NCBI GenBank assembly: GCA_937941455.1 | Contig: CALDHM010000014.1 | Coordinates: 1 to 44,706, forward strand | Length of the DNA stretch: 44,706 nt | Source: an uncultured Pirellulaceae bacterium | GTDB lineage: Bacteria > Planctomycetota > Planctomycetia > Pirellulales > Pirellulaceae | Direction of reading: 5' to 3' | Shown: positions 1-44,706 of the stretch, piece after piece | Layout of the letters: the number at the start of each line of letters is the position of its first letter | Position numbering within the stretch: the first letter of the stretch is position 1 | Program-made: the position numbers and the translations under genes | The notes under the pieces: model-generated | The model's input: the letters and a program-made list of their open reading frames with translations, nothing else | Databases searched by the model: none | What the model was told of the DNA's origin: nothing

Positions 1-2
1 GC

Positions 3-77
3 TGTCAGGTCACTGCAATCACCCAGGAGACTCTGCAATCCACGGTAATCGAGCTTGAGAAAGTTTTTCAGAACTAA
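3..77 (+). CDS. Possible C-terminal tail of a gene cut by the window edge
   Basis: An open frame enters from the left edge and stops with TAA at 75-77. The 24 visible residues end in an acidic, helix-like stretch (STVIELEKVFQN). No family can be recognised from so short a piece and it may be non-coding. It is listed only because nothing else explains these bases. Confidence 0.2.
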   Translation, partial: CQVTAITQETLQSTVIELEKVFQN

Positions 78-132
78 ACAGGCAAAGAGTTGCCTTTGGG
101 TAAATTTTTTCGGACTGTTCTTATGCGAATAA

Positions 133-1113
133 TTGGGGAAAGCTTGTGCGGCGACGCACCAAGCCTCAAATAGAACATCTTTCGGTGATTTGCTCGTTGT
201 ACTCACGGGCCACCAATACGAAATGTTTTCGCATATGGTTCCCCGCGTTTTATCAGTTTTCTACAGAGCCGCTCAGAATTACTTACTGCGTCAGGGCAAG
301 GCTCAATTCAGTCAGGGAGCATTGACTCACGACTATTTGCGGGCGGCGGGTCGCCATGGTTTGGTGCCGGAGGCCGCCTACAGTGGCTTGGTTGATGGTG
401 CGGTGCGGCACGATCATTCGGAACTGGAAGCGGTTGCCAGCAGTCTATTAGCGACCTTTGCGAAGCAACCCAAGCTCAGCAAAAAATGGCGACCCTTAAT
501 GGAGAATCTCTTGGACGTTTATCTCGGGTGTCCGCCCGCGGAGTTTTCCTACAACGGAAAAGATTACACGCCCCGTTCGTTCGCTGACGAACTGGGCTTC
601 CAAGCGGATGACTATGTGCATTTCACGTCGTTTTCTCATCATCCCTCTGGCAAACCATTCGTTTTGGAGATTCCCGATAATTTTTCCAGCGGATCGTTCA
701 TGAATGTTCCGCTTGATGATTTGGTGGCGATCATTGACCGGGCGATTGACCAAGGCTTCACGGTGGCTTGGGATGGCGATGTCAGTGAGCGCTCGTTTTT
801 GCGGAATGAGGGGATCGCTGTTATGCCGTCTGCAAGCAATCGCGATTTTTCGAAGAATCCAGGTCCTGAGGAAGTGGTCAATCAGGAACGTCGTCAGGAG
901 GCTTTCGAGTCGCTCGCTACGGCGGACGATCACTTGATGCATTTGGTGGGACGCGCCTTTGATCAGCATGGAACCAAATACTACATCATCAAGAATTCGT
1001 GGGGTGAGATTGGCCGACATCGGGGATTTTTGTATATGTCGGAGCCCTATTTGCGAGCCAAAACAATTGCCATCACCGTCCACCGTGACGGGGTCAAACG
1101 GATCGATGAATAG
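133..1113 (+). CDS. C1-family (papain-fold) peptidase, 5'-truncated or degenerate
   Basis: The C-terminal two thirds match exported bleomycin-hydrolase/PepC-like cysteine peptidases of the papain fold. They include QGKAQF near residue 55, YNGKDYTP near 140, the catalytic-His segment DDHLMHLVG (His267) and the catalytic-Asn segment KNSWG (Asn288). The 5' part is abnormal. The frame opens right after a stop at 130-132 with a TTG codon, there is no signal peptide, and the expected Gln-x-x-x-TGTCWxFA block is absent. A lone Cys at residue 5 sits about where the nucleophile should be, 25 residues before the EMF motif, but its surroundings do not match. About 60-80 residues normally lie upstream of that Cys. 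I read this as a decayed or truncated gene. A divergent active enzyme is possible but less likely. Confidence 0.6.
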   Translation: MGKACAATHQASNRTSFGDLLVVLTGHQYEMFSHMVPRVLSVFYRAAQNYLLRQGKAQFSQGALTHDYLRAAGRHGLVPEAAYSGLVDGAVRHDHSELEAVASSLLATFAKQPKLSKKWRPLMENLLDVYLGCPPAEFSYNGKDYTPRSFADELGFQADDYVHFTSFSHHPSGKPFVLEIPDNFSSGSFMNVPLDDLVAIIDRAIDQGFTVAWDGDVSERSFLRNEGIAVMPSASNRDFSKNPGPEEVVNQERRQEAFESLATADDHLMHLVGRAFDQHGTKYYIIKNSWGEIGRHRGFLYMSEPYLRAKTIAITVHRDGVKRIDE

Positions 1114-1554
1114 GCCCGAGGCCCGATGGCACTAGGGTGGCCTGCCGAATTATGGGGGGCATCCTAGAGCAATGTTATCGCTCGACTTTTGCCGCCGTCG
1201 GGCAGGAGGCAGCTGGACCTCTGAACTAACTTTCCTACCCTTGTGATTTGCATTGTCAGTGGCCGAACATGCGCTAATTTGCAGCAAAACGTGGGGGGCT
1301 GGGATGCTTGGCGGATCGTTAAACTTTGCGGCTTGCAATCGTTGTAATCTCAGCCTGTGTGGATTTTCTTCGCGGCGGACCCAGTTTGATCTTTTCACGG
1401 TTTTTTTTCTCGCTTATCGTGTTCCCCGCGAACCGTTTCGGTATCGATTCCGTAAATGGAGTTCGCCGCACTCCACGAAGGAGTTCGTTTCGATTCAACC
1501 CGGCCTTGGGCAGGAAGTGTGATCGGGGACTTACTTTGTGTCGAGTCAAGTTTT
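1114..1554. other. Intergenic stretch, nothing recognised
   Basis: About 440 bases between the peptidase remnant and the next gene. Open frames here are short and overlap one another in several phases with no supporting ribosome-binding site. No tRNA, terminator or repeat was seen. Confidence 0.5.
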
Positions 1555-2568
1555 ATGCGCCAGTTTTTTCGTTATCTCAGGACGATCGCGTGTTGTCTGA
1601 TCGCGACCGCATGCTACGGGGTTATGGCCCAAACCGTCCAATCGAAGTTCGATGTGCCCGCACTGATCGAAGCTCATGCCGTTACGAATGAAGCATGGCT
1701 AGATCCAAACGATGACTACGAAAAATTGATCGAAATCGTCGTCCCGGTCAGTTGTTGGGTCGAGAAACGGTATCGAGATGATATCCAAGAATTTCGCTTC
1801 GATGTTCTGTGGCATGGCAATCATCATCCGGTTGTCGATTATCGACCTCGCACGAGTCTGCAGTCTCCCGTCCATGGGACGATCGCGATCGAGAAACGTG
1901 ACGATCAAACCTTTCGTCTCGGCGGCGATACGATTGTTCCGACGGCTGTGACGAACGTTGCGGCACGTATGGAGAAAGCTATGGTATCGGGGCAGATCAC
2001 CCGCTTCGAGGAAATTCCCCAACATGATTTGTTGATTGCATCGGGTTCGGTTAATCGCGGCACAGGGGCCTTCTTTCGCTTCCATTCCTCGAAGCAATTT
2101 CCTTTGGAGGGGGGCCGCGATTTGACGTTGATTTGTCGAGTACCTAAAACATGGCGAGCTGGCTTGCTCCGCGTCGATTGTCTGGGTCTGGGAAAAGTCA
2201 AACGTTTCGCGAATTTTACCGAAGAGATTCGATCGTCGATTTCGTTTTTGGTCCCGATTTATCTCAAAGGGGACCGCGAGGCCCAGCGGGCCGCCATTGA
2301 ATATGTCCAACAAGAGCAAAGCTTGCGGCAAAGTTGGAGCCAATACCTTGCCGATCGCTCGCCTACGACCGTGCTCGAATCGATGCAGAAAAACCTGGTT
2401 TGGCGTCGAGATGAACCGGAGCCGCCTGCCGACCTAGCGCAGCGCGTCATTCACGCTGATGACGAAATCGATCTGGAGCCGACGACTAACAAATTGCCGA
2501 GCGATCTGCGAAACAAGTTCCGGCATTTTGCGTTGGCGCGGCGGCAGATGATCGCGTTGGGATACTGA
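1555..2568 (+). CDS. Exported protein of unknown function
   Basis: A protein of 337 aa starting at ATG 1555, where a typical signal peptide begins: Arg-rich start, hydrophobic CCLIATACYGVMA and likely cleavage after AQ near residue 26. The same frame stays open upstream, but those codons encode no sensible export signal. The mature part is mixed alpha/beta with no cysteine cluster, heme motif or recognisable catalytic motif. The last 100 residues are charged and probably helical (EYVQQEQSLRQSW onward). I do not recognise the family. Export to the periplasm is the only supported statement. It is isolated: the upstream gene is a remnant and the downstream gene faces it. Confidence 0.7.
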   Translation: MRQFFRYLRTIACCLIATACYGVMAQTVQSKFDVPALIEAHAVTNEAWLDPNDDYEKLIEIVVPVSCWVEKRYRDDIQEFRFDVLWHGNHHPVVDYRPRTSLQSPVHGTIAIEKRDDQTFRLGGDTIVPTAVTNVAARMEKAMVSGQITRFEEIPQHDLLIASGSVNRGTGAFFRFHSSKQFPLEGGRDLTLICRVPKTWRAGLLRVDCLGLGKVKRFANFTEEIRSSISFLVPIYLKGDREAQRAAIEYVQQEQSLRQSWSQYLADRSPTTVLESMQKNLVWRRDEPEPPADLAQRVIHADDEIDLEPTTNKLPSDLRNKFRHFALARRQMIALGY

Positions 2569-2952
2569 CCATCGGCGTTCTGGTGCAAAAAAATGGCTGG
2601 CGTTGGTGTTCGCGCGGCGGAACCTCGCGATCGTTAAGTTTTGCCGCCTCGTTCAGCGCGAAGGCAATTGTCGGGACTTGTGATCATCGTCCTCATGCGA
2701 AAAGAGGTTGTGACTTTTCGAGCATCAGCGTTCTTGGCTGCAGTTTTCTGATTTTTAGGATTCCGTTGAGGTAGAAAGGCGTTTTCGGAAGATCTGCGGA
2801 TGTCCTGAGGAATTGGCGCTCCCCTCGGCCTCGCTGCGTTCGCCGCCCGCCTCCTAGAGTGACGGGGGGCGCGATTTCTAAGCTGGGCAGGATTGCTGCC
2901 GCCAACTGACATCCCGAAAACTGTGCAAACTTGAACGAGGAAAAGCAAAAGC
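2569..2952. other. Convergent intergenic region, nothing recognised
   Basis: 384 bases between two converging genes. I looked for terminators on both strands and found no stem followed by a T-run. GC-rich sequence around 2820-2875 gives only short unconvincing stems. Confidence 0.45.
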
Positions 2953-4017
2953 CTATCCGACAAAATGTTCGCACACGAGATCGCCGACCTCTTGCGTTGA
3001 GTAGCCCATTTTCCCGGCGGCTTGGCTTTTCATCTTCGTGCCGGTCACCCGCTGGATAGCGGCCAGCACGCGGTCGCCCGCCGCGGGTTGACCGGTGTGC
3101 TGCAGCAGCATCGCCATCGCTCCGATCGCGGCGATCGGATTGATCACATTTTTGCCGGTGTATTTCGGAGCGCTGCCTCCCATCGGTTCGTACATGCTGA
3201 CACCCCCAGGGTCGGGATTGATGTTTCCGCCTGCGGCGACTCCCATACCACCTTGGATGATGGCACCAAGGTCGGTAATGATGTCCCCGAACATGTTGGT
3301 GGTGACGATGACATCGTAGAATTCAGGATTTTTGACCATCCACATGCAGCAGGCATCGACGTTGTTGTAATCGGCTTGCACATCGGGAAATTCCTTGGCG
3401 ACTTCCTCGAAGGTTCGCATCCACAGGTCGTGCCCGTAGGTCAGCACGTTGGTCTTTGCGACCAGCGTCAGATGTTTTCCCTTTGGATTGTTCCGCTTGC
3501 GGGTGAACTCGAAAGCCCAGCGGATGCAGCGCTCGCAGCCCTTACGGGAATAGATCGCCGTCTGGGTCGCGACCTCGTCGGGGGTTCCTTTTTTCAGGAA
3601 GCCTCCGATGCCCGCATACAGGTCTTCGGTATTTTCCCGAACGACGACGAAGTCAATGTCGTCGGGGGTCTTATTTGCCAGCGGCGTTTCTACGCCGGGA
3701 TAGAGTTTGACGGGGCGGAGGTTGATGTATTGGTCGAGCTTGAAGCGAGTTTCGAGCAACAGCCCCTTTTCGATCAGTCCCGGTTTCACGTCGGGATGCC
3801 CCACGGCGCCGAGAAAAATCGCATCGTGAGCTCGCAGAATGTCGAAGCCACCCGCGGGGATGATTTCCCCCGTTCGCATGTAACGTTCGCTGCCCCAATC
3901 AAGATGTGTCAGAGTGTACTGAAAGTTATCGATTTTCGAAACCGCCTCCAGAACCTTGAGCGCCTCGCGAGTCACCTCGGGTCCGGTTCCATCACCACCA
4001 ATCACGGCAATTTTCAT
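2953..4017 (-). CDS. leuB: 3-isopropylmalate dehydrogenase
   Basis: Oxidative decarboxylation of 3-isopropylmalate to 2-ketoisocaproate with NAD+, the third step of leucine biosynthesis in the cytoplasm. The 354-residue length is typical. The N-terminal GGDGTGPEV (residues 7-15), the RENTEDLY substrate loop, the catalytic KTNVLTYG region with its Lys, and the metal-binding NMFGDIITDLGA segment are all present, as is a GGSAPKYTGKN nucleotide-binding loop near the C-terminus. Isocitrate and tartrate/D-malate dehydrogenases share this fold. The length and RENTEDLY favour LeuB, but substrate specificity is inferred. GGAG lies 12 bases before the ATG. The gene stands alone, with no leuA, leuC or leuD beside it, so the pathway genes are probably scattered. 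Confidence 0.88.
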   Translation of the reverse strand: MKIAVIGGDGTGPEVTREALKVLEAVSKIDNFQYTLTHLDWGSERYMRTGEIIPAGGFDILRAHDAIFLGAVGHPDVKPGLIEKGLLLETRFKLDQYINLRPVKLYPGVETPLANKTPDDIDFVVVRENTEDLYAGIGGFLKKGTPDEVATQTAIYSRKGCERCIRWAFEFTRKRNNPKGKHLTLVAKTNVLTYGHDLWMRTFEEVAKEFPDVQADYNNVDACCMWMVKNPEFYDVIVTTNMFGDIITDLGAIIQGGMGVAAGGNINPDPGGVSMYEPMGGSAPKYTGKNVINPIAAIGAMAMLLQHTGQPAAGDRVLAAIQRVTGTKMKSQAAGKMGYSTQEVGDLVCEHFVG

Positions 4018-4397
4018 ACAGCTACTTTTCTCCAGCCTTTACGTCCTTAGTTGTCGTTCTCAGTGTTAAATGATCGACCGAAGTCGATAAGTTGCGGATT
4101 AGTCGCGGTATTCAGAGCGTTCTTGCATCGATTTACACTCGATGCCGATCCTCCCTTGTGTCATCCGTCGCGCTCGCATTGCGGACACACCGACGAGAAT
4201 CCCTTTCCTAATCAAGCTCGTCTGCCCAAAGAAAATTCCGAAGGATTGCGACGTCTGCGCCGTGAGGTTCAATGGGTAGCCTTCCTCGCGTGGCGAAAGG
4301 TATCGAATTCTGCGATCGCCCTGCGCTGCGGACTGCGGCTATTTTCGATTGCCTAGCCCCCAACGCGAATGAGTCTACCACGTGAGGCAAGGGCTGG
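4018..4397. other. Intergenic stretch upstream of leuB, nothing recognised
   Basis: 380 bases that should hold the leuB promoter on the minus strand and the 3' end of the neighbouring minus-strand gene. I see no leader peptide, T-box-like element or terminator. Short open frames on the plus strand lack coding character. Confidence 0.45.
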
Positions 4398-4706
4398 CTA
4401 GTTGTTGCTAAAGCCCAAGTGGGATTGGGCTTCGATCGCCAGGGGATTTTGCACGTAGGCGGCGTAGCATTTGGAGCAGAGATCGAATTCCCGCCGTGTG
4501 AGGATTTCCGGGGAAATCATTTCGCCGTCGCCATCGCATTCCAGTTGATCGATGATATCCTCGATTGCCTTGAGTTGAACCAGTTCGCCGTCTTGGTCGA
4601 ACCCGCCGTTTTCTCCAGTCGCTTGGACTTCGATCCGCACAACGTATCTCGTTTCGTGCTCCGTTTCGATGACCTTCCGGCAACGGTCGCAAGTATAGTG
4701 AATCAT
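4398..4706 (-). CDS. Small two-CxxC zinc-type protein of unknown function
   Basis: A protein of 102 aa with two cysteine pairs, CDRC at residues 6-9 and CSKC near 77-80, set to bind one zinc as a split ribbon. Between them lies an acidic middle segment (GENGGFDQDGELVQ, then an EDIIDQLECDGDGE stretch). This layout resembles small conserved planctomycete hypothetical proteins, but I cannot name the family. The N-terminal MIHYTCDRCRKVIE resembles zinc-ribbon heads that bind nucleic acid or proteins; that is analogy only. GGATG lies just before the ATG at 4706. The gene is followed by a gap before leuB on the same strand, too far for a tight operon. Confidence 0.7.
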   Translation of the reverse strand: MIHYTCDRCRKVIETEHETRYVVRIEVQATGENGGFDQDGELVQLKAIEDIIDQLECDGDGEMISPEILTRREFDLCSKCYAAYVQNPLAIEAQSHLGFSNN

Positions 4707-4898
4707 CGGACATCCGTTTCTGTAAAATTTTGCTGCGTGAAGGGTACGCTTCGCGGGGTTCTCGAGTCAGCAGAGCCAACTATCAACTGCATGTGCGATT
4801 CAGTGCCGCGAACCCTACGTCATCGTAACTTGAGCGAGTGTCGTTTGGCAAATTTTTCTGAGATGGATTCAAGAAAAAAATGCTGTCAAGTCGCGCGC

Positions 4899-4947
4899 AA
4901 AAAAATCCCGGCATAAACTAAGCTTATGAATCGCTCAGTTAGCCGGG
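4899..4947 (-). terminator. Rho-independent terminator of fdxA
   Basis: Read on the minus strand, CCCGGC (complement of 4942-4947) pairs with GCCGGG (complement of 4907-4912) and is followed by ATTTTTTT (complement of 4899-4906). The loop is long (29 bases) and has extra partial pairing (AAC/GTT) and an internal TAAGCTTA palindrome. It lies about 50 bases past the fdxA stop. Confidence 0.5.
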
Positions 4948-4998
4948 AGGAAATCGCTGATTTGCCGAGAGGTCGTCAAGCGTGCGATCGATGTGCGG

Positions 4999-5277
4999 TT
5001 AGTTGTCGGCTAGTGGCTTTTTCCGCTCGGTGATGTTGGGGCAGGTCTTCGACATGGACGCATTGATTTCGATGTATTCTTTCATGTCTTCCGGCACGTC
5101 GTCTTCGTGATAAATGGCCTCGACCGGGCATTCCGGAACGCACGCCTCGCAATCGATGCACTCATCGGGATTGATGTAGAGCATCGTCTCGCCTTCGTAG
5201 AAGCATTCGACGGGGCACACAACCACGCAGTCGGTGTAGCGACAACCGTCGCAAGCCTTGGTTACCACATGAGTCAT
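4999..5277 (-). CDS. fdxA: Seven-iron ferredoxin FdxA
   Basis: A cytoplasmic electron carrier of the FdxA type with one [3Fe-4S] and one [4Fe-4S] cluster. The N-terminal [14 protein letters not shown] places Cys9, Cys12, Cys17 and Cys21; the second set is Cys40, Cys43, Cys46 and Cys50 in [14 protein letters not shown]. The [12 protein letters not shown] bridge and the acidic tail [14 protein letters not shown] followed by [12 protein letters not shown] are family hallmarks. At 92 residues it is slightly shorter than the usual 105-110, but it looks complete. GGAG lies 10 bases before the ATG. It is monocistronic, with its own terminator about 50 bases downstream. The redox partner cannot be told from the context. 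Confidence 0.92.
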
Positions 5278-5454
5278 TTATAATTCTCCGAGAAATTCGA
5301 CACTTGCCCAGCGACAACGTTCTCGCAACCGCCAGTCGGCGGCTGATCCCATTCAAATTGGTCGGCGATCCGCCCGCGGGAACGTAGCAATTGTCGTCTG
5401 ATCGTGAGTATATCCGGCCGGTTCCAAAAATTCAAATCGGCGGGGATCTGGCCC

Positions 5455-6441
5455 TTATCGCTGGATGGAATTGGGGTCCCAGTTCCGACTGACTTTTTCT
5501 GCAGTATCCATCTGCAACGGCCTGTCAGCGGGTGCCGACAAATCGATCAGGGGTACATCTCCTGGGTTCGGCATTACCCACAGGTTTTCTTGATTACCGT
5601 AGAAAGAATTGATCGAAAACTCGCCAAAATCGACGACGATTTTGGATTCTTGTCCTTTGGCGTCAAAGACGTGGATTTTCACGCGTTGCGGCAGGCTAAC
5701 TTTGGTTTCGGGGTAATAGCGGTAACTCTGCGAATCGATGTAGGCGATGCGTTGTCCCTGCTGATTGTAGAAGGCTTGCTGCAGCACCAATCCCTTGCGC
5801 GGATCGACTGTAATCACGCGAATCATGTTCCGTCGGCTTTCGTGCTCATGCGCCACGACATCGATGTGGCCATCGGGGCGTTGTCGGTATTCCGGATTCG
5901 GGTCGCGGAAGTTGGGGAGGCCCAAGCCATCCATCAGCCACTTGGGCTGGAGCGGGATTTGGTCATGGATAGCACTTTGCTGGAACTCGTCGTGGTAAGC
6001 GTAATAGAGAGCGGGGGGATCGCCGGGTGCCGAGACCTTTTTCCAGATCCAGAACAATTCGCGGTTGTACCCGAGGTCGAAGCCCATTTCAGACATGCCC
6101 ATCAATCCCGCTTTCAACCTCAGGTTGTCGGGCCGCTGTACTACCAAATCCCCTCGCAAGCCTGGCATGCCGTCGATGGCGATCCGTGCATCGGTCTTCA
6201 AGAACTCGACCCGAGCAGCTTGCTCGTTCATTTTACTGAGCACCACTTGGACATCGTGGGGATTATTCGTCAGTACCGGCGCGTCGCGGTTGCTGCTTTT
6301 CATACGGGGGAAACTTTGGCATCCGCACAGTCCCACCAGCATCGTGAGCGAGGCCAGGCACAAAGCGATGAACCGGTGTTGAACGCCCCCGGACGGAAAA
6401 TTCTCGAGTTGCGGCCGTTGACCTGAGCTAGGAAGGAGCAT
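5455..6441 (-). CDS. Outer-membrane-type lipoprotein, possible LolA/LolB-like fold
   Basis: A lipoprotein of 328 aa starting at ATG 6441, chosen because AAGGAG sits 7 bases upstream; a longer start at 6480 lacks such a site. After a hydrophobic stretch the lipobox LVGLCGC places the lipidated Cys at residue 41. The mature part starts with DARIAIDGMPGLRGDLVVQRPDNLRLKAG-type sequence: successive beta-strands on the theme of lipoprotein carrier or outer-membrane-receptor folds such as LolB, followed by further strand-rich segments ending in a Trp-Val-Met-Pro region. Membership of the LolA/LolB superfamily is inference from strand pattern and context. The gene overlaps the last 14 bases of the upstream gene, so the two are translationally coupled. 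Confidence 0.72.
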   Translation of the reverse strand: MLLPSSGQRPQLENFPSGGVQHRFIALCLASLTMLVGLCGCQSFPRMKSSNRDAPVLTNNPHDVQVVLSKMNEQAARVEFLKTDARIAIDGMPGLRGDLVVQRPDNLRLKAGLMGMSEMGFDLGYNRELFWIWKKVSAPGDPPALYYAYHDEFQQSAIHDQIPLQPKWLMDGLGLPNFRDPNPEYRQRPDGHIDVVAHEHESRRNMIRVITVDPRKGLVLQQAFYNQQGQRIAYIDSQSYRYYPETKVSLPQRVKIHVFDAKGQESKIVVDFGEFSINSFYGNQENLWVMPNPGDVPLIDLSAPADRPLQMDTAEKVSRNWDPNSIQR

Positions 6442-6967
6442 GATCAACTCCTTCTTCGTCAACCTCAGCATCTTCTGCAACCTGTTGATCGGTGAACAAT
6501 TTGCTCGCGAGATTTTGTTGGATCGCCTCTACTTCCGGCGGCGTCAAATCCACCGATTCCACCTCGTAGTTTGTTTTCGTTTTCGGGTTTTGAATCACGA
6601 GAACTTGTCGGCCGTCCCGTTCGAGAGTCTCATGCCAGATCAAGATCTTTTTGCGGACCAGCAAAAGCGCTGTCACATAGGTCAAGCTGTCTCGAGGAGA
6701 TTGCTGATAAACATGATCGAAAAAGGCCAGCAAAACGGAACGCGGGACCCAGTAGACGCGACCTTGGTCTAGGGACGGGATTCTCGAACGCCACCAACCG
6801 ATGCAGTCGGCTGGGGGGCCTTCCCAAGCCTGTTCCGAGAAGTCGGAGCGGATCAGTTCACCATTTGGGCCTTCGATCAATGCTGAATAAAAGAATTCGC
6901 CAGGTCGAATTTCCTGCTCGGTTCGCGAACAGCGGCGCGTCGGACGTTTGAAGTCGAATTCAATCAT
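6428..6967 (-). CDS. Small cytoplasmic protein of unknown function, coupled to the lipoprotein gene
   Basis: A protein of 179 aa without signal peptide or membrane segment. The N-terminal RPTRRCSRTEQEIRPGEFFYS has the look of a small Arg/Cys-bearing domain, followed by a Trp-rich region (CIGWWRSRIPS) and a helix predicted to carry LTYVTALLLVRKKILIW. The acidic tail ends DAEVDEEGVDHAPS. I recall similar hypothetical proteins in planctomycetes paired with a lipoprotein, but no function is known to me. Its 3' end carries the ribosome-binding site of the next gene, so the pair forms an operon. Confidence 0.68.
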   Translation of the reverse strand: MIEFDFKRPTRRCSRTEQEIRPGEFFYSALIEGPNGELIRSDFSEQAWEGPPADCIGWWRSRIPSLDQGRVYWVPRSVLLAFFDHVYQQSPRDSLTYVTALLLVRKKILIWHETLERDGRQVLVIQNPKTKTNYEVESVDLTPPEVEAIQQNLASKLFTDQQVAEDAEVDEEGVDHAPS

Positions 6968-7735
6968 GATGTTTTTAGATTGCGTTTCTTATTCGAGTCG
7001 CGCCAAAAAGTCGGCGAGAACACGAAAGCGAGGGCCGCGTCATGTACAGGCAGACGTTGCAGATTCCGATCAAGCCGCTGGTGCGCGGCCCAGGCATTCG
7101 CCATGTGTCTCCAACGAAGTCCGGACGGCCCTTGGGCCATTTCGACGATGTCGGCCCAACACACGGGGATGCGCCAAATGTGCAGCCAAATTCCTGACAC
7201 CCGTCGGTTTGTCCTTAGACCGTCGTCCATTTTTTCTCTAAATGGTGGCGAAGCATAGGAAATTCCGTGGTTTCGAGCAAGTCAAAATCGCATACCCATC
7301 ATCAAGCCCCAGAAACCGGGACGTCGTAGCCATCCCGTTAAATCTCGGCAAGCCGAACGACAATCCCCCTCTTGCTAAAAATCACCGAATAAACGGCTGT
7401 TTTGGACCATTTCTGGTTGAATCGACCCGCCCACTTGGGGGAAATGCGGATGTAGACTCAATTGTTGGGAAAGCCAACGAGACTGGGAGCGTACCGAATG
7501 GATTATGCGGCCTAAGGCTGCGGCGAAACCGCCAGCTTCTTCGAATTAAAGGTCTATGGCGGTTGACCAGAAAATTGACCGACTAAAATGGCGTTAGTTT
7601 GGGGTGCTTGGTATCGCACGGGAGTGTCGCAACTTGGAATGTGACGCACGAAAGGTCCGAGCGAAGCCACCCGGAAACGAACCACCGAATTACCCGATTC
7701 GAGCCTATCGACGTTAACGCCGAATTCCCACCAGA
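6968..7735. other. 768-base region without a convincing gene
   Basis: The minus-strand frame 6964-7230 (88 codons) abuts the start of the downstream gene with an ATGA overlap. Its sequence is rich in Trp, Arg and His, has no recognisable domain and no ribosome-binding site, so I do not call it. The rest shows only short frames in both directions and no tRNA fold. The promoters of the flanking divergent genes must lie here, but no hexamer pair stood out. Confidence 0.45.
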
Positions 7736-8581
7736 ATGATCTTGATTTACCACCACGTCTGCCCGCTGGAAAATATTCCAGCACGCCAATTTCCTCAAGA
7801 AGGGTGGAGTTATACGGTCACCCCTGACGACTTGGAACGGCAACTTAACGGTTTGCGAGAACGAGGATTTCGTTTCGTCGACTTTGATCGGTACCTGAGC
7901 TTTGCCGAACCGAATCAATTGCTGGTGACGTTCGACGACGGTTGGCGGGACGCGTTCGACTACGCGGTGCCGATCTTGGAGCGATTGCAAATTCCGGCGA
8001 CTTTTTTTCTGATCACCAGCGGTATGCCCGGCGTGCCTGCCGATCGCCATATTTCGCCGACTCAAATCCGCCAACTACTTCGCTCCGGAATGACCGTCGG
8101 GGCGCACACGCAAAGTCATCAAACGCTCGATGAGATACCGCTGGAAGTCGCGAAGAAAGAAATTGTCGGTTCGAAAACGCGACTGGAAGATTGGACCAAC
8201 GAGCCAATCAGATACTTTGCCTATCCGTTCGGCCGGTTCAATCGTCGAGTGATGGAGACGGTTCGCGAGGCCGGCTTTCAGGCCGCCTGCGGTGCACAAG
8301 GTTGGGGGACCAACAACGAACTGTGCCGCTATCGTTTGCATCGCGATATGCTGTCGCCGCGGCGGTTCAGCATCATGAATCGGCTGCGAACGAGTTCATG
8401 GTTTCGTCAACTCATGCAGCTTTCACCGAGTCAAAACGCGAACCACGATGCGGCCTCGGAAAAATCTGCGCCCGAGTTTCCGCGGCGAAACGCGACAAGC
8501 CCAGTACTTCCCGGTCGCGAACTAGAATCACCGTCGTTGTTTTTCACGTGTGAGCCGGTCGACGATCGAACAGTTTCCTGA
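7736..8581 (+). CDS. Polysaccharide deacetylase (NodB fold)
   Basis: A metal-dependent deacetylase of the carbohydrate esterase 4 / NodB family, expected to remove acetyl groups from N-acetylated sugars. Motif 1 TFDDGW (residues 65-70) supplies the base Asp and a metal Asp; motif 2 HTQSHQ (124-129) supplies two metal His; motif 3 is YFAYPFG (160-166). No signal peptide is visible, so it probably acts in the cytoplasm or is exported in an unusual way. The catalytic core ends near residue 215. The last 65 residues are low-complexity and Ser/Pro/Arg-rich, unlike the core, and could be a tail of little function. No glycosyltransferases adjoin it, so the substrate is unknown. Confidence 0.85.
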   Translation: MILIYHHVCPLENIPARQFPQEGWSYTVTPDDLERQLNGLRERGFRFVDFDRYLSFAEPNQLLVTFDDGWRDAFDYAVPILERLQIPATFFLITSGMPGVPADRHISPTQIRQLLRSGMTVGAHTQSHQTLDEIPLEVAKKEIVGSKTRLEDWTNEPIRYFAYPFGRFNRRVMETVREAGFQAACGAQGWGTNNELCRYRLHRDMLSPRRFSIMNRLRTSSWFRQLMQLSPSQNANHDAASEKSAPEFPRRNATSPVLPGRELESPSLFFTCEPVDDRTVS

Positions 8582-8942
8582 GTTCCAGGGTTTGGGGTGG
8601 GCTGCTGATTTGGGTGGGGCCGCAAATCTGTTTGCTTACCGGATACAAACCTTAGTCGCGTGCTCTACAGCGGTTTTCGTGAGAATTTAGGAGATTTTTC
8701 AGAAACTCCCCACCGCTTCCTGCTTGGGCTTCAACTGCGGACTTTGACCGTGCCAGGCTTGAGTTGTTCTGTTGCAAGTCATCGCTAAGCTCGCGATAGC
8801 CCCCTGTCGGAGAATGTGCGGCGAGTGCGGTCGTCGTTATGTTACAATGGGACTGCAGAAAGTGGATCCGCCGCCAGTGGCCGAGTAGCATCCGCAGGTC
8901 GCGAGGTTGGCGGTAGGTTGGTTCAGCAGGTATGGTGTTTCC
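8582..8942. other. Intergenic stretch, nothing recognised
   Basis: 361 bases between two plus-strand genes. TACAAT at 8843-8848 resembles a -10 box, but no matching -35 lies 16-18 bases upstream. No terminator was found for the deacetylase gene. Confidence 0.4.
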
Positions 8943-9368
8943 ATGACGACAAAATCGACTGGGTCGAATAAGAAAAAGGTTGCGAAGAAAGCCGAGGCCA
9001 AGCCAGCCGCCCGGAAAAAGTCGGCAAAGGAAAAAAAAACTCCTGCCAAGCCGATCGTTAGTGCCCCCCCTCCGGGAGCATCACCCGCACATGTAGTGGC
9101 TTACTATTTTTCCAGAAGTGGCTATTGCCGAGTGCCCGATGTCAAGCGTCGCAAAAAAGAGTCGCGAACGTACAAGATGGGCTATGAAACGCGAATCAGT
9201 GTCTACAAAAACGAATTGAAGGAACTGCGGCAAGCATTAAAGAATCTCGGACTTCTCGCAGGCAGACCTTACGCGAAAAAAAACAAATTCTGTTTGCCGC
9301 TGTATGGCAAGTCCGTCATGGATCAGGTCTGGGCCTGGACCTGCGATTACGGCACATCCCCCGAATGA
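8943..9368 (+). CDS. Lys/Ala/Pro-tailed small basic protein
   Basis: A protein of 141 aa in two parts. Residues 1-45 are a low-complexity basic tail (runs such as NKKKVAKKAEAK and KKSAKEKK) like histone H1 or bacterial H1-like tails. Residues 55-141 form a compact domain with SRSGYCRVPDVKRRKKES, a predicted helix (KNELKELRQALKNLGL) and a closing KNKFCLPLYGKSVMDQVW. A start at 8907 is possible in the same frame, but ATG 8943 gives a cleaner N-terminus. I do not recognise the C-terminal domain. Binding to nucleic acid is suggested only by the charge pattern. It ends 7 bases before the next gene, so they are probably cotranscribed. Confidence 0.65.
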   Translation: MTTKSTGSNKKKVAKKAEAKPAARKKSAKEKKTPAKPIVSAPPPGASPAHVVAYYFSRSGYCRVPDVKRRKKESRTYKMGYETRISVYKNELKELRQALKNLGLLAGRPYAKKNKFCLPLYGKSVMDQVWAWTCDYGTSPE

Positions 9369-9375
9369 TGGTCGC

Positions 9376-10227
9376 ATGCTGCTCGGCTACAACACGAATG
9401 GGCTGTCACATCATGCACCTGCAGCTGCCCTCGAACTCTTGGCCGAAACCGGTTACCGCTGCGCCGGCATCACGATCGACCATCAGTGGTTGAGTCCGTT
9501 GTCGCCGAGTTGGCGAGATGAGCGGAGGCGATTGAGCGAGCAGATTGCCGAGCTGGGACTCGCGACAGTTATCGAAACAGGTGCACGTTTTCTGTTAAAT
9601 CCGCGGAAAAAACACGCGCCATCATTGGTCGCCCCCACCGACGAAGCGTTACCCAGAATCCAATTCATCGACTATGCCTGCCAACTCGCCGCTGAATTCG
9701 GTAGCCGGTGTGTATCCATCTGGTCTGGATCGCGGCCGAGTCATTGGGATTTGCAGCAGTCTTGGGATCAACTGGCCGCTAATCTCGAACTGGTTCTGCA
9801 GTCGGCGGACCGCCATCATGTGGACATCGGATTCGAACCGGAACCCGGAATGTTTGTGGATACCATTGCCGCTTACGAGCGATTACGTCAATGGATTGAT
9901 CATCCCCGCCTCAAGTTGACCATGGACGTCGGGCATTTATTTTGCCAGGGGGAGTTGCCCATCGCCGATTATATCCGCCGTTGTCGCACGCATATCGTCA
10001 ACGTGCATATCGAGGACATGCGGCAGGGGGTGCATGAACACCTCATGTTCGGCGAGGGGGCCATGAGTTTTCCCCCGATCTTGAAGGCCCTGGCGGAAAT
10101 CGGCTATGTTGGCCCGTTGGTTGTGGAATTGAGTCGCCATAGCCACGACGCGGTAAATGCGGTGCGGCGGGCCTTTGAGTTTTTGTCTCCACTTCTTCAG
10201 AGCGTTTCCCAGTCGAACCTGAAATAG
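9376..10227 (+). CDS. TIM-barrel protein of the sugar phosphate isomerase/epimerase type
   Basis: A xylose-isomerase-like TIM barrel of 283 aa, AP-endonuclease 2 superfamily. Likely metal ligands are visible in order: Glu154 in GFEPEPG, Asp184 and His187 in MDVGHLF, His211 in VHIEDM and Glu251 in VVELSRH. The DMRQGVHEHLMFGEGAM loop is the usual substrate-facing segment. Start ATG 9376 was chosen because the upstream in-frame codons overlap the previous gene and are not barrel-like. The stop is 4 bases before the next start, so this gene and the phosphatase-fold gene form a two-gene unit. Ebo clusters also combine a TIM barrel (EboE) with a phosphatase-fold protein (EboF), but this barrel lacks the EboE signature I would expect at its N-terminus, so the reaction remains unassigned. 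Confidence 0.8.
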   Translation: MLLGYNTNGLSHHAPAAALELLAETGYRCAGITIDHQWLSPLSPSWRDERRRLSEQIAELGLATVIETGARFLLNPRKKHAPSLVAPTDEALPRIQFIDYACQLAAEFGSRCVSIWSGSRPSHWDLQQSWDQLAANLELVLQSADRHHVDIGFEPEPGMFVDTIAAYERLRQWIDHPRLKLTMDVGHLFCQGELPIADYIRRCRTHIVNVHIEDMRQGVHEHLMFGEGAMSFPPILKALAEIGYVGPLVVELSRHSHDAVNAVRRAFEFLSPLLQSVSQSNLK

Positions 10228-10231
10228 CATC

Positions 10232-11560
10232 ATGCGAAAACCTCTCGTTCTGTTGACCGTACCTGGGCTGCGCCGGTGCGATCTGTCCCACATGCCTTTC
10301 TTGAGCAAGTTTCTGGAGGCTGGGAAAATCGGCGGAGTGCGGCATTCGTTTCCGAGCGTGACTTGGCCGGCCCAAGCGACGATATTGACGGGAACTCTTC
10401 CCTGCGACCACGGCGTCATTGCTAACGGTTTTTATTGGCGCGACACTCATCAGGTCGAAATGTGGACCGCGCCCAATTCGGTCATTCAGCGGCCACAGAT
10501 TTGGGACAGACTCAAAGGGATCGCTCCCGGGCTGACTACGGCAGCTTGGTTTCCCATGTTGTCTAAAAGGTCGAATGCCGATGTTGTGTCCATGCCTGCG
10601 CCGATCCACAAACCGGATGGCAGCGAGGAGTTGTGGTGTTACACGAAACCGCAAGAGTTTTACGGCGAACTCCTGGCTACCCTGGGGCATTTCCCGCTTC
10701 AGCATTTTTGGGGCCCGCAGGCCAACATCAAGTCTTCGGCTTGGATCTGCCAATCGGCGGCGATCGCTGCGGGCCGCTTCCGGCCGGACTTTTTTTACAT
10801 TTATTTGCCCCACTTGGATTACGCCGCGCAGAAGGCTGGCCCGGAGAGCCCGGCAGCGAAGACAGCCGTGCAAGAATTGGATCGATTGCTCGCCGACTTC
10901 GTGCCGCAAATGCAAGCGGCATATTCAAATGCCGACCTGAAATGGTTGGTCGTGACCGAATACGTGATTTCCTCCGTCGACCATGTCAGCTTTCCCAACC
11001 GCGCGCTGCGGGCTGCCGGTCTACTGAAAACGCGAGCCGATGAGGACGGTCGCGAGTTGATCGATTTTCAGAATTCGCCCGCCTGGGTCTTGGTCGATCA
11101 TCAGTTGGGGCATGTGTTTGTCAAAAATCGCGATCCGCGCGTGGTGGCAGCAGTCGTGCAACTGTTTGAAAATACTGCGGGAATCGCTCGAGTCTACGCG
11201 GGGGATCGTCGCCAGCAGGTCGGTCTCGACCACGAACGAGCGGGTGATGTGATTTTGGAATCCGCGCCGGATAGTTGGCAAGCTTACTATTGGTGGACCG
11301 ATGCTGGGCTGGCTCCGAAATTCGCTCGGACCGTCGATATTCACCGCAAGCCTGGGTATGATCCCGTCGAGCTGTTTATCGATATGTCGACCAAATCGAT
11401 TCCACTCGACGCAAGTTTGGTGAAGGGCTCGCATGGCGTTGTTCATGATGGGAACATCGCTCAAGCCATATTTGCCTCCGTCAACTGCCGACAGCCTGTG
11501 CCGACGGAAATCCGCGATACCGAGATTTGCGAGTGGGTGCTGGGAGAATATCGCAGTTGA
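10232..11560 (+). CDS. Alkaline-phosphatase-superfamily protein, EboF-like
   Basis: A protein of 442 aa of the nucleotide pyrophosphatase/phosphodiesterase (NPP) fold. The nucleophile segment FPSVTWPAQATILTG (Thr44) and the following HGVIANGFYWRD match NPP/EboF sequences closely. Metal ligands differ from true NPP enzymes: the first Asp (DG in FSLDGFR-type motifs) is Pro11 here, the SDHG pair is TEYV (Glu241-Tyr242), and the GH after the middle Asp (LPHLDYAAQ, Asp194) is Gln. His399 in GSHG is kept. These changes resemble EboF of the Ebo metabolite-trafficking cluster as I remember it. No signal peptide. Substrate unknown. It is translated right after the TIM-barrel gene with a 4-base gap. 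Confidence 0.8.
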   Translation: MRKPLVLLTVPGLRRCDLSHMPFLSKFLEAGKIGGVRHSFPSVTWPAQATILTGTLPCDHGVIANGFYWRDTHQVEMWTAPNSVIQRPQIWDRLKGIAPGLTTAAWFPMLSKRSNADVVSMPAPIHKPDGSEELWCYTKPQEFYGELLATLGHFPLQHFWGPQANIKSSAWICQSAAIAAGRFRPDFFYIYLPHLDYAAQKAGPESPAAKTAVQELDRLLADFVPQMQAAYSNADLKWLVVTEYVISSVDHVSFPNRALRAAGLLKTRADEDGRELIDFQNSPAWVLVDHQLGHVFVKNRDPRVVAAVVQLFENTAGIARVYAGDRRQQVGLDHERAGDVILESAPDSWQAYYWWTDAGLAPKFARTVDIHRKPGYDPVELFIDMSTKSIPLDASLVKGSHGVVHDGNIAQAIFASVNCRQPVPTEIRDTEICEWVLGEYRS

Positions 11561-11639
11561 CCGACGGCAAATCGCGGCGGATGGTGATCGCTTTTTTTAA
11601 ATCGGATTGGAGGCGACGCCAGCGCTGGCCTCGACCCCA

Positions 11640-13121
11640 TTACGGTCCGATCACGGCGCATTTGCGGGCCGCCAACTTGTCGCACATCTCGAAGAAGGCG
11701 TCTTCGGACATCTTCGTGTAGGTCACATTCAGATATTTCAGGCTGGGAAATTCCGCCAGCTTTTGGGCCGATGCGTCGCCGATTTCGGTCGAACCCACAT
11801 GCAGCCAGGTTAAATTCTGTTTCGCTGCCAGCAATTCGATCGCGCGGTCGGTGATCTTCGTTTTATCCAAGTTGATACGGGTCAATTCAGGCAACTTGAC
11901 CAGAGATTCCGCCACGCCGTCGCTGACTTGGGTGCTCCAAAAATTCACATCGCGTAGTTTAGTGAGTCGGGCCAATGCCGGGGCTGCCGCATCAGTCACT
12001 CCGGGCGAGTTCGTTTCGCTGACGTCCAATTGCGTGATTCCAGGAAACTCATCCGCCAAAAATTGGATCGAAGCGTCAGAAATCTTCGTGTCGCGCAGAT
12101 TGAGGAATGCCATTTGTTGATGACCGGCCAAGGCACGCAATCCCTTGTCCCCTACGTTGGTGCGGACCAGATGAATCTCGCGTAGCTCCTTCACTTGTCG
12201 TAGTGGTTCCATGCCCGCATCGGAGACGGCCGTATCGTTGAGGCCGAGTATTCGCAATTTTTTCATCCGACCGATGGCCGCCATTCCCTTATCGGTGATC
12301 TGTGGGCCCCAGACTTTGACGAAGGTCAACTCGGGCAACCCCGCGAGGATTTCCAAACTGCGGTCCGAGACGCGGTTGCAATCAGTCAGGTCGATGGCCC
12401 GTAAGGTTTTGAGAGTTGCCAATTTCGCAACCCCGTCATCGCCGACCCTGGTCTGTCCAATCCGGAGTTGCTCGAGTTTAGGAAATTTGGCGACGATCGC
12501 CATGCCGTCGTCCGAAATATCGGAACGGAAAAGTTGAAGATATTTCAAGTTATTCAAGGCGAGGAGTTTCTCGAGGTTTTCCGTTGACGCGGGGGCCAAA
12601 TCCATGGTCAGGCGCTCCAACCCCACCAACTTGGCGATGGCGTCAAACGATTCCGGCTTGAGGTCCGCTCCTTTGACGACCAAGCTGCGCAATTCCGGAA
12701 ATTGTTGGAGAATCGGCAAGGCTGCAATGCCATTGCGGGAATTGGAAAGGTCAATTTCGAACGTTAAGCCGTTGGCCGGATTCGTCTCGATGATCGGATT
12801 GAAAGGCTTGAGTTGCTCGAGCGCTGCCTGGTCGGCACGCAAGCGTTCGGCTGGATCAGGTGCTGGCTCGCGCGGCGACTTGGCGGCGGTCGTTGTGTTG
12901 TTTAACGTGCCTTGTTTAGGAGTTTCGGCCCGCTGGGAACTATTGCTGAGCGCCGATTCCATTTCCGTGATGCGCTGCTCGAGAGCAGCGACTTGTTGTT
13001 CGAGGGCCTTGTTTCGCTCCTTGAGTCGCACCAGTTCATAATCGGTGACTTCACAGCCAGCGAAAAAGCCGAAGCTCAGGAGAAATGCCATGCCGCAAAA
13101 AGTTCGTTCGAATTGATTCAT
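11640..13121 (-). CDS. Leucine-rich-repeat lipoprotein with coiled-coil stalk
   Basis: A protein of 493 aa. The signal ends in FGFFAGC (lipidated Cys23), followed by a short coiled coil (ERNKALEQQVAALEQRI) and a Pro/Ser/Thr linker. From about residue 120 there are roughly a dozen leucine-rich repeats of 24-25 residues on the pattern LxxLxLxxTxIxDxGLxxL (for example TKISDASIQFLA, TAVSDAGMEPLR, TKITDRAIELLA). Such LRR proteins are abundant in planctomycetes and act as protein-binding surfaces. The partner is unknown. GGA lies just before ATG 13121; a start four codons upstream is possible. It converges with the EboF-like gene, so they are not cotranscribed. Confidence 0.82.
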   Translation of the reverse strand: MNQFERTFCGMAFLLSFGFFAGCEVTDYELVRLKERNKALEQQVAALEQRITEMESALSNSSQRAETPKQGTLNNTTTAAKSPREPAPDPAERLRADQAALEQLKPFNPIIETNPANGLTFEIDLSNSRNGIAALPILQQFPELRSLVVKGADLKPESFDAIAKLVGLERLTMDLAPASTENLEKLLALNNLKYLQLFRSDISDDGMAIVAKFPKLEQLRIGQTRVGDDGVAKLATLKTLRAIDLTDCNRVSDRSLEILAGLPELTFVKVWGPQITDKGMAAIGRMKKLRILGLNDTAVSDAGMEPLRQVKELREIHLVRTNVGDKGLRALAGHQQMAFLNLRDTKISDASIQFLADEFPGITQLDVSETNSPGVTDAAAPALARLTKLRDVNFWSTQVSDGVAESLVKLPELTRINLDKTKITDRAIELLAAKQNLTWLHVGSTEIGDASAQKLAEFPSLKYLNVTYTKMSEDAFFEMCDKLAARKCAVIGP

Positions 13122-13269
13122 GTTTCCATGCAAATGATTGATGGTTTTTTCCTCATCCCCGCTCCCAAATAGCCATTGTCGCCGAACGACGCCCGAATTT
13201 CAAATCGCCTGATGGTGAGCGTAGCCGATGTTTGCTGAATGGACTTGCTATTGATCGTAACGGGAACGA

Positions 13270-14079
13270 TCACGGCGCGGAATGAGGCGGCAGTTCCGCA
13301 AAAAACCGAAGAGTTGCGTTGTGCAGAAGGCCATTGGAGCCGATGGAGTCGCCGCCATCGATCCGCGCGTTGCCGCGCCAATCGGTGAAGCGTCCGCCGG
13401 CCTCGGCAATGATCGGCAGCAGCGGAGCGGCGTCCCAGACATTCATGAGCGGATCTATCATGATGTCGGCGCGTCCGGTAGCCACCAGCAGGTAGCCGTA
13501 GACATCACCCCATGTTCTGGCGAATTTCGCTTGCCGAGTTAGCGTTAAATAGTTATCGAGAGCTGATCGGATCTCGAAAGACTCGACGCTGGTGGTGAGA
13601 ACCACGGCTTGAGACAGTTCGTCGACGGGGGACACTCGAGCTGGGGCGACTTGATTGCCGACGAACGTGAAGGCTCCGCACCCGGTTGCTGCGTAGATTC
13701 CCTCATCGAGCGCGGGAAAATAGACGGCTCCGATGTTGGCCTGCCCGGCGACCTCAATGCCAATCATCGTCCCGAAAAACGGGACTCCACAGATAAAGGA
13801 TTTCGTTCCGTCGATTGGGTCTAAAATCCAGCGGAAATCACTGGTTCCCTGATGGTCACCGTACTCCTCGCCCAAGATGTGATCGTGCGGGAAACGTTGA
13901 AGAATGACCTCGCGGAGGAATTTTTCGGCCGCTTGGTCGGCCTGGGTCAACGGGGACCCGTCCGCTTTATGCTCAACTGCCAACTGCGGTTGGCGAAAGT
14001 ACCTGAGGGCGATTTTCCCGGCATCGATCGACCATTGGCGGGCTGCCTCCAGTCGATGCCTTACTTCGTCAATCAGCAT
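13270..14079 (-). CDS. Inositol-monophosphatase-family phosphatase, histidinol-phosphatase-like
   Basis: A Mg-dependent phosphatase of 269 aa. The metal/active-site signature is EEYG (71-74) and DPIDGTKSF (87-95), with a second motif near the C-terminus (VWDAAPLLPIIAEAGG). The sequence GDVYGYLLVATGRADIMIDP is characteristic of the HisN branch, so histidinol-phosphate dephosphorylation in histidine biosynthesis is likely; inositol monophosphatase activity cannot be excluded. Start ATG 14079 was chosen because 63 upstream in-frame codons lie antisense-like over lspA and are not conserved in style. It overlaps the last 11 bases of lspA. Confidence 0.85.
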   Translation of the reverse strand: MLIDEVRHRLEAARQWSIDAGKIALRYFRQPQLAVEHKADGSPLTQADQAAEKFLREVILQRFPHDHILGEEYGDHQGTSDFRWILDPIDGTKSFICGVPFFGTMIGIEVAGQANIGAVYFPALDEGIYAATGCGAFTFVGNQVAPARVSPVDELSQAVVLTTSVESFEIRSALDNYLTLTRQAKFARTWGDVYGYLLVATGRADIMIDPLMNVWDAAPLLPIIAEAGGRFTDWRGNARIDGGDSIGSNGLLHNATLRFFAELPPHSAP

Positions 14080-14683
14080 GTCTTGGCTCCGCGTCTGCCG
14101 CAGGTTTGAACCAGAACCCGTGAATGAAGAGCAAGATGGCTCCGACAACCAGCAGCGAATCCGCGATATTGAAATTCGGCCACGGGTCGAACAGGGGGAT
14201 ACCAGCCAGGCGGAACAGGATCCAATCTCGAACGTCGTAGCGGCATTCCTCGGGCAGTCCGAATCCATAGCCCCAGCCGAGGCGATCGTACAGATTGCCG
14301 AGAATTCCCCCAGAGATCATGCCCAAGCAGATACTCAACCAGCGATCGGCGGCTGCTCCCCATTTGAACATCCAGAGCAAAACCACCAACAAAAATACAA
14401 ACGACAGGGCCACAAACACCCGTTGGTATCCGGCTCCCATGCCGAACAGAGCGCCGGGATTAGTGCTGGTTTGAATCCCCAAAATTCCTTCAATCCACCA
14501 ATAAGGAATTTGACCGGTCGGGCTGGCGGGCTGGAAAAACCGCGCGAAAACGTAGGATTTCGATACTAGGTCGGCAGCTAGTCCGAGGACGAGCAAACCC
14601 AGGAACCAGCACACATTGATCGAATTAGCAAAAACGGTGTTGGTTTTTGGGCCAACACCGTTGTTTTGTGCAGACTGGATCAC
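14069..14683 (-). CDS. lspA: Lipoprotein signal peptidase (signal peptidase II)
   Basis: A membrane aspartyl peptidase that cleaves prolipoproteins before the lipidated Cys. The motifs are STNPGALFGM (73-82), GGILGNLYDRL with catalytic Asp133, and FNIADSLL with catalytic Asp175, plus four hydrophobic membrane segments (about 24-44, 87-105, 115-131 and 172-193). The 204-residue length is slightly above the usual 160-170 because of a longer N-terminus and an insert in the loop after NLYDRL. It is the middle gene of an apparent three-gene unit: the zinc-finger gene ends 6 bases upstream and the phosphatase gene overlaps downstream. Several lipoprotein substrates are encoded in the window. Confidence 0.93.
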   Translation of the reverse strand: MIQSAQNNGVGPKTNTVFANSINVCWFLGLLVLGLAADLVSKSYVFARFFQPASPTGQIPYWWIEGILGIQTSTNPGALFGMGAGYQRVFVALSFVFLLVVLLWMFKWGAAADRWLSICLGMISGGILGNLYDRLGWGYGFGLPEECRYDVRDWILFRLAGIPLFDPWPNFNIADSLLVVGAILLFIHGFWFKPAADAEPRHAD

Positions 14684-14689
14684 GGCGTG

Positions 14690-15061
14690 TTACCGCTCTT
14701 CCTCTTGAATTTGAGCGGCGCATTTTACGCAGTAGGGGGTGTAGGGGATCACCTGCAATCTCATCTTGGGAATCTTCCCCGAGCATTCGACGCAAATTCC
14801 GTAGTCACCTGATTCGATCCGCTCGAGGGCGCCCTCGATTTGTTCCAAGGTTTCGCCCTCGTTGGTGATCAGTTGCAGCGTATTGTCGAGCTCGAACGTA
14901 TCGCTACCGAGATCGGCAATATGGCTCGGAACCGCTGAAACATTTACCGTGGATGAACTCAAAGCGGCGTTGGCCAGGGTGTGTACATCACCCCGCAACC
15001 GCGCCCGCAACAGAAGCAAAGCCTCTTTGAAGGGTTTGACCTCTGACTTCTTCATTTTCAT
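14690..15061 (-). CDS. DksA/TraR-family C4 zinc-finger protein
   Basis: A protein of 123 aa with a long N-terminal helical region (residues 8-85) and a C-terminal zinc finger with Cys90, Cys93, Cys111 and Cys114 (CVEC...CVKC). The linker [18 protein letters not shown] is typical of DksA/TraR proteins that insert into the RNA-polymerase secondary channel and modulate initiation. The usual acidic coiled-coil tip DxxDxA is not clearly present, so the regulatory mode may differ. GGAG lies 8 bases before ATG 15061. The gene leads the lspA-phosphatase unit, so it may help coordinate lipoprotein processing with growth; that is inference. Confidence 0.85.
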
Positions 15062-15290
15062 TCTCGATTCTCCATGTTTTGGAAAAGACCTCAGGCCGCT
15101 TTTTCACGGCATAAGGCAACCCAGCTACGGTCTGATGTTCCGTAGTTGTGGCGAGCAAGCGCGACGCATTGTAGGTACATCACTCGCAATAGTCAAATTG
15201 CGATCGATTCGAACGGGAGGCAAGAAGCGGGGGTGCTCCGTCAAAACCTTGCATTTTCTGCGAAAAAACGGGCATTTAGGACTTGCGAAT

Positions 15291-15312
15291 TTTTCGTGAA
15301 AGTTCACGAAAA
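15291..15312. promoter_or_regulatory. Perfect 10-bp inverted repeat, operator-like
   Basis: TTTTCGTGAA, a 2-base spacer, then TTCACGAAAA: a perfect dyad of 22 bases. It lies about 230 bases upstream of the zinc-finger gene and 45 bases beyond the cytochrome gene stop. No T-run follows on either strand, so a terminator is unlikely. Its symmetry suits a dimeric regulator. Confidence 0.4.
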
Positions 15313-15356
15313 GTCTTGTAGGAAGCGTTGTCCCCCCCCTGTTTGTCAAATGTTCC

Positions 15357-17234
15357 TTAGCGAGACCGCTGGATTGCCTCGGCGAGCCAGGCGGCAGCGT
15401 CTCGTTTGTAAGCGGTTGCAAAGGCCACTGAAAATTCGGCCCCTTTCCGCAGTTCCGCCAGCAAGCGTTTGAAATTGGCGTCCTGCGCTTGCAGAGCGGC
15501 CACCAACTGGTAGCCGGCCAGCCCGATCAGTTCGCGAGAGAACTTGCCGTTCGTCAAATCCTCGACGGCGGCGATCCGATTCAGGCTGGTCTGGGCCGCG
15601 GGGCGCCAAGCCTTGACCTCATCCGACTTGGCGAACAGGCGTTCGGCAATCAGGTAACCGACTCCGCTGGCGAACCAATCGGGGACACGGGGGGACATGG
15701 CCGAAACAGTGGCGGCTGCGATTTGGCGGGCTAGTTCCGCCTCAATGCTCGGCAGGTCAGCGGTTCGCTCGATCGCCATGGCCACGTAGATATCGACCAC
15801 ATTGTTTTTCCAAGTAGCCCAAGTGTCCTTGGGCAAGGGGTAGCCTTCGACCATTGTCGACAGTTCGTTGAAATCGTAACGACGTTCGAAGAGGTAGAGC
15901 GTCAAGTTTCCCTTGGCCAACGGTGCATCCTTGGGGATGCCGAGTTGACTTTTGATCTTGGTTGCCAGCGGTGCGATTCTCTCGCAAACGTCGTCGAGAC
16001 GTTGCCCGCCAAAACTTGAGAAAACCCGAAAATCATCGAAGTCTTTTACCTGGGGGGGGGTGTCCGGCAGCGATTTCTTCCAGTTTTCGTCGGCGACTTT
16101 GCGGCGGTCGGCACTGAGCGCGGCGTGGTCCTGATTGGCCGCCTTGGCCGCCGCCGCCACGGATCGCAGGGCCAGATCGGGGGACCCACCATCGAAGGCC
16201 GCTCCCTCGTCGATCCAGCGTTTGACCAGTTCGATTTGCTCGCGTTTCAAGGGTTCTCGTTGAGCCGGCATGCGATTTCCCCCGCCGGTACCTTCCAGTT
16301 TTTTCACGAGCAAACTATCGGCAGAACGCCGCGGCACCAACAAGGCCCCCGAGTCGCCGCCGCGCAGCAAACTTGCGAACGAGTCCATATTCAGTCCGCC
16401 GCGGGGACGGTTGCTTTCCAGATGGCAGCCGCGGCATTGATCCACGAGAATCGGGGCGATATCACGGGAAAAACTGACGGTTTCCGTGCCAGTGGGTGGT
16501 TGCATGGTCAGCGGTTGGCGCGAGGGGGCGTTGTCGGGAGCGGTCGCAGCGCTGCCGAGGCGGGTGAGGTTCTCGTTGCCGGGACCGTCGTTTTTGGCAC
16601 CTGCCGCGACCCATGTGCGCAAGCGGTTCAGTTCGTCGGGGGTTACGGTCAAACCGCCCTTGGGCATTTCGCCGGAGTCGATGACTTGGATCAGGCGACT
16701 GAGCACCGGATCGCCTGGCACGATCATGCCGCTGTCGGACAGTGCCTGGTAGGTCGCCATGTTGAAGTTCCCGCGGCTGCCGCGCACGTGGCAATTGCCG
16801 CACTTGGCAACGAGAATCGGCGCCACGTCTTTCGCAAAGCTGACTGGGTCGCCGACGCTCGGGTTGTCGCCGCTGGGGAACGACGGCGCGTCGACCTCGA
16901 CGCCGAGATCTCGCAAACGGGCTTGGAGTTTTTCTAAGCGTTCGATTTCGGGTTTGAGGAGATTGCCCAGCGCTGGGGACGGACCGCTGCTGTAGCCACT
17001 GAGCCGTTTCAAGGCGGCTTCGTAAGCTTTCTGCGCTTGCGGACCCCGTGACCGCTCGACAAGATTCTCGATTTTTTGGATGTCGGCCTGGAGTTGTTTG
17101 ACGAATTGTTTTTCCGATCGAGTCGCTTCGTCTTGCCCGTGCAGATATGAAGTGACCGTAAAGATAAACAGCCAACAAACGGCTAGAAGCAGTGGCCGGA
17201 ATGTTTCGTGTCGATCAACAAATTTTTTCAGCAT
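15357..17234 (-). CDS. Exported diheme planctomycete cytochrome c with a degenerate peptidase-like C-terminus
   Basis: A protein of 625 aa starting at ATG 17234 behind GGGAGG. It has a signal anchor (LLLAVCWLFIFTVTSYLHG), a helical stalk, then two planctomycete-type cytochrome c domains with CGNCH near residue 145 and CRGCH near 267, each followed by the GGLxM/MPxGG-style heme-ligand region. The C-terminal 200 residues resemble peptidase-MA-like gluzincins (VPDWFASGVGYLIAERL), but the expected HExxH is replaced by LARQIAAATV, so no protease activity is expected. Export implies heme loading in the periplasm. A run of nine G at 16052-16060 lies in the coding region. The gene follows the kinase gene by 40 bases, so the pair is an operon. 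Confidence 0.85.
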   Translation of the reverse strand: MLKKFVDRHETFRPLLLAVCWLFIFTVTSYLHGQDEATRSEKQFVKQLQADIQKIENLVERSRGPQAQKAYEAALKRLSGYSSGPSPALGNLLKPEIERLEKLQARLRDLGVEVDAPSFPSGDNPSVGDPVSFAKDVAPILVAKCGNCHVRGSRGNFNMATYQALSDSGMIVPGDPVLSRLIQVIDSGEMPKGGLTVTPDELNRLRTWVAAGAKNDGPGNENLTRLGSAATAPDNAPSRQPLTMQPPTGTETVSFSRDIAPILVDQCRGCHLESNRPRGGLNMDSFASLLRGGDSGALLVPRRSADSLLVKKLEGTGGGNRMPAQREPLKREQIELVKRWIDEGAAFDGGSPDLALRSVAAAAKAANQDHAALSADRRKVADENWKKSLPDTPPQVKDFDDFRVFSSFGGQRLDDVCERIAPLATKIKSQLGIPKDAPLAKGNLTLYLFERRYDFNELSTMVEGYPLPKDTWATWKNNVVDIYVAMAIERTADLPSIEAELARQIAAATVSAMSPRVPDWFASGVGYLIAERLFAKSDEVKAWRPAAQTSLNRIAAVEDLTNGKFSRELIGLAGYQLVAALQAQDANFKRLLAELRKGAEFSVAFATAYKRDAAAWLAEAIQRSR

Positions 17235-17274
17235 TTGGCCGGTCCTCCCATGGTACTGCTGATTGGTCGCGATC

Positions 17275-18990
17275 TCAGGACAGGTAACGATTGAGGAAAT
17301 AAAGCACAACAATCAAGATCGTAAACATAACGGCGATGATCCCGCCGAAGATCAAGTAGGCTTTCAGGCTCGAGCGTTTGTCGCGGGTCGTTTTCGGAGC
17401 GTTGAGGAGCGGCGCCGCAGACGAGGCATCAACGCGGAGTTGGGATAGGTCGGTGCGGCTCCCCTGGTCCAACTCGGCCAAGGAAACAAAATCTAGAAAC
17501 TTTGGATCACCTCGTTTTTTGTTAGACTTGGCCCCAGTGCCTGCGAGGTCTGGAGGCACCGGCTGCGGTTTTTCTGTTGCTGTCTTCGGCGGGGATGGTT
17601 GGTCGGATGGTGCTCGCGGTACCGCAGCGGGTGCAACGGGTTGTTTGGTCGGTGTGGCGATGGATGCAATGGCCGCTACCGCGGGGTGGGCGTTCCCCGC
17701 CGGTTGGGTGATAGGTTGTGGCCCTGATGGGGACTTTGCGAGAGGAGAGGCGTCGCGTTGCGTGGGGCCGGCTGACGAGTCTCCTGGGGTACCTCCTGGA
17801 CCGCGCGGGGTCTGAGCGACTGCCGGTTTGCTTGCTGGTGGGCTCAAGGGAGTTGCCGCTTCTGGTTTCTCGCTCGCCTTCAACGGGAGGACCTGCGTCA
17901 TTTCCTCGGCGTTGGGCGTGGTGAGCGGTTCGGCTTTGACTTTCGTATCGAGCGTCAGGAGGGCGATCGCTTTGTGCACGGCATCGTAAAGTTGTTGGCA
18001 GTCCTGAAAGCGATCGTTGGGATTTTTGCGCATCATTTTCTGGCACAGTCGCCAGACGGGGACCGGGCAATCGTCGCGCATTGATGTCAGGTCGGCAGGC
18101 TCGGCGGTTTGATGTTTGGCGATGCGTTGGGCGATGGTTCCCTCGGGAAACGGCGGATGACCGGCGAGCATGAAGTAAAACGTGCAGCCGAGACTGTAAA
18201 TGTCAGTGCGCTGGTCGACCTTGTGGCTGTCGATCGCTTGTTCGGGGGACAAATAATCCGCCGTCCCCATGACCCGCTCGTTGTGCAGGACCGTCAGGGA
18301 CGACTCCGCATCACGCATCAAGGCTAGTCCCAGATCGAGGAGTTTGATGGTGTTCCGGTCGTGCGAAACCATGAGGTTCGCCGGCTTGATGTCGCGGTGG
18401 ATGATGTTACGCGAGTGGGCGTGTCGCAGCGCGTCGGTGGCTTGCGCAAGGTAATTGAGAGCTGTGAGCACGTCGAGCGGCCCCTCGTCCTTGACCAGGC
18501 GATCGAGGTCGGTCCCCTCCACGAATTCCATCACCATGTAGTGCAAATCCCCTTCGCTTGCCAAGTCGGCGATTTGCGCGACATTGGGATGTTTCAGGGC
18601 CGCGGCGGCACGGCCCTCGACGTAAAAGCGATCGAGATAGCTTTTGTCGGCGGCTCGCGATTTGGGGAGCACCTTGATGGCCCGCAGGTTTTTCGCGATC
18701 TTGTGCTCAGCCAGATAGACGGCGCTCATGCCGCCGCTGCCGAGTAACCGCAGCAAACGATATTGGCCGAGAAAAAAACCTTTGTGTCGTCCCTGCAGCA
18801 ATTGGTCATTCTGCCAAGGCGTCAGCAACCCCTCGGCCAGCAAAAATTCCGTCAGGCGTTGCAGGGAGATTGGCTTTCCCGCCTCGCTTTGGGAAAGCCG
18901 TTTAAGTGCAGGGCCGAGGATCTCCGCCGGTATTACCTGGCTCTTTTTGAGGAGCTCAAGGTAATTTTTGGCAGTCATCTTTTCTGACAT
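17275..18990 (-). CDS. Membrane-anchored Ser/Thr protein kinase
   Basis: A PknB-type kinase of 571 aa. An N-terminal module of 70 residues ends in the planctomycete motif GLLTPWQNDQLLQG. The kinase domain follows (about 77-340) with the glycine loop GSGGMSAVY, ATP-Lys106, catalytic HRDIKPAN (198-205), DLG at 219-221 in place of DFG, and TADYLSPEQ. A long Pro/Ala/Thr-rich linker leads to a C-terminal membrane helix at about 545-567 (FGGIIAVMFTILIVVLYFLN), so the kinase faces the cytoplasm and almost nothing is outside. Start ATG 18990 was taken instead of upstream codons because AAGG precedes it and the N-terminal module starts there. It is cotranscribed with the diheme protein, which may be regulated with it. 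Confidence 0.88.
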   Translation of the reverse strand: MSEKMTAKNYLELLKKSQVIPAEILGPALKRLSQSEAGKPISLQRLTEFLLAEGLLTPWQNDQLLQGRHKGFFLGQYRLLRLLGSGGMSAVYLAEHKIAKNLRAIKVLPKSRAADKSYLDRFYVEGRAAAALKHPNVAQIADLASEGDLHYMVMEFVEGTDLDRLVKDEGPLDVLTALNYLAQATDALRHAHSRNIIHRDIKPANLMVSHDRNTIKLLDLGLALMRDAESSLTVLHNERVMGTADYLSPEQAIDSHKVDQRTDIYSLGCTFYFMLAGHPPFPEGTIAQRIAKHQTAEPADLTSMRDDCPVPVWRLCQKMMRKNPNDRFQDCQQLYDAVHKAIALLTLDTKVKAEPLTTPNAEEMTQVLPLKASEKPEAATPLSPPASKPAVAQTPRGPGGTPGDSSAGPTQRDASPLAKSPSGPQPITQPAGNAHPAVAAIASIATPTKQPVAPAAVPRAPSDQPSPPKTATEKPQPVPPDLAGTGAKSNKKRGDPKFLDFVSLAELDQGSRTDLSQLRVDASSAAPLLNAPKTTRDKRSSLKAYLIFGGIIAVMFTILIVVLYFLNRYLS

Positions 18991-19496
18991 CGATTGGCCT
19001 TGCCTCAAAAAAACGTTGTCGGGAATCGCTCGAGCCAACACCAACGGGCGCCAGCGTCGGTGCGATGGTCGCCTTATCACGCAGCGAATCTCCGGAAGTG
19101 TTTCCCGCGCTTCGCCCCCAAATCTATCGTAGTCATTCGCAAGCCAGTAAAAAAGCCTGCCAAGCGACGAAGCGGTAGGTGCTGGCGTGGAGGCGTCGGG
19201 ACTGGGCTGTTCCCCCCCTACCCTGCTCGACTCATGGTCTCGATTTGAACGCCTAATTCGCTTGAGGGAATGGCCCTTTTGGGCCCTGCGTGCTGTAATG
19301 CAGTTGAGGTCGGCAGGTGAAGCAACTTGAGCGATCGCTTGGAGAATCTCAAAATAACTTTTCAAGGTGCGAATCCGGCAGTAAAACCGACTGGGGAGCG
19401 GTCATGTTGTCCGGACTAATCCACCATTCGATGATTTGGGATTTCGACGGGATCGCGTCGACGTAAGTGGCAGGGTCAACCAACTTGGGGCGCATC
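18991..19496. other. Divergent promoter region of kinase and oxidase genes
   Basis: About 500 bases between divergent genes. An open frame continues upstream of the kinase start, but it encodes no recognised domain. I see no tRNA, repeat or clear promoter hexamer pair. GGGG six bases before GTG 19497 supports the start of the plus-strand gene. Confidence 0.4.
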
Positions 19497-20612
19497 GTGA
19501 ATCAGGGACATGCCGTAATACTCGGCGGAGGCATCGTTGGATTGTCTGTTGCTTGGGAACTGCTCCGACGTAATTGGCGTGTTACGGTGGTGGACGACAA
19601 CCAACCGCGTAATACCTCGTGGGCCAGCGCGGGGGTGTTACTGCCGACGAGCGAAATTTCGGTCCATCCCGTCGATCGACTGTGTTGCCTGGGTACCCGT
19701 TTGCATCGCGAGTGGTCGCGCCGCTTGCACGAACACACGGGAATCGATAACGAATTGCAATTCGGAGGAGGGCTTTACGTCGCGCGGTCGCCGGGGGAGG
19801 TCGCGGCTTTGCTCGGCCAAAGGGAAGTTTGGCGGGACGAGCAAATTGAATTTGAACCGATTGACAATCATTCTGGGCTGTCGCGATTTCCTGAGTTGGC
19901 TTGGTCCGCCATTCGCCGTGCGACATGGGTACCCAGCGAAGGTCAGTTGCGAACCCCGCGGCATCTCCAAGCGTTGCGTCAAGCCCTGTTGATGCGTGGC
20001 GAGCAAGGCTCGATCGTAGTCGGCCGCCAAGTCGCGCTAGAATCGATAGGCGGTCGCGAGTTGGGGGTGCGGGCCGATGGAAGGTTGGTTCGTGGTGATC
20101 TCTTGTGCGTTTGCGCGGGAGCTTGGTCAGGCGAGTTGCTGTCCCAGATTGGCGTCAACTTGCCGACGACACCGGTCCGCGGTCAGATCTTGTTATTCAA
20201 AACGGATGGGCGGTGGGCTGCGAACTATGTCATCAACGAGGGAGTTCGTTATTTGGTGCCCCGGGCCGATGGCCATTTGTTGGTTGGCTCGACCATGGAA
20301 GAGGTTGGGTTTGACTGCCGCACAACCGACGAGGGGCTGCGCGAACTGAGAGAATTCGCGGTGGCAATTCTGCCGGCATTAGCCGGCGCGGAGTCGCTCG
20401 GTGCTTGGGCCGGTTTGCGGCCAGCCAGCTTCGATGGTCTTCCCTACCTTGGAAAAATCGAGGGATTTGACCAAGCCTATATCGCAACCGGTTTGTTCCG
20501 CATTGGGGTGCAAGTCTCACCCGCGGTGGCGGTGGCGATGGCCGATCTGCTGGAAGGTCGCCCCCCCCTACTCGACTTGAGGCCCTTTGCACCGGCCCGC
20601 GTTTTGACTTGA
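19497..20612 (+). CDS. FAD-dependent oxidoreductase, glycine-oxidase (ThiO)-like
   Basis: A flavin amine oxidase of 371 aa of the DAO family. The N-terminal dinucleotide motif GGGIVGLSVAWEL is followed by the acidic ribose contact VVDD; a conserved TSWASAGVLLP substrate-loop sequence and the late GLRPASFDGLPYLG and ATGLFRIGVQVSPAVA segments match glycine oxidase / D-amino-acid oxidases. ThiO makes the glycine imine for thiazole synthesis in thiamine biosynthesis. No thi genes adjoin it, so a general D-amino-acid oxidase role remains possible. The start is GTG: 19497 puts the motif 8 residues in, whereas GTG 19467 adds ten unremarkable residues. Confidence 0.78.
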   Translation: MNQGHAVILGGGIVGLSVAWELLRRNWRVTVVDDNQPRNTSWASAGVLLPTSEISVHPVDRLCCLGTRLHREWSRRLHEHTGIDNELQFGGGLYVARSPGEVAALLGQREVWRDEQIEFEPIDNHSGLSRFPELAWSAIRRATWVPSEGQLRTPRHLQALRQALLMRGEQGSIVVGRQVALESIGGRELGVRADGRLVRGDLLCVCAGAWSGELLSQIGVNLPTTPVRGQILLFKTDGRWAANYVINEGVRYLVPRADGHLLVGSTMEEVGFDCRTTDEGLRELREFAVAILPALAGAESLGAWAGLRPASFDGLPYLGKIEGFDQAYIATGLFRIGVQVSPAVAVAMADLLEGRPPLLDLRPFAPARVLT

Positions 20613-20620
20613 AAAGGAAC

Positions 20621-20650
20621 ACTCCGGTTGGCGGCCGAAGGCCAAGGAGT
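20621..20650 (+). terminator. Hairpin after the oxidase gene
   Basis: ACTCC and TTGGC on one side pair with GCCAA and GGAGT on the other, separated by a two-base bulge and an 8-base loop, starting 9 bases past the stop. There is no T-run, so termination is doubtful; it may instead stabilise the 3' end. Confidence 0.3.
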
Positions 20651-20722
20651 TCTGGCCTGAACTACCCCATCGGCTTGCGATAGAGCGGGATTCCTCGGCG
20701 CGAGAGCCTAATCGAAAACCAG

Positions 20723-20745
20723 CCCTCGCTTAGGCTACAGGTTAC
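20723..20745 (-). repeat. Degenerate copy of a REP-like repeat
   Basis: The minus strand carries a sequence that matches the repeat inside the large pseudokinase gene (41304-41328) at about 18 of 23 positions, including an exact TAAGCGAGGG core. It lies between genes, about 110 bases past the oxidase gene. Confidence 0.4.
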
Positions 20746-20771
20746 GGGTGCTGTCGGCATTGAGATAGGCC

Positions 20772-21008
20772 TTAGGACGAACCAGCTTTGGCCACCGCCA
20801 GGTTATTCTCGATTTCCCGGACACCGGGTAGCGGGCGAATGGCTTCTTGGGCGAGTTGTTTTTCGAAAAAGCTCGTCACGGTCCCGAGCAGCACGACTTT
20901 GTCGTGACCTATCGTGCGAAAATGAACATGTCGGCGTTGCAGATGCGGATGATTGACGAAGACCTGCTGAATCCGTTGTGCCAGTGGTCCCATATCCTGA
21001 CGGGGCAT
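20772..21008 (-). CDS. Small BON-domain protein
   Basis: A protein of 78 aa that is nearly a single BON domain: the helix ERIQQVF-like opening (LAQRIQQVFVNHPHL), then FRTIGHDKVVLLGTVTSFFEKQLAQEAIRPLPGVREIENNLAV-type segments with the conserved VLLGTV turn and the closing VREIENNL strand. BON domains bind membranes or other ligands in envelope proteins and regulators. No signal peptide is present, which is unusual for envelope BON proteins. AAGGAG seven bases before the ATG confirms the start. No partner gene is adjacent. Confidence 0.75.
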   Translation of the reverse strand: MPRQDMGPLAQRIQQVFVNHPHLQRRHVHFRTIGHDKVVLLGTVTSFFEKQLAQEAIRPLPGVREIENNLAVAKAGSS

Positions 21009-21655
21009 GAGCTAACTCCTTTCCAAAAGGGGTCGATGAGCGGCATGCAATGTTCCTTGCGGCGACGCGTAGAATATGCCCGCCGATTCCGCAAGCGGTG
21101 AAATGATTTCGATCCCTAGGACTCGCAACGGAGCTCGATCGGATCGGATCGATCAAATTTGCCGGATGTCCTACCGTGCCGTAATGGCCATCGCACGGAT
21201 TTGGGGGCGGTCAGTCGGGTTGGAGTTAGTCGAAGAGGTTTACTGCCCGCGGTCCGGCATGACTTCGCCGTGAGTCGATTCCTGGTCGAGTTGTCCACTC
21301 AAACGGCGGTTCGTTGCCGGTTGATTCGACCTGATTGGCCCGCGAGTCGTCGGCAATTCCGGGCCCCCAGTTCATAGCGACTGCGAATTAATCTAAATTA
21401 TTCAACTTAAGGTCGATCTCAGAGACCTGTCCCCGTTTCTTCAGCGAGGCCTGGACAGTGAAGATGCGGGTGGAAAGGCCGTGATGACCGTCATTCGGCT
21501 CTGCCGCTGCTCGGGCGACCGCGTGCGACGACTCGGCGTGCGCAGTTTCCTGGGGCTGGATCGATCGTGAAGCTCATTGGTGATTAACGATGAATTGGTG
21601 ATCGATTGGAAGTGAGCGATCCATTTCCTTTTTTGCTTTTTCGGAGAACATCGTC
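21009..21655. other. 647-base region upstream of gcvT, nothing recognised
   Basis: I looked here for a glycine riboswitch because gcvT follows, but found no tandem aptamer cores. Short frames on both strands lack coding support. TTG 21656 of gcvT is preceded by GGAG 9 bases upstream. Confidence 0.45.
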
Positions 21656-22771
21656 TTGGTTGGTACAACTGAAAACTGTCTGAAAACTTCTTTGAAGGGT
21701 TGGCACGTCGCACGCGGTGGCCGCATGGTGGAATTTGCTGGTTGGCTGATGCCGGTCCAGTATTCGTCGATCATCGAGGAGCACAACGCCACGCGCAGCG
21801 CTGTGGGAATCTTCGACGTCTCGCATATGGGCCGATTTTATTTCGACGGCGAAGGTATTGAGGAGTTTCTGGATGGCTTGACGACGCGGCGAATCATCGG
21901 CATCGAGCCGGGGCGGATTCGGTATTCGTTGATGACGAATGAAGCCGGTATGATTCTCGACGATGTATTGGTGTATCGTTTGCCAGAGGGGGGGGAGTTC
22001 CCCTACATGATGGTCGTGAACGCCGGAAACCGAATTAAGATTCTGGATTGGATCAATTCCCAGGGGAGGGGAAAATCGATCCGCTTGCACGATCGCACCA
22101 CAGCGACGGCCATGATCGCCGTCCAAGGCCCCAAGGCCTGCTCGGTAGTAGCGAAACTTGGCACAGTAAACCCTGCGGATCTGAAATACTACGCCTGCAG
22201 TAACGGGACGCTGTGCGGGGTGCCCGCGCTGGTCAGTCGTACGGGCTACACCGGCGAGGATGGCTGCGAGGTGATCATCGCGGCTGATGTAGCGGCCGAG
22301 GTCGCTTCTGCGATCGAGGGGGAGGCACGCAAGGTGGGGGGACTCCCGGCTGGATTGGGCGCACGCGACACCTTGCGGCTCGAGGCGGCGATGCCCTTGT
22401 ACGGCCATGAGTTGACGGAATCGATCAACGCAGCGCAGACCAATTTAGGCTTTGCGATCAACCTAAAGGACCGCCAATTCATTGGCCGCGATGCAATCGT
22501 AGCGGCTAAGGCTGCGAATTTGCCTACACGAATCGGTTTGGCCATCGAGGGCAAGCGGGCGGCGCGTGAAGAGTGCCCGATCCTCCATGGCGGTCAGCGG
22601 GTCGGTTTCGTAACCAGTGGGACGATTTCTCCCACGCTGAACCGAGCGATTTCGATGGGTTACATTGATCCGGCCTATGCCGCGGTCGGCACAGTGGTCG
22701 AGGTCGATATTCGAGGTAAAACGACTCCGGCCACCGTGGAAGCCTTGCCGTTTTACAAGCGGGCCGATTAA
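21656..22771 (+). CDS. gcvT: Aminomethyltransferase (glycine cleavage T-protein)
   Basis: Transfers the aminomethyl group from lipoyl-H-protein to tetrahydrofolate, releasing ammonia. A protein of 371 aa with the N-terminal WHVARGGRMVEFAGWLMPVQY-type opening, the conserved GIFDVSHMGR segment, RTGYTGEDGCE and the GLGARDTLRLEAAMPLYGHE folate-binding stretch. The start is TTG 21656, preceded by GGAG 9 bases upstream; no ATG fits the family start. A run of eight G at 21988-21995 lies in the coding region. It leads a unit with gcvH and the lipoyl-transfer gene. gcvP is not in the window. Confidence 0.93.
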   Translation: MVGTTENCLKTSLKGWHVARGGRMVEFAGWLMPVQYSSIIEEHNATRSAVGIFDVSHMGRFYFDGEGIEEFLDGLTTRRIIGIEPGRIRYSLMTNEAGMILDDVLVYRLPEGGEFPYMMVVNAGNRIKILDWINSQGRGKSIRLHDRTTATAMIAVQGPKACSVVAKLGTVNPADLKYYACSNGTLCGVPALVSRTGYTGEDGCEVIIAADVAAEVASAIEGEARKVGGLPAGLGARDTLRLEAAMPLYGHELTESINAAQTNLGFAINLKDRQFIGRDAIVAAKAANLPTRIGLAIEGKRAAREECPILHGGQRVGFVTSGTISPTLNRAISMGYIDPAYAAVGTVVEVDIRGKTTPATVEALPFYKRAD

Positions 22772-22825
22772 GCTATTCACTGTTGACACGTCATCATCAT
22801 TTTTACAACCTCCAAGGAATGCTTC

Positions 22826-23209
22826 ATGGATCCTAAACAACTCAATTACGCCGAAACTCACGAGTGGGTGTTCGTCGAGAATGGAATCGCGACGGTGGGA
22901 ATCACCTCTCATGCCGTCGAATTGTTGACCGACCTGACTTATATCGAACTCCCTGCCGTGGGAACCAAGGTCAGTGCGGGTAGACCGTTCGGTGAAGTGG
23001 AGTCGGTCAAGGCGACGAGCGACTTGTATAGCCCGGTGGATGGCGAAGTCATCGAGGTGAACACGACCCTGCCCGATCGGTTGGGCCTGCTCAACACAGA
23101 TCCCTATGGCGAGGGCTGGATCATTAAGGTACGAGTCTCGAGCGAAGACTCGTTGAAAAAACTCATGGATCTAGAAGCCTATCAACAGCAGATCGCTGGG
23201 CAGGGGTAA
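22826..23209 (+). CDS. gcvH: Glycine cleavage H-protein
   Basis: Lipoyl-bearing shuttle of the glycine cleavage complex. A protein of 127 aa, with the lipoyl Lys62 in the motif VESVKATSDLYSPV and the family C-terminus GEGWIIKVRVSSEDSLKKLMD. The family opening YAETHEWVFVENG is intact. AAGGAA is seven bases upstream of ATG 22826. It is 54 bases after gcvT and 18 bases before the lipoyl-transfer gene, which fits the need to lipoylate it. Confidence 0.95.
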   Translation: MDPKQLNYAETHEWVFVENGIATVGITSHAVELLTDLTYIELPAVGTKVSAGRPFGEVESVKATSDLYSPVDGEVIEVNTTLPDRLGLLNTDPYGEGWIIKVRVSSEDSLKKLMDLEAYQQQIAGQG

Positions 23210-23227
23210 AGGCTCGTCACCGCTGAG

Positions 23228-23974
23228 ATGAACACGCTGTGGCTGATCGACGACCTGCCGGCCGCCGGGGCTTGGAATATGGCCATGGACCAAGCCTTGC
23301 TCGAATATGTCGACGAGGCCGCCCTGCATGTGCTCCGTTTCTACCGCTGGAGCCCGCCCACGTTGTCGTTGGGGTACTTTCAAAAAGTTGACGAGCGGAC
23401 TGCGCACCCGGCCTCGCAAACGCTTGAGATCGTTCGCCGAGCCTCGGGTGGGGGGGCCATCGTTCACGACCAAGAATTGACCTACAGCCTGATCGTCCCG
23501 ATTAAATCTCGTTGGGCTGAAAGCAACCGTGATATTTACGAGATTGTGCACCGGGCTGTTATTGATTCTTTCGCTCGGCGGGGGATCGTCGCTAGGCTTT
23601 TCGACGACTGCTCGGACGCCCAGAAAATCCACGTGGGCCCGCTGCTCTGCTTTCAACGCCGCGCTAACGGGGATATTCTGATCGGCAATCACAAGGTCGG
23701 CGGTAGTGCCCAGAGACGCAGCCGCAACGCGCTCCTGCAGCATGGCAGTATATTATTGAGGAGATCGGAGTTCGCGCCGGAATTGCCTGGGGTTCACGAG
23801 TTGACCGGGGTCGATATCGACGATCGAGAGTTGGCCGCCGAGTTGTCGGCAGCAATTAGCCAAGCGATGAGGCTGAAGCCCGCAATCTTCGATTTTTCGC
23901 CGGAATTGTTAAACTTGGCCAAAGAGATTGAGCGGCAACGCTTCGGGGCCGATAGCTGGACCAATAACCGCTAA
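23228..23974 (+). CDS. Lipoate-protein ligase/octanoyltransferase family protein (LipM-like)
   Basis: Transfers octanoyl or lipoyl groups to the H-protein and other lipoyl domains. A protein of 248 aa with the acyl-binding RRASGGGAIVHD (70-81), and GNHKVGGSAQRR (153-164), whose Lys156 is the family's invariant Lys. Cys141 in LLCFQRRANGD is placed like the catalytic Cys of LipM, favouring octanoyltransferase over ATP-dependent ligase. No C-terminal accessory domain is present, also as in LipM. It is the last gene of the gcvT-gcvH unit, which makes the H-protein the likely main substrate. Confidence 0.82.
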   Translation: MNTLWLIDDLPAAGAWNMAMDQALLEYVDEAALHVLRFYRWSPPTLSLGYFQKVDERTAHPASQTLEIVRRASGGGAIVHDQELTYSLIVPIKSRWAESNRDIYEIVHRAVIDSFARRGIVARLFDDCSDAQKIHVGPLLCFQRRANGDILIGNHKVGGSAQRRSRNALLQHGSILLRRSEFAPELPGVHELTGVDIDDRELAAELSAAISQAMRLKPAIFDFSPELLNLAKEIERQRFGADSWTNNR

Positions 23975-24041
23975 TTTCCCGTTTTCTTTCCTAGACTTCG
24001 CCGACTTTCCGGAAAAAGTGTAGAAATATACGCCCTTGTGC

Positions 24042-24071
24042 TTGAAATAATGGGTTGCTGTCGAATATGAT
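24042..24071 (+). promoter_or_regulatory. Sigma-70-like promoter of the FHA gene
   Basis: TTGAAA at 24042-24047, an 18-base spacer and TATGAT at 24066-24071, ahead of the FHA gene that starts at 24185. Each hexamer differs from consensus at one position. Confidence 0.4.
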
Positions 24072-24184
24072 TATCGGAAGAAGAATTGGAGAAGACTCTG
24101 AAATGGAACGGGCGCTGGAAGTGATTGGGTTGCGACGCCATTCAGCAAGTCTGAGGTCATGATGAGGTGATTGAGGGAGTACCT

Positions 24185-24868
24185 ATGCAAGTCAAACTGA
24201 AAGTGATCGGCGGCAAGAATGACGGCAAGGAAATCAGAATTTCTGTCCCCGAATTCATTATTGGCCGCGGGGACGATGCACACCTTAAACCTGTCAGTGA
24301 TCTGATCAGCCGGCGCCATTGTTCGATCAAGCTTGACGGAAACAAGGTGATCGTTGCCGACTTGGGGAGTCGGAACGGTAGCTTTATCAACGGCCAGCAA
24401 TTAACTGCTCCGCATGTCGCAAAAGTTGGCGATATCCTCCGCGTTGGTCGGCTGCAATTCGAAATTCTGATCGATGTGGCCCAACCCAGCCAGAAGCGAC
24501 CGAAGGTAGAAGGGGTTGCCGAGGCGGTCGCTCGGACTGCTGAGTCGACCAACAAACAATCTGATAACTTCGAGGACAGCATTTCGAGTTGGCTCGAGGA
24601 GGGACAAGAAGAAGTGTCGATGGCCGACACAACCACGCAGTTGAGTCTGGAAGACACGAAGGCGATCCTGGCCGAGGCGGAACGCAAGGCCCGCGAAAAA
24701 GAACTGATGAAGAAAAATCCTGACTCGGGTATCTTCAAACGTGACGAAAGCCCAAGTGGCGAAAAGAGGCAGGGGACCGGAAAGTTGCCCCCGTTGCCCA
24801 AACGAAGTCATGAAACATCGAAAGTGGCAGCGGACGATGTCTTGCGAAAGTTCTTTAACCGGCGCTAA
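24185..24868 (+). CDS. FHA-domain protein
   Basis: A protein of 227 aa whose first 100 residues form an FHA domain that binds phosphothreonine. Key residues are Arg28 in IIGRGDD, the SRRH loop (42-45), Asn64 in LGSRNGS and the FING turn (67-70). The rest is charged and low-complexity (a long helix ILAEAERKAREKELMKK, then a basic tail KVAADDVLRKFFNRR). No kinase domain is present, so its ligand would be a phosphorylated partner, plausibly a substrate of one of the Ser/Thr kinases here; that is inference. AGGGAG six bases before ATG 24185 decides the start over a GTG 18 bases upstream. Confidence 0.85.
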   Translation: MQVKLKVIGGKNDGKEIRISVPEFIIGRGDDAHLKPVSDLISRRHCSIKLDGNKVIVADLGSRNGSFINGQQLTAPHVAKVGDILRVGRLQFEILIDVAQPSQKRPKVEGVAEAVARTAESTNKQSDNFEDSISSWLEEGQEEVSMADTTTQLSLEDTKAILAEAERKAREKELMKKNPDSGIFKRDESPSGEKRQGTGKLPPLPKRSHETSKVAADDVLRKFFNRR

Positions 24869-25393
24869 TCGCAAGGTAAAAGGACCTCAAGAGATTGTTG
24901 ACGCTTGCAGACAGTCGCTCTTTCGGTACGCGGCCAGATGGATTGGGTTTACTGGCTTCGATTATTACCCGCTCTAACAGCTTTGGCTGTTCGTTGCTCT
25001 ATTTTTTGCTAATTGTTCGATTCGAAGAGAAGTCCAGGATCAGCTTAAACAAGCGCCTCATTGCAATCGCATTGGGTCGACTATCTATCGGCCACTTTCG
25101 CCTATTCAAAGGCATTTTTTATGCGATTAGAGTTCCCAGTCGAGAATGACGGCTTTTGCGAACTTGAAACCATGCTGTCAAATGTTTAGAGAACCTCGTT
25201 TTTGCATCAAATAAATCGCTCCTGGCGGCGAACTTTTAAGTGGGAGCTACACAGTTTTTTTACAAAATTGCCGATTGGAGACCAAAAAAACTCGGGAACA
25301 GGCTGCCACGATCGACCTTTTCCTGGCGAACCCTTGAATGCCAAGTCGCGTAGCTTGGGTACAATATTTTGCAGCTGTAACGGGAGAAATGTT
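24869..25393. other. Intergenic region upstream of the sigma factor
   Basis: 525 bases with no gene. TACAAT at 25360-25365 resembles a -10 box, with a TTGAAT 20 bases before it, an over-long spacer. Near 25161 TTGAAA is 17 bases upstream of TAGAGA, a second weak candidate. No terminator or tRNA was seen. Confidence 0.4.
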
Positions 25394-25954
25394 TTGGCAG
25401 GTGAAATGAATGTCTTGGTCGATCGTTGTTTGAACGGTCAAGAATCCGCGTTCGCCGAACTGTTTCGACGGTATCAGGGCATGGTCTATGGATTGTGCAT
25501 GAGAATGTTGGGGCAACGTGAGGAGGCGGAAGACGCAACCCAAGAAACGTTTGTGCGGGTATGCAGAAATCTGCATCAATGGGATCCGCAGCGAGCCTTC
25601 GAGCCGTGGTTGATGACCATTGCGGGCAATCGTTGCCGGACTCGCTTGGCATCCCGAAAACGACGGCCCAATTCGGTTTCTCTCGACCACCCGATTGCGG
25701 ATCAATCGTACTTGGAATCGGAGGCCAAGTATTTGGCCGAAGAAGTGGCCACCGTAGTGGGTACTCTTAAAAGCGAATTGCGAGAAGCCTTTTTGTTGTG
25801 CTATCGCGACGGATTAGCGTATCAGGAGATTGCCGATCGGCTCGATGTGCCCCTTGGCACCGTGAAAACATGGGTGCACCGAGCACGCAAAGAACTTGTT
25901 GATCGTTTGAGAAAGCGAGGAACCTTGCATGGCCAAACCTCTGCGATGCGATGA
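25394..25954 (+). CDS. ECF sigma factor
   Basis: An RNA-polymerase sigma factor of 186 aa with region 2 (SAFAELFRRYQGMVYGLCMRM, then REEAEDATQETFVRV) and region 4 (LPLCYRDGLAYQEIADRLD-style helix-turn-helix, here in FLLCYRDGLAYQEIADRL, followed by GTVKTWVHRARKEL). No region 1 or 3. The start is TTG 25394, which has GGGAG seven bases upstream; ATG 25406 in the same frame is an alternative with a poorer site. It overlaps the next gene by 26 bases, the usual layout of a sigma/anti-sigma pair. The inducing signal is unknown. Confidence 0.88.
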   Translation: MAGEMNVLVDRCLNGQESAFAELFRRYQGMVYGLCMRMLGQREEAEDATQETFVRVCRNLHQWDPQRAFEPWLMTIAGNRCRTRLASRKRRPNSVSLDHPIADQSYLESEAKYLAEEVATVVGTLKSELREAFLLCYRDGLAYQEIADRLDVPLGTVKTWVHRARKELVDRLRKRGTLHGQTSAMR

Positions 25955-26594
25955 TTTTCTAGAGCTGCTGAACGAATCGCTCGATAACGGGCGAGATCCC
26001 ATGCGGGACGAACGCATCGCGGATCATGCGCATGTTTGTTCGGCATGCAACTCTACGCTCGAAGAATACTTGAAGGTCGAGCACCTAGCCCGGATTGCCT
26101 TTCACAATTCGGATTGGGCACGATCCAACCTCACAGTGTCCGCACTGTATGGCCAACGAGGACCGCAGGCTCCCGCTCACAATGGTTCTGGTCGCATGGG
26201 TGTCGGTAGTCGCAACATTTCCAAATATCCCCTCCGCACGATTCTAGGTACGTTGGCCGCATCGATTGTCATCCTCGTTGCCTGGGAGCGTCGTGAGATG
26301 GGCGGGGAACCCCAAGTGATCGAATCCCACCGCGAGGTTCAAGGTGCGGTGGCTGATTTGGTATTTCAAGAAAATTCGGAGATGCCCTCTCCTCGGCCGG
26401 CGAATCCGATCTTTTCGTTAAACAACTGTTACGAAATTACCTCGGAATTACCTGGTATTCGTCCGATACGTAGCTCGCTCGATGCGACACTGAACTTGAT
26501 TCATCAAATTGTTCCTGTCGAGTACCGCATCATTCCCCCAGCCAAACCGCCAGGGGTCGGAATCGCTCGTAACTCGTCCGTTTTTTCGGTGTAA
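25929..26594 (+). CDS. Putative zinc-binding (ZAS) anti-sigma factor with one membrane span
   Basis: A protein of 221 aa. The N-terminal HAHVCSAC (His33, Cys37, Cys40) fits the HxxxCxxC zinc-binding anti-sigma motif, followed by a helix (LEEYLKVEHLARIAF). A hydrophobic span at about 104-120 (TILGTLAASIVILVAW) splits a cytoplasmic sigma-binding part from a periplasmic part of 100 residues with no recognised domain. It overlaps the ECF sigma gene by 26 bases, so the two are cotranslated. Membrane release of the sigma factor on an envelope signal is the usual model and is inferred here. The motif is degenerate enough that zinc binding should be confirmed. Confidence 0.72.
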   Translation: MAKPLRCDDFLELLNESLDNGRDPMRDERIADHAHVCSACNSTLEEYLKVEHLARIAFHNSDWARSNLTVSALYGQRGPQAPAHNGSGRMGVGSRNISKYPLRTILGTLAASIVILVAWERREMGGEPQVIESHREVQGAVADLVFQENSEMPSPRPANPIFSLNNCYEITSELPGIRPIRSSLDATLNLIHQIVPVEYRIIPPAKPPGVGIARNSSVFSV

Positions 26595-26738
26595 ACCTTA
26601 CGGACGGTAAAGTTTGAAGCAGGTCAGGAATTTTTTCCTCGAAAAATCAGATATTTCGCCAAAGATTGCCAGAGTGATTTATCTTTCGTTGCCGGATTCA
26701 GACGGCATATTCGGGAAAGATTGTTCACGGGTAAACTT

Positions 26739-27107
26739 ATGGAAAGAAATACGCGACCCACGGTAAACGAAACCAATCAACTCAACGAAACCGGCCGCCG
26801 CCGTTGTGGGGATCGCCGCAAGGCACCCTCGTTTATTCCAGCCGACCGCCGCAAGGTCACTCGCCGCCGAAACATCGATCCGACGACCTGCGAGCGCGAT
26901 TACTCCGAGGCGGAGATCGAATTCATGAAGGCCATGGATGATTACAAACGCTCCAGCGGCCGAATGTTCCCGACTTGTTCGGAAATTCTCGAGGTCTTGA
27001 TCAAACTGGGCTATCGCAAAGATGCCGATCATCAGCCGAATTTGGCTGGCGGCCTCGATCTGTCGGATGCCCAAGGCAGTTCCAGTTCGATCATGGCCGA
27101 TGCCTGA
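26739..27107 (+). CDS. Small basic protein of a probable planctomycete-restricted family
   Basis: A protein of 122 aa. The N-terminal half is basic and Arg-rich ([24 protein letters not shown]). The conserved-looking core [19 protein letters not shown] followed by [19 protein letters not shown] near residues 64-97 resembles a short helical motif I have seen in planctomycete hypotheticals; no function is known to me. The Ser/Gly tail is variable. ATG 26739 follows GGTAAACTT, with no strong ribosome-binding site. It lies 144 bases after the sigma/anti-sigma pair and could be in the same unit. Confidence 0.68.
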
Positions 27108-27136
27108 ACAGACTCCTTGAGGACTGTTTCGCGCCC

Positions 27137-29047
27137 TCATCGACGGTCTGTTTCTGTATCAACCGCAGCTAGACTCAACAGGGCCATTGCTGTGCCGTAG
27201 CAACGGCCCAACTCGTGCGAGTCGACGAACGCGCCATCGATTTCTGGCAACCGGAGGATGATTTCGCGTTGACGATTTGCGAATCGTGAGCGTTGTTCCG
27301 TGTCGCTAATCCGCGAAATCGCTTCGCTGCGGGCCTGCATGTCGTACCAGAAGAAGAAACCGCCATAGGCCAAGGTCGATGTGTGGTCGTCATATTTGAG
27401 AGCCTTGGCGAGCAGTTCGTGAAATTCCAAGCCGGTGGCAATTCCAGATGCCAAATCCGCATCGGTGATCTTGCCCCACTGATGCCGTGGTAATTCACAA
27501 ACTGGGATCCGTCCAGCGCTTGCTTGGATATTGCCGCCTTCATCACCCTCGTTTTGCCGGCGCACCGCATACGGATAGGCTCCGGAGGCAAACCGCTGTT
27601 TTGCGAGTCGCTCTAGGCCAAGCTCGACAATCTCCGTGCTGACGCTGGCACCGGCCTGCTGGGCTGCAAAGAGAGCGGCGAGCGCGGTCCCGGTCGCGAA
27701 CGCATTGGGATACTCATGGAACCAACTCCCATTTTTCAGTTGCAATTGTTCGAGTTGAACCGTCGCGCGTTGCAAGTGTTCTGGGAGCGATTTGAATTTT
27801 AGCCGGTCTTTGGCTTTGGCCAGGAAACGGACTCGATAGGCCTGGGCCCAGATGATTTCATCCCGATCATCGAAATTCAGCTTGGAGTCATCCGCCACGA
27901 ATTTTGCAGCGCGTTCCGCAGCCAGCAGCGCCTTCCGCTTCCGCTCTGAGTTTTTTTCCCGTTGTTCGGCTTCCAGCAGGGCCATACCGACGAGCGCGGT
28001 GACCGCGATGTGGACATTTGGCAGGCTGTCGGTTCCGCCAAAGTCGTAATCGCTGTCGAAAAAGCCACCGGACGCATCTTGTTGATGGAGCAGGAAATCC
28101 ACCGAGCGCCGCCACAGCTCCTGGGGCGTATAGGTTCCCGGAGGGGCGGTGCTGGTGATCCGTAGGACTCCCTGGCGATCTTGCGGTACCTGCCGGGGAA
28201 GCTCACCGAAGACTTCGAAGCCACGCACGAACGGTCCGATCCCCTGGGCTTCATTCGCGGCCTTCCAGGCCAACGGATCGTTGGGGAACATCCGGCAAGT
28301 GATTTCCCAGATCTCGTTCGCGATCTGCCGCTTACCCATGCGAAATGCGGCCATCCCGGACAACAGTCCTATTTCGGCGCAGAGCGGATCGCGCTGCTCG
28401 TTCAATTGCTCGTCGTTCAGTATCCAGTTTGTCATCTCCAAGTATTCCCACCAGCCGTCGATGGCTTTGCGATTCCGTTCGGTTCCCGCTTGCGACCAAG
28501 TGCGTGCTTCTCCCACCACTGGCGCAATTTGGGAGAAAAGCCACTGGGGGTGGAGCGTCGTCAAACGATCCGCCACCATCTTCAGGGATTCGTCCGGAGT
28601 GAGGATGAGAAATCCAGGCTCAATAAAGTCGTAGGTCACCAGGCCGAATTTTTCGACTTGAGCCTTCGTGGGCATTCCGCGAAACGGTACAGTGCGTTCA
28701 TTTAACATGGTGATTATCGCCGGCCAACTGAAGGGCCCCGCTAACATGTAACGATCGATTTCCGCCTTGCGATCCATAAAAGTTCCCGGCACGGTCGGCA
28801 CGTACCAAAAAATCGGCCGCCCAAGGCTGCGAGCCTTCGCCAGTGCGGTATCGAAATCGGCTACCCAATCAATGGCGGTACCGGCCTTCAGCGACATTTC
28901 ATTCGGCTTAGTGCGAATCTTCTGAGTGCTGTTCCGCGACGGGTTGGATGATTGAGGTTGTTGGCCGCCAGCGAGAAGTGGTAGAACCAAAACAGCCAAC
29001 GACTCGATGAACAGAGTCACGAGCAAAATTCGAAAGGCGAAGATCAT
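27137..29047 (-). CDS. Exported protein with thioredoxin-like and alpha/alpha-toroid domains
   Basis: A protein of 636 aa with a signal peptide (residues 1-28, hydrophobic LLVTLFIESLAVLVLPLLAGG). Residues 55-165 resemble a thioredoxin fold (RPIFWYVPTVPGTFMDRKAE), but the CxxC pair is absent, so no redox role is expected. From about residue 325 there is a repeat of helices typical of squalene-cyclase/prenyltransferase-like toroids (SVDFLLHQQDASGGFFD, LQLKNGSWFHEYPNA, RFASGAYPYAVR). No acidic cyclase motif DxDD was found. I cannot assign a substrate. The gene is alone on its strand, so no operon helps. Confidence 0.72.
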   Translation of the reverse strand: MIFAFRILLVTLFIESLAVLVLPLLAGGQQPQSSNPSRNSTQKIRTKPNEMSLKAGTAIDWVADFDTALAKARSLGRPIFWYVPTVPGTFMDRKAEIDRYMLAGPFSWPAIITMLNERTVPFRGMPTKAQVEKFGLVTYDFIEPGFLILTPDESLKMVADRLTTLHPQWLFSQIAPVVGEARTWSQAGTERNRKAIDGWWEYLEMTNWILNDEQLNEQRDPLCAEIGLLSGMAAFRMGKRQIANEIWEITCRMFPNDPLAWKAANEAQGIGPFVRGFEVFGELPRQVPQDRQGVLRITSTAPPGTYTPQELWRRSVDFLLHQQDASGGFFDSDYDFGGTDSLPNVHIAVTALVGMALLEAEQREKNSERKRKALLAAERAAKFVADDSKLNFDDRDEIIWAQAYRVRFLAKAKDRLKFKSLPEHLQRATVQLEQLQLKNGSWFHEYPNAFATGTALAALFAAQQAGASVSTEIVELGLERLAKQRFASGAYPYAVRRQNEGDEGGNIQASAGRIPVCELPRHQWGKITDADLASGIATGLEFHELLAKALKYDDHTSTLAYGGFFFWYDMQARSEAISRISDTEQRSRFANRQREIILRLPEIDGAFVDSHELGRCYGTAMALLSLAAVDTETDRR

Positions 29048-29347
29048 GAAAACTCCTTAGACAAGTTTCCTCAAACGTCGGCAGTGAACGGTTTAGCTCA
29101 AGAATCGAGTCTCGGATCAAACCGTCTGCTCTCCCTACGGCAGAAGACCCAACCAATCGGGACCGCTTTAGTGTACTGCAAAACCGTCGCGGGCAAAAAT
29201 CTGAACCGGCGCAGTCGACCTGGCGGCAGAATTTTATGCGATCCATTTGTGGAAGCTTGGGCTTCTCTCGAGACATTAGCGAAACAGTGGCTTTTGTTCA
29301 CAAATTGCGTATCATGACAAGACGTTGGCGCTAGCGGCCAATTCATC
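29048..29347. other. Divergent promoter region, nothing recognised
   Basis: 300 bases between the exported toroid protein and mqnD. A TATCAT hexamer lies near 29310, but without a fitting -35. No dyad or tRNA was seen. Confidence 0.4.
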
Positions 29348-30232
29348 ATGAGCCAAAAAAACAAGTTGAGTCACCCGGCGATGCGCACGATCAAAATCGG
29401 AATTTCTACCTGTCCGAACGATACATTTGCGTTCCATGCCTTGCTGCGTGGTATCGTGCAGGTGCCAGGGTTGCAGTGGGAATTTTCGCTGCTCGACATT
29501 GAGCAACTGAATCAAGCGGTATTGGCAAAGTCTCTCCACGTGGCCAAGTCGAGTTTTCATTTGGCCATGCTCGTCGAGAATGAGTATCGCATTTTGTCGA
29601 GTGGGGCGGCGCTGGGATTCGGCGTTGGGCCGTTGCTGTTGGCCGCGCGACCGGGGGAGCGGCCGGTGCCGTGGCGGCGAGAGGATCGGCTGACTCTTTG
29701 TCCGGGAGAGTGGACCACGGCAGCCCTCCTGTTCGAGATGTTTTATCCGCAATCGACCGCCGTGGAACATGTCGTGTTTTCTGAGATCATGCCGCGACTG
29801 ATTCATCGTGCCGCTGACTTCGGGGTCTGCATTCATGAGGGGCGATTCACCTGGCAGGAACAAGAGTTATCCCTGGTCGAGGATTTGGGGACGCGCTGGG
29901 AGACGGAAACCGGCAAGCCGCTGCCGTTGGGAGGAATCCTGGCGAGTCGCCAGTTACCTGCTGATTTATCGCGGGAAATTGAGTTGGCGATCGCCCAATC
30001 GATCCGTTGGGCGCAACAACACCCGGATCAAGCACTCGAAACAATGCGCGAGTACGCTCAAGAATTTAACGATGAAGTGTTGATGAAACATGTCGAGCTG
30101 TATGTCAATGAATGGACGCTGGACTTAGGCACGGTAGGCTGGGGAGCTTTGGATGAGTTTCGCCGTCGGTATCACGATTTGAGAGCGCGTCGCGATCAGG
30201 TGCTAAGTGCTAAGCTAGCGCCTGGATCATAA
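29348..30232 (+). CDS. mqnD: 1,4-dihydroxy-6-naphthoate synthase (futalosine menaquinone pathway)
   Basis: Converts cyclic dehypoxanthinyl futalosine to 1,4-dihydroxy-6-naphthoate in the MqnA-D menaquinone route. A protein of 294 aa, with the family opening STCPNDTFAFHALL, the KSSFHLA segment and the GVCIHEGRFTW loop that lines the active site. Periplasmic-binding-protein-like fold, but no signal peptide. ATG 29348 is used; ATG 29381 also fits and is closer to the usual N-terminus. mqnA, mqnB and mqnC are not near, so the pathway is scattered. It implies menaquinone as a respiratory quinone. Confidence 0.9.
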   Translation: MSQKNKLSHPAMRTIKIGISTCPNDTFAFHALLRGIVQVPGLQWEFSLLDIEQLNQAVLAKSLHVAKSSFHLAMLVENEYRILSSGAALGFGVGPLLLAARPGERPVPWRREDRLTLCPGEWTTAALLFEMFYPQSTAVEHVVFSEIMPRLIHRAADFGVCIHEGRFTWQEQELSLVEDLGTRWETETGKPLPLGGILASRQLPADLSREIELAIAQSIRWAQQHPDQALETMREYAQEFNDEVLMKHVELYVNEWTLDLGTVGWGALDEFRRRYHDLRARRDQVLSAKLAPGS

Positions 30233-30353
30233 GGCTTGGAACAGGAACGAAACCGGGCGTCCCTGCCATCGCGATTGAAGATCACGGAGGTTATTGTCCA
30301 GGAAGTCCAATTTCAAAATCGGGAATCCGCACCAGCGGTCCGTTGCTCGCTGG

Positions 30354-31085
30354 CTACTCCTCGGAACGCTTGCCGTAAAAAACCATATGCTGCCAAGGAA
30401 GCCGATCGAACGATTTGGCGAATTGGAATCCATTAGCGGTCATTTCTTTTTCGATTTGCGCTCGAGACATTTTATGCTCCGGCTTGATGGGGACTTTGTC
30501 GTCTTCAGCGCGAAATTCGACCAGCACGATCAGCCCGTCAGGTTTGAGGGCTCGACGGATCGCGGCGAGCATTTGTTCCGGATAGGAGAACTCGTGGTAG
30601 ACGTCGACCATCAAAAACAGATCGACGGAGTTTTCAGGCAACCGCGGTTCATCGACCGATCCCAGGACCGGCGTGATGTTTTGTACATTCTCGGATTCCA
30701 TGCGATCTCGCAGCAGAACCAGCATCTCCGGCTGGATATCGACGGCGAGTACTCGACCCGATTCGCCCAATAATTTGGCGATGGGAATCGCATAAAATCC
30801 ATTGCCGCATCCCATATCGCAGACGGTCATGTTCGGCTTGAGTCCCAGGTTCGCCAGGACCATCGAACACCGTTCCTCACGTTCTCTGGTCGCACGCACC
30901 AGCCAGTCAGCGCCTAGGTAGCTCATGGGTTGAGCGATTTCGCGTCCCATGTAGTAGCGTAAAGGCTCAGGGCGTTGCGCCGGTCGATCCTCCCGAATTC
31001 GCTGACCGTAAAGGAGCGGCCCACCGGTAATGAAGTATCCTACGCAGAGCAACACCAAGGCGACACGCAGCACGATCGATTTCAT
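30354..31085 (-). CDS. SAM-dependent methyltransferase with a signal-peptide-like N-terminus
   Basis: A class I methyltransferase of 243 aa. SAM motif I is VCDMGCGNGFYAI, with the acidic motif VLAVDIQPEM; motif II/III are DLFLMVDVYHEF and LKPDGLIVLVEF. The N-terminal 28 residues (IVLRVALVLLCVGYFITGG, ending in LYGQ) look like a cleavable signal or anchor, which is odd because SAM is cytosolic. Similar exported-looking methyltransferases are known in bacteria. Start ATG 31085 gives this N-terminus; a longer open frame upstream is antisense to the permease gene. Substrate unknown. It lies 11 bases after the permease stop, so it is cotranscribed with it. Confidence 0.8.
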   Translation of the reverse strand: MKSIVLRVALVLLCVGYFITGGPLLYGQRIREDRPAQRPEPLRYYMGREIAQPMSYLGADWLVRATREREERCSMVLANLGLKPNMTVCDMGCGNGFYAIPIAKLLGESGRVLAVDIQPEMLVLLRDRMESENVQNITPVLGSVDEPRLPENSVDLFLMVDVYHEFSYPEQMLAAIRRALKPDGLIVLVEFRAEDDKVPIKPEHKMSRAQIEKEMTANGFQFAKSFDRLPWQHMVFYGKRSEE

Positions 31086-31096
31086 GGTCTGAACTT

Positions 31097-32812
31097 TCAG
31101 CGATAATAGCTGCTGACTCTCCACCGGGAATGGAACAGACATATCATGAGCAGCAGCAAGGCAATATTTAGGGCGATGGTGAACGAGAAATACTGAGCAA
31201 AATGCCGAAAATCTTCCAGGCGGTAGCCGAAAATCGCGTTTTGGGTACCAGCGCTTGCTCTCGTCCACCGGCTGAGAGAACCGGTGAAGTCGTCGACAAA
31301 TAACGGGATTCGATGAACGGCCTCGAATGGGCTGACGATTGTGAGCTGGTCTGCAATGCGGGCTGCTGTTGATTCCGCGAAATACGACTGAACAAAGGCG
31401 TTCACGGCCACAGGGGCCAAAAACAGCAGAACGATGATGGTGTAGGCCGCGACCAGACTCGAACTTGTCTTGTGAAAGATCGTTGAACAGAGGAGCGCCA
31501 GATTGGATGTGGACAAACAGGTCAATGCGACAATCAGCAGATAGGCGACAATGCTGGGCAGCGTGCCCCAATAGCTGCTGACCATGACGACGGCCAAGGC
31601 TAATGGCCACAGCAAAAAGGATGTCAAAACCGTCGAGACACGCAGGCCCGACAACAGCTTTCCCCACAAAATCTGCCAAGGGGACAGCATGGTGGTCAGA
31701 AGCAGATCCAAGGTTTGTCGCTCGCGCTCGCTGGTGACCGAACCTGCTGAAAATACCGGGCCGATCAAGATGTTGAAAAGCAGCACGTAGCAGAGATACC
31801 AGGGAGCGAGGGCTTGGTAGATGTAAAGAAAAGCGGCCATTAGGACGATCGCTAATAACATGCTGATTTGAATCGCCAAACGCAGCATCAGGGTCCCTTG
31901 GCCGAAAATTTCGCTCCGCAGTTCTTTGTCATAGACGGGATTTATGTGATCCTCCATAAGCGATTTGCGAATCGGTGGCACGAACAGTCGATCCGGAAAC
32001 TGATCGCGGCTGATGACCAAGCCTACGGAGTTGGCCGACTCTTGCTCGAGGTCGAGAACCTGCCCGCTTTGACCGCTCAAATCGTTGGGATAGAGCAGTC
32101 GCGAGACGATGACGTAAAACAAAGGCGCGACGATCGCCACGCACAATCCCGGTGCCACGGTGAGGATGATATTGACCCGTTCTTGACCGTAGGGACTCAT
32201 CAAAAACCAAAATAAAACGCTGGCGAGCACCATGGGCAAGATCACGAAATACGAAACCACCAAGGCGGCCGATGTCCGTTTGAAGAACGAACCGGAGGCA
32301 ACGCTGATCATGCCGAACACGATCACGCTAGAGATCAAGCCGACGTATGCCGCCAGAACTTCGTAGAACGACACCCCCCCCAAGGGCAAACACAACATGG
32401 CCACCGGCAACGAACTGAACACGAGAATGGCGAGGTGGGTCAAGGCTGCTGCGAGTTTGCCCCAAACAATGGACTCCGGCCGGAGCGGACTGGCGAGTAG
32501 CATCTCGTAGGTCTTTCGTTCCTTTTCCCCGCTAATGGAGCCGGCCGCAAAACTAGGTGTCATCATCGACACCAAAACATAATTTCCCAGAAAGAAAAGG
32601 TCGACCAAGTTCCGGGTGGATTCGGGGTTTTCGGTAAGATCGAGAAACGTGTCCGTCGGCCAAGCGAAATAGACAAGGGCCGAGAGCAGAACCTGGTAAA
32701 TCAACAGCAGGACGAAGGATCGTGGCGTTCGCAGATTGACCAGTAATTCTCGCTGCAATACCGGATTTTCGCGGAACCAAAAACGAGCCACGCTAATGCT
32801 CTCTCTGTTCAC
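31097..32812 (-). CDS. Double ABC-2-type transporter permease
   Basis: A permease of 571 aa made of two ABC-2 membrane halves in one chain. Each half starts with a cytoplasmic NPVLQRE / NPVYDKELRSE element and continues with a set of membrane helices. The first half carries FLLGNYV-like and FAAGSISGEKERKTYEMLLASPL; the second has SAGSVTSERERQTLDLLLTTM, showing an internal duplication. GTG 32812 is chosen; TTG 32863 is possible. No ATPase gene lies in the window near it, so the partner must be elsewhere. The methyltransferase gene follows by 11 bases. Confidence 0.82.
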   Translation of the reverse strand: MNRESISVARFWFRENPVLQRELLVNLRTPRSFVLLLIYQVLLSALVYFAWPTDTFLDLTENPESTRNLVDLFFLGNYVLVSMMTPSFAAGSISGEKERKTYEMLLASPLRPESIVWGKLAAALTHLAILVFSSLPVAMLCLPLGGVSFYEVLAAYVGLISSVIVFGMISVASGSFFKRTSAALVVSYFVILPMVLASVLFWFLMSPYGQERVNIILTVAPGLCVAIVAPLFYVIVSRLLYPNDLSGQSGQVLDLEQESANSVGLVISRDQFPDRLFVPPIRKSLMEDHINPVYDKELRSEIFGQGTLMLRLAIQISMLLAIVLMAAFLYIYQALAPWYLCYVLLFNILIGPVFSAGSVTSERERQTLDLLLTTMLSPWQILWGKLLSGLRVSTVLTSFLLWPLALAVVMVSSYWGTLPSIVAYLLIVALTCLSTSNLALLCSTIFHKTSSSLVAAYTIIVLLFLAPVAVNAFVQSYFAESTAARIADQLTIVSPFEAVHRIPLFVDDFTGSLSRWTRASAGTQNAIFGYRLEDFRHFAQYFSFTIALNIALLLLMICLFHSRWRVSSYYR

Positions 32813-33120
32813 CCCAAACTCAACGCAGACGACTTGGAAGGAGTCGTCCCGCCTTGCGTTCAACCAGTGTAAGCCAAAATCCGCGATGTGACGAGTTGCT
32901 GGAGGAGACCGACGCGAGTGATGTAGCCGCGGGACCGGCCAACAGCGAATCTAAGGCAGGGGGCGTTGCCTGTTACTCAAGAAAGCACATCCAAGGCAAA
33001 GATCACCCGCTGGTCCGTTAGCGGTCAATCGTCAATCGGTCGCTGCCGCAGAGTACACGTCGACAGTCCGTAACCCTAAGGTTCAGCGAGGCGGAACTGT
33101 GGAGGTTTCTTAGGATGTTA

Positions 33121-33213
33121 CCTTGCTTACGCGGCGGGTTACTCTTGAGAGTTTCCCTCGCTGGCGTAGCGGGTTACCGTTAGAAATTACCCTTGCTTTA
33201 CGCGGCGGGTTAC
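33121..33213 (-). repeat. Three tandem copies of a REP-like repeat, period 35-36
   Basis: Three imperfect copies of a 22-24 base unit end at 33142, 33177 and 33213. On the minus strand each reads roughly GTAACCCGCCGCGTAAGCAAGG, separated by 12-14 bases of less-conserved filler. The unit matches the copy inside the pseudokinase gene at 41304-41328 in about 18 of 22 positions. The filler after copy 2 (CGTTAGAAATTA) echoes the bases before copy 1. Confidence 0.6.
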
Positions 33214-33257
33214 CAAAAGCTGCGTTTCTAAACTGAAAATTTGCCTTTAAGGTCAAC

Positions 33258-33289
33258 AAAAAACCGCGGGGCAATGGGTGCCGCGCGGT
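33258..33289 (-). terminator. Rho-independent terminator of rpsA
   Basis: On the minus strand ACCGCG pairs with CGCGGT, an inner GGC pairs with GCC around a 7-base loop, with one G-G type mismatch between, and a run of six T follows at 33258-33263. It is 44 bases past the rpsA stop. Confidence 0.75.
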
Positions 33290-33332
33290 AAGGGGTTTCA
33301 GAATGGTCGCGAATCGACGGTTGCCGATTCGT

Positions 33333-35117
33333 TTAATTGTCGGTCGAGCTGGTGTTGATCAGCGGACCGGCGGATCCGCGGCCCCCTTTGAGTTCAGCTT
33401 GGGCTCGCTCGGCCTCGGCAGTCACTTTCGCTTCTGCGGCCTCTTGTTCCTGAGTCCAATCGACCCTGCGCCGCGACAGTCCGATCTTGCGATCTTCGGT
33501 ATCGACACGCAGAATTTTGACCTCGATTTCCTCGCCGACTTTGACAACCGACTCAGGATTATCGACCTTGTGATCGGAGAGTTCGGAGATGTGAAGCAAT
33601 CCCTCCAGGCCGTCTTCCAATCCGACGAACACACCAAACGTGGTGATTTTCGTGACTTTGCCCTTGACGATTTGGCCCGGCTGATAGCGGGTGGGGATAT
33701 CGGTAGCCCAAGGGTCGTTCGACATCTGCTTCATTCCCAGAGCGATGCGGCGGCGTTCGGTATCGACGGCCAGAATTTTGCATTCGACCTCGTCCCCTTT
33801 TTCGACCATTTCGCTGGGATGGCTGATTTTGCGAGTCCACGACATGTCGGACACATGGAGCAAGCCATCAATACCGTCCTCGAGTTCGATAAAGGCTCCA
33901 TAGTTGGTAAGGTTGCGGACCTTGCCGCGGACCACTTTGTCGACCGGATAACGTTCCTCGATGTGGTCCCAGGGATTTTTCTGGGTTTGTTTGATCCCCA
34001 GGGACATTTGTTCGCCGGCGCGATCGACGCTCAGCACGCAGACATCGATTTCCTGTCCGATTTTGACAAGATCTTGCGGATGGTTGACCCGCTTTACCCA
34101 GGACATTTCGCTGATGTGGACCAAGCCCTCGATGCCCGGTTCCAATTTAACGAATGCACCGTAATTCATCACGTTGACGACTTCGCCGCGATGGATGCTG
34201 CCGGGCGGATACTTCTCCTCGACGTGGTCCCACGGGTTGGGGAGAAGCTGCTTCATCCCTAGGGCGATTTTCACTTTTTCGCGATCGACATTGAGTACCT
34301 TGACCTCAATCTCCTGGTCCATGCTGACCATTTCCGAGGGGTGGGAGATTCTGGTGTGCGCCATGTCTGTAATGTGGAGCAAGCCATCGATGCCCCCCAG
34401 GTCGACGAAGGCGCCGAAGTCGGCGATGTTTTTGACGATCCCTTTGCGGACCTGGCCGACTTCCAAGGTTTCCAGCAGGGATTGTTGGGCCTTCTGGCGT
34501 TCCTTCTCGATCAGCGAGCGGCGGCTGACCACGATATTGCGACGCTGCTCGTCGATTTTAAGGACTTCACACTGCAGTTCCTGGCCGATGTATTCACCGA
34601 TATCGCCTGGACGTCGAATGTCGACTTGGCTGGCGGGCAAGAACACTTGTACCCCGATGTCCACCAGCAAACCGCCCTTGATTTTGCGGGTGCATACACC
34701 TTTGACGATGTCCCCTTCCTTGACCTTGGAGATCACGTCGATCCAATGGATGATTTGGTCTGCCTTCTTCTTGCTGACCGTGATCAGGCCGTGGCCTTCC
34801 TCGACGGTACCGGTTTCATCCTCGAGGTCCTCGATGAGCACTTTGATTTGCTGTCCGACTTCAGGGGGGGGCTCATGCGGCTCCCATTCGCTGCGCGGCA
34901 GGGTTGCTTCGCTTTTGAAACCGATGTCGACAACGACTGCTTCGTCGTCGACGCGCACGATTTTGCCAGGAACGATTTCGTTGATTTGGAAATTAGCTTG
35001 GCTGTCGCTGTCATTGGCATACAGATCGACCAGATCATCATCGGATTGAAAGAGTCGGTCGAGTTCGTCAGCGATTTTTTGGTCTTCCAGCGAGCGAATC
35101 AGAATACGATTTACCAT
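33333..35117 (-). CDS. rpsA: Ribosomal protein S1 with six S1 domains
   Basis: Binds mRNA and recruits it to the 30S subunit. A protein of 594 aa with six S1 OB-fold domains (about residues 45-115, 125-195, 210-280, 295-365, 385-455 and 470-540), each carrying the strand GAFVDLxxGIDGLLHISDMS type; domains 3-6 keep this RNA-contact pattern best, as in E. coli S1. The acidic start is followed by a tail rich in Ala and Glu. Start ATG 35117 fits the family; upstream codons are not S1-like. A run of eight G at 34864-34871 lies in the coding region (Pro-rich EPPPEVG). A strong terminator follows. Confidence 0.93.
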   Translation of the reverse strand: MVNRILIRSLEDQKIADELDRLFQSDDDLVDLYANDSDSQANFQINEIVPGKIVRVDDEAVVVDIGFKSEATLPRSEWEPHEPPPEVGQQIKVLIEDLEDETGTVEEGHGLITVSKKKADQIIHWIDVISKVKEGDIVKGVCTRKIKGGLLVDIGVQVFLPASQVDIRRPGDIGEYIGQELQCEVLKIDEQRRNIVVSRRSLIEKERQKAQQSLLETLEVGQVRKGIVKNIADFGAFVDLGGIDGLLHITDMAHTRISHPSEMVSMDQEIEVKVLNVDREKVKIALGMKQLLPNPWDHVEEKYPPGSIHRGEVVNVMNYGAFVKLEPGIEGLVHISEMSWVKRVNHPQDLVKIGQEIDVCVLSVDRAGEQMSLGIKQTQKNPWDHIEERYPVDKVVRGKVRNLTNYGAFIELEDGIDGLLHVSDMSWTRKISHPSEMVEKGDEVECKILAVDTERRRIALGMKQMSNDPWATDIPTRYQPGQIVKGKVTKITTFGVFVGLEDGLEGLLHISELSDHKVDNPESVVKVGEEIEVKILRVDTEDRKIGLSRRRVDWTQEQEAAEAKVTAEAERAQAELKGGRGSAGPLINTSSTDN

Positions 35118-35467
35118 TGAGTTCTCAGTTGCAACGATTCGGTAGCATGAGTTCTGGCACCGAACAGTCACGATGGGGTTGCACCAAACCAACCGCGCGG
35201 GTGGTGGTGACAGGGGTGAAGGAACCGTCCAAAACGATCCAAAATGTTAGCAAATACCGCTCTTTTCTGCAACTGGCACGATCTCAACGCAGTTCGTCAG
35301 GTGGCCGAACAGGTATTCCCGGCGGCCGCTGCCAGATTGATGAAATCCTTGACAACGGTCCGGCAATGTCGCAAAAAGCGTTCGAATTGGCGTTGTCTTG
35401 ATGATTAGGAGCGGCAGGAATTGTCGAAATGGGACGTTTTGGGAGGCTCGCCGGGTCAATTTTCAGA
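35118..35467. other. Intergenic region between rpsA and the RNA unit
   Basis: 350 bases that must hold the rpsA promoter on the minus strand. No hexamer pair stood out and no frame has coding character. The RNA unit begins at its right edge. Confidence 0.4.
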
Positions 35468-35497
35468 TTGCTCGAAACTCCAAAGTCTGAGTAGAAT
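35468..35497 (+). promoter_or_regulatory. Promoter-like sequence for the structured RNA unit
   Basis: TTGCTC at 35468-35473, an 18-base spacer and TAGAAT at 35492-35497 (five of six to consensus). A start near 35504 would give a transcript of about 285 bases ending at the terminator at 35744-35788. Confidence 0.45.
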
Positions 35498-35615
35498 ACA
35501 AAGAGTTCGCATTCGCAGTGCGAGTAACCCGTTTCGAGGCGCTGAGGCAACTTTCTTCTTTAACGGCAATTTTGTTGCCTCACCGCCAGCACCATTAAAG
35601 AAAGGAGGTTGATCT

Positions 35616-35654
35616 GTGAATTCTGACTGTACTAGCCGAGGTGGCGTGGCCTGA
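35616..35654 (+). CDS. 12-codon leader-like frame with an extended Shine-Dalgarno
   Basis: GTG 35616 starts a frame of 12 residues (NSDCTSRGGVA after the start) ending at TGA 35652-35654. AGGAGG lies at 35603-35608, seven bases from GTG, and the complementarity to the 16S 3' tail extends over AGAAAGGAGGT, then after one extra T resumes as GATC. A site of this strength would be wasted on a non-translated sequence. The frame overlaps the 5' side of the GGTGGC stem, so ribosome passage would open that stem. Confidence 0.35.
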   Translation: MNSDCTSRGGVA

Positions 35655-35743
35655 CGGCCGCCGGCGGGTTGCCAGCAGGCAAGCCACCGTCACTTCGGTT
35701 TTTTGGCGGCATCCCGGATGCTTCCCTTAAAACCGTAAATCCT

Positions 35744-35788
35744 GAACCGCTCAGCGTCGGCTACCGTCGGCTGAGCGGTTCTTTTTTT
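35744..35788 (+). terminator. Strong Rho-independent terminator of the RNA unit
   Basis: GAACCGCTCAGC (35744-35755) pairs perfectly with GCTGAGCGGTTC (35770-35781), a 12-bp stem with a 14-base loop, followed by seven T. No coding frame of normal length lies between the promoter-like site and this terminator. Confidence 0.8.
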
Positions 35789-36065
35789 GTTGGGAGTCGA
35801 GCGGTGCGGCTTCGGCCGGGTTCGCGTGGAATGGCGTCGATTTTCTGGCGAAAGGGATTGCTGAGGTCTGAATCCGTTTCAATGCGGGAGCGATTTGATT
35901 GCTAGCGATCAAGAAAAAGTTAGATTTTAGCGGCTGAATAATCTATGCCGATTAAACTTTCTGTGATCAGAGTGCCGATTGTGATAGTTGTCCTGGTTTC
36001 AAGAGGAAGTCTAGGATTTTGCAGATTTACGCAAAGGCACGCAAATTTTCCAGGGAGGAAATGGT
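35789..36065. other. Upstream region of the small lipoprotein gene
   Basis: No frame here has coding support. TTGCTA near 35899 is 16 bases before TAGATT, a weak candidate promoter for the lipoprotein gene. Confidence 0.35.
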
Positions 36066-36284
36066 ATGCGTCGGCTCATCGTCGCAGTGCTTCTGGCAAT
36101 CGCTCTCAGCAGCAACGTCGGATGCTTTTTGCCAATTTATGACGCTCATCCGGCAGTTCGAGCGCGACAACTGATCTACACATCAGACAATTTGCGGGCC
36201 TTGCGAGAGGAATGGCATCGCTTCTGGTTTCTGGACATGCCAGACCACATGTCGCCGATTCGCACCCATGGCGGCATTATTTAA
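36066..36284 (+). CDS. Small lipoprotein of a probable planctomycete family
   Basis: A protein of 72 aa. The signal ends in LSSNVGC with the lipidated Cys20. The mature part is 52 residues: an Arg-rich opening (AVRARQLIYTSDNLRAL) followed by EEWHRFWFLDMPDHMSP and the tail THGGII. Similar short lipoproteins with an EEWxRFWF-type core are, as I recall, common in planctomycetes. Function unknown. GGGAGG lies eight bases before ATG 36066, which fixes the start. It is monocistronic by position. Confidence 0.75.
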   Translation: MRRLIVAVLLAIALSSNVGCFLPIYDAHPAVRARQLIYTSDNLRALREEWHRFWFLDMPDHMSPIRTHGGII

Positions 36285-36757
36285 TGCCGCGGTATCCGAT
36301 TTAAGTAACCGATGACACATTAGTCTCCCTTGCGGTCGACGTCACAAACCGCAGGGCAACTACGCTGACGAACTGCAACCGGATCATCTGAAAACGAGCA
36401 CGGAGGCCGACGCCGTCGCTCGTTCTTTGGCTGCGCCCTTGCGGGATTGCTGAATGGTCGTCGATTGACGAAAGTGAGTGGGTGGCTTACGGTAAATCGA
36501 CTGTGGGAATCAACCCGTCCTCCGTGGAGCCCGGACACTAGGTTTTGTTCCAAAACGACTGGCCGAAACGCGTTCGCGTCCGGTTTTCGTGAGAACCACG
36601 GGTGGGTTTTGGCACAAAGTCTCCCTCGTCGAAAAATGTTCTCGGGCGCACGCTCGCAGTTTTTGCGGGGCGAACAAAGGCTCAAAACTAAACGAACGAC
36701 AATAAACGTAATGCCTGGAAAATATCGATAGGCAGACGAATCTACTTGCGAGATGCG
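36285..36757. other. Intergenic region before trpS, nothing recognised
   Basis: About 470 bases. A plus-strand frame at 36447-36731 is open but has no ribosome-binding site and its composition (many Arg, Trp and Ser in odd order) is not protein-like. No tryptophan leader or T-box was seen ahead of trpS. Confidence 0.4.
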
Positions 36758-37723
36758 ATGAAAGTTGTTTCAGGAATTCAGCCGACTGGACGGCCCCATT
36801 GGGGGAATTATTTCGGAGCGATCCGCCAATACATCCAACTGCAAGATGAAGAGCAGGCGTTTTACTTTATCGCCAACCTGCATGCGTTGACGACGGTTCG
36901 CGATCGGCAGGTCATGGCCGATTACACGCTGAATGCCGCCATCGATCTGTTGGCTCTCGGCTTGGACCCGAACCGGGCTGTGCTGTTCATTCAGTCGGAC
37001 GTGCCCGAAATCAGCGAATTGTGCTGGCTGTTGTTGTCGGGAACCAGCATGGGGTTGCTGGAACGTTGCGTGTCGTACAAGGACAAGGTTGACAAAGGGC
37101 TGGCCACTGTGGCCGGGTTGTTCACCTATCCCGTCTTGCAGGCCGCCGATATTCTGGCCTACGACTCAGAAATCGTGCCGGTCGGTCAGGACCAAACGCA
37201 GCACATCGAGGTCTGCCGAGATATCGCCCAAGCGTTCAATCATCAGTTCGGAGAGGTGTTTGTGCTGCCCCGGGCGAAGGTCTTGGCGGACAGTGCGAAA
37301 GTTTCGGGGATCGACGGCGAGAAAATGTCCAAGAGCTACAACAATACGATCGAGATTTTCGAATCCCCGAAAGAGATGCGCAAAAAGGTCATGCGGATCG
37401 CCACCGACTCACGCCCCATGGAGGAACCGAAGGATCCGACGAACGATCATCTGTTCCAGCTCTATTCTTTATTCGTGGGGGACAGCGAACGCGAAGCCAT
37501 GGCCGCCAAATACCGAGCGGGAGGATTCGGTTACGGTGAAGTCAAAAAGGCCATTGCCGATGCTGCCGAAGCCTTCTTTGCCGAGGCACATCGCCGCCGC
37601 ACCGCATTGGTCGCTGATCCCGGCGCGGTGCGCGCGATCTTGGCCGACGGGGCCGCGAAGGCCCGAGCCAAAGCGCGAGAGGTGCTGACGCGAGCCCAAA
37701 CAGCCTGCGGCATAAAATACTGA
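36758..37723 (+). CDS. trpS: Tryptophanyl-tRNA synthetase
   Basis: Charges tRNA-Trp. A class Ic synthetase of 321 aa with the ATP-binding signature [17 protein letters not shown] (HWGN in place of the HIGH motif, residues 14-17) and KMSKSYNN at 189-196. The helical [18 protein letters not shown] segment is the usual tryptophan site. Start ATG 36758 matches the family; TTG 36746 would add four residues. It is a single gene; the next gene converges on it. Confidence 0.94.
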
Positions 37724-37810
37724 TCGATTGCAAACGGTGAGAGATGCAGAAAGAGTCACCGACGCAGCTTGCCGACGTTCCACGACGGGCCGGGCTAAAC
37801 CGCTGCCGAA

Positions 37811-38665
37811 TCAGCTCGCCCCCGGTCCGCGATGCTTCTCCAGTCGCGCCATCGCGGCCCGCATCAGCTTGATCAACTCCTCCCGCTCGGTTCTGGCTTC
37901 TTCAAGCTGGGATTGCAGCACTTCGTTCCGCTGCGATACCTGAGTATGCTCCTCGCGGAGCATTTGCAGCTCCAATTCGTGCTCGGCAGCGGCTTTTTTG
38001 GCGGCATTCAACTCCTCGCGGCATAGCTGGAGGTCGAGTAATTTTCTTCGCGATGTCTCGATCAACTCGTTCAGCTTGCCGATTTGCAGCAATTGTTCGG
38101 CGATCTTGCCTTCGTGCTGTCGGAGGAGCGCTTGTACGGATGCCGCCGATTTCGCGGCGTCCTCGTGCCGTTGTTTGAGGGCGTCGAGTTCGTTGCGCAG
38201 TCGCTCGTTGGCTTGCTCGCTCGAGCGCAGCTCTGCGACGAGCTCTTTTTTTTCCTGTCGAATTTCGGAGATTTTGTCTTGTGCGGCTCGCAGATGCCTA
38301 ACGATTTTGTAGGCTCTCGCTTGGGCCTCTTGTTGGGCCTTCAGCAGTAACTCGACTTCGGGGATCGGCAGGCCATAGACCTTGTCGAGTTCCGCCGGCG
38401 GCAAGTCGGGGAAGCCGCCAGATTCGGCGGTAGAATCGTCGTCGACGGTCACCTCATCGAGTGCGTCGGGGGGCTTGTCTGCCGCAAGTTCCAGAAAATC
38501 TTCTCCCTCCGGCAGAACCGCAGATTCATGGCCCGGAACGACGGTGTCGTCGGGGGGAGGATATGGTGATGATTTATCGGACAATCGGATTGCCTCACGA
38601 TGAGTCTTGGAAGAACGTCCGCGACAAAAAATGAGAGCATGTTCGGCAATACTCTCAAGCGTCAC
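37811..38665 (-). CDS. Long coiled-coil protein with an acidic N-terminus
   Basis: A protein of up to 284 aa. Residues 100-275 form a nearly continuous coiled coil (heptads such as LRAAQDKISEIRQEKKELV, EELNAAKKAAAEHELEL and QLEEARTEREELIKL). The first 95 residues are acidic and Pro/Asp-rich, with a low-complexity core (VTVDDDSTAESGG). No signal peptide or membrane span. The start is uncertain: GTG 38665 is the only upstream option with a modest fit, and a TTG start near residue 28 (LSDKSSPYPPP) is possible. A structural or scaffold role is inferred from the coil only. Confidence 0.65.
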   Translation of the reverse strand: MTLESIAEHALIFCRGRSSKTHREAIRLSDKSSPYPPPDDTVVPGHESAVLPEGEDFLELAADKPPDALDEVTVDDDSTAESGGFPDLPPAELDKVYGLPIPEVELLLKAQQEAQARAYKIVRHLRAAQDKISEIRQEKKELVAELRSSEQANERLRNELDALKQRHEDAAKSAASVQALLRQHEGKIAEQLLQIGKLNELIETSRRKLLDLQLCREELNAAKKAAAEHELELQMLREEHTQVSQRNEVLQSQLEEARTEREELIKLMRAAMARLEKHRGPGAS

Positions 38666-38866
38666 TACACCATTTTAGTTGAGATGGTCAGCGACGCAAT
38701 TCGATCCCTGAGAGGAGGCGCGGCCCGCGGTCGCGAGTCGCGATTCTCTGCCTCATCGATGACGCTTGCTCAATCCTGAAGATCACGACGGGGGGCGTCG
38801 CCTGTCAATCCTCACGCACCGCCGCAAACTAGCGCGGATCAGACCCCCTAGTAATGTGGATCATCG

Positions 38867-39172
38867 TCAGCCGAGGGCCTCGCGGATCTTCGCGGCTACC
38901 TCACGCTCGATCATGCCGCGGAAGGGAGTAGCTGCCAGCGGCAAATTCCCCTCGACGGAAACCGAGTCGTGGCGCGGCTCCATGCGACCACTGATCGCAA
39001 ATCCCATCGCCTTGAAGCTGAAGTCCAAATTGCCGTGCTCGTCCCAGACTTCGACAACCTCGGTCACCGTGATCGTCGTGGTCGCACGAACCTTTTGGGA
39101 GAACTGCCGTAGCCGTGCAGCGACCTCTTGCGGGTGTTGATCGTGTGGAACCTGTACGGAAAATCGGGGCAT
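38867..39172 (-). CDS. Polyhydroxyalkanoate-system-like small protein
   Basis: A protein of 101 aa that resembles the PHA granule region family (PF09650 type): an N-terminal PHDQHPQEVAARLRQF helix, then LDFSFKAMGFAISGRM and SVSVEGNLPLAATPFRGMIEREVAAKIREAL. In that family the pattern fSaqGxxxsGtxxV then lPxlLxPxkgxIExxIxxxL is the hallmark. Start ATG 39172 was chosen over 39262, which would overlap the previous gene and add unrelated residues. It follows the glutamate dehydrogenase gene by 43 bases. The role in storage or stress is inference. Confidence 0.65.
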   Translation of the reverse strand: MPRFSVQVPHDQHPQEVAARLRQFSQKVRATTTITVTEVVEVWDEHGNLDFSFKAMGFAISGRMEPRHDSVSVEGNLPLAATPFRGMIEREVAAKIREALG

Positions 39173-39215
39173 GGGACGTTGATCCAGCAAAGGGCTAAGC
39201 GAGACGTTACGAGCT

Positions 39216-40493
39216 TTAGCTGCCACCCAATTCGGTGGAGCGTTTGACTCGTTGGATGGCAATCATGAAGGCAGCCGTGCGCAGACTGACGTTGCGCTCC
39301 AACGAAAGTTGCCAGACCTCGTCGAAGGCTGACGACAAAATATACTCCAGTTGTTGCCGCACGCGGTTCAGATCCCAGCTGTAGTACTGGCGATTTTGGA
39401 CCCATTCGAAGTAACTGACGGTCACGCCCCCGGCATTGGCCAAGATGTCGGGCAAAATGGTGACGCCATTCTGGTAGAGATAATCATCGGCGACCGGGTG
39501 CAGGGGATTGTTGGCCCCTTCGATGATGAAGCGAGCTTTGATGTCGCGCATGTTCCCCTCGTGAATCACGTTGCCGATGGCGCTGGGGACCAGCATGTCG
39601 ACATCGAGTGCCAGTAATGCATCGTTCGAGATTTTTTCGGCATCTTTGTATCCCTCCAGCGAGCCGTGTTTCAGCAGGTAAGACAGCATGTCGGGAATTT
39701 TGAGTCCCTTCGGATCGTAATAGCCGCCGCTGATGTCGCTGACGGCCACGATCGGGAACTCAGATTCGTGCATGAATTTAGCAGCGTGGGAGCCGACGTT
39801 CCCGAAGCCTTGGATCGCGATCTTGCATTCGTTGGGCCGAAAGCCAAGCCGCTTGAGAAGTTTGAACGCGAGAATCCCGCAGCCCCGTCCGGTGGCTTCC
39901 TCGCGCCCTTTCGCTCCGTAGTCCTCAACGGGTTTTCCAGTGATGCAAGCGGGATTGAAACCGTGGTATTTTTCCCACTGGTTGCGGATCCAGGACATCG
40001 TTTCGGCATTGGTTCCCAAGTCGGGGGCCGGGATATCTACGTCGGGGCCGATGACAACATGAATTTGATCGATAAATTTCCGCGTGATCCGTTCCAGTTC
40101 CTCGCGGCTCAGTTGACGCGGGTCGACACAGATTCCCCCTTTGGCACCCCCGTAGGGAATGTTCACGACGGCTGTTTTCCAGGTCATCAAGGAAGCCAGC
40201 GCGCGGACCTCATCGAGATCGACGTCCCAGTGGTAGCGCAGCCCCCCTTTCATCGGGCCGCGGGCGTTATTGTGCTGCACTCGGTAACCGACAAAGGTCT
40301 CCAAGCGGCCGTCGTCCATTTCGACAGGGACTTGCACGGTCAGTTCGCGGCGGGCCATCGTCAGGCGTCGGCGAATTTCGGGTGCCAGTCCCAATTGGTC
40401 CGCGGCGCGGTCGAAGTAAAGTTGAACGCATTCGTTGGGCTTCAAAGTGCGAACGGTTTTGGCTGGTTTGTCGGCGGTTGCAGCGTCGTTCAT
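39216..40493 (-). CDS. Glu/Leu/Phe/Val dehydrogenase family protein, glutamate dehydrogenase-type
   Basis: Reversible oxidative deamination of glutamate to 2-oxoglutarate with NAD(P). A protein of 425 aa with the substrate-binding GPMKGGLRYH (Lys82), catalytic Lys118 in GGAKGGI, and the nucleotide-binding QGFGNVGS (228-235). The intermediate-size length and the family TGRGCG and DILANAGGVTVSYFEWVQN segments fit the bacterial GDH class. Coenzyme type cannot be told here. It has its own start (ATG 40493) near a dyad. The PHA-type protein follows on the same strand. Its upstream partner is divergent. Confidence 0.9.
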   Translation of the reverse strand: MNDAATADKPAKTVRTLKPNECVQLYFDRAADQLGLAPEIRRRLTMARRELTVQVPVEMDDGRLETFVGYRVQHNNARGPMKGGLRYHWDVDLDEVRALASLMTWKTAVVNIPYGGAKGGICVDPRQLSREELERITRKFIDQIHVVIGPDVDIPAPDLGTNAETMSWIRNQWEKYHGFNPACITGKPVEDYGAKGREEATGRGCGILAFKLLKRLGFRPNECKIAIQGFGNVGSHAAKFMHESEFPIVAVSDISGGYYDPKGLKIPDMLSYLLKHGSLEGYKDAEKISNDALLALDVDMLVPSAIGNVIHEGNMRDIKARFIIEGANNPLHPVADDYLYQNGVTILPDILANAGGVTVSYFEWVQNRQYYSWDLNRVRQQLEYILSSAFDEVWQLSLERNVSLRTAAFMIAIQRVKRSTELGGS

Positions 40494-40532
40494 AGGCGAA
40501 GTTTGGTCGATACCGTTTGAGGTTGTGTCTTT

Positions 40533-40556
40533 TGCATTACAATCAAAGTAATGTAA
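40533..40556. promoter_or_regulatory. Dyad between gdh and pseudokinase genes
   Basis: TTGCATTAC, a 7-base spacer, GTAATGTAA: near-perfect inverted repeat with one mismatch per arm, centred between the divergent genes. It lies 40 bases from the gdh start and is a candidate operator. Confidence 0.35.
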
Positions 40557-40598
40557 CTTTTCACCACAATAAATCCAACACCCGATACCAGGTGCAGA

Positions 40599-43571
40599 GT
40601 GAAGTTGGAATCCAGTCCCGCTTGGCAGCGTTTGGTTTCGAGTCGCTTAGTGCCACCTGGACAATTGGCGGCACTAAAGTCCCGGATCGAAGCCGAACAG
40701 ATCGACTTTTCCACGCCAGAAGTCTTTTTCGACTGGTTGCAGCAAGGGCGATTGATCACCCCCTTTCAGGCATGGGTCCTCGAATCAGACGATTCCTGTC
40801 CGCTGGTATATGGCGATTATGCGATTTCGTCGCGGATCAACGATGGCCCCTTGCAAGGCCAGTACATCGGGTACCACCGCGCCAGCGGCCATCCGTTGCT
40901 CTTGGAGTTCTTTCGATCACCGCCCGGGAAAAACGGTGATGACTTGTGGCAGGTACTCGACAGCCGCTGTCGGCGGGCTGCAACAGCAAGATCACCGTTT
41001 ATCGTGCAGATCTACGAACCGGTCGCGCTCCCAGAGTACGCCTTTGTCGTAAGCGAACTGCCGTCGGGGACATTGCTGGCAGAAAAAGTTCCACGCAAGG
41101 CTCGACTGCCGTGGAAGGCAGCGGTGACCTTGATCGCTCAAATCGGTAGCGGCGCGCAAGCGTTCCACGCAGCCGGCTTGGTGCATGGTTCGCTGAACCC
41201 GCGGGCGGTTTGGGTCCAAGGAAAATTGCGACCGCAGGTCAAATTTCCATTGACGGACGACCCAGGCCTGCAATTAGAGCGTAATCTAAATCCGCCAGCG
41301 GCCTTAGCCCGCAGCGTAAGCGAGGGCTCGTTTAAGGAGAGGCTCTTCATTGACCCGTCGTCCAACGAATCGCTCCTGGATTATTTGGCCCCCGAGGTCT
41401 ACGCAGGTGCGGAGCCGACGCCAGCGGCTGATCTCTATTCGCTAGGCTGCTTGCTGGTCCGCGTGCTCACCGGTCGCGTTATTTCGGGAGAGGAAACCTT
41501 CGAGGGAAAAGTCAAGTTTTTGCAAAACCCCCGGTTGCCCGACCTGTCTCGTTACGAGCTTCCGAAAGAATTGCAGGAACTGACGCGGCATATGGTCGAT
41601 CGAGAGCCAACCGCCCGCCCAGAGTCGGTCAAGGAGTTGATCGAGGCTTGCGGAAGGCATGTTGCGCTGGACCCCAGCGAGGACGCAGACGTTGCAGAAT
41701 CGGAAACGAAAGCTCGCTATTTGCGGCATTTGGCCGCCAAAGCCGCCTTCTTCGCGCCGCAGCTAACTATTGTTCCTGTGGCGATTAACGTCGCAGACTC
41801 CAAACCGGCAACGACCGAGGGAAAACCCAAGCCGACCATCACCGACATTCAACGATACCAGCAAGAAGTGCGGCAGCAACGCCATCGCAGCCAGTTGGTG
41901 CGGGGAGTCGCCTGGACATTAGGATCACTCGCCATGTTCGGCTTGGTTTTGTTCTTGGTCTCAAGAGCCGACATCGAGCGGCCGCCGCCGACCGCTGTCA
42001 CGCAGATCGCTGCCACCAAGTCCGTCACGGCAAGCGGTGAAACCGCAACGACCACTGACGAATCCTCCGGCGGGGAGCGCGTCGAGCCCCCCCCTCTCGG
42101 AGCGGTGCTGTATCAATTCGTACGGAAGGACGACGGTGTCGCCCTGTGGGAATCGCCGACGACCGGGCCGCGGATGGCCTTCGAGTACTTGCCGCAGAAC
42201 GCGCGGATGGTCTTCACGGTCCGCTTGGCGGATCTCGCGCGGAACCCTCAAGGTCGCCTCGCCATGACGGCTCTGGCTCCCGAATTGCAGCAAACGATCC
42301 AAGCATGGCTGGCCGCGGCCGGTTTGGAGGAGACCGACGTGCGGCAAGTGGTGATCGGCCTGTACCCATTGGATGACGCGGCTTATTCCCCGCTGAGTGT
42401 GCTGTCACTCGGCGGCGACGTGCCTCTAGCGCGGTTGCGCGAGTTGTGGCGGGCCGTCGAATTGCAATCGGGATCGAGAATTCTGAAGTCCGGTGAGCAG
42501 TGCTATTTACCGATCTTATCTCCTCGCGATCCATCCAAAGTGGAAGGCTTTGTCATGGGGCCGCAAAGCTTGGTCGAACAAGCAGTGGAGTTTCAGGGGA
42601 TCAACTCCCTCGATGGCTCGTTCAAAAGTCTGTCGCCCAGAGTCGACGCCAGTCGCCATTTCAATGCCATGATTCTTCCTAGTGCGTTTTTCAATCAGCA
42701 GGGGCAGTCACTGGTGGGATCGTTATGGGCCGATGTCCAACGATTTGCGCGCACCTTGGTTCCCAACGAACTGCGCGGTCTGCTGTTTAGCTTGCATTTC
42801 GACGGCGAGCAGGCATATTGGGAACTGACGCTCGATCACACGGTGGATGCCAAGCCGCCGGCAATGGTTGAGTCGGTCAAAAAAGCCTTCGCTCAGACGC
42901 TGGCCAATGTCGATGCCGTGGCTGCGGAATCCCCCAGCGATCCCTACTGGAATCGAGTGCGTGTCCGCTTGAACAACATCGTCGATGGTTGCCTGCGCAC
43001 CAGCCGGTTTGGTGCGGAAGCCGGGTTGGTGGTTGTCAACAATTGGGTCCCCAACACGGCGCCGCATAATCTGCTGAAGGCCGCTGACTTGGCCCTCCGT
43101 TTCCGCAAGGACCAGCCGCTGGTGGCAATCGCCGTCGAGCGGCCCGTGACGCCGCGGACCATGGCAGAGTTGTTGCAGCAACGGCGGAGTCTCTCCGTGA
43201 CGACCAATCCGGATTTGAATATTCTGCTCAAGAATCTCGAAACCGAAATCAATGAGGCGTACACCGATTTGCCGTTTCCGTTTCGAATCCAAATCTCTGG
43301 GAACGATTTGCTTCTCGAGGGTATCACGCAGAACCAACGTCCAGGAGACTTCGAGCTGGCGAACCAAACGCTCGCGCAGATCCTGACCGAGATCGTCTTC
43401 CGCGCCAACCCCGATAAAGAAGCGACCGGCCCCGAGGATCCCCGCTGCAAGCTGGTGTGGGTGATTCGCGAGTCTGCAGGGCAACCCGAAGTTGTGATCA
43501 CGACCCGCACGGGAGCTCAGCAGGCGGGGCTGGACCTTCCGGCACCGTTTCGCGAGCGCAAGCTCCCGTGA
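40599..43571 (+). CDS. Large membrane protein with an N-terminal pseudokinase domain
   Basis: A protein of 990 aa from GTG 40599. The first 70 residues end with RLITPFQAWVL, the same module type as in the kinase at 17275. Residues 72-355 follow the kinase fold (APEVYAGAEPTPAADLYSLGCLL is intact), but key residues are lost: Glu103 in place of the ATP-Lys, HGSLNP (196-201) for HRDLKP, and LTDDPG for DFG, so catalysis is unlikely. A membrane span at about 434-456 leads to a periplasmic region of about 530 residues with no recognised domain. Residues 234-243 (AALARSVSEG) are encoded by a repeat insert. It is divergent from gdh. Confidence 0.85.
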   Translation: MKLESSPAWQRLVSSRLVPPGQLAALKSRIEAEQIDFSTPEVFFDWLQQGRLITPFQAWVLESDDSCPLVYGDYAISSRINDGPLQGQYIGYHRASGHPLLLEFFRSPPGKNGDDLWQVLDSRCRRAATARSPFIVQIYEPVALPEYAFVVSELPSGTLLAEKVPRKARLPWKAAVTLIAQIGSGAQAFHAAGLVHGSLNPRAVWVQGKLRPQVKFPLTDDPGLQLERNLNPPAALARSVSEGSFKERLFIDPSSNESLLDYLAPEVYAGAEPTPAADLYSLGCLLVRVLTGRVISGEETFEGKVKFLQNPRLPDLSRYELPKELQELTRHMVDREPTARPESVKELIEACGRHVALDPSEDADVAESETKARYLRHLAAKAAFFAPQLTIVPVAINVADSKPATTEGKPKPTITDIQRYQQEVRQQRHRSQLVRGVAWTLGSLAMFGLVLFLVSRADIERPPPTAVTQIAATKSVTASGETATTTDESSGGERVEPPPLGAVLYQFVRKDDGVALWESPTTGPRMAFEYLPQNARMVFTVRLADLARNPQGRLAMTALAPELQQTIQAWLAAAGLEETDVRQVVIGLYPLDDAAYSPLSVLSLGGDVPLARLRELWRAVELQSGSRILKSGEQCYLPILSPRDPSKVEGFVMGPQSLVEQAVEFQGINSLDGSFKSLSPRVDASRHFNAMILPSAFFNQQGQSLVGSLWADVQRFARTLVPNELRGLLFSLHFDGEQAYWELTLDHTVDAKPPAMVESVKKAFAQTLANVDAVAAESPSDPYWNRVRVRLNNIVDGCLRTSRFGAEAGLVVVNNWVPNTAPHNLLKAADLALRFRKDQPLVAIAVERPVTPRTMAELLQQRRSLSVTTNPDLNILLKNLETEINEAYTDLPFPFRIQISGNDLLLEGITQNQRPGDFELANQTLAQILTEIVFRANPDKEATGPEDPRCKLVWVIRESAGQPEVVITTRTGAQQAGLDLPAPFRERKLP
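41304..41328 (+). repeat. REP-like repeat inserted in frame in the pseudokinase gene
   Basis: TTAGCCCGCAGCGTAAGCGAGGG is read as LARSVSEG within a loop of the kinase-like domain. It matches the minus-strand tandem copies at 33121-33213 (about 18 of 22) and the copy at 20723-20745 (about 18 of 23). Confidence 0.55.
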
Positions 43572-43880
43572 CTTGGGAAGGCTGATGCCAGTGGCGATCG
43601 TTAAACGAACGCTTGCTGCAGGGGGGCGGAGTGTATCCCGGTCTTGTGCCAAACGGTTCTGGATACAATAACTAAGGCGTGGCAAGGCAGTTTCGACGGC
43701 AAATTCGAATTTGCCGCGCTTTTCGTAAAGGTAGCTGCGGCGGGTGCCTGATTTTCTCATGAACGAAATTCCCCCGACGCTCGTCCAACGAGGTGACGAA
43801 TACGCTACGTAATTTAAGCCGAGCAAAGCAAACCGACGACACCATCGGACCTTCGATCCCCAAAACTACGCGACCGATCC
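43572..43880. other. Intergenic stretch, nothing recognised
   Basis: 309 bases. A 17-codon frame at 43759 begins MNEIPPTLVQRG, with no ribosome-binding site, and is not called. No terminator was seen for the large gene. Confidence 0.4.
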
Positions 43881-44706
43881 ATGTTCACAATCGCCTGTTC
43901 GTCGTGCACGGCAAAACTCAAAGTCAAAAACGCGGCGCTGATCGGCCAGGTGCTGGCTTGCCCCAAATGCGGTTCGATGATCAAGATCACGGCGCTAGAA
44001 GATTCGTCGAACCTGCCCGCTGATGCGTCGGCGAATGCCACCGGCAGACCAAACCAAGCGGCTGTGCCCAGGGCGATTGCAGAAGATCCTCATGGTTTGG
44101 AAAGCCGAGATTTTTCCGAAATCGAGCAGCTGATTCGGGAACAAGAATCCAAACGCTCTCAGCAATCGCAAGCCTCGCAGCCAGCCGCAGAAAAATCAGA
44201 ACAACAGCTGCCGATCCCGCAGCCGCGACCTAAGAAATTGCCGACCCAAAAGCCTACCACTTCCTCGACCACGGGACCGAGCGAACTGAAGCGGCCAACA
44301 CCGCGACCAACCGTTAGGCCCCCAGCCGCAGCTTCTGGCTCCGCTGCGAGCGTGGCGAAGCCAGGAGAGCAAAACATTCAAGTCGGCAAGGTTCTCCCTG
44401 GCCAGCCGTGGGTTTCACCCCGCGCCAAACAGCGGCAACGCATGCTCTTGCTCGTCACCATCGCTGCGGTAGCAGTTCTCTTGCTGGGCAGTCTGATCGC
44501 GTGGCTCGCCCAACCATGGCCGCCGCAAAAACCGCTGGCCAGCAATTCGGAAGAGAACCAGCCAGCTCAGAAATCGGAAACAGGGCCTCCCAACTCGGAC
44601 ATCGATCGCAATCCCACCGAGAATGATCTTGGTCAAAGCGAAAGCGGAAATGATTCGCCCCCCCCGATCGAAAACGGCGCCGGAAATTCTGCGACATCAC
44701 CGCCCG
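43881..44706 (+). CDS. Zinc-ribbon membrane protein, truncated by the window end
   Basis: The frame runs from ATG 43881 to the edge without a stop (275 codons). The N-terminal CSSC (Cys6, Cys9) and CPKC (Cys27, Cys30) form an MJ0042-type zinc ribbon. A long Pro/Gln/Ser-rich linker follows to about residue 190, then a membrane helix (LLLVTIAAVAVLLLGSLIAWL), then an Asn/Glu/Ser-rich stretch outside the membrane. This head-linker-span layout is common in planctomycete membrane proteins with diverse outer domains. The outer domain lies mostly beyond the window, so function is unknown. Confidence 0.75.
   Translation, partial: MFTIACSSCTAKLKVKNAALIGQVLACPKCGSMIKITALEDSSNLPADASANATGRPNQAAVPRAIAEDPHGLESRDFSEIEQLIREQESKRSQQSQASQPAAEKSEQQLPIPQPRPKKLPTQKPTTSSTTGPSELKRPTPRPTVRPPAAASGSAASVAKPGEQNIQVGKVLPGQPWVSPRAKQRQRMLLLVTIAAVAVLLLGSLIAWLAQPWPPQKPLASNSEENQPAQKSETGPPNSDIDRNPTENDLGQSESGNDSPPPIENGAGNSATSPP

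Follow-up and report, generated by a model that had tools for sequence, protein, structure and literature searches.

rnTrpL of Sinorhizobium is a dual-function attenuator sRNA whose 14-codon frame yields a functional leader peptide, peTrpL; the available part of its description adds that this leaderless RNA corresponds to the trpE attenuator (PMC10117765). In Caulobacter, two earlier-predicted ncRNAs are translated, according to the accessible portion of another report (PMC4117421). The Rhodopirellula-1 motif appears in a table row of PMC2864571 that lists it for Proteobacteria and Planctomycetes, with a 'y' in a column that we take to be cis-regulatory, and gives it no Rfam accession. The Rfam family nearest to the element described here is the alphaproteobacterial sRNA family CC2171 (RF01867), and the literature on it, as far as its text was available, yielded nothing on its function. 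Searches of the literature on planctomycete sRNAs and structured RNAs returned nothing that we recognised as the element; no paper was found on Rhodopirellula-1 RNA by name, and none that joins 'perfect Shine-Dalgarno' with sRNA.

The element lies in a 44,706-nt contig of an uncultured Pirellulaceae bacterium (GCA_937941455.1, CALDHM010000014.1), the whole of which is here called the window. Like rnTrpL, it reads as a small RNA with a short frame; unlike rnTrpL, it comes with a promoter of its own and a long leader, has an extreme Shine-Dalgarno (SD) sequence and precedes no conserved gene. It resembles tmRNA in being an RNA with a short internal frame, and the tRNA-like domain and tag frame of tmRNA were not found in it. 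tmRNA was rejected as an identity: ARAGORN detected no tRNA or tmRNA in the window, and a separate 185-bit tmRNA match lies elsewhere in the genome. The Rhodopirellula-1 motif, which may be the same RNA or another, is like it in occurring in Planctomycetes, a likeness taken from the table row.

At the gathering score, Rfam found nothing in the window. CC2171 reached 31.6 bits in a relative's locus (L057) against its gathering cut-off of 75 bits. When CC2171 was run on 31 genomes of the window's family, something appeared at E ≤ 1 in 14, falling on the element in seven of these, and none of the 31 passed the cut-off. CC2171 has in common with the element an extended SD (GAAAGGAGGTGATCCAGTG), a GTG start, a short frame, a structured 3' part and a terminator-like end; it differs in its peptide (MSHC...), and its loci showed no counterpart of the 5' hairpin H1 by eye in the four that were read. 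By the searches made, in which the Rhodopirellula-1 motif (2010) was compared by its table row alone, the element is a new RNA family.

Layout of the element

Read directly, the element forms a transcription unit of its own, about 285 nt long, at 35468–35788 on the + strand; it runs from promoter and H1 through a second hairpin region, the extended SD and a 12-codon frame to a three-helix domain (P1–P3) and a terminator. It is flanked by rpsA (− strand, start codon at 35117; ribosomal protein S1, named from reading of its sequence) and a trpS-like gene (frame 36746–37723). Its features are as follows.

35468–35497, + strand: promoter, −35 TTGCTC (35468–35473), 18-base spacer, −10 TAGAAT (35492–35497); read in the sequence
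35506–35524, + strand: H1, 5'-end hairpin with CGC in the loop; from covariation
35540–35596, + strand: H2, second hairpin region; from predicted folds and the consensus fold of 62 sequences
35599–35614, + strand: extended SD AGAAAGGAGGTTGATC; read in the sequence
35616–35654, + strand: mini-frame, GTG (35616–35618), 12 codons MNSDCTSRGGVA, TGA (35652–35654)
35640–35688, + strand: P1–P2–P3 domain around the stop codon, GGTGGC (35640–35645) with GCCACC (35683–35688); from covariation
35662–35667, + strand: hexaloop CGGCGG of P3
35696–35735, + strand: H4-like hairpin, CGGTTTT (35696–35702) with AAAACCG (35729–35735); read in the sequence
35744–35788, + strand: intrinsic terminator, 12-bp stem (35744–35755 with 35770–35781), then seven T

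The 291-nt segment was predicted to fold at −122.7 kcal/mol, compared with a mean of −96.8 (sd 4.8 kcal/mol, z −5.4) for dinucleotide shuffles, 0 of 200 of which were as low. The analysis confirmed that the element is real, beyond chance, and a stand-alone unit is well supported at the level of sequence comparison.

An earlier sequence-only reading of this DNA had named promoter-like hexamers, a 12-codon frame behind the SD, the stems GGTGGC/GCCACC and CGGTTTT/AAAACCG, and a terminator made of a 12-bp stem and seven T. Each of these was read again in the window: the hexamers TTGCTC and TAGAAT, 18 bases apart, agreed with a promoter recovered by motif search on relatives; GGTGGC/GCCACC proved to be part of the covarying P1–P3 domain; and the terminator was clear by eye. 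The window promoter was absent from the list of a fixed-rule hexamer scan. The H2 loop is predicted to be able to pair in the window with TTAAAGAAAG upstream of the SD; by eye, the proposed pairing of a hairpin loop with AAGAAAG was present in the window and in L093, its nearest relative, and not in most other rows. An attenuator-like arrangement, ACCG..CGGT followed by a T-rich run at 35686–35704, did not generalise: by eye it recurred in L093 only and in none of the listed rows from other genera, so it looks local to the closest relatives.

A small frame at 36066–36284 (MRRLIVAVLLAIALSSNVGCFLPIYDAHPAVRARQ...), lipoprotein-like by eye, lies between the element and trpS.

Homologues in related genomes

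Homologous segments in related genomes were found by blastn and by two covariance models. Blastn at E ≤ 0.01 hit 10 of 40 genomes, with that of the window counted in; the matches L008–L010 were judged to be chance. R1, a model of the core built from seven sequences, matched 193 of the 241 genomes of the window's family and 133 of the 159 better assemblies, with one match per genome and two rows with two. No R1 match was obtained in 48 of the 241 (26 of them better assemblies, the same-genus G004 included).

The second model, R2, was built from 20 hand-picked sequences, and its matches were counted at E ≤ 0.01. In the order it matched 75 of 146 genomes and in the phylum 33 of 294, partly weakly and near the E limit; 16 genomes of another family of the class (f21) were among those with a match. 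The 13 matches outside the class were all weak (best E 3.8e-5), and the nine of them that were readable each had the extended SD followed by a start codon, which is ATG in L164, and by a stop 9–13 codons on. An H1-like hairpin was seen by eye in one of these nine (L163). R2 also matched at full length in two named Phycisphaerales records (L172 and L224) and weakly in a deltaproteobacterial bin (L232). On 14 alphaproteobacterial genomes it found nothing at E ≤ 0.01, the best (0.07) being a Bradyrhizobium element, and plasmid records contained no match to the element. Since R1 and R2 both cover the SD and frame region, SD strength and the presence of a frame among the matches are partly selected. 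H1, the promoter and the terminator lie outside both models; like the P1–P3 domain and the mini-frame they are conserved, and the neighbouring genes are not.

In three loci of the phylum outside the class (L155, L159 and L160), a repeated GGAGTCCGGCGGC-like motif stands upstream of the SD, at the expected place of H1.

The family supplied 84 loci, of which 76 were used for the frame, promoter, terminator and neighbour counts after eight close copies had been left out. For the upstream alignment a further 14 close copies were dropped, leaving 62.

Covariation of the stems

H1 was analysed in 39 of the 62 non-redundant upstream sequences, picked for alignability. All seven of its pairs changed on both sides, a count reached by 3 of 500 shuffles, and 96.3% of the cells were paired (0 of 500 shuffles). 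The covariation score was 0.614 compared with 0.295 in shuffles (0 of 500 reached it), and it was at most 0.171 when the stem was slid.

P1–P3 was examined in an alignment (A5) of 20 sequences hand-picked from the 76. In it, 89.3% of cells paired, 9 of 15 pairs changed on both sides, and none of 500 shuffles reached any of five measures, a result that is favoured because the structure was drawn by hand on the same alignment. Automatic consensus folds were poor on another alignment (A3) and on the 76-row core alignment. P2 was the weak part, its first two pairs being broken in 11 and 6 of the 20 sequences, and all 20 rows carried the P3 hexaloop YGGCGR. Thus, stems of both regions covary by these counts against shuffles. 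In other genera the H4-like hairpin takes the form CTCG..CGAG, often with the anti-SD GATCACC inside.

A further pairing, P0, which would join the sequence that follows H1 to the one that precedes the SD, is not claimed. The best that the window offers is 3 bp; the mean over species' own sequences was 5.79 bp, compared with 5.22 for permuted ones (maximum 5.69), and at least 6 bp were found in 26 of 61, compared with 21.5 (maximum 33).

Pairing of the Shine-Dalgarno sequence

The 16S tail used for comparison was that of two relatives, G630 and G029, in whose genomes the places found look like 16S ends, running GGCTGGATCACCTCCTTTCTAAGG. GGATCACCTCCTTT was present in six of the nine relatives' genomes searched and absent in three. 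Against this tail the window's SD forms 11 contiguous pairs, which agrees with the 11 or so bases of complementarity claimed earlier; L093, too, reaches 11 pairs, and in both the SD contains an extra base relative to the 16S complement (T in the window). Across the 76 elements, the Watson-Crick run had a median of 12 (range 7–16), and the run with G-U allowed had a median of 13 (range 9–21). Runs of at least 12 with G-U allowed occurred in 64 of the 76, compared with 1 of 3000 random 24-mers of the window. The genome assembly of the window contains a single perfect copy of AGAAAGGAGGTNGATC; with up to two mismatches there are six sites, the element included, and one for the reversed control.

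The start site or SD was mostly paired in 58 of 61 predicted folds, an uncontrolled raw count. Its main partner lay downstream in 28 folds, in the frame in 16 and upstream in 14. For 99 elements, pairing of the SD with its own downstream part had a mean of −13.44 kcal/mol, compared with −12.85 for the downstream parts of other species (0 of 2000 permutations as low as own) and −11.60 for shuffled parts. The gain is small but consistent; relatedness is uncontrolled in it, and species vary in the partner used. GATCACC, which serves as the downstream partner in many rows, is a copy of part of the 16S tail, placed inside the CTCG..CGAG hairpin. Such anti-SD-like letters were found in 42 of the 99 elements and were not evident in the window.

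The mini-frame

A frame was present in 100 of 100 chosen elements, which comprised the 76 family elements and 24 of 41 loci from the order and phylum; among the 41, five loci were set aside as truncated and two as near copies, as were L153 and nine loci from other classes. The search accepted only frames of 8–18 codons at offsets 10–13. Within these limits, a distance of 11 or 12 bases separated the start from the first G of GGAGG, and the start codon was GTG in 90, TTG in 10 and ATG in none. Lengths were 13 (80 elements), 14 (14), 12 (3) or 15 codons (3), and the stop, at one place, was TAG in 40, TAA in 36 and TGA in 24. In 76 of 76 family elements the first in-frame stop fell at codon 12–15, and in the other two frames the first stops scattered. 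We conclude from this pattern that the mini-frame is very probably translated.

Among 65 distinct 13-codon frames, C5 was kept in 60, S7 in 56, R9 in 53, G10 in 63 and G11 in 56. Codons 5 (TGT) and 7 (AGC) are nearly constant at the third base, suggesting that part of the conservation acts at the RNA level, and G-G is also fixed by pairing because it sits in a strand of P1. The Cys was lost in some members of the order and class (L134, L136, L140 and L145), and QRGG was lost as well in members of other classes (L155, L156, L157, L159 and L160), while the SD, the short frame and the stop stayed. Length changes before P1 did not fall cleanly into multiples of three: they placed 51 elements in one phase and 25 in another, in a pattern that has alternatives one base apart.

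Promoter, terminator and neighbouring genes

A motif search on the 62 non-redundant upstream sequences, the window's included, recovered a two-block promoter motif, CTTGCC and NATAAT, with an information content of 10.7 bits (best of four runs), compared with 5.2–5.4 in four single-run shuffles. The blocks were 17 or 18 bases apart in 52 of the 62, and in 46 the motif preceded the first H1 pair by 10–12 bases. A strict TTGNNN/TANNNT rule was satisfied in 10 of the 76, compared with 2.95 in shuffled sequences. A stem search found terminators in 68 of 75 loci, compared with 5.0 in shuffles; the window was among its seven misses. Sequence comparison thus assigned the element its own promoter and terminator, as expected of a dual-function small RNA.

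The largest cluster of neighbours was rpsA, in 11 of 76 loci; the next reached 8, and trpS 5. The counts are lowered because some loci span only about 1.5 kb on each side. rpsA lay upstream on the opposite strand in nine of its 11 loci and downstream on the same strand in two (L045 and L063). With its commonest neighbour in 11 of 76 loci, the element is not the leader of one gene, and a role as leader of rpsA or trpS as a general rule was rejected. We therefore take the element, on these sequence grounds, as a putative gene of its own rather than a leader. In the window, rpsA (33333–35192, − strand) stands divergently beside the element, as in eight other loci, and this arrangement is perhaps the older one.

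Alphaproteobacterial loci with the same extended SD

A scan of contigs for GAAAGGAGGTGATCYAGTG gave at least 119 stretches, 80 of which were made into loci (L165–L244), mostly alphaproteobacterial by title. CC2171 scored 5 of 16 loci scanned, all with a frame of the MSHC type. The extended SD followed by a mini-frame was found in these loci, a feature noted here and not part of Rfam's definition; CC2171-like loci therefore seem to have mini-frames as well. In the five, R2 covered 30 bases in four (L204, L205, L230 and L238) and 43 in L213; its 3' domain was absent from them, and a 3' structured domain shared with CC2171 was not found. Some other alphaproteobacterial loci matched most of R2 weakly, such as those of Bradyrhizobium, L187 (24.2 bits, E 0.0015) and L185 (21.8 bits, E 0.0055). 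An anti-SD copy of at least 7 bases followed the start in 27 of the 80 listed loci, compared with 5.9% of shuffles.

The mini-frames of the 80 loci listed were MSHC-like (36), LExxVGT-like (26), HLAGIAR-like (10) or others (8). LExxVGT-like frames had 18 codons in 26 of 26 listed and HLAGIAR-like frames 14 in 10 of 10, and all three stop codons occurred in each of the three types among the loci listed. The eight others include one frame of 57 codons and one shifted MSHC frame: L233, from Brevundimonas, has one base more after the start, and its MSHC frame is not read. In 27 of the 80 listed loci (L165 and others) the start is preceded by a YhhQ-like frame, whose end lies at a median distance of 84 bases, and in 22 it is followed by an ArfB-like peptide-release frame, whose beginning lies at a median of about 175 bases; both names come from reading one sequence each. 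A link of these neighbours to ribosome rescue is possible.

Discussion

The homologues in relatives and the covarying stems uphold the proposal of an undescribed regulatory RNA, and the conserved promoter motif, mostly 10–12 bases ahead of H1, would fit a discrete 5' end. The companion proposal, a leader-peptide unit, held for its conserved mini-frame and failed on the gene that it should lead: no conserved downstream gene was found, and a terminator follows. We consider it about an even bet (probability about 0.5) that the element is a stand-alone mini-mRNA or dual-function sRNA whose start site is closed by its own fold and opened by ribosomes. The gating mechanism that we infer would work as follows. 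The RNA would fold so that the start site is covered, in many species by a downstream anti-SD and in others by the frame itself or an upstream hairpin. Free ribosomal subunits would compete for the site through the SD, whose contiguous run of pairs with the 16S tail has a median length of 12, and would use the weak GTG or TTG start. A ribosome on the short frame would open P1 and P2, which adjoin the stop codon, and the state of translation would decide between two folds and hence RNA stability or target binding. The element would then be a sensor of translation-initiation capacity. A weak start after a very strong SD, a stop inside P1–P2–P3 and a frame covered by one or two ribosomes are what suggest a fold that reports on initiation.

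Alternatively, the element could be a gene for a functional micropeptide of 12–15 residues (..C-T-S-Q-R-G-G-x-x), its RNA structures only stabilising or tuning the message. C5, S7, R9, G10 and G11 are indeed constant among the distinct 13-codon frames and the stop codon varies in identity; however, G-G lies in a P1 strand, the C and S codons are near-invariant at the third base, and some members of the order or class lose the Cys, and members of other classes QRGG too, while SD, short frame and stop persist; we hold a peptide-centred gene to be unlikely. A decoy for the 3' end of 16S rRNA that titrates 30S subunits, with the frame incidental, would account for the long runs of pairing in 64 of 76 elements compared with 1 of 3000 random 24-mers, but it has no need of a conserved start, a frame and an in-frame stop that uses all three stop codons; we regard it as improbable. 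A cis-acting role as leader or attenuator for the gene that follows seems to us very unlikely: the short frame, the alternative hairpin at 35686–35704 and the two loci with rpsA downstream on the same strand speak for it, and against it are the terminators in 68 of 75 loci and the small rpsA cluster, mostly upstream on the opposite strand.

The element might instead be a divergent planctomycete branch of CC2171. This would fit the full-length, sub-threshold match in one of five loci scanned (L057), the weak matches falling on the element in 7 of 31 family genomes, the mini-frame after the same SD in CC2171-scoring loci, and the weak R2 matches over about 102 bases in the two Bradyrhizobium loci, whose type CC2171 did not score. 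On the other hand, all 31 genomes stayed below the cut-off, R2 covered just the SD and start (30–43 bases) of the five CC2171-scoring loci, and no H1 was seen by eye upstream in the four that were read; such a branch seems to us a long shot.

Beyond the stand-alone mini-mRNA or dual-function sRNA that we favour for the element itself, a wider 'ribosome-gauge' class of RNA spanning several phyla is conceivable, though we hold it to be doubtful. Its members would have an SD complementary to nearly the whole 16S tail, a self-cover by anti-SD letters, and a tiny frame whose translation switches the fold. The Planctomycetes and the Alphaproteobacteria (CC2171 and the counterparts in Rhodobacteraceae and Bradyrhizobium) would then be two branches or two inventions. 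The results also suggest a conserved mini-frame in CC2171, which is catalogued as an sRNA.

The element, unrecognised by the Rfam 15 models in the loci tested, matches more than 200 planctomycete genomes. If the gating mechanism is true, bacteria would possess an RNA devoted to gauging how many initiating ribosomes are available.
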